Positions 1 through 64,000 of a stretch of 64,000 bases of DNA are shown here, piece after piece. Under the pieces are notes generated by a model. That model was not told the DNA's origin. It ran no database searches and saw only the letters and a list, made by a program, of their open reading frames with translations. The position numbers were made by a program, and so were the translations under genes. The DNA is from Brachybacterium aquaticum (GTDB taxonomy: Bacteria > Actinomycetota > Actinomycetes > Actinomycetales > Dermabacteraceae): assembly GCF_014204755.1 (NCBI RefSeq), contig NZ_JACHLZ010000001.1, positions 2,790,001 through 2,854,000 of the forward strand, written 5' to 3'. Positions within the stretch are counted from its first letter, which is position 1, and the number at the start of each line of letters is the position of its first letter.

Positions 1-520
1 CGAGCGCACTGGTGGGCTCGTCGCACAGCAGCACCTTGGGCTCCGCGGCGAGGCCGCGGGCGATGCCGACGCGCTGGATCTGCCCGCCGGAGAGCTGGGC
101 GGGGTGGTTGTGCTCGCGGCCGGAGAGGCCCACGAGCTCGACCAGCTCGGCGACGCGGCGCTCCCGCTCGGCGCGGGGCACCCCGGCGATCTCGAGGGGG
201 TGGGCGATGTTGCGGGCGGCGGTGCGGGAGTCCAGCAGGTTCGCGTGCTGGAAGACCATGCCGATGTTCCGCCGCGCGGCGCGCAGCGCATCGCCCTCGA
301 GGGCGGCGATGTCGGTGCCGTCCACCTCGACGCGCCCGGAGGTGGGCTTCTCCAGCCCGGTCAGGCAGCGGATGAGGGTGGACTTGCCGGCGCCGGAGCG
401 GCCGACGATGCCGTGCACCCGCCCGGGCTCGAGGTGGAGGTCGATCCCGTCGAGCGCGACGACAGGGTCTCCCCCACCGGGGGCGGGGAAGACCTTCGTG
501 AGGCCATCGAGAGTGATCAC
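1..520 (-). CDS. metN: Methionine-type ABC transporter ATP-binding protein (MetN-like), partial
   Basis: ATPase subunit that would power uptake of methionine or a similar small solute at the cytoplasmic membrane. Reading starts at GTG 520 and leaves the window at base 1, so about 173 N-terminal residues are present. Visible motifs are the Walker A loop GRSGAGKST (near residue 38), the Q-loop GMVFQHANLL, the signature LSGGQIQRVGIARG and Walker B VLLCDEPTSAL. The combination matches the MetN branch of the polar amino-acid/methionine ATPases. The C-terminal regulatory domain that would confirm MetN lies outside, as would a metI partner. The gene is first in its transcription unit, because upstream lies only a broken glycosyltransferase. 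MetN is probable; another amino-acid ABC ATPase is possible. Confidence 0.7.
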   Translation of the reverse strand, partial: MITLDGLTKVFPAPGGGDPVVALDGIDLHLEPGRVHGIVGRSGAGKSTLIRCLTGLEKPTSGRVEVDGTDIAALEGDALRAARRNIGMVFQHANLLDSRTAARNIAHPLEIAGVPRAERERRVAELVELVGLSGREHNHPAQLSGGQIQRVGIARGLAAEPKVLLCDEPTSAL

Positions 521-637
521 CAGGGAAGTGAAACACCCAAACGGGGTCCTGGGGAGCACTTGTTCACGAGGCGCAACAAACCTCACAGACCAGTGAGTTC
601 ACGGGCGGACGGGTGTGGAGGGGGTCACGGCCGCGCC

Positions 638-1487
638 TCAGAGCCGCTCCAGCTCAGGGATCAGGCGGCTGCCGGCGACCTCCGCACGGATCCGAGACCC
701 GAGCGCCGCGGCAGAGCTCCGGTAGGTCGGATCGCCGAGGACCTCCTGCACCGCCGCCGCGATCCGCTCTGGGGACGAGCGGCGGGAGATCGAGACCCCG
801 GCCCCGTGCAGGCGCACGCGCACGGCGTTGTCGGGCTGGTCGCGGAGTGGGGCATGACCACCAGAGGCAGATCGGTGGCGAGCGCCTTCATCACGGTGCC
901 GTGCCCGCGGTGGGTGAGCACGAGAGGGGCGCGGGCCATCACCGGGCCGTGCGGAGCCGAGCGCACCACCTCGATCCCCGAGGCGGCCCGCAGCTCCCCC
1001 GGGTCCACGCCCTTGGCGGTGGTGACCAGAGCGCGGACGGGCAGGGTCGCGAAGGCGTCGATGCTCCGCTGGAGGCAGTCGCGCTGGTCCTGGAAAGTGG
1101 AGGGCAGGGCGACCAGGACGAGCGGGAGCCCGTCGGCGGAGGACCCGCCGGCCGACGGACCGTCGGCCCGGGCCTCGTCGGCCGACGGGTCGACGGCCCG
1201 ATCTCCTCCCGCTCCCCCGACCGCCCAGCTCGGGTCCTCCAGCATCGGGCCGACATACCGCACGCCGGGGCGCAGCCCGCGCGGCAGGTCGAAGGCGCGG
1301 GCGGTGAGGACGTACTCGCGCCGGGCGGCATGGACCTGGTCCCACAGCACCCGCATCGAGCGCAGGCCGAGGTCCGGGCGGTCCTCGCTCAGCAGTGGGA
1401 GCAGCTCCCCGGCGAGCGATCGGGCGGGACGGTGCCGCCGCCGTCGGTGAGGCCGAAGAGGTAGTGGCGCTGGATCCGGGAGCCCAT
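638..1487 (-). pseudogene. Glycosyltransferase (GT1/UGT-like), internally deleted and frameshifted
   Basis: Remains of a macrolide/UDP-glycosyltransferase-like enzyme. The start (ATG 1487) encodes the family N-terminus HYLFGLTDGGGTVPP. About 1389-1440 the homology jumps to the middle of the protein (LRPGVRYVGPMLEDPSWA) in another frame, so most of the N-terminal Rossmann domain (my estimate, roughly 150 residues) is missing. A second frame change lies near 840-850: PLVVMPHS in one frame must continue as RDQPDNAVRV in the next, which one added base would restore. The C-terminal donor-binding region with THRGHGTVMKAL survives. The middle holds a run of SADG/SAGG codons from the dispersed palindrome. 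No functional product is expected. Confidence 0.75.
1177..1186. repeat. Dispersed palindrome core GTCGGCCGAC (site 1)
   Basis: Context CTCGTCGGCCGACGGG, 15 of 16 positions of the full palindrome. It sits in a linker of the broken glycosyltransferase, with degenerate copies at 1129-1140 and 1144-1158, giving the repetitive residues PSADEARADGPSAGG. Confidence 0.75.
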
Positions 1488-1609
1488 GGGCACCTCCGTC
1501 GTCAGCCCCGGCAGCCCGGGGTCCCAGGATCGCCCCGTCGGTTGCGCGGGGCAACGGCGCGGGGACGTCGATCGCTGGGCCGGCTGCATGCTGCCGGACG
1601 ACGAACGGC

Positions 1610-1639
1610 GCCGACCGAGCCCAGGAGGGATCGGTCGGC
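1610..1639 (-). terminator. Possible terminator after the ABC binding-protein gene
   Basis: Inverted repeat GCCGACCGA / TCGGTCGGC (9 bp, 12-nt loop) 47 bp downstream of the binding-protein stop. No U-tract follows, which is usual in this GC-rich genome, so it is only a possible terminator. Confidence 0.4.
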
Positions 1640-1686
1640 CCCGCTCGGGTGCCATGGACCGGGCGTCGCCGCTCCGGTGCCGCCGC

Positions 1687-2736
1687 TCAGGCGCCCGCGT
1701 TCTCCGCGAAGCTCGCGTCGACGATCCCGGCCACGTCCAGCGGCTCGGTGTAGGTGATCTGCCCGGCCTCGATCCACACGGCCTGCATCGCCTCGAGCTG
1801 ATCCGGCTGCGGGGCCAGATCGGGCAGGTAGGTGTACATCGGGGAGGCCTTCAGCACGTCGATCTCCTGGCCGAGGGTGTCGGCGAGGATCTGGTAGACC
1901 TCGTCGGACTGGGTGCCGTCGGCCGAGAGCTCCTGCGCACCCTGGGCGAGGGCGGTGAAGAAGGACTGGGCGAGGTCCGAGGAGACGAAGGACTCCGAGT
2001 AGATGACGCCGGTGCCGGTGGTGCCCTGGGCGGGCACCGCGAGCGGCGAGGCGATCCCGGCCTCCTCGATCGAGGTGGAGAAGGGGGCCGACGGGGTCGC
2101 GGCGTCGACCGCGCCGTTGGCGAGCGCGGCCTCCTGGTCCGGGGTGGCGAGGTTGGAGACCTCGACGTCGTTGAGTGTCAGGCCGCCCTCCTCGAGCATC
2201 GCCGCGAGCAGGTAGCCGCCGGTCGCGCCCGGGCCGCCGGCCACGCCGATGGTGCGGCCCTTGAGGTCGGCGACGGAGGAGACGCTGCCGTCGTCCAGGA
2301 GCTCCTGGCGCACCTCGAGGGCGGTGGGCGAGTTCTCGATGTCGCCGGGCGAGATGCCCATGGAGCCGACGACCTTGAACGCGAGGCCCTGCTGGAGGGC
2401 GTTGAACATGCCGGCGCTGAACCCGGCGACCATGACGTCCAGCTGGTCGTTGGACAGCATCGGCACGCCGTCCTGGCCGGACTTCAGCGGGGTGAGCTCG
2501 AGGGTGATGCCGGCGTCGGCGAAGTAGCCCATCGAGTCCGCGACGTACAACGGCGCGAACAGGGAGGAGGGCAGGTGGCCGACGCGGACGGTGCCGCCCG
2601 CGGTCGCGCCGCCGGCGTCGGACGAACCACCGGCGCCGGAGCCGGTGTCCTCCCCGGTGACGGCGGGGCCGCAGGCGGCGAGGGCACCGGTGACGGCTCC
2701 GGCGGAGGCGAGGGACAGCAGTGTGCGGCGACGCAT
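1687..2736 (-). CDS. ABC transporter substrate-binding lipoprotein, NMT1/THI5-like (SsuA/TauA type)
   Basis: Extracytoplasmic solute receptor of the importer encoded just upstream. The 349-residue product begins with an RRR n-region, a hydrophobic stretch and the lipobox LAACG, so it should be a lipoprotein anchored at Cys22. A Gly/Ser linker follows, then the periplasmic-binding fold opening VRVGHLPSSLFAPLYVA, typical of the NMT1/SsuA/TauA family that carries sulfonates, nitrate, taurine or hydroxymethylpyrimidine. AAGGAG precedes ATG 2736. The order ATPase-permease-binding protein puts it last in the operon, 94 bp after the permease. The substrate cannot be told from sequence; no sulfonate or thiamine genes adjoin. 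Confidence 0.85.
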   Translation of the reverse strand: MRRRTLLSLASAGAVTGALAACGPAVTGEDTGSGAGGSSDAGGATAGGTVRVGHLPSSLFAPLYVADSMGYFADAGITLELTPLKSGQDGVPMLSNDQLDVMVAGFSAGMFNALQQGLAFKVVGSMGISPGDIENSPTALEVRQELLDDGSVSSVADLKGRTIGVAGGPGATGGYLLAAMLEEGGLTLNDVEVSNLATPDQEAALANGAVDAATPSAPFSTSIEEAGIASPLAVPAQGTTGTGVIYSESFVSSDLAQSFFTALAQGAQELSADGTQSDEVYQILADTLGQEIDVLKASPMYTYLPDLAPQPDQLEAMQAVWIEAGQITYTEPLDVAGIVDASFAENAGA

Positions 2737-2830
2737 GGGATGCTCCTTTGCAGTGACCCGGCAGGGCCGGGGATTCGGGGGTGGCCAGGAGGCCGGTGTG
2801 GGGAGTTCAGGGTGGGGCGGGGCGCGAGCG

Positions 2831-3682
2831 TCAGCGCTCGCGCCGCCAGGGCAGCAGCAGCTTCTCCGAGCGGGAGAGGATCGCGGTGATCAGCGCACCG
2901 ATCACGCCGATGACCACGAGGCCCACGTACATCTTCTCGGGGATGAACAGCTGCCAGGAGTTCCAGATCAAATAGCCGAGGCCGGTCGTGGTCGCGCCGG
3001 TGAACTCCACCGCCGTGACCACCACGACGGCGGAGCCGGTGGCGGTCTTCAGTCCGGAGAACACGAAGGGCATGGCGCCGGGCAGGACCACGAAGCGGAA
3101 TCGGTCGAAGCCGCGGGCGCCGTAGGCGGCACCGGCCTCGAGGAGCTTCTTGTCGATCGCCCATACGCCGGCGACCGTGTTGATCTGCATGATGAAGAAG
3201 GCGGTGATGAACACCGAGATGACCTTGGGCAGCTCGGTGGGGCCGAAGATCATCAGCAGGATCGGGAAGATCGCGATCTTGGGCAGCGGGTACAGCGCCG
3301 AGAACAGCGGGCCGAGTGCCGCGTTCAGCGCGCGGGAGGATCCCATCAGCAGGCCGACGCCGATGCCGGCGAGCGCCCCGAGCCCGCCGCCGACCAGCAG
3401 ACGCATGAGGGTGGGGCCGGTGTGGGCCCACAGCTCGCCGGTGCGGAGCATGTCGACGCCGGCGGCGACGATGCGGGTGGGCGGCGGGAAGAAGCGCGGG
3501 TCGATGATCAGGGCGCGCGAGCACACCTCCCACAGCACGATCAGAAGGATCGGGGTGGAGATCGACAGGATCAGGTCGCGGGTGCTGAGGCGCCGGTCGC
3601 GGGCGCGCTGCGCGCGAGCGGCGACGAGGGTGCGCTCGTCGCGGCTGGTGGCGGACGTGTCGGTGCGGGGCTGGGTGCTCAT
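2831..3682 (-). CDS. ABC transporter permease (SsuC/TauC/ThiX type)
   Basis: Inner-membrane channel subunit of the importer, 283 residues. After about 40 polar residues comes a first membrane segment (LILSISTPILLIVLWEV) and then the BPD_transp_1 domain, with further segments up to the C-terminus. The coupling-helix region reads EAGAAYGARGFDRFRFVVLP, matching the EAA motif EAAxxxGA that contacts the ATPase. ATG 3682 overlaps the ATPase stop by ATGA, so translation is coupled. Length and layout are ordinary for the SsuC/TauC family. Confidence 0.88.
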   Translation of the reverse strand: MSTQPRTDTSATSRDERTLVAARAQRARDRRLSTRDLILSISTPILLIVLWEVCSRALIIDPRFFPPPTRIVAAGVDMLRTGELWAHTGPTLMRLLVGGGLGALAGIGVGLLMGSSRALNAALGPLFSALYPLPKIAIFPILLMIFGPTELPKVISVFITAFFIMQINTVAGVWAIDKKLLEAGAAYGARGFDRFRFVVLPGAMPFVFSGLKTATGSAVVVVTAVEFTGATTTGLGYLIWNSWQLFIPEKMYVGLVVIGVIGALITAILSRSEKLLLPWRRER

Positions 3683-4485
3683 GCGGACTCCTCGGCGGTG
3701 CGCGCGTCCTCGCGCAGCAGGTCCCAGATCCGGGCCCGCAGGGCGGAGAACTCGGGGCTGCGCTCGATGTCGAAGGACCGCGGGCGCTCGAAGGGGACGG
3801 TGATGTCCTCGCGCAGGGTGCCGGGGCGGCCGGACATGACGATGACGCGGTCCGAGAGGATGATCGCCTCGTCGATGTCGTGGGTGACCATGAGGACGGT
3901 CTTGCGCTCGGACTCCCACAGGGAGATGAGCTCCTCCTGCATGAGCATGCGGGTCTGGGCGTCGAGCGCGCCGAGCGGCTCGTCCATCAGCAGCACCGGG
4001 GAGCCGGTGGCGAAGGCGCGGGCGATGGCGACCCTCTGGCGCATGCCGCCGGAGAGCTGGTGGGGGTAGGAGTCGGCGAACTCGGTCAGCCGCACCCGGT
4101 CGAGCCAGTCGCGGGCGATGCGGGTGCGCTCGGCGGCGCCGGTCCCGCTCATGCGCAGCCCGAAGGCGATGTTGTCCAGCACCGTCATCCAGGGGAAGAC
4201 GCCGTGCTCCTGGAACACGAAGGCGGCGGGGATCTTCCGGCCCTCGTCGGGCATGGAGACCGTGCCGACGGTGCGCTCCTCGAGCCCGCCGAGGATCCGC
4301 AGGAACGTGGACTTGCCGCAGCCGGAGGGGCCGACGATGCAGGTGAACGAGCCGGGCTCGAGGGTGAGGGAGAAGTCCTCCAGCGCCCAGACGGGGTCGC
4401 CGCCGGAGAAGAAGACCTTGGAGACGTCCTCGGCGACCACGGCGCCCGGTGGGGCGGGGGCCTGGGAGGCGGGGTGCGTGTTCAT
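3679..4485 (-). CDS. ABC transporter ATP-binding protein (SsuB/TauB type)
   Basis: Energises the adjacent importer. In its 268 residues: Walker A GPSGCGKST (around residue 52), Q-loop FVFQEHGVFPWMTV, signature LSGGMRQRVAIARAFA, Walker B VLLMDEPLGALD and switch histidine in VTHDIDEA. The FPWMTV stretch after the Q-loop is characteristic of nitrate/sulfonate/taurine ATPases. It is the first gene of the three-gene operon. ATG 4485 is preceded by GGAG, and a candidate -10 TACAGT lies at 4609-4604. Confidence 0.9.
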   Translation of the reverse strand: MNTHPASQAPAPPGAVVAEDVSKVFFSGGDPVWALEDFSLTLEPGSFTCIVGPSGCGKSTFLRILGGLEERTVGTVSMPDEGRKIPAAFVFQEHGVFPWMTVLDNIAFGLRMSGTGAAERTRIARDWLDRVRLTEFADSYPHQLSGGMRQRVAIARAFATGSPVLLMDEPLGALDAQTRMLMQEELISLWESERKTVLMVTHDIDEAIILSDRVIVMSGRPGTLREDITVPFERPRSFDIERSPEFSALRARIWDLLREDARTAEESA

Positions 4486-4603
4486 CGGTGCTCCTCATCC
4501 CGGACGGAGCGGCGACGACGGCGGTCCGACGGGGTGATGCGGGTTTCGGGCAGTGCCTGGGCGGAGGGGGTGGGGTGCGTGCGCGGGCGCGCGATGCGCC
4601 TTC

Positions 4604-4663
4604 ACTGTAGCGGGCGTCTCGCAGTCCGAAACCATGGTCTCACGGTTCGGTCGGGGCCGAACC
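4604..4663 (-). promoter_or_regulatory. Promoter of the ABC importer operon, with an inverted repeat
   Basis: Minus strand shows a -10 TACAGT (4609-4604), with a weak -35-like GTTTCG 17 bp upstream (4632-4627). A perfect inverted repeat GGTTCGG/CCGAACC with a 6-bp spacer occupies 4644-4663, between this promoter and that of the divergent arsR-like gene, and could bind a regulator of either. Confidence 0.4.
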
Positions 4664-4665
4664 TC

Positions 4666-4711
4666 TTGACGATCCACTCGCCGCCACCCATCATGTAAGC
4701 AGTTACTTACA
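4666..4711 (+). promoter_or_regulatory. Promoter and operator of the ArsR-SRPBCC pair
   Basis: TTGACG (4666-4671), 17-bp spacer, CATCAT (4689-4694) form a good promoter. The perfect inverted repeat TGTAAG-6-CTTACA (4694-4711) starts at the last base of the -10 and covers the expected start site, so a bound dimer would block transcription. AAGGAGG (4713-4719) follows directly. The ArsR protein encoded next is the obvious ligand (inference). Confidence 0.65.
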
Positions 4712-4726
4712 CAAGGAGGTGGAGTC

Positions 4727-5077
4727 GTGCCCCCTGCGGAGGACCCGCTGTCCCGCGTCTTCCACGCCCTGGCCGATCCGACCCGGCGCGCGATCATCGA
4801 GCGCCTGGCCGAGGGGCCGGTGCCGGCGGGCCAGCTCGCGGAGCCCTTCGCCATCTCCCGTCCCGCGATCAGCCAGCACCTGAAGGTGCTGGAGGAGGCG
4901 GGGCTGATCACCCGGACCGCCCAGGCGCGCTGGCGCCTGTGCACCCTCACCCCCGAGCCGCTCGAGGCGGCGACGGACTGGGTGGAGCGCCATCGCGCAG
5001 TGTGGTCCGACCGCTTCGACGCCCTGGACGACGTGCTGCGCAGCGCGCGCGGCGAGCAGACCGGAGAGAACCCATGA
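4727..5077 (+). CDS. ArsR-family transcriptional repressor (SRPBCC-linked)
   Basis: 116-residue winged-helix repressor. The start is FHALADPTRRAIIERLAEGP, the recognition helix region ISRPAISQHLKVLEEAGLI. No cysteine pair for metal binding is present, so this is the non-metal branch of ArsR that travels with AHSA1/SRPBCC genes. GTG 4727 is set by AAGGAGG eight bases upstream. Its stop overlaps the next ATG (ATGA at 5074), so the pair is co-translated. An inverted repeat at 4694-4711 over its own start site suggests autorepression. Confidence 0.88.
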   Translation: MPPAEDPLSRVFHALADPTRRAIIERLAEGPVPAGQLAEPFAISRPAISQHLKVLEEAGLITRTAQARWRLCTLTPEPLEAATDWVERHRAVWSDRFDALDDVLRSARGEQTGENP

Positions 5078-5571
5078 CCCCGAACCCTGACGCTTCCCCC
5101 ACCACCGACACCACGACCCCCACGAGCTTCACCCTCGTCCGCTCCCTCGAGGCCCCGCGCCCCCTGGTGTGGCGGGCCTGGACCGATCCGACCCTCGCCG
5201 CCCGCTGGTGGCACCCCGAGGGGGTCGAGGTCCAGGAGGGGTCGGTGTCGATCGATCTGCGCGAGGGCGGGCGCTACACGTACACGATGACCGTGGACGG
5301 CGAGCGCTGGCCGACGGCCGGCACCTATCTCGAGGTGCGGGAGCCGGAGTTGCTCCGCTTCACCTGGGCCGGGCCGGAGGACGCCGACGAGATCTCGCCG
5401 CTGATCACGGTCGCCCTCGCGGAGGACGGCGCCGAGCGCACCACCATGACCTTCACCCTGGAGCGACGCGAGCCCGCCCCCGAGGGCGAGCACGACGACG
5501 TCCAGCAGGGCTGGACCTCGAGCCTCGACGACGTACTGCCCGGCCTGCTCACGGAGCTCACCGGGCAGTGA
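5074..5571 (+). CDS. SRPBCC (AHSA1-like) domain protein
   Basis: 165 residues. After a Thr-rich N-terminus, the START-like ligand-binding fold begins with FTLVRSLEAPRPLVWRAWTDP and contains the typical LAARWWHPEG and GWTSSLDDVLPGL segments. Such proteins bind hydrophobic or unknown small ligands in a helix-grip cavity and are regularly co-transcribed with an ArsR repressor, as here (4-bp overlap). No catalytic residues are recognisable, so the ligand is unknown. Confidence 0.85.
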   Translation: MTPNPDASPTTDTTTPTSFTLVRSLEAPRPLVWRAWTDPTLAARWWHPEGVEVQEGSVSIDLREGGRYTYTMTVDGERWPTAGTYLEVREPELLRFTWAGPEDADEISPLITVALAEDGAERTTMTFTLERREPAPEGEHDDVQQGWTSSLDDVLPGLLTELTGQ

Positions 5572-5592
5572 TACGACGCCAGGGCTGAGTGC

Positions 5593-6240
5593 TCAGGGAC
5601 CACTTTCCCAGGCGTCCAGCTCCGAGTCCGGAAGCGGCTCGAAGAAGGAGCCGGGGATCTGCGCCTCCACGAAGCCCGTCGGCCGGCGCTCGTCGCCTTC
5701 CCCGCCCGCGAGCTCGGCCTTGCGCCGCTTGCGGCGGGCGCGGAAGAAGCCGCGCAGCAGGTCGCCGCATTCCTGTGCGCGCACGCCGGTGGTGAGCTCG
5801 ACGCGATGGTTCAGCCGCGGCTCGCGCACCAGGTCGTAGAGGGAGCCGGCGGCACCGGCCTTCGGATCCATCGCCCCGACCACCACCCGCTGCACGCGGG
5901 AGAGCACGATCGCGCCGGCGCACATCGTGCACGGCTCGAGGGTGACGACGAGGGTGGTGCCGGTGAGGTTCCAGCGCCCGGTGACCCGGGCCGCCTCCCG
6001 CAGGGCGAGGATCTCGGCGTGGGCGGTGGGATCCTCGTCGGCCTCCCGACGATTGCCGGCGACGGCGAGCACCTGCCCGTCGGCCCCGACGACGACCGCG
6101 CCGATCGGCACGTCGGCCGGCTCCCGGTCCGCAGCGGTGCGGGCCGCGCCGATCGCGAGGCCCATCAGCTCGTCGTCGTTCGGGGCTGCGCCGTTCAGGG
6201 GTCCGTCTGTCATGGCCCCATTGTCGCGGGATGCGCTCAC
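5593..6240 (-). CDS. tadA: tRNA-adenosine deaminase (TadA)
   Basis: Zinc deaminase that converts A34 to inosine in tRNA-Arg(ACG). The motifs are HAE (TAHAEILALREAAR) and PCxxC (LEPCTMCAGAIVLS), with the catalytic glutamate in HAE, then DPKAGAAGSLYDLVRE and LNHRVEL, typical of TadA rather than cytidine or guanine deaminases. The tail LLRGFFRARRKRRK is also TadA-like, followed by a longer C-terminal extension than usual. The GTG at 6240 overlaps the previous stop (GTGA); ATG 6213 nine codons in is an equally plausible start. Confidence 0.88.
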   Translation of the reverse strand: MSASRDNGAMTDGPLNGAAPNDDELMGLAIGAARTAADREPADVPIGAVVVGADGQVLAVAGNRREADEDPTAHAEILALREAARVTGRWNLTGTTLVVTLEPCTMCAGAIVLSRVQRVVVGAMDPKAGAAGSLYDLVREPRLNHRVELTTGVRAQECGDLLRGFFRARRKRRKAELAGGEGDERRPTGFVEAQIPGSFFEPLPDSELDAWESGP

Positions 6241-6779
6241 TCCAGCGGGCCGAGCACCCGGTAGCGGGCCTCGAGCAGGGCCCCGTTGGTGCCGTGCTCG
6301 AGCAGCTCGAGGGCGAAGCGGCCGCCGAGCAGCGGCTTCCCGGCCCCGAGGGTGACCGGGGCGAACGAGACGAACAGCTCGTCCAGCATCCCGGCGCGGG
6401 CGAAGTCCGCCGCGAGGTCACCGCCGCCGACGATCCACACGTCCTTCCCGCCCGCAGCCTCCTCGAGCGCGGCGCGATGCTGCGCGGGGTCGCCATGGAC
6501 GGCGCGGACGTCACCGCGGGGCGCCTCCACCTCCCGGTGGGTGAACAGGAAGGTGGGCTGGGTGAAGACCCAGGCGCCCTCGACGCTGTCGTCGTGCTCG
6601 AGCACCCAGTCGTAGGTGCTGCGACCGGCGACGATCGCGCCGACGTCCTCCATGAACCTCTCCATCGGCAGGATGCTGTCGTCCCCGGTGGGCTGGCTGA
6701 GGAGCCAGTCGAGGCTGTCATGCTCATCGGCGAGGAAGCCGTCCAGCGTGGTGGCGGTGTAGAAGCGGTAGCGGGTCAT
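6237..6779 (-). CDS. Dihydrofolate reductase-like (RibD C-terminal domain) protein
   Basis: 180-residue protein of the RibD_C/DHFR-like family, predicted to bind NADPH and reduce an unknown substrate in the cytoplasm. The N-terminus YRFYTATTLDGFLA matches the substrate-binding strand, and WIVGGGDLAADF followed by LLDELFVSFAPVTLGAGKPL matches the family cofactor loop and C-terminal half. It overlaps the AraC-type gene upstream (ATGA) and tadA downstream (GTGA), so the three form one unit. True folate reductase is unlikely. Confidence 0.8.
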   Translation of the reverse strand: MTRYRFYTATTLDGFLADEHDSLDWLLSQPTGDDSILPMERFMEDVGAIVAGRSTYDWVLEHDDSVEGAWVFTQPTFLFTHREVEAPRGDVRAVHGDPAQHRAALEEAAGGKDVWIVGGGDLAADFARAGMLDELFVSFAPVTLGAGKPLLGGRFALELLEHGTNGALLEARYRVLGPLE

Positions 6780-7734
6780 GGCTGGTCTCCTGTGCGTCGG
6801 CGGTGCCAGAGGATCGGGTCGGGGTCGAGGGCGGGCGGGGTCAGGTCGGCGCCCGCGTCGGCGAGCATCCAGCGCAGGACCTGGCGGCGGTGAGCGGAGA
6901 AGGTCAGCTCGTGGGCGAGGATCTGGCTGAGCAGGAAGCTCTCGGGCGGGTCGCACAGCGCATCGATCACCCGATCGGCCCAGGCGTCGCGTCGCTGCAC
7001 CTCACGGACCATCGCGAGCCAGCGCGCCGCGGTGCGACGGTTCCGCTCGCGGAGATCGCGGACCTGGGACGAGTCCGACGGGACGGCATCCGGCGGGACA
7101 TCGGACGGAAGGGGCACACCCGCGATGGAGGCGAGCCAGGGCTCTCGGCTGAGGACGAGGTGGAGGACGCTCTGGGCGATCGTCTCCTCCGCGCCGTCGA
7201 AGTCCCGCGGGCGATGCCCCGGCATCCGCACCCGGACCAGCTCCTGCTCCGGCAGCGTCGCCGTGACCTCGAGCAGCAGGTCGATGTCCTCGACGTCGTG
7301 CTCGACCATCAGGGCGACCACGCCCCCGGAGGAGCTCCCGCGCGCCTGCCCCGACTCGACGTACAGCGCGACCGGTGAATGGAAGTGCAGACCGTTGGGC
7401 GAGGGCAGCCAGTGCCCGCGCTCCGAGGCGGGCGGCAGCTGGGACGGCGCGCAGCCGTAGGCGCGGCGGAAGGCGCGGGAGAACCGTCGACCGAGTCGTA
7501 TTCGGCGTCGAAAGCCGCCTCGGTCACCGAGGTCCCGCGCTGGAGGCGCCAGGCCGCGCGCTCGAGCAGCACCCGACGGCGCAGCGCGCTGGGGCTCTCC
7601 CCCGTCCGCGCGCTCACCGTGCGCTGGAAGTGGAAGGGAGAGAGGTGGGCGCCGCCGGCCATGCCCGCGAGGGAGCCGTCGCCGTCCTCGACGACGACGT
7701 CCAGCAGGCGCCGGAGCGGATCGGTCTCGGGCAT
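6776..7734 (-). pseudogene. AraC-family transcriptional regulator with one-base frameshift
   Basis: ATG 7734 begins an AraC-type helix-turn-helix (LAGMAGGAHLSPFHFQRTVS, then SALRRRVLLERAAWRLQRG and SVTEAAFDAEYDSVDG). At about 7478 the frame is lost: the sequence reads GACGGTTCTCCC where GACGGTTTCTCCC would continue into FSRAFRRAYGCAPSQL. The rest of the protein, a long DinB/GyrI-like C-terminal domain, is intact in the next frame to stop 6776. The span is 959 bp, exactly one short of 320 codons. It is either a real null allele or a sequencing slip. The stop overlaps the next gene by ATGA. Confidence 0.8.
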
Positions 7735-7893
7735 GGAACCAGTATCCGCACCGGGTGCGAGCCCGCGCCCGACCGAACTTGCGCACCTCGCGGCCTGACC
7801 GCCCCGGCGCCCCCACCGCCGCCGGCCCCGGACCGTCCGCCACCCGGACCAGTTGCGCCGGGGCCGCGGTGTCGGAGGTGTGCCGCGCTCCGG

Positions 7894-7899
7894 TAGATT
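7894..7899 (+). promoter_or_regulatory. -10 box TAGATT for leaderless upp
   Basis: TAGATT ends 7 bp before the upp ATG, the spacing of actinobacterial leaderless promoters. No well-placed ribosome-binding site separates them. Confidence 0.6.
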
Positions 7900-7906
7900 C
7901 AGGGCC

Positions 7907-8545
7907 ATGCGCGTTCTCGAGATCGACCACCCCCTCGTCGCCCACAAGCTGACGGTGCTGCGCAATCGCGACACCCATTCGTCGGTGTTCCGCCAGCTGG
8001 CGGACGAGCTGGTGACCCTGCTCGCCTACGAGGCGACCCGCAACGTCGCCGTGGCCCCGGCGGAGATCCAGACCCCCGTCTCCCCGATGACCGGCCACCG
8101 GCTCACGAACCCCAAGCCCATGGTGGTGCCGATCCTGCGCGCGGGCCTGGGCATGCTGGACGGGCTGACCCGTCTGCTGCCCACCGCCGAGGTCGGCTTC
8201 CTCGGCATGGTCCGCAATGACGAGACCCTCGAGGTCACCACCTACGCGAACCGTCTGCCCGACGACCTCTCGGGCCGCCAGTGCTTCGTGCTGGACCCCA
8301 TGCTCGCCACCGGCCACACCCTCATCGCGGCGGTGGAGTATCTCCACGAGCGCGGCGCCCGCGACATCACCTGCGTGACGCTGCTGTGCGCTCCGGAGGG
8401 CCTGAAGACGATGGAGGAGCAGATCGATCCCTCGATCGACCTCACCATCGTCACCGCCGCGATCGATGAGAAGCTCAACGAGAAGGGCTACATCGTCCCG
8501 GGCCTCGGCGACGCGGGCGACCGCCTGTTCGGTGTCGTCGACTAG
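7907..8545 (+). CDS. upp: Uracil phosphoribosyltransferase
   Basis: Pyrimidine salvage enzyme making UMP from uracil and PRPP, 212 residues, the normal length. Visible are [13 protein letters not shown] (uracil-site side), the PRPP-binding loop [13 protein letters not shown] and the C-terminal uracil-binding segment [16 protein letters not shown]. The ATG at 7907 is chosen because homology begins with [19 protein letters not shown]; an in-frame upstream extension has no family match. A -10 box 7 bp upstream suggests a leaderless transcript. A hairpin follows 40 bp after the stop. It stands alone, divergent from the AraC gene. Confidence 0.97.
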
Positions 8546-8584
8546 GAATCGCGACGCCCGACGGGCCGCGCCCGGAACACCTGC

Positions 8585-8617
8585 GAACGCCCTCGACCTT
8601 TCCGGTCGGGGGCGTTC
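8585..8617 (+). terminator. Terminator hairpin after upp
   Basis: GAACGCCCTCGACC / GGTCGGGGGCGTTC, 14 bp with one T-G pair and a 5-nt loop, about 40 bp after the upp stop. No U-tract. Confidence 0.65.
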
Positions 8618-8680
8618 CTGCATACCTCTCCACACGCGCACCCCGTCTGACCAGCGGCGTTTCAGAATATGAACGCACCC

Positions 8681-8709
8681 TTGCCCTGCCTCCGGGCCTG
8701 GTGCAGGAT
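8681..8709 (+). promoter_or_regulatory. Promoter of the Met-rich peptide gene
   Basis: TTGCCC (8681-8686), 17-bp spacer, CAGGAT (8704-8709), then 6 bp to ATG 8716: the leaderless layout seen at other genes of this window. Confidence 0.45.
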
Positions 8710-8715
8710 TCCCCC

Positions 8716-8832
8716 ATGACCTCGAACGCCGCGTTCCGCGAGACCACCCGCCGGGTGGTCCGCTCCGCGATGCGCTCGATGATGATGTTCATGATGATGA
8801 TGCCGATGATGCATCGTCAGCCGAGCCTCTGA
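8716..8832 (+). CDS. Methionine-rich 38-residue peptide
   Basis: A small unrecognised ORF in a 455-bp gap. Residues 1-21 are polar and arginine-rich (ETTRRVVRSAMRSM), followed by MMMFMMMMPMMHRQPSL; 11 of 38 residues are Met. A promoter with canonical spacing ends 6 bp before the ATG, so a leaderless transcript is likely. It lies 168 bp upstream of, and in the same direction as, an orphan winged-helix regulator. It could be a leader peptide sensing Met-tRNA, a Cu(I)-binding peptide (MxxM patterns plus His) or a membrane-associated peptide. The repetitive ATG codons could also be chance low complexity. Confidence 0.5.
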   Translation: MTSNAAFRETTRRVVRSAMRSMMMFMMMMPMMHRQPSL

Positions 8833-9000
8833 GCGCTCACGACCTCTCCGAGATCGGCTGACAGGAGCCGGCCGGAAGGCGCGGGCTCCGGGTGCCACCG
8901 GGAGCACACCCCTTCCTGATCCGCCAGCAGGCGTCGATCGCAGGGATCCCGGGCCCACCAGCCGCCGCGCAGACGCGCCGCCCCTCGGAGAACTCGCATC

Positions 9001-9765
9001 ATGACCATCGCCCTGGATCGCCCCACGACCACCACCTCCTTCGACGCCCGCCCCGCCACCCGGTCGCTGTACCGCGTGGGAGGCACCGCCCCGCGCCCCC
9101 GCCCCGCCGAGGACGCCGTCACCATCACCGTCTCGGTCACCCTGCCCGCCGGCACCGGTGACGTCGAGGCCGCGGTGATCGCCGACGAGCTGCGCACCCG
9201 GGCGCAGCGCCTGGTCGCCGCCCGCGACGGCCGCACCACCGTCTCGGTCAGCAGCCCGCAGACCTTCGCGACCGCCGGTCGCTCCACCTCCCGCCCGCTG
9301 CCGCCGCGCGCCCAGGGTGCCGCGCCGGTCAGCCCGCTGCGTCCGCGCCGCGCCGGGGTCGTCTCCCCCAACTCCCCCGCCCGCCGCGATGCGGAGGCCG
9401 CCCGTCGCCGTCAGCTGCAGGCCACGGCCGTCAGCCCCTCGAGCCCCTCGGTCGCGCCGGAGGACAGCCTGGTGATCGATCTGTTCGGCCGACGGGTCCG
9501 CATCGACGGTCAGGACGTGGACTTCACCTACAAGGAGTTCGAGCTGCTGGCCCAGCTGGCCCGCGACGCGCGCCGCACGATCTCCCGCACCGAGCTCATG
9601 GAGACGGTCTGGGCGGGCTCGCCCGAGGACACCGGTGAGCGCACCGTGGACGTGCACGTGCGTCGTGTGCGGACCAAGCTGGGCCGCTACCGCCGCCTGA
9701 TCTCGACCGTGCGCGGTGCGGGCTACCGCCTGGACCCGGGCAGCGACGTCGCGATCCTCTCCTGA
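9001..9765 (+). CDS. Orphan winged-helix (OmpR/PhoB-type) DNA-binding protein
   Basis: 254 residues. The C-terminal 100 are a response-regulator output domain: LVIDLFGRRVRIDGQDVDFTYKEFELL, then TRTELMETVW and ERTVDVHVRRVRTKLG with the wing STVRGAGYRL. No receiver domain or phospho-acceptor aspartate precedes it. Instead residues 35-75 form a short alpha/beta segment (VTITVSVTLPAGTGDVEAAVIADELRTRAQ, quoted in part) and 90-155 are a disordered Pro/Ser/Arg linker. It therefore cannot be a classic two-component partner; control must come from levels or from the N-terminal segment. No histidine kinase adjoins. Confidence 0.8.
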   Translation: MTIALDRPTTTTSFDARPATRSLYRVGGTAPRPRPAEDAVTITVSVTLPAGTGDVEAAVIADELRTRAQRLVAARDGRTTVSVSSPQTFATAGRSTSRPLPPRAQGAAPVSPLRPRRAGVVSPNSPARRDAEAARRRQLQATAVSPSSPSVAPEDSLVIDLFGRRVRIDGQDVDFTYKEFELLAQLARDARRTISRTELMETVWAGSPEDTGERTVDVHVRRVRTKLGRYRRLISTVRGAGYRLDPGSDVAILS

Positions 9766-9784
9766 GGACCGTGGAGCCGCACAC

Positions 9785-9882
9785 GAGAGCTCCGGGCCCC
9801 GCCCCGGAATCCGCGGACCGTCCCGGAATGGACTGTCCCGGAATGGACTGTCCCGGAATGGGACGAGCGGCCCGGAGCTCTC
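9785..9882. repeat. Inverted repeat enclosing 15-bp tandem repeats
   Basis: Perfect 14-bp arms GAGAGCTCCGGGCC (9785-9798) and GGCCCGGAGCTCTC (9869-9882) frame a 70-bp loop containing TCCCGGAATGGACTG at 9821-9835 and 9836-9850, and a partial third copy from 9851. It lies 20 bp after the winged-helix gene and may be its terminator or an element in its own right. Confidence 0.7.
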
Positions 9883-9958
9883 AGCCGACAGTGTCGGGGG
9901 CTCACGGACCGCTCGTCAGGCCTGTCGTCCGTCAGGGGTGGGTGCGGGCGAACAGGCT

Positions 9959-10030
9959 GGACGGGCTGCCATAGGTGGGGGAACCTGGCGTAGTTGCCCG
10001 TCCGGCCGCTCCCCATGAGGGGGGTCTTGG
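9959..10030 (-). ncRNA. Candidate 6C RNA (actinobacterial sRNA with two C-loop hairpins)
   Basis: On the minus strand, 10030-10013 reads CCAAGA-CCCCCC-TCATGG: a short stem with one A-A mismatch and a loop of exactly six C. Then 9988-9969 reads CCAGGT-TCCCCC-ACCTATGG: a 6-bp stem with one bulged A and a C5 loop. An 8-bp stem GGACGGGC/GCCCGTCC (10003-9996 with 9966-9959) encloses the second hairpin. Two adjacent hairpins with C-rich loops define the 6C family, described near chromosome-partitioning-like genes; a ParA/MinD-like gene lies 1.3 kb away. The transcript ends and promoter are not certain. It could instead be another structured element. Confidence 0.5.
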
Positions 10031-10319
10031 AGAACGGCACATCTCTTAAGTTTTCAACGTCTTCCGACAGACCGGAACACTACCAGTCGCATCCGTGAAG
10101 TCCCCGCCCACAGACCCTCCGTCTTCGTTCTTCGCGTCACGTTCCGGAGAACGCCCCTGACAGCGAGTGGCGACGACGTCGTGCTCCCGAGTCTAGGCCC
10201 CCGATCGATGCCTGTAAATGCGACACGGCATGTCGTTCTCGCAGGTGACGTGCAGGAACTTCCGGACAGCCGCTCAGCTCGGTGCGGAGCGCGACGGGGC
10301 CCTCCCCCGCCGCACCTTC
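10031..10319. other. Intergenic region without recognisable gene
   Basis: Slightly lower GC than its surroundings around 10030-10240, with no convincing ORF on either strand. It would carry the promoter and 5' end of the candidate 6C RNA on the minus strand (a TTGAAA and a TAGTGT are visible but not well spaced). Confidence 0.4.
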
Positions 10320-10343
10320 GGTGGAGAATGGCGTTTCTCCACC
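10320..10343 (-). terminator. Hairpin downstream of the PP2C-like gene
   Basis: Perfect 9-bp stem GGTGGAGAA/TTCTCCACC with a 6-nt loop, 115 bp past the phosphatase stop. The remaining bases to 10458 show nothing recognisable. Confidence 0.45.
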
Positions 10344-10458
10344 GCATCCGCGAGAACCGTCATCCCTCCCGACCGCTCGTACGGCCCTCCTCCGGACCTG
10401 TCGAACGGTCCTGCGCTCCACGGCGCAGCGGTGAGGGGGCACTCCCTTCCCCGACTCC

Positions 10459-11205
10459 TCACAGGTGAAGTGTGAGGACGCTCGCATCGTCGTGGCGCTT
10501 CCGCGGTGCGCGCTCGTCCGCGAGCGCGTCCTCCGCCCCGCGGATCTGTGCGATCACCGCCCCCGGATCGTCGTCGAGGGCACGGGCGAGCGAGGCGTCG
10601 TCGTGCAGCCCGAGCAGCTCCACGGCCCGGGTGACCCCGTCGGAGACGAGGTGGACGGAGAAGAGTTCGGCCAGCGGGGTGCTCCCCACTCGTGCCTGTG
10701 CCGCGGCCTCCGGCTCGTGGCGGGCGACCCAGAATCCGCCCGGGGCGTTGCGCTGCGCCTCGATCCGCTCGGCCCCGCCGCCGCGCGCGACGACCTCCTC
10801 GACCCGTCGGTCGGTGACGCGCTCGACGCCCCCGTCGCGACGGGTGAGCAGGAGGGACGAGTCGCACAGCACGAGGTGCTCGAGGTGCGGGGGCGTGCGC
10901 CGCACCAGCACCACGGTCGCGGAGGGGCCGCCCTCCTCGAGCGCGCACTCGTCGGCGTGGAGCCCGGCGATCTGCGCGATCCCGGCGCGGAGCACCTCGG
11001 TGAGAGACACGGACGTGTCCTGTGCCCGCGCGAGCAGGAGGGCGGCGAGGGTGTGGGAGTACCAGGCGACGCTGTGGCGGCAGCCGGCGCGGAACCGTGC
11101 AGGCACCCCGGCGCCGTCCAGCAGCACGGCCACGTCCCCGAGCACCCCGGCGGCATCCTCGTCCGCTCCGGGGACCGAGGGATCGGTGAGCAGGGTGGTG
11201 TGCAC
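10459..11205 (-). CDS. PP2C-like protein phosphatase domain protein
   Basis: 248 residues resembling the small actinobacterial PP2C-domain proteins. Segments typical of the family are HSVAWYSHTLAALLLA, SATVVLVRRTPPHLEHLVLCDS, the region around DGGVERVTDRRV, and the late ELFSVHLVSDGVTRAVELLG. The metal-binding aspartates of classic PPM phosphatases are only partly evident (the CDS and SDG motifs), so activity is uncertain. It may act on phosphoproteins made by Ser/Thr kinases such as the one at 20.2-21.6 kb. It is divergent from the ParA-like gene, and its ATG 11205 lacks a clear ribosome-binding site. Confidence 0.65.
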   Translation of the reverse strand: MHTTLLTDPSVPGADEDAAGVLGDVAVLLDGAGVPARFRAGCRHSVAWYSHTLAALLLARAQDTSVSLTEVLRAGIAQIAGLHADECALEEGGPSATVVLVRRTPPHLEHLVLCDSSLLLTRRDGGVERVTDRRVEEVVARGGGAERIEAQRNAPGGFWVARHEPEAAAQARVGSTPLAELFSVHLVSDGVTRAVELLGLHDDASLARALDDDPGAVIAQIRGAEDALADERAPRKRHDDASVLTLHL

Positions 11206-11322
11206 GGTGCCACTCTAGGCAGGACGGGGCGGGGCGGGAGAGCGCGGCGACCGTAGAGTGGTGCCGGACCATGCCGTCGGATCCCGATCCTCGCGGCGCT
11301 CGGATGCTGAAGGGAAGCACAG

Positions 11323-12855
11323 ATGATCGCGCAGGCGAGGATCACCTCGGACACCACCGCCACGGTGCACCTGGCGGACCGGTCCGTCGAGGTCGTCGGC
11401 GCCGACCTGCCCGAGATCCGCGACCGGATCAAGGACGTCTTCATCTCCTCCGCGAAGGAGCAGGACCGGGACATCGACGTGGTGATCGTCGAGCCCGACG
11501 TGCGCCACCACCTGCAGGTCGAGCCGACCGGCCGGATCTCCGCCCGGGACGCGGACGACCGCCCGATGTACGGCCCCGATGACGATGAGCCCCTGCTCCC
11601 CGCTGTGACCGACCCTGACTCTGCCGCCTCCGAGGCCTGTGCGGTCTCTGCAGCCTCTGCGGTCTCTGCGACCTCTGCAGCCTCCGCATCTGCCGAGTCG
11701 ACCGGTGAGCTCGCCGCCGTCCGCCCCCACGGCGGGCGTCGTCGTCGCGCCGCCGCGCCGGTCGCGGACTCCGCCGCGTCCTCGGGGTCCGCTGTCTCTG
11801 CGCCCTCCGCCGCTCCGGCCCCGTCGGCCGACGCCGCTCCGTCCTCCGACGCCGCCGCGCAGCCGGCGCCCGCCCCGGAGTCGCGGCCCCTCACCCCGCG
11901 CACCGCGCCGCCCGCCGACGACCGGCCCCGCCTCCAGGACCTGCAGACCCAGACGGCGAAGCTCACCCGGGTCCGTGCCACCCGCGGGTTCCCCGGGTTC
12001 GTCACCCGCCTGACCGGCGGCCGGATCGCCCCCGCCCCGGGGCGGGCCGAGCAGGCGGACATCGCCCGGCTCGAGCGGATCCAGCGCCCGCTGGAGGGTC
12101 CGCGGAACATCGCGGTCGTGAACCTCAAGGGCGGCGCGCACAAGACCACCGCCTCCCTGATGATCGCGGCGACGCTCGGCGTCTCCCGCGGCGGCAGCGT
12201 GCTGGCCTGGGACAACAACGAGACCCGGGGCACGCTGGGCTGGCGCGGTCTGCCCACCGACCACCACCGCACCGCCGTGGACCTTCTGCACGGCATCGAC
12301 GGCCTGCGCGCCCCCGGCGCCTCGACCACGGACCTGGACCCGTACGTGCGCCCGCAGGGCGAGATGCGCTTCGACATCCTCGCCTCCGACGAGGACCCGG
12401 GCTCGGCCGCGCTGATCGACGACACCGCCTTCGCCGACCTCGACGAGGTGCTCTCGCGCTTCTACCGACTCAAGGTCATCGACACCGGCAACAACGTGCG
12501 CGCCTCGAACTGGCTGGCCTCCGTGCGCAGCGCCGACCAGCTGGTGATCGTCTCGACCGTCCGCGAGGACACCTTCAACGCCGCGGCGTGGATGATCGAC
12601 GAGCTGCGGGCGACGGGCCTCGGCGAGCAGGTGGATCACGCGGTGACGATCCTGTCCCACGGCTCCAAGGGCAAGTTCGACGCGACCCTGCGCAAGCGCC
12701 TGCTCGCCCACTTCGGCGCGCACACCCGCGCCGTCACCGAGGTGCCGTACGAGAAGCAGTTCGCCGACGGCACCCACCTGGACTGGACCCGCGTCTCCAA
12801 GCCCACCAAGGAGGCGTGGCTGGACGCGACCGCGCTGATCGTCGACGGGCTCTGA
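11323..12855 (+). CDS. ParA/MinD-like P-loop ATPase with disordered N-terminal half
   Basis: 510 residues. Residues 1-75 form a small domain (ARITSDTTATVHLADRSVEV). Residues 85-200 are Ala/Ser/Pro-rich and disordered, including the dispersed palindrome. The ATPase follows: NIAVVNLKGGAHKTTASLMI is a deviant Walker A with the signature lysine kept but GVG changed to GAH, then AWDNNETRGTLGWRG, VIDTGNN and QLVIVSTVRED. The DNNETRGTLG form is typical of ParA-like proteins found beside type VII secretion or pilus genes rather than true chromosome ParA, and no parB is present. RBS AGGGAAG is 7 bases before ATG 11323. Confidence 0.8.
   Translation: MIAQARITSDTTATVHLADRSVEVVGADLPEIRDRIKDVFISSAKEQDRDIDVVIVEPDVRHHLQVEPTGRISARDADDRPMYGPDDDEPLLPAVTDPDSAASEACAVSAASAVSATSAASASAESTGELAAVRPHGGRRRRAAAPVADSAASSGSAVSAPSAAPAPSADAAPSSDAAAQPAPAPESRPLTPRTAPPADDRPRLQDLQTQTAKLTRVRATRGFPGFVTRLTGGRIAPAPGRAEQADIARLERIQRPLEGPRNIAVVNLKGGAHKTTASLMIAATLGVSRGGSVLAWDNNETRGTLGWRGLPTDHHRTAVDLLHGIDGLRAPGASTTDLDPYVRPQGEMRFDILASDEDPGSAALIDDTAFADLDEVLSRFYRLKVIDTGNNVRASNWLASVRSADQLVIVSTVREDTFNAAAWMIDELRATGLGEQVDHAVTILSHGSKGKFDATLRKRLLAHFGAHTRAVTEVPYEKQFADGTHLDWTRVSKPTKEAWLDATALIVDGL
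11823..11832. repeat. Dispersed palindrome core GTCGGCCGAC (site 2)
   Basis: Context CCCGTCGGCCGACGCC inside the disordered linker of the ParA-like protein, where it encodes PSADA. Confidence 0.7.
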
Positions 12856-12925
12856 GCCCCCGTCGTCCGCAGCACGCGTCGTCCACAGCACGGCGTCCGC
12901 TCCGGCGGGCGTCGGCCCCGGGGCC

Positions 12926-12931
12926 TAGGCT
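12926..12931 (+). promoter_or_regulatory. -10 box TAGGCT for the leaderless SNF2 gene
   Basis: TAGGCT ends 7 bp before ATG 12939, with no ribosome-binding site between. Confidence 0.55.
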
Positions 12932-12938
12932 GATCCCC

Positions 12939-15900
12939 ATGCCCGACCGCCGCCTCCACCTCGTCGTCGACGACGACCTGGGTCCGGCGCTATGGGTGCG
13001 CGAGCAGACCGGCCCCGGTCGCTCCCGCGCGCTCGAGGACCTCGCCGGACTGCGCGCCGATGCCCCGCCCGGGGTCGCCGATGCCCTCGCCGAGGCGCCC
13101 GACCACCTGCGCCACCGGGTGCGGATCCCGGGCCGGGACGGCGATCGCCGCGTCCCCGCCCTACCGCTCACCGGTTCCGCGCTCACAGGCCTCGTCGGTG
13201 CGGTGACGGACCTGCTCGAGGCCCGCTTCGGGGACGACCTCCCCGATCGCCTCGCCGAACTCATCTCCACCCGCACCGCCGCACGGCTGGACGAGCACCT
13301 GATCGCGCAGCCGGACCTGATCGCCGCGACCGTGCTGGACCTGCGCGCCCAGGACCTCGTGGAGCGACGCCACCTGCACGCACGCGCCGCCGAGCGGTAC
13401 GGCCGCGCCGTGATGGAATGGCGAGCCCCGGACAAGGACGCCCCTCCCCTGCTGCACGCCCTCGTGGACGGGCACGCCCGCACCGCCTTCGCCGCCCACC
13501 TGCGGGGCGCGACCCCGCCGGAGCGGGACCGGATGGGGGTGCTGTGGGCACTGGCCGACGAAGGCGAGCTGCACGCGGACCTCCCCTCCCAGCGCCGCCT
13601 GACCAGCGCCTTCGACGCCTTCGTCGACTCCGGCCGGCCCGGCGTGCAGCTCGGCTCCTCCGGCAGCGAGCTGGTGGTGCGCCTGTTCCAGCCGCCGATC
13701 GGCACGGCCTGGCCGCTGCAGACCTGCCTGCGCGAGCCCGACGGGACCGTCCACCCCGTCGCCGACCTGCGCGCGGTCGGGGACCTCACCGCCGCCGGCG
13801 CCGCCGAGGCCAGTGCTGCGGTGCGGCGCCTGGCCCCTACGGTGCAGGGCGCGGCGATGGACGACACCGGCGTGGACTGGCTCCTGACCACCGCCGAGGC
13901 CTCCGCCTTCCTCGCCTTGGACACCCCCGCCCTCGAGGAGGCCGGGGTGACGGTGCTGCTGCCGCGCGACTGGACCGCCAAGCGCACCACGCTGCGTCCG
14001 CAGGAGGTCGAGGAGGAGCCCGGCGAGCGCAAGGGCTCCGGGGTGGGTCTGCAGGCCATGGCCTCTTTCCGGTGGCGGGTCGCGGTGGGCGACACCGAGC
14101 TCACCGAGGAGGAGATGGACCAGATCCGTGAGGCGCAGACGGAGCTGGTGCACCTGCGCGGCCAGTGGGTGCGCCTGGACCCCACCACCCTCCGCGCCGC
14201 CGAGCGGTTCCTCGACGCCTTCCAGGCCAGGACCCGCGGCACCCGCCTGCGGACCGGGGACGACGGGCAGGTCCGCGAGGGGGACGCGCCGGAGGGGACC
14301 GGGCGCGGGGGTCGGGGCGCCGAGGTGCGCGGGCCCGCGGGCCCGGCGGGATCCCGTCGGCCGACGGGCCCTGCGCCGACTGGCCCTGCCGCGCCGCCTG
14401 CCCTGCCGCCGCCCGTGCCGGTGCCGGCCGAGGTCGAGGGCCGCACGCCCTGGATCGAGATGTTCTCGATGATCCTCTCCCCCGAGATGGCCGACGTCGA
14501 CTTCGGCCTGGCCGCGATCTACTCCGGCGGCGAACGGGGGCTCGCGCGGCTGATGCCCGGCGCGGAGGGTGCCTACCCCTATGAGCAGCCCGAGACGCTG
14601 CAGGCGACCCTGCGCCCCTACCAGCTGGACGGCCTGAACTGGCTGTGGGCGCTGGACGAGCAGGGCCTCGGCGGGATCCTCGCCGACGACATGGGCCTCG
14701 GCAAGACGATGCAGGTCCTCGCGCTGCTGTGCCGGGAGCGGGAGGGGCTGCGCGCCCACGGGCGCGCCGGCGATCCCGTCACCGGCCGGGAGGCGGTGCC
14801 GCCGCAGCGCGTGGGGCCGACGCTGCTGGTGTGCCCGATGTCGGTGGTCGGCGCGTGGCAGCGCGAGGCCGCGAAGTTCGCCCCGCACCTGCGCGTGCAC
14901 GTCCACCACGGCGGCGACCGGGTGAGGGACGAGTCCTTCGTGGAGGGCGCGGAGGACATGGACCTCGTCATCACCACCTACGCCCTGCTCGCCCGCGACC
15001 TGCCTCTGCTGCAGGCGGTGTCCTGGCACCGGCTCGTGCTCGACGAGGCGCAGCACGTGAAGACCCCCGGCACCCAGGTCACCCGCGCCGCGAGGGCGCT
15101 GACCGCCCCGCATCGCCTGGCCATGACCGGCACCCCGGTCGAGAACCGGCTCGCCGACCTGCACTCCCTCATGGAGGCGGTGAACCCCGGCCTCCTGGGG
15201 CCGGCGAAGACCTTCCAGGACCGCATCGCCACCCCCATCGAGGAGGAGGGCCACGGCGGGGCGATCAGCCGACTGCGCCTGGTCACCTCCCCGTTCGTCC
15301 TGCGCCGCGTGAAGACCGACCGCGCGATCATCTCCGACCTGCCCGAGAAGATCGAGCTGGAGCGGGTGGTGAACCTGACCCCCGAGCAGGCCGGGCTCTA
15401 CGAGGCGATCGTCAACGAGCTGATGGTCCAGCTGGACGGGGCCGAGGCCGCCGCCCGCCGCACCCTTGTCGTCTCCGCCATCACCCGGTTGAAGCAGGTG
15501 TGCAACCACCCCGCCCACTACCTCGGGGACGGCTCCGCGCTGGTGCGCGACGGCCAGCACCGCTCCGGCAAGCTCGAGCTGGTCGACGACCTGCTCACCG
15601 CCGCCTTCGAGAAGGGGGAGAAGGCGCTGCTGTTCACCCAGTTCACGACCTTCGGGCACCTGCTCGTGCCCTACTGGCAGGAGCGCTTCGCGGAGCTGGG
15701 GATCACCTCGGTGCCCTTCCTGCACGGCGGGGTCTCCAAGCGCGACCGCGACGAGATGGTCGCCGTCTTCCAGCAGCAGCGCGACCGGCCCGGGATGATG
15801 CTGCTGAGCCTGCGCGCGGGCGGCACCGGGCTCACCCTCACTGCCGCCAACCACGTCGTCCACCTGGACCGGTGGTGGAACCCGGCGGTGGAGAACCAGG

Positions 15901-16124
15901 CCACCGACCGCGCCTTCCGCATCGGCCAGCGCCGCGACGTCACCGTGAACACGCTGCTGAGCGCCGGGACCGTGGAGGAGAAGATCGGACGGGTCCTCGA
16001 GGACAAGCAGGCTCTCGCGGACCTCACCATCGGCAGCGGCGAGGACTGGCTCTCCCAGCTCTCCGACGACCGCCTGTTCGAGCTGCTCGCCCTGGACGAG
16101 GACGAGGACGGGGAGGACCGATGA
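12939..16124 (+). CDS. SNF2-family DNA-dependent ATPase (bacterial Swi2/Snf2)
   Basis: 1,061-residue double-stranded-DNA translocase. Residues 1-440 are a bacterial SNF2-associated N-terminal region. Residues 440-510 are a Gly/Pro linker carrying a full copy of the dispersed palindrome. The helicase core has motif I DDMGLGKT (near residue 583), motif II DEAQH (about 702), motif III MTGTPVENRL and motif VI in ATDRAFRIGQRRDV (about 990). It is co-transcribed with a SWIM zinc-finger gene, the usual partner of these enzymes, probably in DNA repair or transcription recovery (inference). The start is set by the -10 box TAGGCT 7 bp upstream. Confidence 0.92.
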   Translation: MPDRRLHLVVDDDLGPALWVREQTGPGRSRALEDLAGLRADAPPGVADALAEAPDHLRHRVRIPGRDGDRRVPALPLTGSALTGLVGAVTDLLEARFGDDLPDRLAELISTRTAARLDEHLIAQPDLIAATVLDLRAQDLVERRHLHARAAERYGRAVMEWRAPDKDAPPLLHALVDGHARTAFAAHLRGATPPERDRMGVLWALADEGELHADLPSQRRLTSAFDAFVDSGRPGVQLGSSGSELVVRLFQPPIGTAWPLQTCLREPDGTVHPVADLRAVGDLTAAGAAEASAAVRRLAPTVQGAAMDDTGVDWLLTTAEASAFLALDTPALEEAGVTVLLPRDWTAKRTTLRPQEVEEEPGERKGSGVGLQAMASFRWRVAVGDTELTEEEMDQIREAQTELVHLRGQWVRLDPTTLRAAERFLDAFQARTRGTRLRTGDDGQVREGDAPEGTGRGGRGAEVRGPAGPAGSRRPTGPAPTGPAAPPALPPPVPVPAEVEGRTPWIEMFSMILSPEMADVDFGLAAIYSGGERGLARLMPGAEGAYPYEQPETLQATLRPYQLDGLNWLWALDEQGLGGILADDMGLGKTMQVLALLCREREGLRAHGRAGDPVTGREAVPPQRVGPTLLVCPMSVVGAWQREAAKFAPHLRVHVHHGGDRVRDESFVEGAEDMDLVITTYALLARDLPLLQAVSWHRLVLDEAQHVKTPGTQVTRAARALTAPHRLAMTGTPVENRLADLHSLMEAVNPGLLGPAKTFQDRIATPIEEEGHGGAISRLRLVTSPFVLRRVKTDRAIISDLPEKIELERVVNLTPEQAGLYEAIVNELMVQLDGAEAAARRTLVVSAITRLKQVCNHPAHYLGDGSALVRDGQHRSGKLELVDDLLTAAFEKGEKALLFTQFTTFGHLLVPYWQERFAELGITSVPFLHGGVSKRDRDEMVAVFQQQRDRPGMMLLSLRAGGTGLTLTAANHVVHLDRWWNPAVENQATDRAFRIGQRRDVTVNTLLSAGTVEEKIGRVLEDKQALADLTIGSGEDWLSQLSDDRLFELLALDEDEDGEDR
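14353..14368. repeat. Dispersed palindrome, full CCCGTCGGCCGACGGG (site 3)
   Basis: A perfect 16-bp palindrome in the linker between the SNF2 N-terminal region and helicase core, read here as SRRPTG. Degenerate copies follow at once. Confidence 0.85.
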
Positions 16125-16156
16125 ACGGAGAGGCGATGAACGGGGACATGCGATGA
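16121..16156 (+). CDS. 11-codon bridging mini-ORF between SNF2 and SWIM genes
   Basis: ATG 16121 overlaps the SNF2 stop (ATGA) and its own TGA overlaps the SWIM start (ATGA at 16153). The peptide would be MNGEAMNGDMR. It is unlikely to have a function as a peptide, but it could carry ribosomes from one gene to the next without release. A second in-frame ATG sits at 16136. Confidence 0.35.
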   Translation: MNGEAMNGDMR

Positions 16157-16965
16157 GCATCCAGCTGGTCTCCCGCCGTGGCCCGATCGGGAAGGGCTGG
16201 CACGCGGTGGCGCTGCGCGAGGCGGCCGAGCGCCTGCTGGGTGCGGGCCGTGCGAGCCGCGGCCGGGCCGACGCGCGCGCCGGACGGGTGCAGTGGTTCG
16301 AGGTCGAGGCGGGCGCGGCCCGCGCGGAGGTCGAGGACCCCGACGGCTCGCTCCATCAGGCGCGCTTCGAGCTGCCCGCCTACCGCGAGGGCGACCGGGC
16401 GGACTTCCTGCGCGTCGCCCGCGCGCACCCCGAGCTGCCGACACTGCTCGCCGGCGGCGAGTACCCCCAGCGGATCGAGGCGGAGCTCGCCCCCTCGGAG
16501 GTGTCCCTGCTGCCCCGCAGCGCCTCGGAGCTGTCCCACGACTGCTCCTGCCTGGACTGGCCCGGCCCCTGCCGGCACGTCTCGGCGCTGGTGTACGTGC
16601 TGGTCGAAGCGGTGGACACCCATCCGGTGCACCTGCTGACGATGCGCGGGCTGACGCTCGAGGACCTGGTGGCCCCGCCCGCTCCCCCGTCGGCCGCCGT
16701 CGGCGACGTGTCCGGCGCGGGATCGACCGACGGGACCTCTCCGGGCGACGGGCCGGGCGGCCCCGACGGAGGGTCGGCCGACGGGGACGCCTCCGCCGAT
16801 GAGTCGTCGGACGGGGAGTCCCCGACGGAGGGCGCCGCCCCGTCGGGCGCCCCGGGCCCCGCGCCCTACGACCCCCGCCACACGGATCCTGCGCGCCTCG
16901 CGGACGCGGTCGGCGAGGACATCGCACGGATCATCGCGGACTTCTACCACCAGGGCCGCAGCTGA
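16153..16965 (+). CDS. SWIM zinc-finger protein, partner of SNF2
   Basis: 270 residues. The SWIM motif CxCx(n)CxH is plain at residues 133-144: DCSCLDWPGPCRHVSALVYVL. The N-terminal part (GPIGKGWHAVALREAAERLL) is typical of the actinobacterial SWIM proteins encoded next to SNF2 helicases. From residue 176 a long Gly/Asp/Ser-rich segment (with palindrome-derived GSADGDASADES) leads to a short C-terminal helix. It is likely a DNA- or protein-binding accessory factor to the helicase. The start ATG 16153 overlaps the mini-ORF stop. Confidence 0.88.
   Translation: MSIQLVSRRGPIGKGWHAVALREAAERLLGAGRASRGRADARAGRVQWFEVEAGAARAEVEDPDGSLHQARFELPAYREGDRADFLRVARAHPELPTLLAGGEYPQRIEAELAPSEVSLLPRSASELSHDCSCLDWPGPCRHVSALVYVLVEAVDTHPVHLLTMRGLTLEDLVAPPAPPSAAVGDVSGAGSTDGTSPGDGPGGPDGGSADGDASADESSDGESPTEGAAPSGAPGPAPYDPRHTDPARLADAVGEDIARIIADFYHQGRS
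16773..16782. repeat. Dispersed palindrome core GTCGGCCGAC (site 4)
   Basis: Context GGGTCGGCCGACGGGG in the disordered segment of the SWIM protein (GSADGD), surrounded by degenerate copies from 16731 to 16830. Confidence 0.7.
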
Positions 16966-16968
16966 CCC

Positions 16969-17835
16969 TCAGCCCTGCGCACCCTCCTCGCGCGTCGCGC
17001 CGAGCAGGTGCCGCTCCTGCACCCAGGGCCGCTCGATGCCGGTGACCTCGTAGGCCTCGGCCTCGTCGAGGGTCTCCTTCTCCATGAGCGCCCGCACGAT
17101 GGCCACGTGCTTGTCGTGGTGGTCGCGGGGGCTGCCCTCCTGCGGATAGACCTGCACGGGGCCGACCTTCTCGGACATGCCTCACCGGCCCACCATCTGG
17201 CGGGCGATGTTCGTGGCGCTCTGCAGATCGGACTCGGCACCGGTGGTGGTCACGCCGTAGATCTCCTGCTCCGCGGCCATGCCGCCGAGGGCCCCGACGA
17301 GGCGGCCGCGCAGGTAGTCGTACTCGTAGCCGTACTTGTCCGTCTCCGGGGTGGAGAGGGTGACGCCGAGGGCGCGGCCGCGCGGGATGATCGAGATCTT
17401 GCGGACCGGGTCCGCGCCGGGGCGGAGCATCCCGGCCAGGGCGTGCCCGGCCTCGTGGTACGCGGTGCGCTCCTTCTCCTCGTCCGGCATGACCACCGCG
17501 CGCTCGGAGCCGAGCTGCACCTTCTCGAGCGCATCGGCGAAGTCCTTGCCCGTCACCGCGGTCTGCTCGCGCTTGGCGGCCAGCAGCGCCGCCTCGTTGG
17601 CGAGGTTCGCGAGGTCCGCGCCGGTCATCCCGGGCGTGGTCAGCGCGATCTGCTGCAGGTCGACGTCGGCGGCGAGCGGCTTGTCGCGGGTGTGGACCTT
17701 CAGGATCTGCTCGCGCCCGACGGCATCCGGTGCGGAGACGGTGATCTTGCGGTCGAAGCGGCCGGGGCGGGTCAGGGCATCGTCCCGCACGTCCGAACGG
17801 TTGGTCGCGGCGATCACGACGATCCCCTCGGTGCG
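16969..17835 (-). pseudogene. FtsH remnant: end of AAA domain plus protease domain, with TGA and deletions
   Basis: Decayed C-terminal part of the membrane protease FtsH. It begins inside the AAA domain (VVIAATNRSDVRDDALTRPG), so the membrane anchor, Walker A and Walker B are gone. The zinc-protease motif HEAGH (AYHEAGHALAGMLRPG) and TGAESDLQSATNIARQMVG are intact. A TGA at 17184-17182 replaces the Trp codon of the conserved MVGRWGMSEKVGPV. A deletion after QEGSPR then joins the protein's last helix (LMEKETLDEAEAYEVTGIE). Two stop-bounded pieces remain, 17182-17817 and 16969-17178. It is convergent with the SWIM gene and divergent from marR. Confidence 0.85.
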
Positions 17836-18018
17836 CCAGGGGAACGCGGGATCGTCGCCGTGGCCAGTGCCCGGGACGCCGGCGCCTCCAGCCCCAGAGG
17901 TGCCGCCGCCTGCGGGTCCGCGGCCGCTCGCGGCGGTCGGTCTGCCCGCGTCGGTCGGCGGCGGCCTCCCGACGGGGATCGGAGGTGGGGTCGGTCATCG
18001 GCGGGACTCCGTTCTGCG

Positions 18019-18489
18019 GTGGGCTCCGACAGCGACGGCCGCGTCGCCGAGGCGCTGATGGAGATGATGCGCTGGGCCAATCGCATGGACGTGCGCCGCG
18101 AGGTGTGGGTGCTCGAGGGCACGAAGCTCTCCCCCACCGAGCTCGGCCTCCTGGTCGCCCTCGAGGAGCACGGCCCCGTGCGCCTGACCGACCTCGCCGC
18201 CGGGCAGGGCGTGGACCGCTCCACTCTCAGCCCCCAGGTGCGCCGGCTCGAGAAGCTCGAGCTCGTCGCCCGCACCACCGATCCGCACGACGCCCGCTCC
18301 ACCCCGCTCGAGCTCACCGCGACCGGCCTCGCCGCCGTCGCCGAGCTGCGCGCCTCCGCGACCGCGCTGATCACCGAGCGCCTGACCGGCTGGACCGGCG
18401 CGGAGCGCACCGAGGCCGCGGTGATCCTCGAGCGCCTGGTCGCCTCGCTCGAGAACGAGGACCCCGGGCCGACCCCGTCGGCCGCCTGA
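18019..18489 (+). CDS. MarR-family transcriptional regulator
   Basis: 156-residue winged-helix regulator: KLSPTELGLLVALEEHGPVRLTDLAAGQGVDRSTLSPQVRRLEKLELV (quoted in part) is the MarR helix-turn-helix, followed by the wing TTDPHDARSTPLELTATG. The start is uncertain: GTG 18019 gives the family length, while ATG 18058 would trim 13 residues. The next gene (serine hydrolase) has its own promoter, so the regulated target is unknown. Its C-terminus ends in PTPSAA encoded by a half palindrome. Confidence 0.82.
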   Translation: MGSDSDGRVAEALMEMMRWANRMDVRREVWVLEGTKLSPTELGLLVALEEHGPVRLTDLAAGQGVDRSTLSPQVRRLEKLELVARTTDPHDARSTPLELTATGLAAVAELRASATALITERLTGWTGAERTEAAVILERLVASLENEDPGPTPSAA

Positions 18490-18590
18490 GCCGCCCGCGG
18501 CCACCCGAGTCGTCCCCGGCTACCTGGGTCGTCCATGGCGGTCCGTCCACAACCGGCCGGCCCTGCGCCGGGCGACCCGCCCGCGCCGTC

Positions 18591-18596
18591 TACAGT
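18591..18596 (+). promoter_or_regulatory. -10 box TACAGT for the leaderless serine hydrolase gene
   Basis: TACAGT ends 7 bp before ATG 18604. Confidence 0.55.
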
Positions 18597-18603
18597 GGCG
18601 GGC

Positions 18604-20175
18604 ATGCCGAACGTCCCCCTGACCTCCGCCCCCGCCGTTCCCGCCGAGGCGGTCGCCGCCATCGCGGCCCTCGCCGAGAACGCCGTCGCCGAGCACCGCA
18701 CGGCCGGGGTGACCTGGGCGATCATCGGCGGCCACGCGCACTCCGAGGCGATCCTCGCCCACGGCTCCGCCGGACACCGCGAGCTCGACGCCGGCCGTCC
18801 CGCTGCCGGCTCCTCCCCCATGGACCGCGGGACCATCTCCCGGATCGCGTCGATGACCAAGTCCTTCACCGCCGCGACCGTGCTCGCGCTGCGCGACGAA
18901 GGCCGGCTGAGCCTGGACGACCCGGTCTCCCGCCACGTCCCCGAGGCGGCGGGCGCCTTCACGCTCGAGGCCGACGACCGCGAGCCCACACTGCGCCGTC
19001 TGCTGACGATGGACGCGGGCCTGGTCACCGACAATCCCTGGGGCGACCGGCAGGAGGCGATGACCCGCGAGGAGTTCGCGGCGACGCTGCGCGACGGGCT
19101 CGGCCGGGTGCACCGCCCGGGCGCGGGCTTCGAGTACTCCAACACCGGCTTCGCGCTGCTGGGCCGGGTGATCGACGAGGTCACCGGGAGCAGCTTCATG
19201 GACGAGATCCGCCGCCGCTTCCTCGCGCCGCTCGGGATGGACAGCACCGGCTGGTCGGCGGGCGAGATCGACACGTCGCGCCTGGCGACCGGGCACCGCG
19301 TCGCGGACCGCGAGGACTCGACCCGGTTCGAGCCGGTGCCGCTGGACTCCCCCGGCGTGTACGGGGCGATGGCCGGGCTGTTCTCGACGGTCGACGACCT
19401 CGCCGCCTGGGTGCGGTTCCTCGCCGCGGCCTACGCGCCGGAAGCGGCGGACCGTCCCGCAGGACCGCTCGCCACCGCGTCCCGGCGCGAGATGCAGCAG
19501 CTGCACCGCCACCAGGCCCTCGCCCCGCTGCCGGTCGATCCCGCGACCGGTCTCTCCCCCGGCTTCGACCGCATCCGCGGCTACGGCTACGGCTTGGTGA
19601 TCGAGCAGTTCCCCGACCTCGGCGAGGTCGTCTCCCACTCCGGCGGCTACCCCGGCTACGGCTCGTTCATGGTGTGGCACCGCGACTCGGGCGTGGGCGT
19701 GGTGGCGCTGGCGAACTCGAAGTACGCCCCCGCCACCGTCCTGTCGATGCAGGCGCTGCGGATCCTGCGTGCGAAGGCGCCCGGGCTGCTGGCGCGCAGG
19801 CCGCTGCGGCCCGCGCCCCGCACTCTCGAGGCGGCCGGTGCCGCCCTGGAGTGGCTGCGCGGCGGGGACGACGCCGTGGCCGACGCCTGGTTCGCCGACA
19901 ACATGGACCTGGACATCTCGCGCGAGGAGCGGCGACGCCGCCTCACCTCCGCGCTCGCCACGGCGGGCCTGGACGGGGGCCAGCTGGAGTCGCTGCGCGT
20001 GGCGGACGCCTATGTGCTCAGCGGTGCGCGGCTGCGCTGGACGCTGCCGGGGAAGGCCGGGGCTGCGGAGCATGCGGCCGCGGAGGGTTCTGCCTCGCCG
20101 TCGGTGCATGTGGAGCTGCTGATGGATCCTCGGCGGCAGGCGCTGATCCAGGCCCTGGACGTCGTCGCCCGCTGA
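18604..20175 (+). CDS. Class C beta-lactamase/esterase-family serine hydrolase
   Basis: 523 residues with the penicillin-binding fold: SxxK nucleophile in RIASMTKSFTAAT, YSN-type motif in FEYSNTGFALLG, and HSGGYPG in place of KTG, as in family VIII esterases and EstB-like enzymes. No signal peptide is evident, so it is probably cytoplasmic and acts on an ester or D-peptide, not a secreted beta-lactamase. About 150 extra residues at the C-terminus form an all-helical plus beta extension (TLEAAGAALEWLRGG onward). The start is supported by the -10 box 7 bp upstream. Confidence 0.88.
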   Translation: MPNVPLTSAPAVPAEAVAAIAALAENAVAEHRTAGVTWAIIGGHAHSEAILAHGSAGHRELDAGRPAAGSSPMDRGTISRIASMTKSFTAATVLALRDEGRLSLDDPVSRHVPEAAGAFTLEADDREPTLRRLLTMDAGLVTDNPWGDRQEAMTREEFAATLRDGLGRVHRPGAGFEYSNTGFALLGRVIDEVTGSSFMDEIRRRFLAPLGMDSTGWSAGEIDTSRLATGHRVADREDSTRFEPVPLDSPGVYGAMAGLFSTVDDLAAWVRFLAAAYAPEAADRPAGPLATASRREMQQLHRHQALAPLPVDPATGLSPGFDRIRGYGYGLVIEQFPDLGEVVSHSGGYPGYGSFMVWHRDSGVGVVALANSKYAPATVLSMQALRILRAKAPGLLARRPLRPAPRTLEAAGAALEWLRGGDDAVADAWFADNMDLDISREERRRRLTSALATAGLDGGQLESLRVADAYVLSGARLRWTLPGKAGAAEHAAAEGSASPSVHVELLMDPRRQALIQALDVVAR

Positions 20176-20220
20176 GCGGGCGGGCGGGGTTCAGGAGGCG
20201 GGCGCGGGCCCGTCGGCCGA

Positions 20221-21573
20221 TCAGATGGCGGCGGGCCCGTCGGCCGACGGGATCTCGCCCGTGGGAGCGATGTCCCCCGTCGGCGCGATGTCGCCGAGCG
20301 CGAAGGAATCGTGCGCGGAGGAGTCGAGCGCGCCGAGCGCGGAGGTGTCGCCGTTGAAGACCATGAGCAGCACCACCGCGACGATCACGCCGAGCACGAG
20401 GGCCGCGCCGACGCCGAGACCGACCGCGATCATCGTGCTGCGGTCGGTGCCACGCTGCTGACCGGTGGCGGTGGCGGTGCCCGTCGCGGTGAAGGTCTGC
20501 GGGGTGGTGTGCGCGCTGGTGCGCTGTCCCTGCGGGCCCCCGCCGCCGTGCTGACCGGGCGGGACCGGTCCGCCGTGGGCCCACCGCTGGCCGGTCTGCG
20601 GGGACGGGGCCACGGTCGGGGACCCGGCGGTGAAGCCCTGCTGCACCTGCCCGGCGCGGATCGCCTCGAGCGAGGACGGCGCGACCAGGGGCGCGGGGCG
20701 CTCGGGCCGCTTCACGCCCGGGGCGTTCGGAGGCAGGGGGTCCAGGGTGTCCTGGAAGTCGAGCGGGGAGCCGTCGGCGAAGGTAAGCGGGTAGCCCTGC
20801 GGGACGCGGGGCAGGTCGCGGCGCACCGTGTCGGCGTCCTGGTAGCGGTCCTCCGGCTGGGCGGCGACGAGGCGGCGGATCACGGCGGAGAGCTTCGGCG
20901 TCACCCCGCGCAGGTGCTGGCTGAGCTCGTCGGGACGGAATGCGCCGTCGTGCAGCTTGATCGGCCCGTTCAGCGCCACGAGCGCCACCACCCCGGCGGC
21001 GTAGAGGTCGTGGGAGGGGGTGGGCTCGGCCATGGCGAACAGCTCCGGGGCCATGTAGCCGGGGGTGCCGTTGACCATGCCGACGTGGGTGAAGCGCACG
21101 TCCGTCTCGTGCACGGCGATACCGAAATCAGCCAGGCGGGAGACCGGATGAGCGCGCCCGCGCGGCTCGAACATGATGTTCGCGGGCTTCACGTCGCGGT
21201 GGATCCAGCCCTCCGAGTGCACGTGCGAGAGCCCGTCCAGCAGCTGGTCGAGGATGACCACGACCGCAGGCTCGGAGAGCTTGCCCCTCTTCTTCACCGC
21301 CGACTCGAGGGTGCCGCCGGAGACCAGCGGCATCGCGATCACGACGTGCTCGTCCTCGGCGCCCCAGCCGTAGGGGGTGAGCAGATGCGGATGGTCGAAG
21401 CTGACGCCCTTCTCGCGCACGAAGCGCATGAGGTCGGCCGAGTCGCGCTGGCGCAGGACCTTCGCCGCGCAGAGCTCCTTGGTCTTGGAGTCCCAGGCGC
21501 GCCAGACGGAGCCCGAACCGCCCTTTGCGATCAGGTCGATGAGCGCGAAGCGCCCGACAATAACGTCAGCCAT
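20221..21573 (-). CDS. Membrane-anchored serine/threonine protein kinase
   Basis: 450 residues. The N-terminal kinase domain has IAKGGSGSVWRAWD (glycine loop), the catalytic lysine in CAAKVLR, HRDVKPAN, DFG in LADFGIAVHET and APE in GYMAPELF. A Pro/Gln-rich linker follows. A single membrane segment (about 385-408, AVGLGVGAALVLGVIVAVVL) then leads to a short outside tail that repeats GDIAPTGDIAPTGEIPSADG, part of it encoded by a full dispersed palindrome. No PASTA repeats are present, so it is not PknB. It may signal to the PP2C-like protein at 10.5-11.2 kb. A TATGCT box sits 8 bp before the ATG. Confidence 0.92.
   Translation of the reverse strand: MADVIVGRFALIDLIAKGGSGSVWRAWDSKTKELCAAKVLRQRDSADLMRFVREKGVSFDHPHLLTPYGWGAEDEHVVIAMPLVSGGTLESAVKKRGKLSEPAVVVILDQLLDGLSHVHSEGWIHRDVKPANIMFEPRGRAHPVSRLADFGIAVHETDVRFTHVGMVNGTPGYMAPELFAMAEPTPSHDLYAAGVVALVALNGPIKLHDGAFRPDELSQHLRGVTPKLSAVIRRLVAAQPEDRYQDADTVRRDLPRVPQGYPLTFADGSPLDFQDTLDPLPPNAPGVKRPERPAPLVAPSSLEAIRAGQVQQGFTAGSPTVAPSPQTGQRWAHGGPVPPGQHGGGGPQGQRTSAHTTPQTFTATGTATATGQQRGTDRSTMIAVGLGVGAALVLGVIVAVVLLMVFNGDTSALGALDSSAHDSFALGDIAPTGDIAPTGEIPSADGPAAI
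20236..20251. repeat. Dispersed palindrome, full CCCGTCGGCCGACGGG (site 5)
   Basis: A perfect 16-mer in the last codons of the Ser/Thr kinase gene (IPSADGP); a half copy at 20211-20222 spans its stop codon. Confidence 0.85.
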
Positions 21574-21606
21574 GATTTCTCAGCATATCGTCAGGCCCGC
21601 GCACGG

Positions 21607-21664
21607 CGGCATGGCACGTCGGCATGGCACCGCGTGATGGCACGGCGGCATGGCACCGCGTGAT
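21607..21664. repeat. Direct repeats between divergent kinase and membrane-protein genes
   Basis: CGGCATGGCACCGCGTGAT occurs at 21620-21638 and 21646-21664 (26-bp period), with a partial copy at 21607-21617. They lie in the shared upstream region, just before a TATGCT -10 box (21675-21680) for the rightward gene, so they could be regulator sites. Confidence 0.65.
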
Positions 21665-21744
21665 CGCGCGCCGCTATGCTGACGGGGATCCCTGCCCCGC
21701 GGTGCTTGTCCCGGGGCCCGTGCGACGCGACCTGAGGGGGGCTC

Positions 21745-22089
21745 ATGGGCGATCGCCTCACCGCAGACGTGCTGCGCGCCGATTCTCTGCTCGCCGATTC
21801 TCTGCTCGCCGCACCTCCGTTCGCCGGCACCGCCCCGTTCGAGGGCGACGGTTTCTGGGATCCCGTCCCCGCGAGCTGGCCCCTCATGGCGATCCTGCTG
21901 GCCGTGTGCCTGCTGCTGACCATCGCGTTCGTGGTGTGGCTCGTGCTCCAGCCCGAGGAGCCCGACGTGGACACCACCCCGCTGGTCGACAAGGCCACCC
22001 GGCACGACCGCGAGGACGCCGCTCTGGTGCGCCGCCGCATGGACGCGGATGCGGGCCGGGCCGATCTCTCGGACCCGCAGCTGCGCTGA
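21745..22089 (+). CDS. Small single-span membrane protein, unknown function
   Basis: 114 residues: an N-terminal segment containing the internal repeat DSLLADSLLA (a tandem duplication of 15 bp in the DNA), one membrane helix (about 47-68, PLMAILLAVCLLLTIAFVVW) and a charged cytoplasmic-type tail. GAGGGG stands 6 bases before ATG 21745, and a TATGCT -10 box lies at 21675-21680. I do not recognise a family. Confidence 0.65.
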   Translation: MGDRLTADVLRADSLLADSLLAAPPFAGTAPFEGDGFWDPVPASWPLMAILLAVCLLLTIAFVVWLVLQPEEPDVDTTPLVDKATRHDREDAALVRRRMDADAGRADLSDPQLR

Positions 22090-22233
22090 CCGCCCCGCCG
22101 GTCCTCCCGCACCTCTGCCCCGCACCCCGTCTGTTCACCTCACGGTGGCCGGACGCTCACCCCGCCCACGCACCCCGTCCAGCCGCACTCCCTACGGTGC
22201 GGGGACCGAAGCCGTGTCCGAGGAGGGGGTGCC

Positions 22234-23508
22234 ATGAGACCGGGTCGCACGCTGCTGCTCGCCGTCGACGGGCTGGACGAGCACGACGCCCGCACGTTCC
22301 TGCACGAGGACGGCGCCCGGTCCCATCCGCTGCTCTCCCGCGCTGCGATCGACGGTGCCATTCCCCTGCGGATCGGCTCGGGCGGTCCCTCCGAGCCGGC
22401 GCCGGCACTGGCGAGCCTGGTCACCGGCGCGTCCGTCGCCCACACCGGCGTCGCCACCGAGGCACCGTTCGTGCCCGAGCGTCCCGAGAGCCGCTCCACC
22501 TGGTACGCCCGCTCGATCACGACCTCGACCCTGTTCGACGAGGTCCGCGACGCCGGCGGCGTCACCGCCGCGCTGCAGTGGCCGGCCACCGCCGGGGCGG
22601 ACATCGCGCTGTGCCTGCCGCTGGTCGAGGACCTGCGCCACTACCGCAACCGCTGGGACATGGCCGAGCGCACCAGCTCCCCGCGCATGGTCGCCGAACA
22701 TCTGGCGCCGCGCCGCGACCTGGGGGTGCAGCTCAGCCAGGTCCCGCCGGACGACCTGGTCGCCGAGGTGGCGTGCGAGGCCCTGACCCGGGGCCGGGTC
22801 GATCTGCTGGCCGTGCGGCTGACGGGCCTGGGCCTGGTGCGCCGCACCGCAGGACTCGGCACCACCGCTGCGGAGCATGCACTGTTCGACGTCGCCGAGG
22901 CGATGCAGCAGATCCTCACCGCCTTCGCCCCGACGGACCGCGACCGGGTGGTGCTGGTCCCGGGGCGTCCGCTCGTGCCCGCCGCGCTGCTCGTGCACCC
23001 CAACGCCACCCTCGCCGCCGCGGGTCTCGTGCACACCGAGGGCACGAGGACCACTGATTTCCGGGCCCTCGTGTGGCCGGACGGTCCCCGAGGGGTGGCG
23101 CACGTGGGCCGCACGGAGCCGGAGTCGCTGCGCCAGGAAGTCCTCGGCGCCCTCGCCGAGATCGCGGCGCACACCCGGCTGCGCCTGCGCCCGGTGGACG
23201 ACGGGGTCGGGGCCACCGACGCGACCGACGTGATCGCGGTGCTCGAGGGCACCCCGGGCACGGTGTTCGGGCTGTCGGCGACGCATCGCCCGCTGGTGGA
23301 CGGCGAGGATCCGTACTACGCGGGTCCGCGCGCGGTGAGCGATCCGTCGGCGCCCTCGACCGCGCTCGCCCGGGGGCCGGGCCTGCCGGACGTGCCGATG
23401 GAGGGGTCCTGGGCGGATCTCGGCGTCACCCTCGCCGGAGCGCTCGGAGTGCACCTGCCGGGCGCGACGGCGGCGGGGATGTGCCCCGCCTCAGCACCGC
23501 TCGTGTGA
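22234..23508 (+). CDS. Type I phosphodiesterase/nucleotide pyrophosphatase-like protein
   Basis: 424 residues with the alkaline-phosphatase-like layout: LLLAVDGLDEHDARTFL at the N-terminus where the first metal-ligand aspartate sits, PALASLVTGASVAHTG where the nucleophile Ser/Thr is expected, and a late ATHRPLVDGEDPYYAGP near the His ligand. Overall it matches the alkaline phosphatase family of short actinobacterial proteins, but several metal ligands are not obvious, so activity is uncertain. GGAGGGGG precedes ATG 22234. The gene's last 17 bp are duplicated directly after its stop. Confidence 0.6.
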   Translation: MRPGRTLLLAVDGLDEHDARTFLHEDGARSHPLLSRAAIDGAIPLRIGSGGPSEPAPALASLVTGASVAHTGVATEAPFVPERPESRSTWYARSITTSTLFDEVRDAGGVTAALQWPATAGADIALCLPLVEDLRHYRNRWDMAERTSSPRMVAEHLAPRRDLGVQLSQVPPDDLVAEVACEALTRGRVDLLAVRLTGLGLVRRTAGLGTTAAEHALFDVAEAMQQILTAFAPTDRDRVVLVPGRPLVPAALLVHPNATLAAAGLVHTEGTRTTDFRALVWPDGPRGVAHVGRTEPESLRQEVLGALAEIAAHTRLRLRPVDDGVGATDATDVIAVLEGTPGTVFGLSATHRPLVDGEDPYYAGPRAVSDPSAPSTALARGPGLPDVPMEGSWADLGVTLAGALGVHLPGATAAGMCPASAPLV

Positions 23509-23525
23509 CAGCACCGCTCGTGTGA
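23492..23525 (+). repeat. 17-bp tandem duplication across a stop codon
   Basis: CAGCACCGCTCGTGTGA occurs at 23492-23508 (ending the phosphodiesterase-like gene) and again at 23509-23525. Confidence 0.8.
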
Positions 23526-23538
23526 CTGCGTCGCGGGT

Positions 23539-24108
23539 CTAGCCGCGGGCTCGGCGCCACCGCTCGCGCACGGCCTTCAGCGCACGCTCGAGCACTCCCG
23601 GCTCCGGGCCGGCCATGCGATCGCGCAGATCCTCGAGCGTCGGAGCGTGGTGGCGGATGTGGTGCTCGCCGTCGTGCAGCGCGTCCGGGGAGGCGCCGCC
23701 CTCGACGTCCTGCGGGGAGACGTCCACGTCGAAGCCGAGCAGGACGACCCGTCGGCTGTCCGCATCGAGCACCACGCTGAGCGAGTCGATCTTCTCGCCC
23801 CGGTCGGCGGCGACCTCGGCGCGCAGGCGGGAGATCGCCGCGTCCAGCCGGGTGGACGCGCCGACGTCGGCGCGCACCGCGTCCCGCATCGACATGGACA
23901 CGAGGTTCCCGCCCACGTCCACGATCGCGTCGATCTCCTCGTGGATCCCCGCCTCGCGGCCGTCCTCGTGGAGGGTCAGCTGCTGGAGGACGAGGCGCAG
24001 GGCGCCAGTGGCCGCGAACTCGACCAGCACGTCGCGGATCTCCGCGACGGCCTTCGGGCTGCTGCTCCAGGGCTCGTACCCGCCGACCTTTCGGTCACCT
24101 CGACTCAT
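23539..24108 (-). CDS. Hypothetical protein, 189 residues
   Basis: No family recognised. It is soluble and alpha/beta-like, with alternating strands and helices (LRLVLQQLTLHEDGREAG, DAIVDVGGNLVSMSMR, VVLDADSRRVVLLGFDVDV), a His-rich patch (DGEHHIRHHAPT) and a basic C-terminal helix (ALKAVRERWRRARG). Codon use matches the neighbours. It is convergent with the phosphodiesterase-like gene and 51 bp downstream of the esterase, in the same direction, so possibly co-transcribed with it. Confidence 0.6.
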   Translation of the reverse strand: MSRGDRKVGGYEPWSSSPKAVAEIRDVLVEFAATGALRLVLQQLTLHEDGREAGIHEEIDAIVDVGGNLVSMSMRDAVRADVGASTRLDAAISRLRAEVAADRGEKIDSLSVVLDADSRRVVLLGFDVDVSPQDVEGGASPDALHDGEHHIRHHAPTLEDLRDRMAGPEPGVLERALKAVRERWRRARG

Positions 24109-24159
24109 GGCGCACAGAGTAGCGCCCCTACCAGGGAGTGCAGTCTCCGACGGTCCCGG

Positions 24160-24999
24160 TCAGTGACCGCCGTGGTGCCCGCCTGGCACGGGGGTGGTCT
24201 TGATCCCGAGCGCTGCGCGGACCGCGGCGATCTGGAAGCGGCGCGCCTCCTGGGAGTCCGCGCCCTGACCGGCGACGCCGACCTGATGGCCACCGCTCGG
24301 GATCTCCAGGACATGGTGCTCGACGCCCGCGCCGTCGAGCGCCTCGACGAGCCGTCGACCGTCGTGGACCAGCGAGTCCTTCCCGCCGAGGACCAGGTGC
24401 ACGGGCGGCAGGCCGTGCAGGTCGCCGTGGACGGGGCTGAGCCGCGGCTCGGTGCGCGGCACGCCGCCGGCGTAGACCCGGGCGGCGATGCGCAGCTGCT
24501 CCTCGCCGTGGTCGTCACGGGACAGATCGCTCCAGGGCGTCTCCAGCAGCAGCGCGGCCGGGGCGCCGGAGCCGGTGTGGGCGAGGGTCTGGGCGACGGC
24601 GAGCGCGAGCCCGCCGCCGGCGCTGTCACCGGAGAGCACCCAGGCGCCGGGGCGCAGCACGTCGGTGGCGAGCATGTCGTCCACGGCGTGGAGCACGTCC
24701 TCGACCGCGGCCGGGTAGCGGTGGCGCGGGGCGAGGCGGTAGTGGATCATCGCGCCGGCCACGCGGGAGCGGCGGGAGACCTCCTCGAGCCAGTCCCAGG
24801 TCTGCGGCGTCTCGCCCTGGACGTAGGCACCGCCGTGGAGGTGGACGATCGCCCCGGAGCCGGCGAGCTCCTGGTCGATCCAGGTGACGGGCACGTGCGC
24901 GTGCCGCACGCGCGTGACGCGCGCGGGGTCGGCGACGGCGCGGGGCGGGGTGGAGGGCCGCTGGGAGGCCAGGATGCGCAGGCTGCGGACGAGGCTCAT
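24160..24999 (-). CDS. Alpha/beta hydrolase (hormone-sensitive-lipase-type esterase)
   Basis: 279 residues. The oxyanion-hole motif HGG (AIVHLHGGAYVQG), nucleophile elbow GDSAGG (VLSGDSAGGGLALAVAQ), catalytic Asp in LVLGGKDSLVHDG and His in IPSGGHQVGV place it in the HSL/acetyl-esterase family. It is cytoplasmic, with no signal peptide. The C-terminus ends in GGHHGGH, an unusual natural His-rich tail. Substrate unknown. Confidence 0.9.
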   Translation of the reverse strand: MSLVRSLRILASQRPSTPPRAVADPARVTRVRHAHVPVTWIDQELAGSGAIVHLHGGAYVQGETPQTWDWLEEVSRRSRVAGAMIHYRLAPRHRYPAAVEDVLHAVDDMLATDVLRPGAWVLSGDSAGGGLALAVAQTLAHTGSGAPAALLLETPWSDLSRDDHGEEQLRIAARVYAGGVPRTEPRLSPVHGDLHGLPPVHLVLGGKDSLVHDGRRLVEALDGAGVEHHVLEIPSGGHQVGVAGQGADSQEARRFQIAAVRAALGIKTTPVPGGHHGGH

Positions 25000-25102
25000 G
25001 GGGGCATCCTCCCATGGACTCCGCGCTCGCGCGGGCGCCCGCGAGGAGCGGCCGACGGGACGGACCGGCCGGTCCGGGTCAGCCCGTCAGCGGGTCAGGC
25101 GG

Positions 25103-26371
25103 TCAGCGGGCGATCTCGTCGTCGACGGTTCGGGGCAGGGCGGCGCGGAACCCGGCGATCGCGAGGAGCACGCCGGTGCCGGCGAGGAACCACAGCACCG
25201 ACGCGGTGGTGCCGGTGGCCTCCAGCAGGGCGCCGGCGATGAAGGGGCCGGCCGCGGCAATGAGATAGCCGATGGGCTGGGTGGCGCCGGACAGTCGCGC
25301 GGTCACCAGCGGCGAGCGGGTGCGGGCCGGGAGCAGGGCGATCGCGGTGGGGAAGGCGAAGCCGCCGAGGCCGAGCACGCATGCCCACAGCAGCGGGCTG
25401 ACGGTCGGGGCGAAGAGCAGGCCGAGGTAGCCGATGACCGTGAGCACCCCGAAGCTCGCCACGATCCACTGCAGTCCGCGGGCGCGGGCGATGACCGAGG
25501 GCATGACGAGCCCGCCCACGAAGCCCCAGCCGGAGATCACGCCCACCAGCACCCCGGCCCCGACGGGGCTGACCCCGACGTCGGTGAGGATCTGCGGGAG
25601 CATCCCGAACTGGGTGTAGGCGTTCAGGGACTGCATGGCGAACAGGAAGGTCAGCGCGATCGCGGTCGGAGAGCGCAGCAGCGAGCCGGGCAGCTCGCCG
25701 CGCGGCGGGGCGGGCGGGAAGTCGTGGCCGGTGCGTGTGAGCACCACCGCCCACACCACCACCGGCACCGCGATGAGGATCCCCCAGAACGCGAGCGAGA
25801 TCCGCCATCCCTCGACGGTCCCGCCGGCCAGCGGCACGGCGAGGGTGGGACCGGCCGCGCCGCCGAGGGCGAGGGTGACCGAATACAGGGTCATGAGACC
25901 GACGGTGCGGGTGCTGCCGTGGAGCTTCACCCATGCCGGGACCAGCACGTTGCCGAGCGCGGGACCGAGCAGGCCCAGCACCGACAGCAGCACGAACAGC
26001 CAGAACACCTCGGCCCCGGGGCGCAGCAGCAGCGCGATCGCGGTGACCACGAAGGAGGCGACCAACGAGCCGGTGAGACCGAGCCGGCGCGAGATCGGCA
26101 CGGCGAGCAGACCGAGCACGCCGAAGGCGAGGCAGGGCAGGGCGGTCAGCAGGCCGGAGGCGACCGCGCCCTGGCCGTACTCAGCGACGATCTGCTCCAT
26201 CAACGGGCCGACGCCGGTCGCGCCGGGGCGCAGGTTCACCGCGATGGTCGCGACCGCCAGCACCGCGAGCACGGCGCCGACGGGGCGGCGGACCCGCGAG
26301 CGCGCGGGGGCTGCGGAGTCGTCGGGTGCGGCAGGTGCGTCCTGGGGAGAGATGCGGGGAGAGGGGGTCAC
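25103..26371 (-). CDS. MFS transporter, CynX/NimT-like
   Basis: 422 residues with 12 predicted membrane helices and the CynX/NimT pattern: LRPGATGVGPLMEQI after helix 1, LGNVLVPAWVKLH between helices 4 and 5, and FFAMQSLNAYTQFGMLPQIL-like text after helix 7 (here FLFAMQSLNAYTQFGMLPQI). Family members move cyanate or 2-nitroimidazole-like organic anions; the substrate here is unknown. GTG 26371 is preceded by GGGGAG and replaces a longer reading that starts inside the repeats upstream. Confidence 0.85.
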   Translation of the reverse strand: MTPSPRISPQDAPAAPDDSAAPARSRVRRPVGAVLAVLAVATIAVNLRPGATGVGPLMEQIVAEYGQGAVASGLLTALPCLAFGVLGLLAVPISRRLGLTGSLVASFVVTAIALLLRPGAEVFWLFVLLSVLGLLGPALGNVLVPAWVKLHGSTRTVGLMTLYSVTLALGGAAGPTLAVPLAGGTVEGWRISLAFWGILIAVPVVVWAVVLTRTGHDFPPAPPRGELPGSLLRSPTAIALTFLFAMQSLNAYTQFGMLPQILTDVGVSPVGAGVLVGVISGWGFVGGLVMPSVIARARGLQWIVASFGVLTVIGYLGLLFAPTVSPLLWACVLGLGGFAFPTAIALLPARTRSPLVTARLSGATQPIGYLIAAAGPFIAGALLEATGTTASVLWFLAGTGVLLAIAGFRAALPRTVDDEIAR

Positions 26372-26426
26372 GCTCCCCTTGTACTCCTGCCCCGGCGCGG
26401 GAGCCAGTGAATGCCGGGCGGTGCCG

Positions 26427-26485
26427 CCGACATCACCCACCTCCGACATCACCCACCTCCGACATCACCTGCCGCCGACATCACC
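26427..26485. repeat. Four 16-bp-period repeats of CCGACATCACC
   Basis: Copies begin at 26427, 26443, 26459 and 26475, exactly 16 bp apart; the first two repeat units are identical over 16 bp (CCGACATCACCCACCT). They lie between the divergent MFS and NCS2 permease genes, the only intergenic space for both promoters. A TACGCT box for the rightward gene lies some 55 bp further. Confidence 0.8.
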
Positions 26486-26629
26486 CGGCGTCGGGCGGAT
26501 CTCACGCGGACGAGGGCCTCGGGCCCGCGCGAGCGGGCCTACGCTGGTGGCGGCCCGGCTCGCCGGGTCGCTCCCGGATCCCCTCCTCGCCCTCGTCGGC
26601 CTCCCCTCCCGGCGACCCCAAGGATGCCC

Positions 26630-28576
26630 ATGACCTCCGCCGCCACCGCACCCGCCCCGGACGCTCCCGCCGAGCGCGCCGTGCACCCCGTCGACCAGGT
26701 GCCGCCGCCCGCCCGGCTCACCGTGCTCTCGATCCAGCACGTGCTCGCGTTCTACGCGGGCGCGGTGATCGTGCCGCTGCTGATCGCCTCGGGCCTGAAC
26801 CTCACCCCCGAGCAGACGATCCACCTGATCAACGCGGACCTGTTCACCTGCGGCATCGCGACCCTGATCCAGTCGGTCGGGTTCTGGAAGGTGGGCGTGC
26901 GCCTGCCGATCATCCAGGGCGTGACCACCACCGCGGTGTCCCCGATCATCGCGATCGGCCTGGCTGCCACCGGCGGCGAGGGCGGCGCCGAGGGGCTGCC
27001 GATGATCTACGGCTCGATCATCGTCGCGGGCCTGTTCACGTTCCTGGTCGCCCCGTACTTCGCGCGGATCCTGCGGTTCTTCCCGCCGGTCGTGATCGGC
27101 ACCGTGCTGACCACCATGGGCATCACGCTGCTGGGCGTCTCCGCCGGGGACATCACCAACTACGCCGAGGGCACCCCCGCCACGCGCGACATCCTTTACG
27201 CGCTCGGCACCCTGGCCGTGATCGTGCTGGTCCAGCGGTTCTTCCGCGGGTTCCTCGGCACCATCGCGGTGCTGCTGGGTCTGGTGATCGGCACGGGCGT
27301 GGCCGTGCTGCTCGGGGACACCTCGTTCTCCGGAGTCACCGAGGCCTCCGCCTTCGAGGTCACCACCCCCTTCTACTTCGGCATCCCGACCTTCTCCCTC
27401 ACCGCGATCATCTCGATGATCATCGTCATGCTGATCACGATGGTGGAGACCACCGGCGACGTCTTCGCCGCCGGTGAGATCGTCGGCAAGCGCATCCGTC
27501 CCAAGGACATCTCCGCCGCGATCCGGGCCGACGGCCTGTCCACCCTGCTCGGCGGCGTGCTGAACTCCTTCCCCTACACCTGCTTCGCCCAGAACATCGG
27601 CCTGGTGCGGCTGACCCGCGTGAAGTCCCGCTGGGTCGTGGCGGGCGCGGGCGTGATCATGATCGTCCTCGGCGTGCTGCCCAAGGCCGGCGCCGTGGTC
27701 GCCGCGATCCCCTCCCCCGTGCTGGGCGGTGCGTCGCTGGCGCTGTTCGCATCGGTCGCCCTCGTGGGCATCCAGACCCTGTCCAAGGTGGACCTCACCG
27801 ACAACCGCAACTCGGTGATCGTGGGGACCTCGCTGGGTCTGGCGATGCTGGTGAGCTTCAAGCCCGACATCGCCGGGGTGTTCCCCTCCTGGGCGCAGGT
27901 GTTCGTCTCCTCCGGCGTGACCGTGGGAGCGATGTCCGCGATCGTGCTGAACCTGGTGTTCTTCCACCTGGGCCGCCAGCGCGGCGCGAACGTCGCCACC
28001 GACGCCTCGGGCCGCCGCATCGGCATCGAGGACGTGAACGCCATGGACCGGGGCGCGTTCGTCTCCACCTTCGGCACCCTGTTCAACGGCGCGACCTGGC
28101 CGCTCGAGCGGGCCTGGGAGTCCCGTCCCTTCGCCGACGCGCCCGCGCTGCGCGCCGCGATCGAGGACGCGGTCCTCACCGCCGACCGCGCCGACCAGGA
28201 CGCCCTGATCGCCGCCTACCCCGACATGGCGACCCTCGTGACGGCCGACGAGGAGCAGGCCGGGCGGATCAGCCAGGACGTGGGCTCCTTCGCCCTGGAG
28301 AACCTCACCGACGAGGACGTGGAGCAGGTCCGCGACCTCTCCCAGCGCTACACCGAGAAGTTCGGGCTGCCGTTCGTGGCGTTCCTGGGCCGCACCGACT
28401 CGTTCGCGCAGATCGTGGCCGACGGGGTGCGGCGCCTGGACCACTCCCCCGAGCACGAGCGCCGTGTGGCCCTCACCGAGGTCGCCGAGATCGCCGGGGA
28501 CCGCTTCGGGATCATGGTCGCCGACGCGAACCCCGTGGGCAGCGCCTGGGCGCGGAAGTTCGAGTCGCTGCAGTAA
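26630..28576 (+). CDS. NCS2 purine/uracil permease fused to an OHCU-decarboxylase-like domain
   Basis: 648 residues. Residues 25-460 are an NCS2 permease with 14 expected membrane segments (LPIIQGVTTTAVSPIIAIG, VETTGDVFAAGEIVGKRI), of the xanthine/urate/uracil type. Residues 485-645 resemble 2-oxo-4-hydroxy-4-carboxy-5-ureidoimidazoline decarboxylase, which finishes urate oxidation to allantoin (FNGATWPLERAWESRPF, YTEKFGLPFVAFLGR, HERRVALTEVAEI). In this family a His-Pro pair carries the catalytic His; here the place reads AAYPDM, so the domain may be inactive. The fusion argues for urate or a related purine as substrate. AAGG precedes ATG 26630; ATG 26624 is also in frame. Confidence 0.82.
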   Translation: MTSAATAPAPDAPAERAVHPVDQVPPPARLTVLSIQHVLAFYAGAVIVPLLIASGLNLTPEQTIHLINADLFTCGIATLIQSVGFWKVGVRLPIIQGVTTTAVSPIIAIGLAATGGEGGAEGLPMIYGSIIVAGLFTFLVAPYFARILRFFPPVVIGTVLTTMGITLLGVSAGDITNYAEGTPATRDILYALGTLAVIVLVQRFFRGFLGTIAVLLGLVIGTGVAVLLGDTSFSGVTEASAFEVTTPFYFGIPTFSLTAIISMIIVMLITMVETTGDVFAAGEIVGKRIRPKDISAAIRADGLSTLLGGVLNSFPYTCFAQNIGLVRLTRVKSRWVVAGAGVIMIVLGVLPKAGAVVAAIPSPVLGGASLALFASVALVGIQTLSKVDLTDNRNSVIVGTSLGLAMLVSFKPDIAGVFPSWAQVFVSSGVTVGAMSAIVLNLVFFHLGRQRGANVATDASGRRIGIEDVNAMDRGAFVSTFGTLFNGATWPLERAWESRPFADAPALRAAIEDAVLTADRADQDALIAAYPDMATLVTADEEQAGRISQDVGSFALENLTDEDVEQVRDLSQRYTEKFGLPFVAFLGRTDSFAQIVADGVRRLDHSPEHERRVALTEVAEIAGDRFGIMVADANPVGSAWARKFESLQ

Positions 28577-28643
28577 GCCCCCGCGACACACGCTCCCGCG
28601 CCCCCACCCCGTCCCGCCCCACGCCCACTCCGCAGCCCCGGGC

Positions 28644-28713
28644 GGTTACCCGCACGTCATGTGCGCCTGTGTTCCGTTCGTGGAACACAGGCGCACATGA
28701 CTTTCCGGTAACC
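28644..28713. repeat. Long perfect hairpin element A
   Basis: Arms 28656-28675 and 28682-28701 are perfectly complementary over 20 bp with a 6-nt loop. An outer pair GGTTACC (28644-28650) / GGTAACC (28707-28713) extends the structure. It lies between NCS2 and osmC. The arm starts TCATGTG, as in element B at 30497. It may terminate the permease transcript. Confidence 0.85.
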
Positions 28714-28831
28714 GGTGTGGGGTGAGCGCGGGCGGGACTACGGTGGGCCGGGAGCGCCCTCGCGGACCGCGAGGACGGCACCCGACCTGAACGGCAACCG
28801 ACCTGAACGGTCCTCGACCCAAGGAGTCACC

Positions 28832-29269
28832 ATGGCCCGCACCGTCGTCAGCAACGCCTCCACCGCCTGGACCGGGGATCTGATCTCCGGCTCCGGCTCG
28901 ACCACCCTGGACACCTCGAAGCTCGGCACGATGGACGTGTCCTGGAAGGCCCGTGCCGAGGACGCGGAGCAGGGCACCACCTCGCCCGAGGAGCTGATCG
29001 GCGCCGCCCACAGCGCCTGCTACACGATGCAGTTCTCGAACATGCTCGCCGAGAACGGCACCCCGCCCACCTCGATGGACACCGCCGCCGCGGTGAGCTT
29101 CAACGCCGGCGAGGGCGGCATCACCGGCATCGCCCTGACCGTCTCCGCGAAGGTCGACGGCATCGACGAGGCCGACTTCCAGCGCCTGGCCGAGGAGGCC
29201 AAGCAGACCTGCCCGGTCTCCAAGGCCCTCGCGGGCGTGGACATCACCCTCGAGGCCTCGCTGGCCTGA
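28832..29269 (+). CDS. osmC: OsmC/Ohr-family peroxiredoxin (OsmC type)
   Basis: 145 residues; thiol peroxidase that reduces organic hydroperoxides in the cytoplasm. The two redox cysteines are in place: AAHSACYTMQFS (Cys near residue 61) and QTCPVSKALAGVDI (Cys near 128), as is the catalytic-network glutamate in SPEELIGA. AAGGAG lies 6 bases before ATG 28832. The leader contains the direct repeat CCGACCTGAACGG twice, and a TACGGT box at 28739 may be its -10. Confidence 0.92.
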   Translation: MARTVVSNASTAWTGDLISGSGSTTLDTSKLGTMDVSWKARAEDAEQGTTSPEELIGAAHSACYTMQFSNMLAENGTPPTSMDTAAAVSFNAGEGGITGIALTVSAKVDGIDEADFQRLAEEAKQTCPVSKALAGVDITLEASLA

Positions 29270-29430
29270 CGGCCGGCGCACCGCGCGCCGCATCCCGCCG
29301 CGCAGTCAGCACCGCACTGCCCCGCCGGAGCGCCCGTCGGATCCCCGGATCCCGGCGGGCGCTCCGGCATGCATGGGCGCTCGACATGCACGGGCACCCG
29401 ACCGGACGCCCGCTGCCGCCCGCATCCCAC

Positions 29431-29436
29431 TACGGT
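29431..29436 (+). promoter_or_regulatory. -10 box TACGGT for a leaderless gene
   Basis: TACGGT ends 6 bp before ATG 29443. Confidence 0.5.
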
Positions 29437-29442
29437 GTCACC

Positions 29443-30360
29443 ATGCAGCCGATCCCCCGCCACTGGGCCATCGCGAGCCGGCACTTCACCGGTCCCGACG
29501 GCCGCGAGTACGACCTGCACATCAACGGCTCCTCACACGAGTCCGAGTCCGAGGCGCTGCGGGACGCGCAGCAGCGCCTGGAGCGGCTGATCGCCGCGGG
29601 CGGCCCCTACTCGTGGACCGGCGCGAGGAACGAGTACTACCCCGGCCGCCGCCAGCGCGAGGAGCTGCTGGAGGAGCTGCACTCCGCCGACGGTGCCCTG
29701 ATCGCCGCGGTCACGCGCACCCGGTACGGCGCCGCCGTGCTGAACACGGATGCACTGCTGATCAGCGACATCGACCTGCCCGCGCTGCCGTTCGTCCCCT
29801 TCCGCCCCGCCGCACGCCGCCTGTTGAACAGGCTGCTCGGCCGTGCACCCCGCGAGCCCCAGGTGGATCCCGAGGAGCTCGGCCTGCCGGGCCTGGGCGA
29901 GCGCGCCGAGGCCCACGCCGAGCTCCGCGGCGTGATCGCGGGCTTCATCGCCCGCCACCCCGAGCTCGGCGTGCGCACCTATCGCACGCGCAACGGCTTC
30001 CGCCTCCTGGTCACCGGCTCCGGGGCGGTACCCGCGAGCGAGCGCGCCCAGGACCTGATGCAGGAGGTGCGCACCGACCGGCTGTACATGCGCCTGTGCC
30101 GGGTCCACGACACCTACCGCGCCCGCCTCACCCCGAAGCCGTGGCGGATCGACGTGGACCGCTTCGAGGCGCTCGGCACCCGCACCGCCACAGCCCCCGA
30201 GCATCAGGACTGGGTGCGGCGCTACCGCGATGCCTCCGCGCAGGTCGCGGTGTGCCGCCTGCTCGAGGTGACCGGCCCTGCCCCGTCGGCCGAGGAGCAG
30301 CGGATCATCGACCTCCACGACCGAGCGACCCGCCCGGAGTCCGGGCTGCCGCTCGCCTGA
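29443..30360 (+). CDS. Conserved protein of unknown function, possibly primase-like fold
   Basis: 305 residues with no signal peptide or membrane segment. The middle has an acidic motif in a strand (NTDALLISDIDLP), and later TYRTRNGFRLLVTG and then DTYRARLTPKPWRIDVDRFE. A D-x-D strand followed by a strand ending in an R/H-G-x-R-L segment recalls archaeo-eukaryotic primase-like domains, but I cannot confirm that. The N-terminus (WAIASRHFTGPDGREYDL) and the spacer with PFRPAARRLLNRLLG are unlike the core. It stands alone, with a leaderless-type promoter. Confidence 0.6.
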   Translation: MQPIPRHWAIASRHFTGPDGREYDLHINGSSHESESEALRDAQQRLERLIAAGGPYSWTGARNEYYPGRRQREELLEELHSADGALIAAVTRTRYGAAVLNTDALLISDIDLPALPFVPFRPAARRLLNRLLGRAPREPQVDPEELGLPGLGERAEAHAELRGVIAGFIARHPELGVRTYRTRNGFRLLVTGSGAVPASERAQDLMQEVRTDRLYMRLCRVHDTYRARLTPKPWRIDVDRFEALGTRTATAPEHQDWVRRYRDASAQVAVCRLLEVTGPAPSAEEQRIIDLHDRATRPESGLPLA

Positions 30361-30496
30361 GACCCGAGACGCAGGGGCTCCGCGCAACGACGCAGGGCGA
30401 CGGCGAGCGTCATTCGCCCTTCTCTGCTGATGAGCCGAGCGGCACCGACGCGACGAGCCCGCGCCACGCCCTCGTCTCGCGGACGTCGCCCCCGTG

Positions 30497-30540
30497 TCAT
30501 GTGACGCCCTGTTCCACAGGTGGAACAGGGCGTCACATGA
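30497..30540. repeat. Long perfect hairpin element B
   Basis: Arms 30497-30516 and 30521-30540, perfectly complementary over 20 bp, with loop CAGG. It is related in sequence to element A (TCATGTG, CGCC and TTCC blocks shared in order). It is placed between the convergent ends of 29443-30360 and actP, so it could terminate both. Confidence 0.85.
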
Positions 30541-30642
30541 GATGGCGGTACCAGGTCGAGGCGCCGAGGTCGGGCCCCGGAGCATGGGTTCCGGCAGGTC
30601 GGGGCGACTGCGCCGATCCCCGGCCCGTCGGCCTCGCCCGAT

Positions 30643-32229
30643 TCAGTGCGGCTGGGTGGCCTTCTCCGCGCCGGCGCCGGTCATGGAGCGGACCTCCATC
30701 TCGGCCTGCTTGAGCTCGTCGTGCTCCGAGGAGGTGACCGAGCCGAGCCAGCCGAGGAAGAAGCCCAGCGGCACCGAGATGATCGCGGGGTTGGTCAGCG
30801 GGAACCAGGAGAAGTCCACGCCGGAGAACATCGCCGTCGGCGAGCCGGAGACGACGGGCGAGAAGATGATCAGGAACAGCGCGCTGCCCAGGCCCCCGTA
30901 GATGCTCCACAGCGAGCCGCGGGTGTTGAACCGCTTCCAGTACAGGGAGTACAGGATCGAGGGCAGGTTGGCGCTGGCGGCAACGGCGAAGGCGAGCGAG
31001 ACCAGGAAGGCCACGTTCTGCTCCGCGGCGAGGATGCCGCCGATGATCGAGACGCCGCCGATCACGACCGCGGTCCGTCGGGCGACGGCGACCTCCTTGG
31101 CGGGCTCGGCCTGGCCGTTCTTCAGCACGCCGTTGTAGATGTCGTGCGCGAAGGAGGCCGACGCCGTGATCGTCAGGCCCGCCACCACCGCGAGAATTGT
31201 CGCGAAGGCGACGGCGGAGATGATGCCCATCAGCACGGTGCCGCCGAGCGCGTAGGCGAGGGCGGGGGCGGCGGAGTTCGAGCCGCCGGGCAGGGTGCCG
31301 ATCACGTCCACGCCCACCATGTACGCCGCGGCGAAGCCGAGCACCATGGTGCACAGGTAGAAGAAGCCGATCAGGCCGATCGCCCACACCACCGAGCGCC
31401 GCGCCTCCTTGGCGGTGGGCACGGTGTAGAAGCGCATCAGCACGTGGGGCAGGCCGGCCGCGCCGAACACGAGCGCGATGGCGAGGGAGACGAAGCCGAG
31501 CTTGGAGGCGGCGGTGGAGCCGTACTGGTGCATCGGCTCGAGGATGGTGGCGCCGTCCGGATGCGTCTCGACCGCACGGCCGAGGACCTCGGAGAGGTTG
31601 AAGCCGTTCATCGCGAGGATCCACACGGTGGTGATGCCGACGGCGCTGACCAGCAGCACCGCCTTGATGATCTGCACCCAGGTGGTGCCCTTCATGCCGC
31701 CGATGAGCACGTAGGCGATCATCACCACGCCCACGATCGCGATCACGAGCGACTGGCCCACGCGGCCCTCGATGCCGATGAGCAGCGAGACCAGGGCGCC
31801 GGCGCCGGCCATCTGGGCGAGCAGGTAGAAGAAGGTGACGGCGAGGGTGGAGGTCGCCGCGGCCGTGCGCACGGGGCGCTGGCGCATGCGGAAGCTGAGC
31901 ACGTCCGCCATCGTGTACTTCGCGGTGTTGCGCAGCGGCTCGGCGACCAGCAGCAGCGCCACCAGCCACGCGACGAGGAAGCCGACGGAGTAGAGCAGAC
32001 CGTCGTAGCCGTACAGCGCGACCGCTCCGACGATGCCGAGGAACGAGGCGGCCGAGAGGTAGTCGCCCGCGATCGCGATGCCGTTCTGCCGGCCGGAGAA
32101 GGCGCGGCCGCCGTGGTAGAAGTCGCCGGCGGTCACGTTCTGGCGGGAGACGCGGATGACCACCACGAGGGTGACCACCACGAACGCGAGGAAGATCGCG
32201 ATGTTCAGGATCGGGTTGCCGAACTCCAT
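30643..32229 (-). CDS. actP: Cation/acetate symporter ActP
   Basis: Sodium:solute symporter family protein of 528 residues with about 13 membrane helices, importing acetate with a cation. Features: FSGRQNGIAIAGDYLSAASF, the long amphipathic GGMKGTTWVQIIKAVLLV, FGAAGLPHVLMRFYTVPT and VAGLTITASASFAHDIYNGV, all diagnostic for ActP. Translation is linked to the DUF485 gene upstream (TGATG overlap at 32231-32227). A CRP/GlxR-like site lies upstream of the pair. The C-terminal tail (DELKQAEMEVRSMTGAGAEK) is cytoplasmic. Confidence 0.95.
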   Translation of the reverse strand: MEFGNPILNIAIFLAFVVVTLVVVIRVSRQNVTAGDFYHGGRAFSGRQNGIAIAGDYLSAASFLGIVGAVALYGYDGLLYSVGFLVAWLVALLLVAEPLRNTAKYTMADVLSFRMRQRPVRTAAATSTLAVTFFYLLAQMAGAGALVSLLIGIEGRVGQSLVIAIVGVVMIAYVLIGGMKGTTWVQIIKAVLLVSAVGITTVWILAMNGFNLSEVLGRAVETHPDGATILEPMHQYGSTAASKLGFVSLAIALVFGAAGLPHVLMRFYTVPTAKEARRSVVWAIGLIGFFYLCTMVLGFAAAYMVGVDVIGTLPGGSNSAAPALAYALGGTVLMGIISAVAFATILAVVAGLTITASASFAHDIYNGVLKNGQAEPAKEVAVARRTAVVIGGVSIIGGILAAEQNVAFLVSLAFAVAASANLPSILYSLYWKRFNTRGSLWSIYGGLGSALFLIIFSPVVSGSPTAMFSGVDFSWFPLTNPAIISVPLGFFLGWLGSVTSSEHDELKQAEMEVRSMTGAGAEKATQPH

Positions 32230-32572
32230 CAGAGATCACCCTCCAGCTCGTGGCGGAGCTTCTCCGCGATCGGGTCCAGCGACTTGTTCGCGTGGCGGAT
32301 GTACAGCCAGGTGATCAGGAAGGTCATGAGGAACTGTGACAGGCCCATCAGCAGGCCGATGTTGAGGTTGCCCAGCACCGGGATCGACATGAAACCCTCG
32401 GCGTAGGTGGACAGCAGCACGTAGGCGAAGTACCAGACCAGGAACGAGATGGTCATGGGGATCGCGAAGCTGCGGAAGCTGCTGCGCAGCCGCGTGAAGT
32501 CCTCGGACTTCTGCACGGCGACGAACTGCTCGGGGGTGGGGGGCGCGGGGTCCGGGGGATGGGGGATGTCAC
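32229..32572 (-). pseudogene. DUF485 small membrane protein of the actP operon, one-base frameshift near the start
   Basis: The usual small two-helix partner of ActP. The body is intact (EQFVAVQKSEDFTRLRSSFR, then helices MTISFLVWYFAYVLLSTYA and IGLLMGLSQFLMTFLITWLY). GTG 32572, 8 bases after GGAG, is the right start but is in another frame. Adding one base to the six-base G run at 32538-32543 (C on the coding strand) restores MTSPIPRTPRPPTPEQFVAV, an ordinary family N-terminus. The 344-bp span is one short of 115 codons. It is therefore a one-base loss in a homopolymer, real or a read error. The stop overlaps the actP ATG. Confidence 0.8.
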
Positions 32573-32670
32573 GGGCACAACTCCTTCGTCCTGCTCGAGC
32601 GAGGGGCCCCGTCGTGGTGCCGCGGCGCGGCGCTGCGTCGGGGGTGTCCGGCCGGTAGGCCGACCATCGG

Positions 32671-32697
32671 ACGCTATCAGGTGTGACTGCGGTCACG
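32671..32697 (-). promoter_or_regulatory. Promoter of DUF485-actP with a CRP/GlxR-like site
   Basis: Minus strand: -10 TAGCGT (32676-32671). Overlapping the -35 position is TGTGACTGCGGTCACG (32682-32697), matching TGTGA-N6-TCACA at all but the last base. CRP-type regulators (GlxR in corynebacteria) control acetate metabolism, so control of actP by cAMP is plausible; the position would suit repression. Confidence 0.55.
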
Positions 32698-32747
32698 GGA
32701 GGGACCATCCGGGCCGGGAGATCGAATCGTGATCCGCCGGCCGACGG

Positions 32748-32789
32748 GCGCGCGACGAGCGCGGGCGGCCGACGGCGCGCGTCGCGCGC
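32748..32789 (-). terminator. Hairpin downstream of the ArsD-like gene
   Basis: GCGCGCGACG (32748-32757) pairs with CGTCGCGCGC (32780-32789). It follows the dnaB-arsD-like unit by 21 bp. The loop includes copies of the CGGCCGACGG half palindrome. Confidence 0.45.
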
Positions 32790-32809
32790 GGGTGGGCCGG
32801 CCGACGCCG

Positions 32810-33379
32810 TCAGCGCGCGGCGGACTCCCCCGCGTCGGGCAGGCCGTCGCCGTGGTCGCCGCCCATGAGGTTGCGGCGCCCGCCGATCTCGGGGCCGCCG
32901 ACGGGGCGGGGCTTGGCCGCCTGGACGCCGAGCAGCTGGGCGGCGAAGCCTCCCGCCTCCCGCGGCATCGGCGCGCCGGGGGTGCCGGGCGCACCGCCCG
33001 GCCCGCAGGCCGCGGCCGCCGCGCTCTTCGGCGCGCGCGGGGCGGTGCCGGCCTCGGCGAAGCGGCGCATCTGGGCGATGGTCGGGTAGGCGGCGGTGAC
33101 GACGATGTCGGCGCCGACCAGGGTCACCGGCAGCGCCCAGTCCCCGGCGGACTCGAGCAGGTCCGCGACCGGCTCGCACTGCGCGAAGGCCCAGGCGTCC
33201 TCGTCCTGCAGGTAGACGGTGATCGGGTGGCCCTCGAGGGCGAGCGCCGCGGCCTCGTCGAGGAACTGCTCGTGCCGCTCGGGGTCGGGCGGCGGGGAGG
33301 GCAGGAAGATGTCCAGCGCCGCGAGCCGGGAGGCGTCGGGCGCTGCGCCCGCCGCGGGATCGGACGCCGCGTCAGCCAC
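32810..33379 (-). CDS. ArsD-like thioredoxin-fold protein
   Basis: 189 residues. Residues 20-120 resemble the arsenic metallochaperone ArsD: LAALDIFLPSPPPDPERHEQF, then AFAQCEPVADLLESAGDWALPVTLV and DIVVTAAYPTIAQMRRF (quoted in parts). The vicinal cysteine pair that ArsD uses for As(III) is absent (one Cys only) and no ars genes are nearby, so a metal role is doubtful. A Gly/Pro-rich tail completes it. GTG 33379 overlaps the dnaB stop by 8 bp, so it is translated with dnaB. Confidence 0.6.
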   Translation of the reverse strand: MADAASDPAAGAAPDASRLAALDIFLPSPPPDPERHEQFLDEAAALALEGHPITVYLQDEDAWAFAQCEPVADLLESAGDWALPVTLVGADIVVTAAYPTIAQMRRFAEAGTAPRAPKSAAAAACGPGGAPGTPGAPMPREAGGFAAQLLGVQAAKPRPVGGPEIGGRRNLMGGDHGDGLPDAGESAAR

Positions 33380-34754
33380 TGAATCCGCCCCCTCCGGTGC
33401 CGGCCATGTCTTTGAACCGCGAGTAGTGCCCCTCGAAGGCGACGGGGATCGTCTTGGTCGCACCGTTGCGGTGCTTGGCCACGATCAGGTCGGCCTCGCC
33501 GGCGCGCGCGGACTCCTTCTCGTAGTAGTCCTCGCGGTGGATCAGGAGGATGACGTCGGCGTCCTGCTCGATCGAGCCGGACTCGCGCAGGTCGCTCATC
33601 ATCGGGGTCTTGTCGGTGCGCTGCTCGCTGCCTCGGTTCAGCTGCGAGATCGCGATGACCGGCACGTCGATCTCCTTGGCCAGCAGCTTCAGGGCTCGGG
33701 AGAACTCCGAGACCTCCTGCTGGCGGGACTCGACCTTCTTGCCCGAGCTCATCAGCTGCAGGTAGTCGATGACCACGAGCTTGAGGTCGTGCTTCTGCTT
33801 GAGCCGGCGGCACTTCGCCCGGATCTCCATCAGCGACATGTTCGCCGAGTCGTCCATGAACAGCGGCGCATCGGCGATGCGGCTCATCGCCCGCGCCATC
33901 GACTGCCAGTCACGGTCGTCCATCGAGCCGTCGCGCATGCGGTTCATCGGCACCTGCGACTCGGCCGAGAGCAGACGCATCGTGATCTCGGTCTTGTCCA
34001 TCTCCAGGGAGAAGATGACCGAGGTCAGGCCGTTGTGGATCGAGGCGGAGCGCAGCACGTCCATGCCGAGGGTCGTCTTGCCCATGGCGGGGCGTCCCGC
34101 GAAGATGATCATCTGCCCGCCGTGGAGGCCCTGGGTGAGCTCGTCGAGCTCCGCGAAACCGGTGGGCACGCCCGTGACCTGGCCGCCGCGGTTCTGGGTC
34201 GCCTCGATGGCGTTGAGGGTCTCGTCGATCACCTCGCCCAGCGGCAGGAAGTCCTCGCTCTGGCCCCGCTCGGTGACCGCGTAGATCTGGGCCTGGGCCT
34301 CGTTGATGACCTCGTCCACCTCGCCGCCGTCGGCCGCGAAGCCGAGCTGGACGATGCGGGTGCCCGCCTCGACGAGGCGACGCAGCTGGGCGCGCTCGAC
34401 GACGATCTCGGCGTAGAAGCCGGCGTTCGCGGCGGTGGGGACCATGTCGATGAGGTCGGCGAGATAGGCGCCCCCGCCCACGCGCTGCAGCTCGCCGCGC
34501 TTGGAGAGCTCGTCGGAGACGGTGACGAGGTCCGCCGGCTCGCCGCGACCGTACAGGTCGATGATCGCCTCGTAGATCATCTCGTGGGCGGGGCGATAGA
34601 AGTCGTTGCCGCGCACGGTCTCGACGACGTCCGCGATCGCGTCCTTGGAAAGCATCATGCCGCCCAGCACGCCGCGCTCGGCGTTGAGGTCCTGGGGCGG
34701 GGTGCGCTCCAGGCCGCGGTCGGGTCCGGCTTCGAAGGCCTCGGTGGAAGTCAC
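33372..34754 (-). CDS. dnaB: Replicative DNA helicase DnaB
   Basis: Hexameric 5'-3' helicase that unwinds DNA at the replication fork; 460 residues. The N-terminal domain begins ERTPPQDLNAERGVLGGMMLS. The RecA-like domain has Walker A GRPAMGKTT, Walker B LVVIDYLQLMSS, and the DnaB motifs SLEMDKTEITMRLLSAES, IAISQLNRGSEQR and LRESGSIEQDADVILLIHRE. No intein is present. GTG 34754 is chosen because -10 TACACT ends 6 bp upstream (leaderless) and homology starts there. The ArsD-like gene overlaps its end. Confidence 0.97.
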   Translation of the reverse strand: MTSTEAFEAGPDRGLERTPPQDLNAERGVLGGMMLSKDAIADVVETVRGNDFYRPAHEMIYEAIIDLYGRGEPADLVTVSDELSKRGELQRVGGGAYLADLIDMVPTAANAGFYAEIVVERAQLRRLVEAGTRIVQLGFAADGGEVDEVINEAQAQIYAVTERGQSEDFLPLGEVIDETLNAIEATQNRGGQVTGVPTGFAELDELTQGLHGGQMIIFAGRPAMGKTTLGMDVLRSASIHNGLTSVIFSLEMDKTEITMRLLSAESQVPMNRMRDGSMDDRDWQSMARAMSRIADAPLFMDDSANMSLMEIRAKCRRLKQKHDLKLVVIDYLQLMSSGKKVESRQQEVSEFSRALKLLAKEIDVPVIAISQLNRGSEQRTDKTPMMSDLRESGSIEQDADVILLIHREDYYEKESARAGEADLIVAKHRNGATKTIPVAFEGHYSRFKDMAGTGGGGFSG

Positions 34755-34760
34755 CGACCC

Positions 34761-34766
34761 AGTGTA
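34761..34766 (-). promoter_or_regulatory. -10 box TACACT for leaderless dnaB
   Basis: On the minus strand TACACT ends 6 bp before GTG 34754; no ribosome-binding site intervenes. Confidence 0.6.
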
Positions 34767-34870
34767 GGAAGCCCGGCGCGCGCTCGGGACGTGATCCTTC
34801 TCCGCTGGGGACGGCAGGCCGGTGGGGAGGGCCGGTCGCGCGGGCACCTCGGGGGCGAGCGGGCGCCCCG

Positions 34871-35305
34871 GCCGCCCGCGTCGTCCTCGGCGTCGCCTTC
34901 ATCGCCCACGGCTACCAGAAGCTCGCCGTCTTCGGCCTCGCCGGGGCGACCGAGGCCTTCCGGGGCATGGGCGTGCCCGCGCCCGAGCTCACCGCCCCCG
35001 CCATCTCCGTGATCGAACTGGTCGGCGGCATCGCGCTCGTCCTCGACGCATTCACGGGCATCGCCGGCGTCGTCCTCGCGCTCGAGATGCTCGTCGCAGC
35101 GCTGCTGATCCACGTGCCCGCCGGCATCTACATCGAGAACGGCGGCTGGGAGCTCGTCGGCGCGCTCGGCGCCGGCGCCCTGCTCGTCGCCGCCTTCGGC
35201 GCCGGTCGCTTCTCGGTCGACTCCGTGCTGCGCGGTCGGCGGGGCGCTCGCAGCGCCGCGGCCGCGGAGCGCCCCGCGGCCGAGCGCGAGCCCGTCTCCG
35301 CCTGA
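34871..35305 (+). pseudogene. DoxX-family membrane protein, 5' end unresolved
   Basis: The DoxX body is clear: first helix RVVLGVAFIAHGYQKLAVFG, then FRGMGVPAPELTAPAISVIELVGGIALVLDAF (quoted in part), two more helices and a charged tail. The frame has no ATG, GTG or TTG before the first helix; upstream codons run on without a start into the dnaB promoter. The first in-frame ATG (34967) would remove helix 1. Either the 5' end was deleted beside dnaB or a frameshift separates it from GTG 34822 or GTG 34791. DoxX proteins are small quinone- or thiol-related membrane proteins. Confidence 0.6.
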
Positions 35306-35372
35306 GCCGCGCCGGGCGCCGTCGGCGGGCGCGAGCCGCCCACCGGAGCGCCCCGAGTCGATCGACGCAGCC

Positions 35373-35422
35373 GTGCGCTCCCACGGTCGATGCATGCCCG
35401 CGCATCCACCGTGAGAGCGCAC
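35373..35422. repeat. Long hairpin element D (two mismatches)
   Basis: Arms 35373-35393 and 35402-35422 pair over 21 positions with two mismatches around an 8-nt loop. It sits between the DoxX-like gene and the next promoter; probably the terminator of the former. Confidence 0.65.
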
Positions 35423-35457
35423 TGCTGTCCGGGGCGGCCGCCTCCACCTCGCATCAC

Positions 35458-35520
35458 TTGACATCAGGCAGTGCACCATTAGTACAGTGCCGTCAGACAC
35501 CGATCCACTGGTGCACTGCC
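35458..35520 (+). promoter_or_regulatory. Promoter and paired operator of the membrane protein-PadR operon
   Basis: TTGACA (35458-35463) and TACAGT (35483-35488; 19-bp spacing). GGCAGTGCACC (35467-35477) lies in the spacer and its exact inverse GGTGCACTGCC (35510-35520) lies downstream of the start point. Two sites 32 bp apart could allow looping or two-dimer binding by the PadR-type regulator of this operon (inference). Confidence 0.6.
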
Positions 35521-35539
35521 GAGGACAAGGAGCCCCGTC

Positions 35540-36034
35540 ATGACCGCAGAGTCCGCCACCTCGCCCACCCCCGTCGGCCCGCCCTCACCGGCACGCGCGG
35601 CCGCCGCGACCGACGACCTCGTCGCCCGGGCCCACCGGAGCCTGCTGCCCCTCGCGCTCGGCCTGATCGCGGCGAACCTCGTGCTGCATCTGGTCATCGC
35701 CCTCGCGGGCAACCGGATCACCGTCCTCACCACCCTGCCCCTGGTGGTGATCGCCCTCGGCGTCGCGGCCTACCTGGCCACGCGCGGGCGCGCGCTCGGC
35801 CGGCTGCGCTACGGGCGGCTCGTCGCGCACGTGCTGTGCTTCCTGACGGTGACCGCGGGCTACCAGCTGCACCTGACCGTGCTGGCCGTCCTCGGCGCTG
35901 CCCCGCCGAGCGACGGGACCCTGGACCCGTGGCTCGGTCCCGCACTGGTGATGCCGGCGCTCTGGGGTCTCGGCCTGCTCATGCATGCCGTCGGCGCCGT
36001 GCTGGACCGCGGCTTCGAGGCGCCCCGGGCATGA
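35540..36034 (+). CDS. Four-helix membrane protein, unknown function
   Basis: 164 residues: a polar N-terminus, then helices around 38-60 (LPLALGLIAANLVLHLVIAL), 66-84, 96-120 (VAHVLCFLTVTAGYQLHLTV) and 132-152. No family recognised. AAGGAG precedes ATG 35540. It is followed with ATGA overlap by a PadR-type regulator, so it is probably the regulator's target or sensor, as with other PadR-membrane protein pairs. Confidence 0.7.
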   Translation: MTAESATSPTPVGPPSPARAAAATDDLVARAHRSLLPLALGLIAANLVLHLVIALAGNRITVLTTLPLVVIALGVAAYLATRGRALGRLRYGRLVAHVLCFLTVTAGYQLHLTVLAVLGAAPPSDGTLDPWLGPALVMPALWGLGLLMHAVGAVLDRGFEAPRA

Positions 36035-36387
36035 GCGCCGATCCGACGCCCCCCGTCCTGTCCTCGGAGGACGCCGAGTGGGCGCAAGAGCTCGCGAGCT
36101 CCTGGGTCGAGGTCTACAAGAAGTCGGCGACCACCCTCGCGCTGCTGCGGATCATCCGCGAGCACGGGCCGATCGCCGCCGCGGGTATCGCCCCGCTGGT
36201 GCTCGAGGCGACCGGGTGGACCCTCACCGAGAGCGGCCTCTACCGCACCCTGCGACGTCTCGCCGACTCCGGCGTGCTGAGCGCCCGGAAGGTCGACGTG
36301 GCCCGCACCGGGGCGAAGCGCCAGGACTTCGCGCTCACCCCGGTGGGGGCCGAGTACCTGCGCCGCATCGAGGCGGAGCTGATCTGA
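36031..36387 (+). CDS. PadR-type winged-helix regulator
   Basis: 118 residues: SATTLALLRIIREHGPIAAAGI, LEATGWTLTESGLYRTLRRLADSGVL (quoted in part) and a wing before the stop form a PadR/MarR-like winged helix. The short length and single C-terminal helix suit PadR subfamily 2. It overlaps the membrane-protein gene (ATGA). It probably binds the paired GGCAGTGCACC sites in the operon promoter. Confidence 0.75.
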   Translation: MSADPTPPVLSSEDAEWAQELASSWVEVYKKSATTLALLRIIREHGPIAAAGIAPLVLEATGWTLTESGLYRTLRRLADSGVLSARKVDVARTGAKRQDFALTPVGAEYLRRIEAELI

Positions 36388-36399
36388 GGATCTCCCGCC

Positions 36400-37578
36400 T
36401 CACCGGTCCCGGAACACGACCAGGCGCTGCACCAGGTAGCTGAGCACGAACAGCAGCAGGTCGGCGGTCAGCTTCGCGACCAGCAGCGACTCTCCGAGGG
36501 CGAGCAGTGCGTCGACGACCAGCACGCCGCCGGCGAGCACCCCGGCGGCGAGCGCCGCGTAGCGCAGCAGCGAGCGCCCCAGCGGGACGCGCCGGCCCTC
36601 CCGGAACACGAGGTGCCGATTGGCGGTGAAGTTCCCGGCTGCGCTCAGGACGCGGGCGAGGACGAGGGCGAGCCAGGCCGGCGCGCCGAGCGCCGCCAGA
36701 CCCAGGAACAGTGCGGTGTCCACGGCGAAGGAGCCCAGGCCTGTGGCCGCGAAGGCCAGCACGGGGCCCAGCACGCGCCCCGAGTCCCGCAGCGGCCGGA
36801 AGTGGCTGCTCGCGTTGTCCTCGATGTACACGGTCGAGATCGGCACCTGGTGCAGGGCGATCCCGGCGCGGGCCGCGGCGACCAGCTGGACGTACTCGTA
36901 CTCGTAGCGGTCCCCCGGCAGCGTGGTGGACCACGCCAGCAGGCTCGACGGCACCCCGCGCAGCCCCGTCTGGGTGTCCTCGAGGCGCACCCCCGACACC
37001 GCCCGGAAGGCGGCGGCGCTCACGGCGTTGCCGAGCCGGGAGCGCAGCGGGACCGCTCCACGGTCCGCGGTGCGGACGCCGAGCACGATCGCCGGATCCG
37101 CTCCGGCGGCGGTGCGGGCGTCCAGGACCTCGCGCACCTGCAGCACATCGGCGAGGCGGTGCTGGCCGTCGGCATCGGCCGTGACCACGCCCGCCCCGGG
37201 GAACCGGGAGGCGACCAGTGAGAATCCCCGGCGCAGCGCGGCCCCCTTGCCCTGGTTCACCGGGAGGTGGAGCACCACGGCGCCGAGCAGCTCGCAGCGG
37301 TCGAAGGTGACGGCGGACCGCTCGGGCGAGCCGTCGTCGACGATCACGGTCCCGACGCCGGCCGTGCGGAGCTCCCGGACCAGGTCCACCAGCTCAGGGC
37401 CCGGGTCCAGAGCGGGTATCAGCACCACGGCGCCGCCGGCGCGGGAGGCGGTCGCACCCCCGGGCACGGGGATGGCGGAGGCGCCAGGGACGACAGGGGC
37501 GGCGGGAGCGGCGGGAGCGGACTCGGCGACAGCGGACTGGACGGGGCGGCGGGCAGGCAGCAGGCTCATCGCGATCAC
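36400..37578 (-). CDS. GT2 glycosyltransferase fused to a GtrA-like membrane domain
   Basis: 392 residues. Residues 45-260 are a family 2 glycosyltransferase with VVLIPALDPGPELVDLV, nucleotide site VDDGSPER and metal site TADADGQHRLADV (DxD). Residues 265-392 carry four membrane helices of the GtrA family, thought to flip polyprenyl-linked sugars. The fusion suggests transfer of a sugar to undecaprenyl phosphate and its delivery across the membrane for surface decoration. GTG 37578 overlaps the previous stop (GTGA); ATG 37569 is an alternative. Second gene of the leftward arm of the surface cassette. Confidence 0.85.
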   Translation of the reverse strand: MIAMSLLPARRPVQSAVAESAPAAPAAPVVPGASAIPVPGGATASRAGGAVVLIPALDPGPELVDLVRELRTAGVGTVIVDDGSPERSAVTFDRCELLGAVVLHLPVNQGKGAALRRGFSLVASRFPGAGVVTADADGQHRLADVLQVREVLDARTAAGADPAIVLGVRTADRGAVPLRSRLGNAVSAAAFRAVSGVRLEDTQTGLRGVPSSLLAWSTTLPGDRYEYEYVQLVAAARAGIALHQVPISTVYIEDNASSHFRPLRDSGRVLGPVLAFAATGLGSFAVDTALFLGLAALGAPAWLALVLARVLSAAGNFTANRHLVFREGRRVPLGRSLLRYAALAAGVLAGGVLVVDALLALGESLLVAKLTADLLLFVLSYLVQRLVVFRDR

Positions 37579-38579
37579 CCGGCCACGTAGAGGATGTCGC
37601 TGGTGGCGCGCTCGCCGCCGTTGGACGGCTGGGTGACGACCTCCCCGTCGAAGATCATCACCGAGGAGCCGCCGCCGTCGAGGTTGTAGCCCGTGGTGCA
37701 GCCGAGGCCCGAGAGGATCTCGCCGAGCTCGGGCAGGGTCGCACCGCGTGAGTAGCCCTCGTCACGGCCGTCGACCACCAGGAGGACGAGGTGGTTGTCG
37801 CCGATCACGCCGATGGCGGTGCGGGGCTGGCTCCCCTGGATCGAATGGTTGCCGATGTTGGTGTCGACCTCGACGTCCTCGATGCCGTCCGGCACCGCGC
37901 CGTCGAGCAGCACGGCCGGGCCGAAGCTGAGTGTCTGCCACACGCCCTCGGCGAGCAGCTGCTCGGCGCCGGTGGCGGTCTCGTCGTACACCTCGATCCG
38001 ACCGTCGTCGTAGAACGCGAGGCCGTCGCGGGCGGGCTCGTCGCGGTAGATCACGCCGTTGCGGATCTCGATGCCGGTGTCGCGGAAGCCGTAATAGTCG
38101 CCGTTGATCGCGAGCACCGCATCGTGGGCGGCGGCGATCGCGCTGGGCTCCTCGGTGATGTTCTGCCCGAACTCGTCGTCGGCGAAGGCGGAGCGCAGCA
38201 CGGTGGCGTCGGTGACCTCGACCTCCGCCGCGTACCAGGTGATGGTGTCGCTGCCGGTGCCGGTGGAGGTGCTCGTCATCGTGATGGTGGTGGTCGAGGA
38301 GGTGTACCCGGTGGAGGTGACGCTGCCGTCCGTGGCGACTGCGGCGACCGACTCGGAGGTGCCGGCGGCCTGCTCCGCGGCGGAGATGCTGGAGACCTGG
38401 ACCTTCTCCCTGAGGAAGCGGTCGTAGGCCCAGGCGGCGGAGCCTCCGGTCCCGGCGAGGACGGCGACGCCGCCGCCGAGCAGGGCGCGCCGGGAGAGGC
38501 GCCGACCATGGCGGGACGGGGCGGGACCGTGTGGTGGGGCGGTCGTCGGGCGGGGCGGGGTGTCGGAGGTCGTGTCCAT
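37575..38579 (-). CDS. Phosphodiester glycosidase (NAGPA-domain) membrane-anchored protein
   Basis: 334 residues. Twin-arginine-like SRRALLGG leads into a membrane anchor, so the enzyme is outside the cell. A Thr/Ser-rich spacer is followed by the NAGPA domain: AINGDYYGFRDTGIEIRNGV, VLLVVDGRDEGYSRGATLPEL (quoted in part) and GYNLDGGGSSVMIFDG, all hallmarks. The family removes sugars held by phosphodiester links, as in the mammalian uncovering enzyme, and bacterial members act on phosphate-linked surface polymers. The gene is divergent from the DUF4956-VTC operon 180 bp away and coupled to the GT2-GtrA gene. Confidence 0.85.
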   Translation of the reverse strand: MDTTSDTPPRPTTAPPHGPAPSRHGRRLSRRALLGGGVAVLAGTGGSAAWAYDRFLREKVQVSSISAAEQAAGTSESVAAVATDGSVTSTGYTSSTTTITMTSTSTGTGSDTITWYAAEVEVTDATVLRSAFADDEFGQNITEEPSAIAAAHDAVLAINGDYYGFRDTGIEIRNGVIYRDEPARDGLAFYDDGRIEVYDETATGAEQLLAEGVWQTLSFGPAVLLDGAVPDGIEDVEVDTNIGNHSIQGSQPRTAIGVIGDNHLVLLVVDGRDEGYSRGATLPELGEILSGLGCTTGYNLDGGGSSVMIFDGEVVTQPSNGGERATSDILYVAG

Positions 38580-38758
38580 GGCCGGAAGCCTCGGCGGTGC
38601 CCCTGTGCCAGGGACGCGGGGCGAGCTGTGCAGGCTCTGTGTTCGCTCCCGTCCACCTGCCGTTCACCTCACATAGATCCGCGACAGGGCGGACATAGGG
38701 AATTCCTAGGGGCCGACCGGAGGCTTCGAGCATCACCCCCGATCCCGAGGAGCCCGGC

Positions 38759-39415
38759 ATGTCCTTGTCCACACTCTCCCTCTACGCCCTCGACCTGGTC
38801 GCCGCCGCGATCCTGGTGTTCGGCATCTACTGGCCCCGCCATCGGCGTCGCGACCTGGTGGTCGCGTTCCTCGGGATCCACGTGGGGGTGCTGGCCGTGG
38901 CGGCGCTGCTGGCCGGCTCCGCCGTCACCGCGGGCCTCGGGCTGGGTCTGTTCGGCGTGCTGTCCATCATCCGCCTGCGCTCGGACGAGCTGGCTCAGCA
39001 CGAGATCGCCTACTACTTCGCGGTGCTCGCGCTGGGACTGGTCTCCGGGCTCTCCACGAGCGCGACGCCGCTCTCGATCGGCTTCATCGTGCTGATCGTG
39101 GGGACCATGGCGATCGTGGATCATCCGCGGCTGCTCGGCGCCCACCGTCGCCAGCTGGTGGTGGTCGACCGGGCCCTGACCGACGAGACCGCCCTGCGCG
39201 CGCACCTCGAGGAGATGCTCGCAGCCGACGTCTCGGCCCTCTCCGTCCAGCGCCTGGACACCGTCTCCGACACCACGGTGGTGGACGTGCGCTTCCGGCT
39301 GCGCGAGCGCCGGCACGACCCCCTCTCCGCGGGGTCGGCCACGTCGGGCGCCGTCCCGCAGGAGGCGGTCGTCCCGCGTGCCGCCTCGGGCGCCGTCCCG
39401 GTGACGGTCCGATGA
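38759..39415 (+). CDS. DUF4956 membrane protein
   Basis: 218 residues with four membrane helices in the first 130 (YALDLVAAAILVFGIYW, LVVAFLGIHVGVLAVAALL) and a conserved loop GLFGVLSIIRLRSDELAQHE, the DUF4956 signature. A soluble C-terminal domain (VDHPRLLGAHRRQLVVVDRA) follows. DUF4956 proteins are consistently encoded next to VTC-domain proteins, as here (ATGA overlap), and may form the membrane part of a VTC complex. Function not established. Confidence 0.82.
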   Translation: MSLSTLSLYALDLVAAAILVFGIYWPRHRRRDLVVAFLGIHVGVLAVAALLAGSAVTAGLGLGLFGVLSIIRLRSDELAQHEIAYYFAVLALGLVSGLSTSATPLSIGFIVLIVGTMAIVDHPRLLGAHRRQLVVVDRALTDETALRAHLEEMLAADVSALSVQRLDTVSDTTVVDVRFRLRERRHDPLSAGSATSGAVPQEAVVPRAASGAVPVTVR

Positions 39416-40233
39416 GCGCGCACCGCGCGTCCGCCGCCCTTCCCAGGGCGGGCGGCCAGGAGATCAGCGGGCTCGGAGCGCTCCCCGGGATCGGCCTGGA
39501 GGAGATCACGGAGCGGGCAGGCCTGATGACCCGCGTGGACCGCAAGTACGTGCTCCCCCGCGAGGAGGTCGGCACCCTGCTCGCAGCAGCCGGCGGGGAC
39601 CTGCGGGTGCTCGAGATCGACGGTCGACGCCGCTTCTCCTACCGCTCCCTCTACTACGACACGCCCGACCTCACCGCCTACCGGGCCGCCGCGACCGGTC
39701 GCCGCCGGCGCTGGAAGGTGCGCCGCCGGGACTACCTCGACACGGGCACGTCGTTCCTCGAGGTCAAGACCCGCACCGGTCGCGGCGAATCCGCCAAGCT
39801 GCGGCTGCCGCTCCCGGCCGACGGGAGCGGGGCGGGCCCGGCCGCCGGGCGCCCCCTGTCCGGGGCGGGGCTCGAGCACGTGCGCACCACCCTGCTGGAC
39901 GCCGGATGCGCCGCCCCCGCGCAGCCGCTGGTGCCGGTGCTCGCCACCACCTACGCGCGCACCACTGTGCTGATCGCCGCCGAGGACGCCCGCCTCACCC
40001 TCGACGACTCGCTGTCCTGGATCGCCGCCGACGGACAGATGCTGCACCTGGACGGCGAGGTGGTGGTCGAGACCAAGGCCGGCACGCGCCCGGGCCGCGT
40101 GGACCGGGCGCTGTGGCGGGCGGGCCACCGCCCGCAGCGGCTCTCGAAGTACGCCACCGGCCTCGCACTCCTGGACGACTCCCTGTCCGCGAACCGCTGG
40201 CACCGCACCCTGCGCGACCTCCCGGTCGCCTGA
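39412..40233 (+). CDS. VTC-domain protein (polyphosphate polymerase-like)
   Basis: 273 residues; a CYTH-like tunnel fold that in yeast Vtc4 makes polyphosphate from ATP. The basic and acidic tunnel residues are visible: MTRVDRKYVLP, YRSLYYDTPDLTAYR, RRRRWKVRRRDY, FLEVKTRTGRGESAKL, VVETKAGTRPGRVDRALW and RLSKYATGLALL. No SPX domain or membrane segment is present, so it probably works with the DUF4956 membrane protein encoded just before it. The product could be polyphosphate or another phosphoanhydride polymer; in this surface cassette the latter deserves attention. Confidence 0.88.
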   Translation: MSAHRASAALPRAGGQEISGLGALPGIGLEEITERAGLMTRVDRKYVLPREEVGTLLAAAGGDLRVLEIDGRRRFSYRSLYYDTPDLTAYRAAATGRRRRWKVRRRDYLDTGTSFLEVKTRTGRGESAKLRLPLPADGSGAGPAAGRPLSGAGLEHVRTTLLDAGCAAPAQPLVPVLATTYARTTVLIAAEDARLTLDDSLSWIAADGQMLHLDGEVVVETKAGTRPGRVDRALWRAGHRPQRLSKYATGLALLDDSLSANRWHRTLRDLPVA

Positions 40234-40336
40234 TCCACAGCTCCGCCCTCCCCCGGACATGGGCCGCGCACAGCGGTCCCCGGGAGGGTGGAACCGTCAC
40301 CCCATCACCACATCACCCCTTCGAGGAAGGCATGCC

Positions 40337-41758
40337 ATGACCCCCACCACCGCTCCCGACTCCCCCACCGGCGGCCGCCGGTCCGCCCGCTCCCGCATGC
40401 GCCGCTGGTCGGCCGCGGCCGTCGCCGGCACGGCCGCCCTGGCCCTGGCCGCATGCGGGGCCGCCACCGCCGTCACCGGTGTCACCGACTCGGGCTCCTC
40501 GACCAGCTCCGGCTCCTCGGCGCAGGTCGCCGAGACCGCCTCGGTCACCAACGACCTGCTCTCCAGCCTCGACCTCACCACTCTCGACACCCATCTCGAC
40601 GAGGACGAACTGAGCTGGGACGCCGCCGATGAGCAGACCATCACGCTGGACGACACCGGATCGAGCTCCACCTCTTCCGCGGTCACCGTCGAGGACGGCG
40701 TCGTCACGATCACCGCCGGCGGCGTGTACCGGGTCTCCGGCGAGCTCACCGACGGACAGCTGGTGATCTCCGCTCCCGACGACGAGACCGTCACCGTGAT
40801 CCTCGACGACGCCTCGATCACCAGCACCACCGGCCCCGGCATCGCCGTGACCAGCGCCGACGAGGTCACCCTGGTCCTCGAGGACGGGACCTCAAACTCG
40901 GTCGCCGATGGCACCGACTACGAGGTCGCCGACGACTCGACACCGGTCGCGGCGATCGCCTCCGCGTCCGACCTCACGATCGCCGGCACCGGCGCCCTCA
41001 CGGTCACCGGCAGCACGAATGACGGCATCTCCACCCGCGACGGGCTCGCGATCACCGGCGGGGACATCACCGTCACCGCCGTGGACGACGCGCTGCGCGG
41101 GAAGGACTACCTCTCCATCAGCGACGGCACCTTCGACCTGACCAGCGGCGGAGACGCCCTGAAGTCCGACAACTACGAGGACGAGGACCGCGGCTGGGTG
41201 CTCGTGACCGGCGGGGAGTTCACGATCCATGCCGGGGACGACGGGATCGACGCCGAGCAGGCCGTCCAGATCACCGGCGGCACCGTGACCATCGAGGAGT
41301 CCGTCGAGGGCATCGAGGCGCAGGACGTCATGATCGAGGGCGGCACCGTCTCGATCACCGCCTCCGACGACGGCATCAACGCCACCGCCGCCACCACCGC
41401 CGAGGAGGCGGCCGCGGAGGAGAGCGCGACCGACACCGCCACCGCGGACGGCGGCATGGGCGGTGGCGGCGAGACCGACGACGGCTCGTGGCTCTCGATC
41501 AGCGGCGGCACCGTCACCGTCGTCGCCGACGTCGACGGGCTGGACTCCAACGGCACCGTCTCCCTGACCGGCGGGGAGGTGACGATCACCAGCGCCGCGA
41601 ACGGCGGCGACTCCCCGGTGGACGCCAACGGCGAGATCACCCTGGACGGCACCGTGCTCACGGCCAACGGCACCGAGATCTCCTCCGCGGACGAGCTCGG
41701 CGGAGGCATGGGCGGCTCCGGCCAGGGCAGCCCCGGCGGCCAGGCCCCGGGACGGTGA
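40337..41758 (+). CDS. Carbohydrate-binding-domain (DUF4353) lipoprotein
   Basis: 473 residues. Lipobox LALAACG (Cys near 38) makes it a surface lipoprotein. From about residue 115 onward it is a parallel beta-helix of repeated turns with the pattern hhhTGGxhxhxAxDDGI (for example ITVTAVDDALRGKDYLSISDGTF, quoted in part; FTIHAGDDGIDAEQAVQITGG), typical of DUF4353 proteins that go with CotH spore-coat-kinase-like and VTC genes. The DD residues of each turn could bind calcium. The tail is GGMGGSGQGSPGG. AGGAAGG precedes ATG 40337. Third gene of the rightward operon; no cotH is present here. Confidence 0.85.
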   Translation: MTPTTAPDSPTGGRRSARSRMRRWSAAAVAGTAALALAACGAATAVTGVTDSGSSTSSGSSAQVAETASVTNDLLSSLDLTTLDTHLDEDELSWDAADEQTITLDDTGSSSTSSAVTVEDGVVTITAGGVYRVSGELTDGQLVISAPDDETVTVILDDASITSTTGPGIAVTSADEVTLVLEDGTSNSVADGTDYEVADDSTPVAAIASASDLTIAGTGALTVTGSTNDGISTRDGLAITGGDITVTAVDDALRGKDYLSISDGTFDLTSGGDALKSDNYEDEDRGWVLVTGGEFTIHAGDDGIDAEQAVQITGGTVTIEESVEGIEAQDVMIEGGTVSITASDDGINATAATTAEEAAAEESATDTATADGGMGGGGETDDGSWLSISGGTVTVVADVDGLDSNGTVSLTGGEVTITSAANGGDSPVDANGEITLDGTVLTANGTEISSADELGGGMGGSGQGSPGGQAPGR

Positions 41759-41779
41759 CCGGGACGGCCGGGCTCGGGA

Positions 41780-42295
41780 TCAGCTGGGCTCGGGCAGGCC
41801 GAGGACGTACGCGGCCTGGGCGAGATGCTGGATCGCGTCGTCGAGGATGCTGATCAGGCGGGCACCGCGGGTGACGGGCGGGTCCCAGGAGTCGTCGACC
41901 ACGTCGCCGAGCGCGGCGGCGTCGAGGGTGTCGAGGTAGGCATCGAAGGCGTCGAGCGTCGCGTCGACGTAGTCGGCCAGCGCGTCGCCGTCCTCCACCA
42001 CGATGGCGCGGGCCTCCTCGGAGGAGTGGCCGTAGCCGACGGCCGAGCCCGGCTCGCCGAGGCCGAGACGGCCGGCCTCGTCGCGGGTGCGCCACACCTC
42101 CTCCCCGCCGGTGAGCGGCGCGAGCTGGGCGTCGATCTCCCGGCCGGTGTGCCACAGCAGCCAGGCCACGGAGTTGTCGTGCCCGGCGGGGTGGGCGTTG
42201 AGGGTCTCGGGGACCAATCGTCTGCGCAGGGCGGAGAGGGTGTGGCGAGGTCGGGAGGCGAGGTCGCGGAGCAGTTCGAGAGCGTCCATGGCCAT
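41780..42295 (-). CDS. DinB/mycothiol-dependent transferase-like protein (DUF664)
   Basis: 171-residue four-helix bundle. SVAWLLWHTGREIDAQL supplies the first metal-binding His, and ISILDDAIQHLAQAAYVLGL the C-terminal His; the third ligand is less obvious. The family in actinobacteria includes mycothiol S-transferases and maleylpyruvate isomerase relatives, cytoplasmic enzymes of detoxification. Substrate unknown. The ATG at 42295 is followed two codons later by another ATG (42289). Confidence 0.8.
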   Translation of the reverse strand: MAMDALELLRDLASRPRHTLSALRRRLVPETLNAHPAGHDNSVAWLLWHTGREIDAQLAPLTGGEEVWRTRDEAGRLGLGEPGSAVGYGHSSEEARAIVVEDGDALADYVDATLDAFDAYLDTLDAAALGDVVDDSWDPPVTRGARLISILDDAIQHLAQAAYVLGLPEPS

Positions 42296-42385
42296 GACCG
42301 TACTCGCGCGTCACCGACTTCGGGAGTCCCGCTCGCTCGACACCACCCTGACGACAGCGCCCACTCGCCGCCGCGACGGGGGCGG

Positions 42386-42742
42386 TCAGTCGTCGGCGAT
42401 GACGCCGTCGGCCTGCTCGGGATGGCGCTGGAGCCAGCTCTCGATGAAGGGACAGATCACGAGGACCGGCAGGTCGGCGGCCCGCGCTTCGGCGAGCACG
42501 GTGCGCAGGAGCACGGAGGCGACGCCCTCGCCGCGGTGCTCGGGGTCGGTGACCGTATGGATCAGCTCGATGCGCCGACGGGTGCGCTCGTAGATCATGA
42601 TGCCGACCGTCTGACCGTCGCGCAGCGCCTCGTACCGGCCGGCGACCTTGTTGTCGCGCACGGAGATCGTCTCGTCGGGGCCGTGGACGTGCTCCCCGAC
42701 GCCATCCTCGATGCCGACGCCGTCATCGATTCCTGAGGTCAT
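42386..42742 (-). CDS. GNAT-type N-acetyltransferase (YjdJ-like)
   Basis: 118 residues of the short GNAT subfamily: KVAGRYEALRDGQTVGIMIYE, IELIHTVTDPEHRGEGVASVLL with the acetyl-CoA loop HRGEGVA, and ICPFIESWLQRHPE. The N-terminus is a duplicated acidic repeat (GIDDGVGIEDGVGEH). Such proteins acetylate an unknown amine and sit alone in genomes. A divergent neighbour is absent; the gene probably has its own promoter. Confidence 0.85.
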   Translation of the reverse strand: MTSGIDDGVGIEDGVGEHVHGPDETISVRDNKVAGRYEALRDGQTVGIMIYERTRRRIELIHTVTDPEHRGEGVASVLLRTVLAEARAADLPVLVICPFIESWLQRHPEQADGVIADD

Positions 42743-42814
42743 GGTCGCGCCTCCTTCCGGCCGGGGTCTCCCACGGTACGGCAGGGCGCGGGGCCATGTC
42801 AGGAGGGCGCGGCC

Positions 42815-42844
42815 GGCGGGGCGGGCCGACGGGGCCGCCCCGCC
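42815..42844 (-). terminator. Terminator-like hairpin after the DUF4097 gene
   Basis: Perfect GGCGGGGCGG/CCGCCCCGCC stem with a 10-nt loop that itself holds half of the dispersed palindrome (GCCGACGGGG). It follows the DUF4097 stop (42862) by 17 bp. Confidence 0.5.
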
Positions 42845-42861
42845 CGCGCGCGCCGCACAGG

Positions 42862-43782
42862 TCAGGACGCGGCGGCCGCCGCCCCGGCGCGCAGCACGCG
42901 CAGGTCGCCCTTGCCCGAGCGGGCGTGGACCTCGAGGGTCCGCTCCGCGGCGCCGGCCCCGTCGGCCGGGGTGAGGCGCACGTCCTGCTCGCCGAGGCCG
43001 GTCGCGAGATCGAGGTGGACCGCGGTGCCGGCGGCGACGCGAAGCTCCACGTCGCCGAGGCCGCTGCGGGCGGTGAGGCTGCCGCTGCGGGCCTCGCGCA
43101 CGGTCACGCCGCCCACGCCGGCCGACAGGGTCGCGGTGCCCTCGAGGCGGTCCAGTCGCAGGTCACCGGTGCCCGTGGTGGCATGGACCTGTCCGGTCGC
43201 CTCGCCGAGGGTGACATCGCCGGTGCCAGTGGTCAGGCGGGTGGACTCCTCCGCCGCGTTGCGGACGTGCAGGTCGCCGGTGCCGGTGCGGGCCTCGAGC
43301 CGGGCGAGGGACCCCGTGATCTCGAGGTCGCCGACGCCGTCGGAGACGACCACGCGCGATCCGGCGGGCAGCACCACGCGGATCTCGAGCCCGCCGAGGA
43401 GCCCCTCGACGCCGCGCACGGCGGAGCGGAAGGACTCGGCGAGCCGGTCGGTGAAGGGCAGGCTCCCGCCGCGACCGCGGACGCTGAACAGGTCCCCGAG
43501 ACCCACGCCGACGCGGTGGGCCTCGTCGGCCGGGGCGTCGACGGTGAGGCGTTCGGCGTCGAAGCGGACCCGCATGCGGGTGGCGAGCTGGGCACCGGCC
43601 TCGCCGCGCGGGATCAGCTCGACGCCCACGCGGGTGCCGTGCTCGGCGCGCACGGTGATCGTGCCGCGGAGGTTCTGGATGTTCGCGTCGATGGAGCCGG
43701 CGGCGATGAACTCGTGGCGGATGGGATCGGGGGTGGGCTCGGGGTCGGGCGAGCCGGTGGGCGGGGTGTGCGGCGAGGTCAT
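42862..43782 (-). CDS. DUF4097-family beta-repeat protein
   Basis: 306 residues. From residue 25 to the end it is made of short beta strands with alternating GxGDLxhxxh units (LEARTGTGDLHVRNA, LTTGTGDVTLGEATGQVHATTGTGDLRL, quoted in part), the DUF4097 beta-helix or adhesin-like fold. No signal peptide is seen. It is encoded 33 bp after a ribbon-helix-helix protein in the same direction, a frequent actinobacterial pairing in which the HTH/RHH protein probably regulates the operon. Function unknown. Confidence 0.8.
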   Translation of the reverse strand: MTSPHTPPTGSPDPEPTPDPIRHEFIAAGSIDANIQNLRGTITVRAEHGTRVGVELIPRGEAGAQLATRMRVRFDAERLTVDAPADEAHRVGVGLGDLFSVRGRGGSLPFTDRLAESFRSAVRGVEGLLGGLEIRVVLPAGSRVVVSDGVGDLEITGSLARLEARTGTGDLHVRNAAEESTRLTTGTGDVTLGEATGQVHATTGTGDLRLDRLEGTATLSAGVGGVTVREARSGSLTARSGLGDVELRVAAGTAVHLDLATGLGEQDVRLTPADGAGAAERTLEVHARSGKGDLRVLRAGAAAAAS

Positions 43783-43815
43783 CGCGGTCTCCTGGAAGCG
43801 GGTGCGGGCGGCGGC

Positions 43816-44418
43816 TCAGACGAACCAGCCGCTGGTGCGGCCGGTGCTGCGCGGGGCGGTGGAGGCGGGAGGGACGGGCTGCGCCTGCTGCTCCTGGGCA
43901 TCGAGGTGCGTGGTCAGCGCCCGGACGAGGTACGTGTTCAGGCTCAGCTGCTCGCGCTCGGCGGCCTGCTCGAGGCGGGACTTCAGTGCCTGGGGCGGAC
44001 GGAAGGTGACGCGGGCGGCGCCGCTTCCTGTGTCCTCCGCGTCCTCTGGTGCTTCGGGCGGCCGCGGCGGGGTGGGCACCTCGGCCGCGACCGGCACCAC
44101 GGGCGTCACCGGGGCGCCGGGCACGAAGGGCGTGGCGGGCGCGGAAGGCGCCGCGGCGCCCCCGTCGGCCGACGCCTCGGGGGCGATGACGTGCACCGAG
44201 AGGTCCGTGCCGCGCAGGGCGAGGTCGACCCGGCCGGGGGCGAGCTCGGCCGAGACCTCGGCGGCGACCTGGCCCACGGCCTCCTGGATGGCGAGGCGCA
44301 GGGCGGGCTCGAGGCCCACGGACAGCAGCTCGGCGGTGCGGCGGGTGGTCTCGTCGCCGATCGCGGCGGAGGCGACGAGCTGCTCCTGCACGGGACGGGT
44401 GAGTGCTCTCAGATCCAT
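43816..44418 (-). CDS. Ribbon-helix-helix regulator with an N-terminal helical domain
   Basis: 200 residues. Residues 1-75 are helical (a segment reads LVASAAIGDETTRRTAELLSVG), residues 85-135 a Pro/Ala linker holding the dispersed palindrome (EASADGGAA), and residues 140-185 an RHH-type DNA-binding region: ARVTFRPPQALKSRLEQAAEREQLSLNTYLVRALTTHL (quoted in part). It is probably autoregulatory: a 21-bp palindrome TGACGTCA-CTA-TGACGTCA lies between its -35 and -10. DUF4097 gene follows. The ATG is 6 bp from the -10, so leaderless. Confidence 0.72.
   Translation of the reverse strand: MDLRALTRPVQEQLVASAAIGDETTRRTAELLSVGLEPALRLAIQEAVGQVAAEVSAELAPGRVDLALRGTDLSVHVIAPEASADGGAAAPSAPATPFVPGAPVTPVVPVAAEVPTPPRPPEAPEDAEDTGSGAARVTFRPPQALKSRLEQAAEREQLSLNTYLVRALTTHLDAQEQQAQPVPPASTAPRSTGRTSGWFV
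44164..44173. repeat. Dispersed palindrome core GTCGGCCGAC (site 6)
   Basis: Context CCCGTCGGCCGACGCC, in the linker of the ribbon-helix-helix protein, read as SADG on the minus strand. Confidence 0.7.
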
Positions 44419-44424
44419 GACGCC

Positions 44425-44453
44425 AGGGTGACGTCACTATGACGTCACGTCAA
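44425..44453 (-). promoter_or_regulatory. Promoter with spacer-embedded palindromic operator for the RHH gene
   Basis: Minus strand: -35 TTGACG (44453-44448), 17-bp spacer, -10 CACCCT (44430-44425), 6 bp to ATG 44418. A perfect palindrome GTGACGTCA-CTA-TGACGTCAC (44428-44448) fills the spacer, so a bound RHH protein would exclude polymerase. Confidence 0.65.
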
Positions 44454-44487
44454 GGGGTGGGACGGAGTTGCTTCGCGGCATGCGACC

Positions 44488-46017
44488 ATGCTGGGCGTGA
44501 CCGAGGACTCCACGCACCCGTTCCCCTCCCCCGCTCCTGACAGCGCTCCCGCTCCCGACGGCGCCGCTGCTCCTGCGACCCCCCCCACGACCCCCGAGTC
44601 GTCCGAGCGCTCCGCCTTCTCCCGCGCCTCCGACGCGCTGCAGCGCCACCGCGCGCCCTCGGAGGTCTGGGGCGACGAGCGGGAGGCGGTGAGCCTGGCG
44701 CTGCGCTGGGCGGCCGAGCACACGACGGTCGCCACCGACCCCAAGACCACCGCCCGCAGCGCCGCCGAGCTGCAGGCGGCGGTGGGCGAGACCATCACCG
44801 AGGACGGCATCGGCGCGGCACGCGCGATGGAGCTGTTCGACAGCGTGCTGCTGCCCGCGACCCGCGCGGCGGAGGACCCGATGAACCTCGCCTACATCCC
44901 CGCCGCCCCCACCCGGGCCGCGGTCGCCTTCGACACCGTGGTCTCGGCCGCGAACGTGTTCGGCGGGGTGTGGGAGAACGGGGCCGGGGCGATCTTCGCC
45001 GAGAACCAGGTGCTGCGCTGGATCGCGGATCTGCTGGAGTGGCCGGCGGAGTCGGCCGGGGTGTTCGTCTCCGGCGGCACCATGGGCAACCTCTCGGCAC
45101 TGGCCACCGCCCGCGACCACGCCCTCCGCGCGCGGGGACGGCGTCCCGAGGGCGGGTGGGCGCTGGCCTGCGCCTCGACCGCGCACTCCTCGGTCGCCTC
45201 GGCCGCGCGGCTGCTGGACATGGACGTGGTGACCGTGCCGATCGACGACCGCGGCCACCTCACCGGCGAGGCGCTCGAGGGCGTGCTCGCCGCGGATCCG
45301 CGGATCTGCGCGGTGGTCGCCTCGGGCGGGACCACGAACGCGGGCATCGTCGACGACCTCGCCTCGGTGATCCCGGTGGCGCACCGCCACGGCGCCTGGG
45401 TGCACGTGGACGGCGCCTACGGCGGGGCGGCGCTCGCGGCCCCGAGCGCGAAGGGGCGCTTCGCGGGCATCCAGGAGGCGGACTCGTTCATCGTCGACCC
45501 GCACAAGTGGCTGTTCGCGCCGTACGACTGCTGCGCGCTGCTCTACCGGGACCCGCGCCCGGCCGCGGCCGCCCATTCCCAGCACGCCGCGTATCTGGAC
45601 TCGATCGACCGCGGGGAGTCCAACCCCTCGGACCTCGCCGCGCACCTCTCGCGCCGCACCCGGGGTCTGCCGCTGTGGTACTCGCTGGCCACGCACGGCA
45701 CCGCCGCGTACTCCGCAGCGGTGGAGCGGTGCCTCGCCTCCGCCCGCACGGTCGCCACCGCGATCGAGGCGTCCGAGCACCTGGAGCTGCTGCTGGAGCC
45801 GGAGCTGTCCGTGGTCGTGTTCCGCCGCCCGGGCTGGACACCGGTCGCCTATCGCCGCTGGTCGCAGCGCCTGGCGAAGGAGGGGACGCTGCTGTGCCTG
45901 CCCACGGCCTTCGCCGGGGAGATCGCGTTGCGCCTCGCCTTCGTGAACCCGCAGACAGATCCCGCGGCCGTGATCGACGTGCTCGAGCGGACGATGCACG
46001 CGGCCGACGGCAGCTGA
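44488..46017 (+). CDS. PLP-dependent group II decarboxylase
   Basis: 509-residue decarboxylase of the aromatic-L-amino-acid/diaminobutyrate/glutamate family. Core motifs: VFVSGGTMGNLSALATARDHA, substrate-side STAHSSVASAARLL, VHVDGAYGGAALAAP and the PLP lysine in FIVDPHKWLFAPYDCCALLY. The substrate (L-2,4-diaminobutyrate, aspartate, tyrosine or tryptophan) cannot be read from motifs. The first 45 residues are Pro/Ala-rich and poorly conserved, so a start further in is possible. Product would be an amine or beta-alanine made in the cytoplasm. Divergent from the RHH gene. Confidence 0.88.
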   Translation: MLGVTEDSTHPFPSPAPDSAPAPDGAAAPATPPTTPESSERSAFSRASDALQRHRAPSEVWGDEREAVSLALRWAAEHTTVATDPKTTARSAAELQAAVGETITEDGIGAARAMELFDSVLLPATRAAEDPMNLAYIPAAPTRAAVAFDTVVSAANVFGGVWENGAGAIFAENQVLRWIADLLEWPAESAGVFVSGGTMGNLSALATARDHALRARGRRPEGGWALACASTAHSSVASAARLLDMDVVTVPIDDRGHLTGEALEGVLAADPRICAVVASGGTTNAGIVDDLASVIPVAHRHGAWVHVDGAYGGAALAAPSAKGRFAGIQEADSFIVDPHKWLFAPYDCCALLYRDPRPAAAAHSQHAAYLDSIDRGESNPSDLAAHLSRRTRGLPLWYSLATHGTAAYSAAVERCLASARTVATAIEASEHLELLLEPELSVVVFRRPGWTPVAYRRWSQRLAKEGTLLCLPTAFAGEIALRLAFVNPQTDPAAVIDVLERTMHAADGS

Positions 46018-46073
46018 GCGGCGGCGTCCAGGCTCAGGACCCTGCGGGCTGAGCGCGGTCCCGCGGATCGGGC

Positions 46074-47933
46074 TCAGGCGCCGGCGAGCAGGTCCGCGAC
46101 GCGGGCGGCGTCCCCGTCCAGGCCGAGGTCCGCATAGGCGTCGCGGGCACGGCGGGCGGCCCTGCGCGCGGCCTCGGACTCGTCGCGGGCGGCGAGGAGA
46201 TGGGCGTGGCGGTCGTCGAGGTAGGCGGCCCAGTAGCGGGCGCGCACATCGTGCCCGGGCGGCATCTGCCCGATCGCCTCGAGCACCTCGCGGCGGCGCC
46301 GCTCGTACAGCTCCTCGTCGGCCCCGTCCGTGTCCTGGGCGAGGGCCTCCCCGGCGGCGATGAACACGCCGACGCGGGCGTCGACGAGGTGGTCCCACAG
46401 GAACTCCGCCGGGAGCAGTGCGGTCGCGTCCGGGCGGGTGCGACGCTCGATCTCGCGGGCGGCGACGTGGACGGCGCCGCTGCGGCCGAGGTCCAGGGCG
46501 CGGCGCAGCGCGAGCGCATTGGCCTCGAGCTCGGTGCGCAGCATCAGCGCCTGCTCGGGGCGCGGGGTGTCGAGGTCGTCGACGAGCCAGCGGGCCTGGA
46601 AGGCCAGGCGCTGCAGCTCACCGAGGGAGCCTGAAAGGTCGCCGCGGCGCTCGTGGATGCTGGCGGAGAGCCGTGCCGCCTCGAGCAACGCCCGGTGGTC
46701 GCGGTGCTCGTGGGCGAGGGCGCGGGCCTGCTCGAGCGGCACCCAGGCGGCGTCGTAGCGCTCGGCCTGGACGCGCTGGGCGGCCACGGCCAGCAGCGGC
46801 GCGATCCGCTGCTCATCACTGTCAAGGGTGCGCTGCAGGGAGAGCAGGCGCCCGGCGGTGAAGCTCGCGCGGCCGGTGTCCCCGGCGGCCATGAGCGCCT
46901 GCAGCAGGGAGGTGATCAGCCCGGTCCGCAGCGGCGGGTCCTCGATCTCGTGCAGGGAGTCCAGCGCCTCGACGGCGTGGTGCACGGCGGTGACGGGGTG
47001 CTCGATGCCGAGGGTGCGGGCGAGGACGGCGTGCGCGGCGATGACCAGGCGCGAGGGGTCCCGGGGCTGCTCGCCCGCGTCGGCCGCGGCGTCCTCGTGG
47101 AGGTCCAGCACGTCCAGGACGGCGGTGGTGGCGCCGGCGCGGTCGCCGATCGCCTCGAGGGACTGGGCCAGACGCAGCAGCAGCTCCGGCTCGGGGTCCA
47201 CGAGCAGGCGGTCGCGCACCGCGGGGAGGGCGGCGAGCGCGGCGCGGAGGCGGGCGGCGGCGCGGCGGGGGTCGATCCCGGCGCCCTCGCCCGCGTCGCC
47301 GGGCAGGGCGGTGCGCTCGAGCGAGCGGACCACGGAGAGCATCTCGGCGGAGGGTGTGATCGCCTCGCCCCGCCGGCGGCCGCGCCGGGAGCCCGCGCTG
47401 GCGCCGACGCCATCGGCGGAGGCAGCGCGGGAGGCAGCGGCGGAGGCGTCGACCAGGGCGGAGCCGGGAGCACCAACCCCCGCCCCGCCGCCGGTGGCGA
47501 GCGCGGCGCGGGTGCGGCCCGTCGGCCCAGAGGACAGCGGGCCGCGCTCGAGCAGCACCTGCACGACGGCTGCGGCCTGCTCGGAATACCCGGCGCGGTG
47601 CAGCAGGGAGACCAGGTCCGCGGCGATCTCCTGGATCCCGTCGGCCCGCCCGGTGTGGAGCGCCCCGCGCAGGGCGGCGCGGGTCAGGGCGTAGCGGTCC
47701 TCCGTCGGCGCGGGGACGTCACGGAACTCCTCGGCGAGGCGGCGCGCCTCGCGCAGGCGGCCGGAGTGTATGAGATCACTCACCCTCAGCGCGGCCTCGC
47801 GGACCGAGCGCGGGTGGCGCAGGGGAAGCTCCGCCGGGCCCAGCGCGACCCTCAGGGCATCGAGATCCGGCAGGTCGGCCCGAGCGCGGTCGTCTCCCGC
47901 GACCGGGAGCGAGGCGGCGCCGGAGGTCATCAC
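46074..47933 (-). CDS. TPR-like helical-repeat protein, unknown function
   Basis: 619 residues, almost wholly alpha-helical, with helix pairs of about 35-40 residues such as LIHSGRLREARRLAEEFRDV, LVSLLHRAGYSEQAAAVVQVL, LLRLAQSLEAIGDRAGATTAVLDVL (quoted in part) and YDAAWVPLEQARALAHEHRD, as in TPR superhelices. A Gly/Ala/Ser disordered insert lies at 145-190. No enzyme motif or membrane segment is present. It is probably a protein-interaction scaffold. GTG 47933 is preceded by -10 TAGGTT ending 7 bp upstream (47946-47941), a leaderless layout; ATG 47930 is the next codon. Confidence 0.65.
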   Translation of the reverse strand: MMTSGAASLPVAGDDRARADLPDLDALRVALGPAELPLRHPRSVREAALRVSDLIHSGRLREARRLAEEFRDVPAPTEDRYALTRAALRGALHTGRADGIQEIAADLVSLLHRAGYSEQAAAVVQVLLERGPLSSGPTGRTRAALATGGGAGVGAPGSALVDASAAASRAASADGVGASAGSRRGRRRGEAITPSAEMLSVVRSLERTALPGDAGEGAGIDPRRAAARLRAALAALPAVRDRLLVDPEPELLLRLAQSLEAIGDRAGATTAVLDVLDLHEDAAADAGEQPRDPSRLVIAAHAVLARTLGIEHPVTAVHHAVEALDSLHEIEDPPLRTGLITSLLQALMAAGDTGRASFTAGRLLSLQRTLDSDEQRIAPLLAVAAQRVQAERYDAAWVPLEQARALAHEHRDHRALLEAARLSASIHERRGDLSGSLGELQRLAFQARWLVDDLDTPRPEQALMLRTELEANALALRRALDLGRSGAVHVAAREIERRTRPDATALLPAEFLWDHLVDARVGVFIAAGEALAQDTDGADEELYERRRREVLEAIGQMPPGHDVRARYWAAYLDDRHAHLLAARDESEAARRAARRARDAYADLGLDGDAARVADLLAGA

Positions 47934-48094
47934 AGGGCGAAACCTACCAAGTCTCGCCGGGCGCCCCCAGGGGCTGTCGACCAGCCCGCGGACAGGCTCC
48001 CTTCCCTACACTGGACTCGGTCCATCCGGGGCCGTGCGGGCTCGTACCACGAGCCCTGCGGGCACCAGGCCGCGAACCGCGAAAGAGGTGGAAG

Positions 48095-49042
48095 GTGACC
48101 GTCGACCTGACCGTGGGCTCGTCGACCCCCGCTCACGACGCTCAGGACGGTCCGGCACCGACTCCAGACCCGCACACGTCGATGCCGCGGGAGGGGCCGT
48201 TCGCCGGGCACCTCCATCTGGACGGGTCGATCACCCGGGTGCTGCTGACCGACTTCGACGTCGCCGAGTACGTGCGCCGCGGCACCGGTCGCCTCGACGT
48301 GGACACCGCGAAGGTCGAGGCCGAGGGCGGGCTCGAGGAGCCGGTGCGCCTCGCGCTCGGCGCGCTGCAGCGCCTGGAGTCCTCGGCGCTGGCCGAGTCG
48401 CGGGCCATGCTCGCCACCGTCACCGCCAACGAGGCCCGCATCACCGCGTTCCTGGCGACCTGGCTCGTGGACCGGTACTGGCAGGCCCGCGCGCTGCGCG
48501 ACCTGCTCACCGGCGACCACCCGGTGGAGCGGCCCACGCTGCGCCACCGTCCCCATCCCCTGCACGCCCTTCGCCGCATCCACGTGGACCGGATCCAGCC
48601 GCTGATCAGCCCGCTGTGGAACGAGTTCGCGGGCGAGGCCTTGGCCGCCGGGCACATGGCCCGCATGGCGATCCAGGAGGCATCCCTGCAGGCCGCGCTC
48701 CACGCCGTGGCCCGCCGTCTGAGCGGTGAGGCGCTGCGCGTGGTCGAGACCGTCATCGAGCGGCACGACGCGGCGGTGGAATTCTTCACCGCTGAGGCCA
48801 GCGGCCGCATCATCCGCTCCCCCCGCGAGGCCGCCGTGGCGCGCCTGGTGCTCTCGCTGGACTCGCCGCTGGACGGCGGCGGCATCATCGACCCGGACCT
48901 GAAGCCCGCGCTGCAGGTCATCGGGGCCGAGTCGCGCGACCGGGCGGCCCTGCGCCGCGCCCGCTACGAGATCACCCGGCTGCTGCCGGCGCCCGACCTC
49001 CCGGACCCCTACCTCAGCTCGCTTCCTCGCACCGGAGAGTGA
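48095..49042 (+). CDS. Unknown protein, possibly a degenerate ferritin-like partner
   Basis: 315 residues, helical after residue 70. Its ANEARITAFLATWLVDRYWQARALRDLL (quoted in part) aligns by eye with the diiron segment WNREEFWHGEALAMVL of the next gene, with the metal-binding EE..H replaced by VD..Q. The second diiron motif is likewise not seen. It might be a catalytically dead subunit or a relative. The next gene begins one base after this stop, so the pair is co-translated. GTG 48095 follows AGGTGGAAG. Confidence 0.55.
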   Translation: MTVDLTVGSSTPAHDAQDGPAPTPDPHTSMPREGPFAGHLHLDGSITRVLLTDFDVAEYVRRGTGRLDVDTAKVEAEGGLEEPVRLALGALQRLESSALAESRAMLATVTANEARITAFLATWLVDRYWQARALRDLLTGDHPVERPTLRHRPHPLHALRRIHVDRIQPLISPLWNEFAGEALAAGHMARMAIQEASLQAALHAVARRLSGEALRVVETVIERHDAAVEFFTAEASGRIIRSPREAAVARLVLSLDSPLDGGGIIDPDLKPALQVIGAESRDRAALRRARYEITRLLPAPDLPDPYLSSLPRTGE

Positions 49043-49043
49043 C

Positions 49044-49832
49044 ATGGCCTTCGACATCGACCAGTTCGCCGAGACGTCCGTCCCCGTCAAGTACGAGGAC
49101 CTGGACTTCGACACCTTCGACTCCCAGCCGCTGGACGACCAGACCCTGCGCTCGCTGCGCTACATGTGCGATGTCGAGTACCACACCTCCTGCTTCCTGC
49201 GCGATCTGCTGGTGACCCCCTCGCACCGCGAGGAGGAGACCGGCGGCTTCATGACCATGTGGAACCGCGAGGAGTTCTGGCACGGCGAGGCGCTGGCGAT
49301 GGTGCTGGCCAAGCACGGGATCGTCGTGGACTACGACGAGATCAAGGCCAAGCGCGTGAAGCTGGGCTGGAAGGCGGCGCTCGGCCCGATGAAGCAGTCG
49401 GCCCTGTCCAACCTCGCCGGCACCGACTTCGTCGCCGTGCACATGACCTGGGGTGCGGCCAACGAGCTCTCGGCCGTCGCGGCGTACCGCCGCCTCTCGG
49501 CGATGACCGATCATCCGGCGCTGTCCCCGCTCCTCAAGCGCATCGCGCAGCAGGAGACCCGCCACGTCGCGTTCTACACCACCAACGCCCGCACGCACCT
49601 GGAGAACTCCGAGGCGGCCCAGAAGCTGACCCGGCTGATCATGTCCAAGGTGTGGAAGCCCGTGGGCAGCGGGATGATGGACGAGTCCGAGGTCAAGCAC
49701 GTCATGAACCACCTCTTCGCCTACAAGGGCGGCGAGCTGGACAAGCTCGACAAGCGGGTGCAGAAGATGCCGGGCCTGGACCGTCTGACGATCTTCAAGA
49801 ACGCCTTCGCGCGCCTCGGCGTCCCCGCCTGA
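49044..49832 (+). CDS. Ferritin-like diiron protein (acyl-ACP desaturase-like)
   Basis: 262-residue helical bundle with two diiron half-sites: WNREEFWHGEALAMVLAKHG (ExxH) and AQQETRHVAFYTTNART (ExxH), plus single glutamates in the intervening helices (GAANELSAVAAYR). The layout matches stearoyl-ACP desaturase-like and related oxidases of actinobacteria. The electron donor and substrate are unknown; no ferredoxin is adjacent. Co-translated with the preceding unknown helical protein. Confidence 0.78.
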   Translation: MAFDIDQFAETSVPVKYEDLDFDTFDSQPLDDQTLRSLRYMCDVEYHTSCFLRDLLVTPSHREEETGGFMTMWNREEFWHGEALAMVLAKHGIVVDYDEIKAKRVKLGWKAALGPMKQSALSNLAGTDFVAVHMTWGAANELSAVAAYRRLSAMTDHPALSPLLKRIAQQETRHVAFYTTNARTHLENSEAAQKLTRLIMSKVWKPVGSGMMDESEVKHVMNHLFAYKGGELDKLDKRVQKMPGLDRLTIFKNAFARLGVPA

Positions 49833-49900
49833 TCAGCGCCTGATCCTCACCGCTCGCGGCCGACGGGGCCTGCCGGCCGCCGGGCGGTCATGACGCCGGC

Positions 49901-50701
<801 letters not shown>

Positions 50702-50736
50702 GCTGTCCAGGGGCGATGAGACCTGCGTGAACGCGA

Positions 50737-50754
50737 CATGAGAGGCCTCTCATG
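50737..50754. promoter_or_regulatory. Perfect 18-bp palindrome upstream of the poly-Asp gene
   Basis: CATGAGAGGCCTCTCATG, 36 bp before the poly-Asp gene ATG and between it and the response-regulator gene. A candidate binding site; a further TCTCAT direct element lies at 50712-50717 on the minus strand. Confidence 0.5.
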
Positions 50755-50808
50755 AAGCACCCGCGCGGCGCGCCGACGGGGGTGGTGCGGGCGCGGGGCC
50801 CGCCCCGG

Positions 50809-51498
50809 TCAGGCGGCCGGGTCGACCATCTTGTACCCGGCGCCGCGCACGGTGACCAGGCGCGGCGCGCCGATCTTCCCGCGCAGGTAGCCGACGTACA
50901 CGTCCACCACGTTCGAGGCGCCGTCATAGTCGTAGCCCCACACCTTGGACAGCAGCAGGTCCCGGGTGAGGACCTGGCCGGGGTTCTCCAGGAACACCCG
51001 CGCCATCGTGAACTCGCGCGAGGACAGCTCGACCTCGCGCGGCTCCCCGTCGACGGTGCAGCTGGCGATGCGGGTGCGCAGGTCCACGGACAGGTCGCCG
51101 AGGGTGAGCACGTCGGCCCCGGCCGAGCCCGCCCCCGCGGTCGCCTCGCGGGCGCGCAGCTTCACCCGGGCCAGCAGCTCCTCGAAGCGGAAGGGCTTGG
51201 CGATGTAGTCGTTCGCGCCGCTCTCCAGGCCCTGGACGGTGTCCTCGACGCCGGTGCGGGCTGTGACCATGAGGATCGGGATCTGCACGTCCATGTCGCG
51301 CAGGGCCTTGAGGACCTGGAAGCCGTCCATGCGGGGCAGGCCCACGTCCAGGATCAGCAGGTCGAAGTCGCCGCTGGAGCCGAGGTCCAGGGCGGAGATC
51401 CCGTCGGCGACGACGGTGGTGGCGTAGCCGTTGGCCTTCAGGCCGCGCTCCATGAACCGCGCGATGCGCGCCTCGTCCTCGGCGATGAGGATCCTCAT
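50809..51498 (-). CDS. OmpR-family response regulator
   Basis: 229 residues: receiver domain with acidic pocket (IAEDEARIARF), phospho-acceptor Asp in LLILDVGLPRMDGFQ, Thr in MVTARTGVED and Lys in YIAKPFRFEELLARV; then a winged helix (LSSREFTMARVFLENPGQVLTRDLL, quoted in part, and GYLRGKIGAPRLVTVRGAGYKM). Length is normal. It overlaps the kinase gene (ATGA) and follows it, the reverse of the commoner regulator-kinase order. Probable targets are the RND pump upstream and the poly-Asp gene downstream. Confidence 0.93.
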   Translation of the reverse strand: MRILIAEDEARIARFMERGLKANGYATTVVADGISALDLGSSGDFDLLILDVGLPRMDGFQVLKALRDMDVQIPILMVTARTGVEDTVQGLESGANDYIAKPFRFEELLARVKLRAREATAGAGSAGADVLTLGDLSVDLRTRIASCTVDGEPREVELSSREFTMARVFLENPGQVLTRDLLLSKVWGYDYDGASNVVDVYVGYLRGKIGAPRLVTVRGAGYKMVDPAA

Positions 51499-53213
51499 CC
51501 CTGCTCCTTCCGGGCTGGTCGGTCGGTCCGGGTCGGTCGGTCGGTCTCGTCGTCGGTGAGGGGCGCCTCCCGCCCTCCAGTATGGGGGGCGGCGCTCTCA
51601 CCTACGGCGGGCGCATGCGGGCGGTGCTGCGGGAACACGACCGTGAAGGTCGAGCCGTGGCCGGGCTCGGAGAAGAGGCGCACCACGCCGCCGTGCCCCT
51701 CGGCGATCGCGCGCACGATCGGCAGGCCGAGGCCCGAGCCGGAGCCGCGGGAGGCGTCGATGCGGGCGAAGCGCTCGAAGATGCGGCGCTGGTCCTCCAG
51801 GGCGATGCCGATGCCCTCGTCGCGCACGCTGACGTGGATCTCGGGGCCGTCCGGGCCCAGCACCCGGTCCACGGCGAACCAGACCCGGGTACCCTCGTCG
51901 CTGTAGCGGGCGGCGTTGGCGGCCAGCTGCACCACGGCCTGGGTGAGGCGCTGCTCGTCGGCGTCGGCGACGACGTCGACGCTGTGCTCGAGGATCCAGG
52001 TGCGCTCGGCGATGTGCTCGATGCGGGCGAAGGCGGAGCGGGTGAAGGCGTCCAGGTCGATGGGGCGGGGCTTGACGTAGTCGGGGCGGCTGGAGGCGGC
52101 GAGCTCGGAGAGGTCCCCGACGACGCGGCCCATCCGATCCAGCTCATCCATCGCGATGCCATGGGACTCGGCGACGTCAGCGGGGTCGTCCACGTCGGTG
52201 GTCTCCAGGGTGCCGCGCACGATGGTCAGCGGGGTGCGCAGCTCGTGGCCGACATCGCTCATGAAGCGGCGCTGCTCGGCGAAGCCCTCCTGGATGCGGC
52301 CCAGCATGCGGTTGAAGTTCGTGGCCAGCGCCGAGATCTCGTCGCCGCCGGCGGGCACGGGCACCCGGTACTCGAGGTCCGCGACGGTGATCTGCTCGGT
52401 CGCGGCGCGCAGGTCCTCGAGCGGTCGCAGCAGGCGCCCGGTGACGATGTAGCCGACGCCCCCGGCGAGCAGCAGGGCGAGGACCGCGAGCATGGTGAAC
52501 ACGGCGACGGAGCGCCACAGTTCGGTGCGCTGGGCGCCGATGTCGTTGGCGACCACGAAGAGCCCCTGCGCGGGGTCACCCGCGACGGTCACGGACGCGA
52601 TGAGGACGCGCAGATCGCGGCCGTGCACCTCCATCGGCACGATCACGGTGGAGTTCGGGGCGTGCGCCGCCAGGAGCTGCTGCCGGACCCGTTCGGACTC
52701 CTCGCGGACGGTCGCCGCCTCGGAGACGGTCATGTCCTCGGTGGCCTGCGGCAGGAGGGCGAAGTCCTGCTGGCGCGGCTGGTAGCGGGGCTCCTCGTCG
52801 ATCATCGCGATCACGGACTCGTGGTCCGACGGGGCGGCGGAGTCGGTGGCGCGCAGCAGCACGCTGTCCACGGTGGTGTGGGTGGGGTTGCCGTCGTCGC
52901 CCGTGGACTGCGCGATCAGCTCCAGCTCGCTGTACTCCTGCCAGAGCTCCGCATCGACCCGCTGGTCCAGGGCCCGGAACTGTGCGGCGAAGGTGAGTGC
53001 GCCGGTGATCGCGAGGCCGATCGCGATCAGGGCGAGCAGGGTGGTCAGCACGCGGGTGCGGACGGTCCAGTTACGGGTGAGGCGGCCGAGGCCCCGGGGC
53101 GCGGCGGCGGCGGGTGCCGCGCCGGGGGCGGGGGTCTCGGTGGTGCGGGACGCGGCAATGCTCCGTGGCGCGACGGTGCCGCGGGTGCGGTCGCGGGAGC
53201 TCGCCCGTGCCAT
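51495..53213 (-). CDS. Sensor histidine kinase
   Basis: 572 residues. A cytoplasmic N-terminus of about 55 residues is followed by a membrane helix, an extracellular sensor domain (about 75-230), a second helix (VAVFTMLAVLALLLAGGVGYI, quoted in part), HAMP, and HisKA with the phospho-His in DVGHELRTPLTIV. The ATP-binding domain has N-box VQLAANAARYSDEGT, G1 VRDEGIGIA and G2 GSGLGLPIVRAIAEGHGG. Probably controlled by an envelope stimulus. It follows the RND pump gene after a strong terminator, so the two-component pair has its own promoter (TACGAT at 53281-53276). Confidence 0.93.
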   Translation of the reverse strand: MARASSRDRTRGTVAPRSIAASRTTETPAPGAAPAAAAPRGLGRLTRNWTVRTRVLTTLLALIAIGLAITGALTFAAQFRALDQRVDAELWQEYSELELIAQSTGDDGNPTHTTVDSVLLRATDSAAPSDHESVIAMIDEEPRYQPRQQDFALLPQATEDMTVSEAATVREESERVRQQLLAAHAPNSTVIVPMEVHGRDLRVLIASVTVAGDPAQGLFVVANDIGAQRTELWRSVAVFTMLAVLALLLAGGVGYIVTGRLLRPLEDLRAATEQITVADLEYRVPVPAGGDEISALATNFNRMLGRIQEGFAEQRRFMSDVGHELRTPLTIVRGTLETTDVDDPADVAESHGIAMDELDRMGRVVGDLSELAASSRPDYVKPRPIDLDAFTRSAFARIEHIAERTWILEHSVDVVADADEQRLTQAVVQLAANAARYSDEGTRVWFAVDRVLGPDGPEIHVSVRDEGIGIALEDQRRIFERFARIDASRGSGSGLGLPIVRAIAEGHGGVVRLFSEPGHGSTFTVVFPQHRPHAPAVGESAAPHTGGREAPLTDDETDRPTRTDRPARKEQG

Positions 53214-53314
53214 CGCGGTCCCTTCGCTCGCCGTGCTGTGCTCGTGGGCCCCTGCGCGCGGCGGGCCCTGCCGGAATCGTAGGGGATCGGACAGTTCGGG
53301 ACCGATGCGGGTTG

Positions 53315-53351
53315 CACTGCGGGCCCGGTCACGAGGACCGGGCCCGCAGTG
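53315..53351 (-). terminator. Strong terminator hairpin after the RND gene
   Basis: Sixteen perfect base pairs (53315-53330 with 53336-53351) and a 5-nt loop, 21 bp beyond the RND stop. No U-tract. Confidence 0.7.
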
Positions 53352-53372
53352 GGAGCGGAGCAGCCGCGCCCG

Positions 53373-56300
53373 TCAGTCGCGCCCGAGGCGCTTCTTCACG
53401 AGGCCGACGATGCCGCCGCGCTCCTTGAGGGAGCGACGGGGCGAAGATCCGGCAGTGCCTGCCGCCCCGGCCGTGCCAGCCGTTCCGGCCGACGCGGCGC
53501 CGCTGCGCAGGTCGGGGCGACGCTGGGCGAGGTCGCGCTGCTGCGCGGTCGCGGTCGCCGCGGGACGCGGCGCGGAGGCGGAGGGCTCGTCGGCCGCAGC
53601 CGCGTCGGCCGCATGCCCGTCGGCCGACGACACACCCGCCGAACCGGCGCGCGCCGACCCGCCGCCTGCCGACCCGCCGCCCGCGCGGCGGTCGCGCAGC
53701 CCGGCCATGCGCTCCTCCTCGCGCAGGCGCCTGCGCTCCCCCGGGCCCTCGGTCATCCGGTACAGCACCGGGACGATGACCAGGGTGAGCAGGGTCGAGG
53801 AGATCAGGCCGCCGATCACCACGACCGCGAGCGGCTGGGCGATGAAGCCGCCGTTGCCGGTGATGCCGAGCGCCATCGGGATCAGCGCGAAGATCGTCGC
53901 GGCGGCGGTCATGAGGATCGGGCGCAGACGCTTGGCGGCGCCGAGGTGCAGCGCCGCCTCCAGGCCCATGCCCGCGCGGCGGTACTGGTTCACCAGGTCG
54001 ATGAGCACGATCGCGTTGGTGACCACGATGCCGACCAGCATCAGCAGGCCGATCATCGAGGGCAGGCCCAGCGGCACACCGGTGATGATCAGCAGGCCGA
54101 GGGAGCCGATCGCCGCGAAGGGGATCGAGACCAGCAGGATCAGCGGCTGGATCAGGGACTTGAAGATCCACACCAGCAGCACGTACACCAGCAGGATCGC
54201 GGCGAGCATGGCGATGCCGAGCTGGCCGAAGGTCTCGTCGATGTCCGCGGCGGTGCCGCCGATCGTCGCCTCGACGCCCTCGGGCAGGTCCGCGGCGTCG
54301 ATCGCGTCGTTCGCGGCCTCGGTCGCGACCGACACGTCCTCCCCGGACGGGACGACGGACACGGTCACCGTCTCCAGACCGTCCTGGGTGGCGATCTCCG
54401 GGCGGGAGAGGGACTCCTCGACGGTGGCGACGTCCTGCAACGGGATCGTGCTCATGAGGGTGATGTCCTGCAGCTGGTTGAAGGTGTCGATGGACTCGCC
54501 GCCCTCGACGTAGATGTCCAGCTCCTTGTCGTCCAGGGTGATGGTCCCGATCGCGCCGGGGTACATCTGCTGGGCGACCATGCCGATCACGGCCTCCTCC
54601 GTGAGGCCGCGCTGCGCGGCGGCCTCGCGGTCCACGGTCACCACGGCCGTCGGCTGGTCGGCCTGCAGGTCGCTGGTGACCTCGGAGACGCCGTTCGGGA
54701 CCGGGTCGAGCTCGGCGAGGATCGCGTCGTTCGCGGCCTGGCGGTCCTCCGCGGTGGGGCCGGTGATGAGGATGTCCACCGAGTTGGAGCCGGTCGGGGA
54801 GGCGATGTCCGCGGCCTCGACGTCACCGGGCTCGGGCAGGGCCTCGAGCGCGGCGACCATCTCGTCCAGCAGCACCTCCTGGTCGGCGTCGGGATCGGTG
54901 GTGATCGAGAAGCTGACCTCGTTCTCGCCGCCACCGAAGCCGAACCCGCCGCCGCCGATGGTGGTCTGCACGGTCTGGACGCCGTCGATCTCCAGCAGCG
55001 CGTCCTCGGACTCGGTGGCCTTCTCGGAGGACTGCTGAAGGCTCGTGCCGGGCGCCAGGGTCTGGGTGATCGAGGCGATGTTCTGCCCGCTGTCGCCGAG
55101 GAAGGAGATGTTCACCAGCGGCAGCAGGAACACGGTGCCGACCAGGATCGCGACGGCGGCCACGAGGGTGATGAGGCGGCGCGGCAGGGTGTCGAGCACC
55201 AGGTGCAGCAGCGGGGCGTAGATCCGATGGAGCCAGGTGCGCTCCTCCTTCGCCTCGGCCTCCTCGCGGACCTTCGCGACCTGCGCGGCGTCCTCGGGGT
55301 CGACGTCCTCGTGCCCCTTCGGCGGCCTGAGGAACCAGTACGCGAGCACCGGCACGATCGTCAGCGCCACCAGCAGGGAGGACAGCATCGCGATGCCGAC
55401 GGTGAGGGCGAAGGGCCGGAACAGCTCCCCGGCCATGCCCGCGACCACGGCGATCGGCAGGAACACCACGACGGTGGCGAGGGTGGAGGCGGTGATGGCG
55501 CCGGCGACCTCGCCGACGCCGTCGAGGATCGCCCGGCGCTTGGTCTTGCCGTAGGCGAGGTGGCGGGTGATGTTCTCGATGACCACGATCGAGTCGTCGA
55601 CCACGCGGCCGATGGAGATCGTCAGCGCCGCCAGGGTCAGCATGTTCAGCGTGTACCCGGTGACGTACATGCCGATGAATGCGATGAGCAGCGAGGTCGG
55701 GATCGAGATCGCGGTGACCACAGTGGGGCGCACGCGGCGCAGGAACAGCAGGATCACGCCGATCGCGAAGAGCAGGCCCAGCAGACCCTCCTCGGCGAGC
55801 GCCAGGATCGACTCCTCGATGAAGGGGGCCTGGTCGAAGACGACGTCCGCCTCGGCGGAGCCGCCGACGCCCGGGAGGGTGTCGTCGAGGACGGACTCGA
55901 CGCCGTCGGAGATGTCCACGACGTTGCCGTCCACGGTCGCAGTCACCATGAGCACGAGCGACTCGCGCCCGTTGGTGCGGGAGATGGAGGTGGCGTCCTG
56001 CTCGGTGCGCTCGACGGTCGCGACCTCGGAGAGCGCGACGGGCTGAGGCGGCGCCTGAGGCTGTGCGTCGGTGCCGGTGTCGGTCTCGGGGATCAGCATG
56101 ATCGCCTCGAGGCTCTCGACGCTGTCCACGCTCTGCCCGAGCACCACGTCCAGGGTGCGGCCGTCATCGGTGACCGAGCCGCCCGGCAGGGACAGGCCGG
56201 AGGCGTCCAGCGCCGTGGTGATGTCGTTGTCGGTCAGGCCGTGCTCGGCCATCGCGGCCTCGTCCGGGGTGATGCGGACGATCTCCTCCGGGGCGCCGAT

Positions 56301-56825
56301 CACGGCGACGGAGGACACGCCGTCCACGCGCTCGAGCTCCGGGGTCACGGAGGCCTCGAGGCGAGAGGCGAGATCGGCTGGCGAGAGGTCGGAGGAGACG
56401 GAGAGGACCACGGCGGGCAGGTCGCTCGTGCCGCCGGCGATGACCTGCGGGTCCGCGTCCGACGGCAGCTGGTCCTCGATGCGGCTGAGCGCGGCGTCGA
56501 CCTGGTTGGAGGAGCGGGCGGTGTCGGTGCCGTAGGTGAGCTCGACGGTGACGATCGACAGGCCGGCCTGCGAGGTGGAGGAGGTGCCCTCCACGTTCTC
56601 CAGCCCCGAGAGCGACTGCTCGATCGGGGCCGTGATGCGGTCGCGCACCTGCTCCGAGGAGGAGCCGGGCGCGGTGGTCATCACCTGGATCTGCGGCAGG
56701 GACACCGACGGGATCAGCTCCTGGCGCATCGTGGTCATCACGAACACGCCGATGATCGACACGGCGATGCAGACCAGGGCGATGAAGGACCTGTTGTTCA
56801 GGCTCAGAGTGGCCAGACGGTTCAT
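53373..56825 (-). CDS. RND-family efflux pump (HAE1/SwrC-like)
   Basis: 1,150 residues; proton-driven exporter of the AcrB/SwrC class. The start is classic (first helix SFIALVCIAVSIIGVFVM, then RQELIPSVSLPQIQV). Two large extracellular porter loops alternate with 12 membrane helices; the proton-relay aspartates are in helix 4 (ISIGRVVDDSIVVIENITRHLA, quoted in part). An LLVGIVVTNAIVLIDLVNQYR-like segment marks helix 10. A 110-residue basic and Ser/Ala-rich tail, unusual for the family, carries a dispersed palindrome. No membrane-fusion protein gene adjoins, as in other Gram-positive RND pumps. Substrate unknown. ATG 56825 follows GGAG. Confidence 0.93.
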   Translation of the reverse strand: MNRLATLSLNNRSFIALVCIAVSIIGVFVMTTMRQELIPSVSLPQIQVMTTAPGSSSEQVRDRITAPIEQSLSGLENVEGTSSTSQAGLSIVTVELTYGTDTARSSNQVDAALSRIEDQLPSDADPQVIAGGTSDLPAVVLSVSSDLSPADLASRLEASVTPELERVDGVSSVAVIGAPEEIVRITPDEAAMAEHGLTDNDITTALDASGLSLPGGSVTDDGRTLDVVLGQSVDSVESLEAIMLIPETDTGTDAQPQAPPQPVALSEVATVERTEQDATSISRTNGRESLVLMVTATVDGNVVDISDGVESVLDDTLPGVGGSAEADVVFDQAPFIEESILALAEEGLLGLLFAIGVILLFLRRVRPTVVTAISIPTSLLIAFIGMYVTGYTLNMLTLAALTISIGRVVDDSIVVIENITRHLAYGKTKRRAILDGVGEVAGAITASTLATVVVFLPIAVVAGMAGELFRPFALTVGIAMLSSLLVALTIVPVLAYWFLRPPKGHEDVDPEDAAQVAKVREEAEAKEERTWLHRIYAPLLHLVLDTLPRRLITLVAAVAILVGTVFLLPLVNISFLGDSGQNIASITQTLAPGTSLQQSSEKATESEDALLEIDGVQTVQTTIGGGGFGFGGGENEVSFSITTDPDADQEVLLDEMVAALEALPEPGDVEAADIASPTGSNSVDILITGPTAEDRQAANDAILAELDPVPNGVSEVTSDLQADQPTAVVTVDREAAAQRGLTEEAVIGMVAQQMYPGAIGTITLDDKELDIYVEGGESIDTFNQLQDITLMSTIPLQDVATVEESLSRPEIATQDGLETVTVSVVPSGEDVSVATEAANDAIDAADLPEGVEATIGGTAADIDETFGQLGIAMLAAILLVYVLLVWIFKSLIQPLILLVSIPFAAIGSLGLLIITGVPLGLPSMIGLLMLVGIVVTNAIVLIDLVNQYRRAGMGLEAALHLGAAKRLRPILMTAAATIFALIPMALGITGNGGFIAQPLAVVVIGGLISSTLLTLVIVPVLYRMTEGPGERRRLREEERMAGLRDRRAGGGSAGGGSARAGSAGVSSADGHAADAAAADEPSASAPRPAATATAQQRDLAQRRPDLRSGAASAGTAGTAGAAGTAGSSPRRSLKERGGIVGLVKKRLGRD
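53619..53628. repeat. Dispersed palindrome core GTCGGCCGAC (site 7)
   Basis: Context CCCGTCGGCCGACGAC, in the cytoplasmic tail of the RND pump (SSADGH), with half copies at 53588 and 53604. Confidence 0.7.
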
Positions 56826-56980
56826 CGTGCTCCTCGGGGTGCGGCCGACGGGGGTGGTGCCGGCCGGGCGGGGTGGATCGGAGGGTGGGGCGCGGCCCCG
56901 TCCCGGACGCCGAATGCTCCCCGGGAACTGTCTCACGGGCGCCTGAAAGGACGGACCCGACGATGGTCGCGTTCGCGGGC

Positions 56981-56986
56981 CACAAT
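56981..56986 (+). promoter_or_regulatory. -10 box CACAAT for the leaderless MATE gene
   Basis: CACAAT ends 6 bp before GTG 56993, which supports this start over the upstream ATG 56963. Confidence 0.5.
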
Positions 56987-56992
56987 GGTGGG

Positions 56993-58345
56993 GTGCAGGA
57001 CGCAGCCCCCTCCCCCGACGACGAGCGGGCCAGGCGCACCGTCGACCGGGACATCCTGCGCCTCGCGATCCCGAGTCTCGGCGCACTGGTCGCCGAGCCG
57101 ATGTTCGTGCTCGTCGACTCCGCGTTCATCGCCCGGGTCTCCACCACCTCGCTCGCGGGGCTCGGCCTCGCCTCCACCGTGCTCACCACCGTGGTGGGCC
57201 TCGCGGTGTTCCTCGCCTACTCGACGACCGCCGCGGTGGCGCGCTCCTTCGGCGCGGGTCGCACCCGTGAGGCGATCTCCCGCGGCATCGACGCGTGCTC
57301 GCTCGCCCTGCTGGTCGGTGCCGCCGCCGCGCTCGCCCTGGTCGTCGCCGGCCAGCCGCTGCTGGCCCTGTTCGGCCCCTCCCCCGAGGTGCTCGCCGAG
57401 GCGACGGTCTACCTGCGCCTGAGCGCCCTCGGCCTGCCCGCCATGCTCGCCGTGCAGGCGGCGACGGGGCTGGTGCGCGGGATGCAGAACGCGACATTGC
57501 CGCTCGCGGTCGCCGTGGGCGGGGCGCTGCTGAACATCCCCCTGAACTGGATGCTGATCTTCGGCCTGGAGCTCGGGATCGCGGGCTCCGCGATCGGCAC
57601 GATCATCGCCCAGTGGGGTATGGCGCTGGTGCTGCTGGCCGTGATCGTGCGTCGCGCCCGCCGCGAGCGGATCGCCCTGCGCCCACAGCTGGGCAACCTC
57701 GTGGCGGTGGGGCGGGACGCGGTGCCGATGTTCGTGCGCACCCTCAGCCTGCGCGTCGTGCTGATCTCCGCGACCGTGGTCGCGACCCGCCTCGGCGACG
57801 TGCAGCTGGCCGCCCACCAGCTCACCAACACCGTCTTCAACGTGCTGGCGCTCGCGCTGGACTCCCTGGCGATCGCGGGGCAGGCCCTGACCGGCCGGTT
57901 CCTCGGCGCCTCCGATCCGGACACCGTCCGCGCGGTGACCAGGCGGCTGATGGTGTGGGGCGTGGGCGGCGGCGCGGTGATCTCGGTGCTGCTGCTCGGG
58001 GCGAGCTACACGGTCCCGGAGGTGTTCACCCCGGACGTCGCCGTGCAGGAGAGCCTGCGCGCCGCGCTGTGGATCCTGGTGATCACCCAGCCCGTCGCCG
58101 GGTACGTGTTCGTGCTGGACGGGGTGCTGATGGGCGCGGGGGACGCCCCCTACCTCGCCAAGGCGGGCACGCTCATCGCGATCGCCATCCTGCCGGGCGC
58201 GGTAGCGGTGTGGCTGTGGTCGCCAGAGGGTCCGCTGGGCCTGGCGATGCTGTGGCTGGCCTGCAACTTCCTGTTCATGGTGCTGCGGGCGATCAGCCTG
58301 GGCCTGCGGGTGCGGACCGACGACTGGATGCGGCTCGGGGGGTGA
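56993..58345 (+). CDS. MATE-family efflux transporter (DinF-like)
   Basis: 450 residues with 12 membrane helices arranged as two MATE halves: ILRLAIPSLGALVAEPMFVLVDSAFIARV (quoted in part) and the second-half MFVRTLSLRVVLISATVVATRLG. QLTNTVFNVLALALDSLAIAGQALTGRFLGA (quoted in part) is typical of the DinF branch. It exports organic cations or drugs by Na+ or H+ antiport. It is divergent from the RND gene, so two drug pumps share one intergenic region. ATG 56963 in frame would add 10 residues (MVAFAGHNGG). Confidence 0.88.
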   Translation: MQDAAPSPDDERARRTVDRDILRLAIPSLGALVAEPMFVLVDSAFIARVSTTSLAGLGLASTVLTTVVGLAVFLAYSTTAAVARSFGAGRTREAISRGIDACSLALLVGAAAALALVVAGQPLLALFGPSPEVLAEATVYLRLSALGLPAMLAVQAATGLVRGMQNATLPLAVAVGGALLNIPLNWMLIFGLELGIAGSAIGTIIAQWGMALVLLAVIVRRARRERIALRPQLGNLVAVGRDAVPMFVRTLSLRVVLISATVVATRLGDVQLAAHQLTNTVFNVLALALDSLAIAGQALTGRFLGASDPDTVRAVTRRLMVWGVGGGAVISVLLLGASYTVPEVFTPDVAVQESLRAALWILVITQPVAGYVFVLDGVLMGAGDAPYLAKAGTLIAIAILPGAVAVWLWSPEGPLGLAMLWLACNFLFMVLRAISLGLRVRTDDWMRLGG

Positions 58346-58403
58346 GGGGGCTGGGCGCTGGGGTGGGGCTGGACGCTGGGGTGGAACCTAGCCCCTGGAA
58401 ACA

Positions 58404-58456
58404 TGTCGTGAGCGTCGGAGCTCCGCGTACACGGCGGAGCTCCGACGCTCACGACA
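58404..58456. repeat. Long perfect hairpin element C
   Basis: Arms 58404-58426 and 58434-58456 pair perfectly over 23 bp with loop GTACACG. It lies between the convergent ends of the MATE gene and kbl, so it probably terminates transcription from both sides. Confidence 0.85.
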
Positions 58457-58483
58457 CTTCTTCAGGGGGGCGCTCCCCGGCAG

Positions 58484-59701
58484 TCAGCCCGCCTGCACCT
58501 CGGCCCGGGCGGCGACGAAGGCCTGCACCGCAGCCTCGACGTCCTCCTCGGTGTGGGCGGCGGAGAGCTGCACGCGGATGCGCGCCTTCCCCTTCGGCAC
58601 CACCGGGTAGGAGAACGCGGTGACGTAGACGCCGTGGTCGAGCATCGCATCGGCCATGCGGCCGGCGAGCGCGGCGTCGCCGAGCATCACCGGCACGATC
58701 GCGTGCTCGCCGGGGAGCAGCTCGAAGCCCTCCTCGCTCATGCGGGAGCGGAACAGCTCGGCGTTGCGGAACAGCGTGGCGCGCAGCTCGGCGCTGCCCT
58801 CGACCAGCTCGAGCGCCTGCACGGTCGCGGCGGTGATCGAAGGGGCCAGCGAGTTGGAGAAAAGGTAGGGGCGGCCCTTCTGGCGCAGCATCGCGACGAT
58901 CTCGCGACGACCGGAGACGTAGCCGCCGCTGGCCCCGCCGAGGGCCTTGCCGAAGGTGCCGGTGTAGATGTCCACCCGTTCCGAGACGCCGAAGTGCTCG
59001 GGGGTGCCCGCGCCGGTCTCGCCCATGAACCCGACCGCGTGGGAGTCGTCCACCATCACGAGCGCCCCGAACTCGTCGGCGAGGTCGCAGATGCCGGGCA
59101 GCGGTGCGAGGAAGCCGTCCATGGAGAACACGCCGTCGGTGACGATGATCGTGCGGCGTGCACCCTGACCGTCGTTCTGCTGGGCGGCGACCTCGAGCTG
59201 GGTGCGAAGGTCGTCGAGGTCGGCGTTGCGGTAGCGGTAGCGGGCGGCCTTGGACAGGCGGATCCCGTCGATGAGGGAGGCGTGGTTCAGCTCGTCGGAG
59301 ATGATCGCGTCCTCCTTGCCGAACAGCGGCTCGAACACTGCGCCGTTGGCGTCGAAGCAGGAGGAGAACAGGATCGTGTCCTCGGTGCCGAGGAAGGCGG
59401 AGAGCTTCTTCTCCAGGTCGAGGTGGAGGTCCTGGGTGCCGCAGATGAAGCGGACCGAGGCCATGCCGAAGCCGCGCTCGTCCAGGGCGGTCTTCGCGGC
59501 GTTGACGAGGCGGGCGTCGTCGGCGAGGCCGAGGTAGTTGTTGGCGCAGAAGTTCAGCACCTCGGCGCCGTCCCGGCCGACGGGACCGGCGGTGATCCGG
59601 TTGCTCTGCGCGGTGGTGATGACGCGCGCGTGCTTGAAGGTGCCGGCCTGCTCGATCTCGTCGAGCTCGGCGGTCAGCTGGTCCTTGAGGTCCGTGTACA
59701 T
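58484..59701 (-). CDS. kbl: Glycine C-acetyltransferase (2-amino-3-ketobutyrate CoA ligase)
   Basis: 405-residue PLP enzyme that splits 2-amino-3-ketobutyrate with CoA into glycine and acetyl-CoA, the second step of threonine degradation. Motifs: [31 protein letters not shown], the [20 protein letters not shown] block and the PLP lysine in [18 protein letters not shown]. Normal length and all key residues present. It is encoded 41 bp after tdh in the same direction, so its use depends on whether the interrupted tdh is functional. Confidence 0.95.
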
Positions 59702-59742
59702 CCGGTTCCGTTCTGGCGGGGTCAGTGGGGTGGGGCCGAGGG

Positions 59743-60810
59743 TCAGGCGTCGAGGGCGGTCCAGTCCAGCAGGACCTTCCCGGCGGTGCCGGCCCTGGCG
59801 AGGGCGAAGCCCTGCTCCCACTCGGTGGCGGGCAGCACGTCGGTGATGGTGCGCTCGATGGCGCTGCGCAGGGTCTGGGAGGTCGACAGCATCGCGGACA
59901 TGGCGTTCCAGGTCTCGAACATCTCGCGGCCGTAGATGCCCTGCAGGGTGAGCATGCGGGTGACGACCGCGGTCCAGTCGATCTCGAACTGGCGGAAGGG
60001 CAGGCCCAGCAGGGCGATCTTCCCGCCGTGGTTCATGTTCTCGATCATCTCCTGCAGCGCCCGGGCCTGGCCGGTGATCTCCAGTCCCACGTCGAAGCCC
60101 TCGCGCATGCCGAGCTGTCGCTGCGCATCCGCGACCCGGGTGGAGGAGACGTCCAGGACGACGTCCGCGCCGCAGTCCTTCGCCATCTCGAGGCGGTGCG
60201 GGGAGATGTCGGTGATGGTGATGTAGCGGGCCCCGGCGTGGCGGGCGACCGCCGCGGCCATCTGCCCGATCGGGCCGGCGCCGGTGATCAGCACGTCCTC
60301 GCCGACCAGCGGGAACTTCAGCGCCGTGTGGACCGCGTTGCCCAGCGGGTCGAAGGCCGCGCCGAGCTCGGGGCTGATGAGGTCGGTGCGGCCGCCGTGC
60401 TCGTGGACCCACACGTTCTCGTGGGGGACGGTGACGTACTCGGCGAAGGCGCCATCGCGCTGCACGCCGACGGAGCGGACGCGGTTGCACATCTGGCGTC
60501 AGCCGGCGCGGCAGTTGCGGCACGTCCCGCACACCACGTGGCCTTCGCCGGAGATCCGGTCGCCGACGCGGACGTCGGAGACCTCGCCGCCCACCTCCAC
60601 GACCTCGCCGTAGAACTCGTGCCCGGGGGTGAAGGGGACGGTGTCGCACATCGACTGGGCCGAGGAGTCCCAGGCCAGGATGTGCAGATCGGTCCCGCAG
60701 ATGCCGGTGCGCAGCACCTTCACCTTCACGTCCCAGGGCCCGCATCCGGGCTCCTCGACCTCGGTCAGCTCCAGACCCTCACCGGGTGCGACCTTGCGCA
60801 GAGCGCGCAT
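59743..60810 (-). pseudogene. tdh: L-threonine 3-dehydrogenase interrupted by an in-frame TGA
   Basis: Zinc alcohol-dehydrogenase-family enzyme that oxidises threonine to 2-amino-3-ketobutyrate. One frame runs from ATG 60810 to stop 59743 except for TGA at 60501-60499. The N-terminal piece has [23 protein letters not shown] and the structural-zinc cysteines [10 protein letters not shown]; the rest resumes at [21 protein letters not shown]. The expected codon is Arg (CGA), one transition away. Downstream are the NAD site [21 protein letters not shown] and a normal C-terminus. AAGGAG precedes ATG 60810. It is a recent nonsense mutation or a base error; selenocysteine is unlikely at a non-catalytic Arg. 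Confidence 0.85.
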
Positions 60811-60903
60811 GACTTCTCCTTGCTCTCAGGGCACCCCGCGATCGGGAACACCACTTCTGTACACGGACATCCAGCGCCGAACACATCTCTGCGTGTCGAG
60901 CGA

Positions 60904-61398
60904 TCACGCGCTCTCTTCTCCATGCGGGGTCTCGTCAGCTTCGGGCTCCCCGGGGGCACCTCCATCGATGCCGGGGCACAGTGCATCGCGCGCCGCGGCA
61001 TCGATCTCTCTCAGGAATCGCGAATTGGTCTTCGCCAGAGGCTGGAGCTGTGTTCCCCAATGGATGCCTTCGAGAGGAACACCCACGGCGTACAGTCCGG
61101 CCTGCTCCACTCCGTCCCGACTCACCACACGATAGGGAGGGGGGCCGACTTCCATAGCGCCCGTGACCACACCGGAGTGATCACTCCCGTTGCGCGCGAC
61201 GTACGCGCGCGCTCGGCCGTGCTCACGCAGGGAACGAAGCACCGGGTTCGACGCGCGGGAAAAGTTGGCGGACGGCAGGTTAGCTTCGAGGAGGTACTTC
61301 GCGCGATAGACGTGGCCGGGAACGCTCGGAGAACTCGCCACGAAGCGGCTGTCCTCCACCGCGACTGCCCCGATGCGACTGCTGACCCGAGCAGGCAT
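60904..61398 (-). pseudogene. C-terminal fragment of an FAD/NAD(P)-binding protein
   Basis: About 155 residues with the end of the large FAD-NAD(P)-binding family (PF13454-like): NPVLRSLREHGRARAY, VVSRDGVEQAGLYAVGVPLEGIHWGTQL (quoted in part) and TNSRFLREIDAAARDALC. The N-terminal Rossmann dinucleotide-binding domain is absent, so this is a remnant. Base and codon use (more A/T, for example AAT, TTA and TCT-type codons) differ from the neighbours over about 60840-61430, suggesting foreign origin. Its 5' end fuses into the coding end of the O-antigen-ligase-like gene. Confidence 0.7.
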
Positions 61399-62515
61399 CA
61401 GACGGACTCTTCGCAGGCGAGGGCGCTTGTGGCAAGGCGGTAGGGATGGGCGGGCCGGTGGGGCGCGGCGGGCGCGCTCCGGCCCAGCCGACCACGAGGC
61501 CGGCGAGGATCACCACGACCGGGAACTCGTAGAGGTGGTCGATCATCGAGTGGACGGCGAGGGCGGACCAGGCGGCGATGCCGAGGAGGGCAGGACCAGG
61601 GTCACCGCGGGCGGCAAGGAGAACGCCGGCAGCGAGCACGACGAGCAGCAGCAGCGCCCCGAGAAGGCCGAACTCCGAGCCGACCTGGAGGATCGAGGAG
61701 TGCACGGCCCGCAGGTGCTCCTCGGAGCGGGCGGTCGCCGAGTAGTCGTAGAACGCCCCCGGACCGGCACCGGTCAGCGGGTGCGCGGACCAGAGCAGCA
61801 GGGCATCGCTCCACAGGGAATGGCGGGCATAGCTCAGGCTCTCCGTTTCGCGTAGCTCGCGCGGCCAGGTCTCCGCCCGGGCGAGGAGCAGGACCGCCGC
61901 GATCGCCGCCGCGATCGCCCCGAGTCCCGCGACGGCGACCGCACGCACGCTCCCAGTCCTCCTGCCTGCGCCGACCGCGGGGAGCACCGCGGCCGCGGCG
62001 ACCGGGAGCAGGAGGATCGCCGCGGCCTGGGACCGCACGGCGAGCAGCACCCCGAGCACGACGGTCACGGCGCAGAGCGCCAGGGTGAGCAGCGCGACGC
62101 GCTCCGGCCGGGGCACCGCGCCCCCGTCGGCCGATGAAGGAGGACGCGATCGCGCCCGCACGCCGCGGAGCATGAGGCCGCTGAGCGCCACGAGCTGCAC
62201 CCCGGCCGCGGCCTGCGCGTTGGCGTACAGCGGGACCAGCAGCAGCACGAGCGCCGCCGAGGCCGCGGCGGCCGGGATCAGCACGCCGGCACCTCCCCCC
62301 GCCCGGCGTGCGCCGAGTCGACCGATCCCGAGACCCAGCAGCAGGGCGAGTGGGAAGGCGAGGTACCGGGCGGAGGCGCCGAGCTCCGCGCCACGGGCCG
62401 ACGCCCCGACGAGGACCAGGACCCACCAGGCTCCGGCCAGCACGCCGAACCCGACGACGATGCCGAGAACGCGCGCGCTGTGCGCTCCGCGAGCAGCTGC
62501 GGCACGGGTCCCCAT
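61280..62515 (-). CDS. O-antigen ligase/polymerase-like (Wzy_C) membrane protein with a chimeric tail
   Basis: 411 residues. About ten membrane helices and the Wzy_C-type extracellular loop (LLLWSAHPLTGAGPGAFYDY, then SSILQVGSEFGLLGALLLL) place it among O-antigen ligases/polymerases, which link glycan units on the outer face of the membrane. The homologous part ends near residue 365 (VVGWAGARPP). The last 45 or so residues (SDACSGQQSHRGSRGGG onward) are out-of-frame translation of the FAD-protein remnant, so the native end was lost. GGAGG lies 6 bases before ATG 62515. It is divergent from the Wzz/kinase gene, consistent with an exopolysaccharide locus. Confidence 0.75.
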   Translation of the reverse strand: MGTRAAAARGAHSARVLGIVVGFGVLAGAWWVLVLVGASARGAELGASARYLAFPLALLLGLGIGRLGARRAGGGAGVLIPAAAASAALVLLLVPLYANAQAAAGVQLVALSGLMLRGVRARSRPPSSADGGAVPRPERVALLTLALCAVTVVLGVLLAVRSQAAAILLLPVAAAAVLPAVGAGRRTGSVRAVAVAGLGAIAAAIAAVLLLARAETWPRELRETESLSYARHSLWSDALLLWSAHPLTGAGPGAFYDYSATARSEEHLRAVHSSILQVGSEFGLLGALLLLVVLAAGVLLAARGDPGPALLGIAAWSALAVHSMIDHLYEFPVVVILAGLVVGWAGARPPRPTGPPIPTALPQAPSPAKSPSDACSGQQSHRGSRGGGQPLRGEFSERSRPRLSREVPPRS

Positions 62516-62655
62516 CACGGACCTCCGGTCCTCGCCCTGACGTTTGACGATCGAGTGGGAGAAGCAGTACGCAGGGAGCGGGAGTGCAGCGCTCGATCCC
62601 GCGCGAGGAATCATGCTAAAACGGACAAACCCTCCCGAACCACCCCATTCTGGTC

Positions 62656-62661
62656 TAGATT
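62656..62661 (+). promoter_or_regulatory. Possible -10 TAGATT for the polysaccharide co-polymerase gene
   Basis: TAGATT about 104 bp before ATG 62765; no clear -35, so weak. The sequence between holds no recognisable element. Confidence 0.35.
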
Positions 62662-62764
62662 GGGCCTCGACCCGGACGTGAGGGGTGCGCAGCGGTGCCG
62701 GCAGAGCACGCCGGGCTGCCCAGGGCCCGATGCCTTCCGGAGACTTCGCAAGGAACGGACGCAC

Positions 62765-64000
62765 ATGGCCGCACAGCGTTATCTCACCATCCTGCGCGAG
62801 CGATGGGTCTCGATGCTGTTCACCATCCTGCTCGTGCTCGGAGCGGCCGCCGGGGTCACCGCGCTCCAGAAGCCCGTCTACGAGTCCTCCACCAGCATCT
62901 TCGTGCTTACCGATGCGGGCACGTCGGTGGCTGACCGCTCCACCGCCGCGGACTACGCACGCCAGCAGATCAGTACCTACGCGGACCTCGTCGCCACCCC
63001 GCTGGTCCTCGGCCCTGTGGTCGACGAACTGGGGCTGACGGTCACCCCCCAGCAGCTCGCGGAGGACCTCGCCGCCGACGTGCCCGAGGAGACGCTTCTG
63101 ATCACCCTCACCGCTCGGGCGGGGTCGGCCGCGGAGGCCGCGCGGATCGCAAACGCGGTCGCGGAGAGCCTGCAGGCGCGGGTCCAGGAGCTCGAGAGCA
63201 CCAACGCGCCGTCGGCCGTGAGCCTCACGATCGTCTCCCCCGCCGTCCCCGCGAACCGACCCGCCTCCCCCGATCCCTTGCAGAACGCGGCGCTCGGGCT
63301 GATGGCCGCGCTGGCGGCCGGGGTCCTCGTCGCCCTGCTGCGGGACCTGCTGGACAACAAGGTGCGCAAGACCGACGACATCCACCTCCTCACCGACGCG
63401 TCGGTGTTGGCGAGCGTCCCGATGGTGCGATCGTCCAAGCCGCTGTCCTCGCTGTCCGACCTGGACGTGATGGGTCTGCAGGGCGAGGCCTATCGAGAGC
63501 TGCGCACCAACCTGCGCTTCCTCGAGCTGCAGAGCAGCAACCACGCGCTGATGGTGACCTCCTCCGTGAAGGGCGAGGGGAAGTCGATGACCTCGATCAA
63601 CCTGGCCGCGGCGCTCGCCCGGACCGGGCAGCAGGTGCTGCTCATCGATGCGGACCTGCGCGATCCCTCCGTGCACAAGTACCTCGGCATCGAGGGCGGG
63701 GCGGGGCTGACGACGGTGCTGATCGGCGACGCGACGCTCGAGGACGTGGTCCAGCCCCTCGACCTCGACGGCCTGACGGTCCTCGCGAGCGGTCCGATGC
63801 CGCCGAACCCCGGGGAGCTCCTGGACAGCGAGCCCATGGCGGCTCTGCTCGCCGAGGCCACCTCCCGCTACGACGTGGTGCTGCTGGACACCGCGCCGCT
63901 GACCGCCGCACCCGATGCAGCCGCGCTCGCGCGGCACGTCCCGGCGACCCTCTTCGTGGTGGGCAGCGGTGTGGCCCGCCGTGCCCAGGTCAGCGCGGCG
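62765..64000 (+). CDS. Wzz/BY-kinase: polysaccharide co-polymerase with tyrosine autokinase domain, partial
   Basis: Runs past the window end; 412 residues seen. Residues 1-220 are the chain-length-determinant part with helices near 15-35 (MLFTILLVLGAAAGVTAL) and 180-195 around an extracellular domain. From residue 235 the bacterial tyrosine kinase follows: AYRELRTNLRFLELQ, Walker A SSVKGEGKSMTSINLAAALA, Walker A' VLLIDADLRDPSVHKYLG and Walker B YDVVLLDTAPL. Such single-chain fusions control length and export of capsular or exopolysaccharide. It probably heads an operon to the right. AAGGAA lies 9 bases before the ATG. Confidence 0.93.
   Translation, partial: MAAQRYLTILRERWVSMLFTILLVLGAAAGVTALQKPVYESSTSIFVLTDAGTSVADRSTAADYARQQISTYADLVATPLVLGPVVDELGLTVTPQQLAEDLAADVPEETLLITLTARAGSAAEAARIANAVAESLQARVQELESTNAPSAVSLTIVSPAVPANRPASPDPLQNAALGLMAALAAGVLVALLRDLLDNKVRKTDDIHLLTDASVLASVPMVRSSKPLSSLSDLDVMGLQGEAYRELRTNLRFLELQSSNHALMVTSSVKGEGKSMTSINLAAALARTGQQVLLIDADLRDPSVHKYLGIEGGAGLTTVLIGDATLEDVVQPLDLDGLTVLASGPMPPNPGELLDSEPMAALLAEATSRYDVVLLDTAPLTAAPDAAALARHVPATLFVVGSGVARRAQVSAA

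What the first reader, a model, noticed from the sequence alone, without database searches (positions are those of the whole stretch)
36400..41758. Divergent surface cassette: GT2-GtrA and phosphodiester glycosidase facing DUF4956-VTC-DUF4353
Five genes in two coupled, divergent units combine a polyprenyl-sugar transferase/flippase fusion, an outside enzyme that cleaves sugar phosphodiesters, a four-helix DUF4956 protein, a complete VTC tunnel domain and a beta-helical lipoprotein. VTC proteins make polyphosphate in yeast, and DUF4956-VTC adjacency is common in bacteria with no agreed role. The added phosphodiester glycosidase and GT suggest a system that builds and trims a phosphate-linked surface polymer (inference). 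The cotH gene often seen in such clusters is missing.
Basis: partly seen in the sequence, partly recalled or inferred. Interest (0 to 1): 0.75.

Follow-up and report, generated by a model that had tools for sequence, protein, structure and literature searches.

The report
Five-gene phosphate–sugar surface cassette
Five neighbouring genes of a Brachybacterium-type bacterium form a recurring set that pairs an enzyme of the polyphosphate-making kind with enzymes of the kind that load and remove phosphate-linked sugars at the cell surface; related bacteria carry the set too, but what it makes is not yet known.

Summary
Two divergent units, NAGPA→GT2-GtrA and DUF4956→VTC→Cthe_2159 lipoprotein, face each other over 179 bp; the first two junctions overlap by 4 nt. 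NAGPA and GT2-GtrA are paired in 78 of 80 loci (two contigs end just after NAGPA) and recur beside DUF4956-VTC in four arrangements. In 297 genomes of the order, 40 of 40 with this NAGPA subfamily carry DUF4956, against 66 of 257 without it; in 21 of the 40 the two were not found within 20 kb. In a second set 77 of 80 carry both. The sugar arm thus looks like an optional branch that needs DUF4956-VTC. VTC keeps Vtc4-type tunnel residues, and basic residues at three of four polymerase/phosphatase positions, in 56 of 56 aligned relatives. DUF4956 is a remote MgtC relative. CotH is absent from this genome. A phosphate-bearing surface polymer fits but is unproven; published streptococcal mutants suit a regulatory rival about as well. 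New variant of a known, poorly understood cluster.

The parts
36400..37578 (-). GT2-GtrA: enzyme of the polyprenyl-phosphate monosaccharide synthase kind (GT2 domain plus GtrA/DPMS membrane domain), GTG start
   Evidence: Pfam GtrA_DPMS_TM 1.3e-13 and Glycos_transf_2 5.2e-7; only solved chain at E <= 0.001 is 5mlz, 2.1e-7; D-x-D-x-Q-H and DTQTGLR residues invariant in 12 rows, the middle x and G nearly so
37575..37578 (-). 4-nt overlap of NAGPA stop and GT start (GTGA)
   Evidence: read from sequence
37575..38579 (-). NAGPA-type phosphodiester glycosidase with an N-terminal signal or anchor segment (SRRALLGGG, Tat-like in this protein)
   Evidence: Pfam NAGPA 6.1e-34; solved relatives 6ozd, 3ohg and NAGPA chains such as 6pku; NGDYYGFR, NHSIQ..QPRT, VVDGR, N.DGGG residues invariant in 12 rows
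38580..38758 (.). 179-bp divergent intergenic region, presumed to hold both promoters
   Evidence: coordinates; no sigma-70 consensus match in 36200-42000, so the promoters are inferred
38759..39415 (+). DUF4956: MgtC-like integral membrane protein with a C-terminal E-H-E-E (ACT-like) domain
   Evidence: Pfam DUF4956 6.4e-58; AF2 mean pLDDT 84.3, pTM 0.65, five helices then E-H-E-E; hhalign to an MgtC profile 84.5-89.8%
39412..39415 (+). 4-nt overlap of DUF4956 stop and VTC start (ATGA)
   Evidence: read from sequence
39412..40233 (+). VTC tunnel protein of the polyphosphate-polymerase kind, without a hydrophobic membrane segment of its own
   Evidence: Pfam VTC 3.5e-23; profile hit to Vtc4 3g3q 3.5e-14; AF2 mean pLDDT 89.1, best fold match VTC complex 8i6v 5.5e-12; tunnel residues and hydropathy
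40259..41758 (+). Cthe_2159-type beta-helical carbohydrate-binding lipoprotein; lipobox Cys66; Ser/Thr-rich after the Cys; true start may lie downstream of the first ATG
   Evidence: Pfam Cthe_2159 1.1e-76; 4peu 7.4e-38; a simple lipobox pattern fits 41 of 41 and 31 of 34 homologues in two locus sets; the beta-helix fold is recalled

Best explanation
The five genes form one extracytoplasmic phosphate-sugar pathway in two arms. Arm 1 (DUF4956-VTC): the soluble VTC tunnel protein sits on the cytoplasmic face, held or controlled by the MgtC-like DUF4956 membrane protein, and makes polyphosphate from ATP (activity inferred from residues and fold; partnership inferred from joint occurrence in 87 of 87 loci and the 4-nt overlap). 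Arm 2 (GT2-GtrA and NAGPA): GT2-GtrA charges polyprenyl phosphate with one sugar on the inner face (inferred from its solved relative); outside, the tethered NAGPA enzyme, translated from the same coupled message, acts on a sugar-1-phosphodiester, most plausibly the prenyl-phosphate sugar itself or that sugar once it sits on a phosphate-bearing surface polymer. The Cthe_2159 lipoprotein binds the resulting surface glycan. Shown here: anatomy, intact signature residues, fixed NAGPA-GT pairing, and near-strict dependence of arm 2 on arm 1 at genome level. Inferred: all activities, topology, the substrate, and that the product is a phosphate-bearing surface polymer.
For: NAGPA and GT2-GtrA paired in 78 of 80 loci; in the 2 misses (L192, L203) the contig ends 104 and 395 bases after NAGPA. 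Loci with all five families in Microbacterium, Arthrobacter, Brachybacterium, Nocardioides, Virgisporangium and Micromonospora among others, in four arrangements. Order sample: 40 of 40 NAGPA-subfamily genomes carry DUF4956 versus 66 of 257 others (Fisher 4e-21; the same draw of 297 genomes is assumed for both calls). By genus: all 17 NAG+ genera lie among the 45 of 93 DUF4956+ genera (p 6e-7). Within the window's genus: 7 of 7 versus 4 of 12 (p 0.0065). In 21 of the 40 the two were not found within 20 kb: 7 lie over 250 kb apart on one contig, 14 on different contigs. Of 36 named NAG loci without DUF4956 in the locus, 33 genomes have it elsewhere. VTC tunnel residues R104, R106, K119, K129, R183, R194, E220, K222, K246 match Vtc4 and are invariant in 56 of 56 aligned relatives. 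No PPK1 match in this genome.
Against: No activity, substrate or polymer is shown. Three named genomes of 80 have the NAGPA subfamily but no DUF4956 match, two of them MAGs. A partial GT-subfamily match in one class genome (G221) also goes without DUF4956. Three PPK2 genes exist here, so VTC is not the only possible polyP source. Position 43, the fourth phosphatase/polymerase discriminator, is mostly acidic (D 43, E 8, C 5 of 56). In S. intermedius deletion of SIR_1592 (DUF4956 by gene order, my reading) raised Pel and lowered aggregation, whereas the strain without the polyP-polymerase gene SIR_1593 still aggregated and had Pel (PMC12345266, passages). DUF4956 is MgtC-like rather than Vtc1-like, and that paper describes Salmonella MgtC as acting on ATP synthase and phosphate control. 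Inverting GT2 enzymes should give beta-linked prenyl-phosphate sugars while human NAGPA cleaves alpha-linked ones (recalled), so the prenyl-phosphate sugar may not be the NAGPA substrate.
Confidence: 0.4

Rival explanations
1. DUF4956-VTC is a phosphate- or ATP-status controller (MgtC-like membrane regulator plus a tunnel protein that binds or makes short polyP) that tunes whichever surface polysaccharide machinery is present; NAGPA/GT2-GtrA is the machinery tuned here, Pel the one tuned in streptococci and bifidobacteria.
For: DUF4956 is a remote MgtC relative with a C-terminal ACT-like domain. In S. intermedius the SIR_1592 mutant made more Pel and aggregated less, and the polyP-polymerase mutant still aggregated. 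DUF4956-VTC sits beside different partners: pel and cotH (passages), CotH, NAGPA-GT, or neither. Genes that I read by eye as sensor kinases or response regulators (not scanned against a library) are near DUF4956-VTC in 38 of 88 loci (cluster c0) and near NAGPA in 15 and 13 of 80 (clusters c1, c2).
Against: Invariant Vtc4-type residues argue for an enzyme, not only a binder. A general controller does not by itself explain why this NAGPA subfamily never occurs without DUF4956 in 297 genomes.
Confidence: 0.33
2. The VTC protein is a tripolyphosphatase or other hydrolytic tunnel enzyme rather than a polymerase, and the locus recycles phosphate released from surface glycan turnover by NAGPA.
For: Tunnel enzymes share the same core; residue 43 keeps one acidic position in most relatives; the fold also matches ygiF and other tunnel enzymes, more weakly.
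Against: Three of four acidic-patch positions are basic in 56 of 56 relatives, as in Vtc4; best sequence and fold matches are Vtc4.
Confidence: 0.12
3. The two arms have unrelated jobs and are neighbours only because both are surface genes that travel together.
For: Many NAG-GT loci have DUF4956 elsewhere on the genome (33 of 80; 21 of 40 not within 20 kb); 66 genomes of the order sample have DUF4956 without this NAGPA.
Against: Co-occurrence is one-way and complete in the order sample, also in the 21 genomes where the two were not found close together; other NAGPA-family genes show only a mild association with DUF4956 (38 of 57 versus 152 of 328).
Confidence: 0.08

Closest known systems
pel-associated cotH-polyP polymerase-DUF4956 gene group of streptococci, clostridia and bifidobacteria (PMC7112168, PMC12345266; passages seen)
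   Same: DUF4956 next to a VTC-type polyphosphate polymerase in a surface-polysaccharide locus
   Different: No CotH in this genome; NAGPA, GT2-GtrA and a Cthe_2159 lipoprotein instead. No pel family appeared among the 20 window ORFs scanned with Pfam; the genome was not searched for pel
Yeast VTC complex (Vtc4 catalytic tunnel domain)
   Same: Tunnel fold and tunnel-centre residues
   Different: No Pfam match besides VTC, so no SPX domain found, and no hydrophobic segment in the chain; the neighbouring membrane protein is MgtC-like DUF4956
MgtC family (PF02308)
   Same: Membrane motif GIGFLGAGaIlR aligned with GLGLFGVLSIIRLR, followed by a small C-terminal domain
   Different: The window protein itself gives no PF02308 match at E <= 1
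Dolichol monophosphate mannose synthase 5mlz (Pyrococcus furiosus, organism recalled)
   Same: GT2 part followed by a GtrA-like membrane part
   Different: Sugar and lipid unknown; NCBIfam PpgS and AglJ cut-offs are far from met
Mammalian uncovering enzyme NAGPA and bacterial DUF2233 protein 3ohg
   Same: Phosphodiester glycosidase domain with conserved signature blocks
   Different: Substrate unknown; encoded as a fixed pair with GT2-GtrA
Cthe_2159 (4peu, 4phb; Clostridium thermocellum, organism recalled)
   Same: Family match over residues 134-356
   Different: Lipoprotein in a phosphate/sugar gene set; ligand unknown

Membership tests
VTC-type polyphosphate polymerase | VTC tunnel domain over full length | tested here: met
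   PF09359 positions 2-234 of 235, 82.8 bits, cut-off 23; fold match 8i6v 5.5e-12
VTC-type polyphosphate polymerase | Vtc4 tunnel residues (R264, R266, K281, R361, R373, E426, K458 equivalents) | tested here: met
   R104, R106, K119, R183, R194, E220, K246 in 56 of 56 rows; K45 in 55 of 56; 56 of the 88 VTC sequences found were aligned. R264, R266, E426 and K458 are named in passages of PMC9911596 and PMC4641920; the other Vtc4 numbers are recalled
VTC-type polyphosphate polymerase | basic residues in place of the acidic patch of tunnel phosphatases | tested here: inconclusive
   three of four positions basic in 56 of 56 (R41, K129, K222); the fourth is D/E/C (43/8/5); criterion from PMC4641920 passages; the matching of positions is mine, from the alignment
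VTC-type polyphosphate polymerase | polyP synthesis from ATP | not testable with these tools
   needs purified protein
MgtC family | PF02308 match over cut-off | tested here: not met
   window protein has no PF02308 match at E <= 1; 10 of 68 DUF4956 relatives match, best 4.5e-7; profile-profile 84.5-89.8%, one unrelated control 0.1%
NAGPA phosphodiester glycosidase | PF09992 domain with conserved signature blocks | tested here: met
   118.1 bits, cut-off 25; conserved blocks
NAGPA phosphodiester glycosidase | cleavage of a sugar-1-phosphodiester | not testable with these tools
   no assay
DPMS-like polyprenyl-phosphate sugar synthase | GT2 with DxD-type motif plus GtrA/DPMS membrane domain | tested here: met
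   the meaning of the motif is recalled
PpgS (polyprenyl-phospho-GalNAc synthase) equivalog | NCBIfam NF058614 cut-off of 370 bits | tested here: not met
   62.4 bits
cotH-polyP polymerase-DUF4956 pel accessory group | CotH kinase gene in the cluster | tested here: not met
   none in the window's genome; 16 of 50 genomes searched have one
cotH-polyP polymerase-DUF4956 pel accessory group | adjacent pel operon | not tested
   no family search for Pel proteins was run on the genome; none named among 20 window ORFs

The most novel reading that the evidence does not exclude
The cassette makes a surface polymer not yet described, in which polyphosphate (or a polyP-derived phosphate) made and delivered by DUF4956-VTC is joined to sugars supplied by prenyl phosphate, with the NAGPA enzyme working outside the cell as transferase or trimming enzyme on sugar-phosphate diesters.
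Probability: 0.15. Interest if true: 0.85.

Novelty: new variant of a known kind. Interest (0 to 1): 0.56.

Why it matters
Bacterial VTC-domain proteins are commonly named polyphosphate polymerases (recalled), yet my searches of the held library showed no settled bacterial role (listings; passages). A nearly strictly nested partner pair, a sugar-charging enzyme plus a phosphodiester glycosidase, gives a concrete, testable substrate hypothesis outside the Pel context. Hosts such as Microbacterium and Arthrobacter carry all five genes in one direction, and 34 of 50 genomes searched have no CotH match, so the CotH variable can be left out.

Tried and rejected
DUF4956 as a Vtc1-like channel: Foldseek gave 598 matches, none at E <= 0.001, and the profile search of solved chains only two hits at E 1.6 and 2; a channel role is not excluded, but the MgtC link is the better lead. 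Tat export of NAGPA as a family trait: my strict motif fits 15 of 80, any RR 71 of 80, so not claimed. CotH hidden elsewhere in the genome: absent. Further conserved cassette members: nine flanking proteins of six loci were scanned and differ (LysE, aldo/keto reductase, amine oxidase, epimerase, mycothiol transferase, Excalibur, GH43, two without match), and the commonest other cluster reaches 17 of 80 loci. Long antisense ORFs over DUF4956-VTC (cluster c1; window 39121-40260 minus): judged high-GC artefacts, not tested further. Sigma-70 promoters and terminators: none found. Literature: ten searches showed no paper on the five-gene set; one search listed 20 of 42 papers, and most subscription journals are not held, so absence from print is not shown.
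Full report
Place. The window is bases 2790001-2854000 of a 3.45-Mb single-contig genome. A same-genus genome (G019, contig of 3410111 bases) has the contig length of Brachybacterium sp. SGAir0954 (NZ_CP027295.1), so the window is taken as genus Brachybacterium; the species was not established.

Observation. Five ORFs fill the stated range. On the minus strand NAGPA (334 aa) is followed by GT2-GtrA (392 aa) with a 4-nt GTGA overlap; on the plus strand DUF4956 (218 aa) is followed by VTC (273 aa) with a 4-nt ATGA overlap and, after 25 bp, by a Cthe_2159 lipoprotein (499 aa from the first ATG). The two units are divergent across 179 bp. No sigma-70 or terminator pattern was found, which says little in DNA of about 73% GC.

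What each part is. GT2-GtrA: GtrA_DPMS_TM and GT2 domains; the only solved protein at E <= 0.001 is a dolichol monophosphate mannose synthase (5mlz), so it most likely loads a sugar onto prenyl phosphate; cut-offs for PpgS and AglJ are not met. NAGPA: full domain, with signature blocks shared with solved relatives including NAGPA itself. DUF4956: AF2 model with five helices and a C-terminal E-H-E-E domain (mean pLDDT 84.3, pTM 0.65). The model had no significant solved match. 10 of 68 relatives match Pfam MgtC (best 4.5e-7), though the window protein does not; comparison with a profile of 29 MgtC proteins gives 84.5-89.8% probability (one unrelated control, 0.1%). The S. intermedius paper already describes SIR_1592 as an MgtC-ACT membrane protein (PMC12345266, passages), so that link is not new. 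The DUF4956 alignment held 68 rows, the window's own protein and 67 of the 89 hits. VTC: best profile match Vtc4 (3.5e-14), best fold match the VTC complex (5.5e-12). In the 56 VTC sequences that I aligned, of 88 found, the tunnel residues are invariant but for K45 (55 of 56); of the four positions that PMC4641920 uses to separate tunnel phosphatases (acidic) from Vtc4 (basic), three are basic in 56 of 56 and the fourth is D, E or C. Cthe_2159: 7.4e-38 to 4peu; a simple lipobox pattern fits 41 of 41 and 31 of 34 homologues, with about one third Ser/Thr in the 60 residues after the Cys.

Conservation, DUF4956-centred. DUF4956 matches 18 of 47 family genomes and 65 of 393 class genomes. I fetched 88 loci around these hits; two class hits below the Pfam cut-off were not fetched. 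VTC is in the locus in all 87 loci in which my profile finds DUF4956; the 88th (L066) rested on a hit below the cut-off. NAGPA and GT2-GtrA are both present in the same 12 loci, all 12 with Cthe_2159, against 33 of 88 overall (a 13th, weak GT2 hit in L130 was set aside). A gene cluster (c4) that I identified as CotH by eye, and whose profile finds a Pfam-confirmed CotH in L140, is in 14 loci, mostly V-D-CotH, none of them with NAGPA.

Conservation, NAGPA-centred. GT2-GtrA lies just downstream of NAGPA in 78 of 80 (hits under 150 bits ignored); in L192 and L203 the contig ends 104 and 395 bases after NAGPA. DUF4956 is in the locus in 44, VTC in 43, Cthe_2159 in 41, CotH in 5. Arrangements over both sets: [C V D] divergent from [NAG GT] (the window), NAG-GT-D-V-C in one direction (most), D-V divergent from NAG-GT-C (Nocardioides), and D-V-C before NAG-GT. 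The sets share genomes (for example G019 and L138, G309 and L168). Of the 36 loci without DUF4956, 33 genomes have it elsewhere (two of them 12-15 kb away on the same contig); those of L162, L164 (both MAGs) and L186 show none.

Dependence. In 297 genomes of the order, 40 hold this NAGPA subfamily (limit 1e-40, weakest hit 2.2e-124, so no borderline cases), and all 40 hold DUF4956, against 66 of 257 others (Fisher 4e-21); I take the two calls to have drawn the same genomes, as the listed labels agree. Species are not independent, so I repeated it by genus (17 of 17 NAG+ genera among 45 DUF4956+ of 93, p 6e-7) and inside the window's genus (7 of 7 versus 4 of 12, p 0.0065). The profile was built from loci chosen for lying near DUF4956, which could favour linkage; but in 21 of the 40 genomes the two were not found within 20 kb (7 over 250 kb apart on one contig, 14 on different contigs, where fragmentation could hide linkage), and none lacks DUF4956. 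In the class sample the GT profile hits 9 of 393 genomes, 8 with DUF4956; the ninth (G221, a partial match, not counted as a carrier) has none. One carrier (G416) has the pair far from its DUF4956. Other NAGPA-family genes are only mildly associated (38 of 57 versus 152 of 328, odds 2.3; lists compared by eye).

Mechanism. The simplest pathway consistent with this is: VTC makes polyP from ATP at a DUF4956 site in the membrane; GT2-GtrA makes prenyl-phosphate sugar; NAGPA cleaves or transfers a sugar from a phosphodiester outside; the lipoprotein binds the product. Only anatomy, motif integrity and co-dependence are shown. The genome has no PPK1 match but three PPK2. The main rival is regulation: in S. 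intermedius deletion of SIR_1592 raised Pel yet lowered aggregation and deletion of the CotH gene SIR_1594 lowered both, while deletion of the polyP-polymerase gene SIR_1593 left Pel and aggregation present (PMC12345266, passages); that SIR_1592 is DUF4956 is my reading from the gene group named in PMC7112168.

Known or new. A cotH, polyP polymerase, DUF4956 and DUF4832 group next to pel is published (PMC7112168, passages); VTC-domain and CotH genes also share a C. perfringens locus (PMC2879425, passages). The ten literature searches showed no description of NAGPA/GT2-GtrA as a partner (listings, the last listing 20 of 42). I file it as a new variant of a known kind, with no settled function.

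Noticed in passing
whole genome G000: No PPK1 (PF02503) but three PPK2 genes (C1:2543567, 488627, 692708) in a genome that has a VTC protein.
   Followed up: partly
L065, L104, L112, L124-L132, L134, L135: A second arrangement, mostly VTC-DUF4956-CotH, with divergent DUF4956 sequences (17-21% identity to the window's among those aligned, L104 apart), never with NAGPA in the 88 loci.
   Followed up: partly
L051:8627-11732: Two DUF4956-VTC pairs head to head in one same-genus genome (G001), one with a Cthe_2159 gene.
   Followed up: no
L140, L152: NAGPA-GT2-GtrA directly followed by a CotH gene in Homoserinibacter and Protaetiibacter (CotH of L140 confirmed by Pfam), so CotH may plug into the sugar arm.
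   Followed up: partly
locus maps: Genes read by eye as sensor kinases or response regulators lie near DUF4956-VTC in 38 of 88 loci and near NAGPA in 15 and 13 of 80.
   Followed up: no
39121-40260 (-): Long antisense ORF over DUF4956-VTC; similar antisense ORFs were called in 23 of 88 loci (cluster c1). Likely a high-GC artefact.
   Followed up: no
22234-23508 (+): Weak type I phosphodiesterase match (PF01663, just below cut-off) near a Ser/Thr protein kinase gene at 20221-21573.
   Followed up: no
42862-44418 (-): DUF4097 'toastrack' protein with a neighbouring 200-aa protein without Pfam match, next to a pyridoxal decarboxylase gene at 44488-46017 (+).
   Followed up: no
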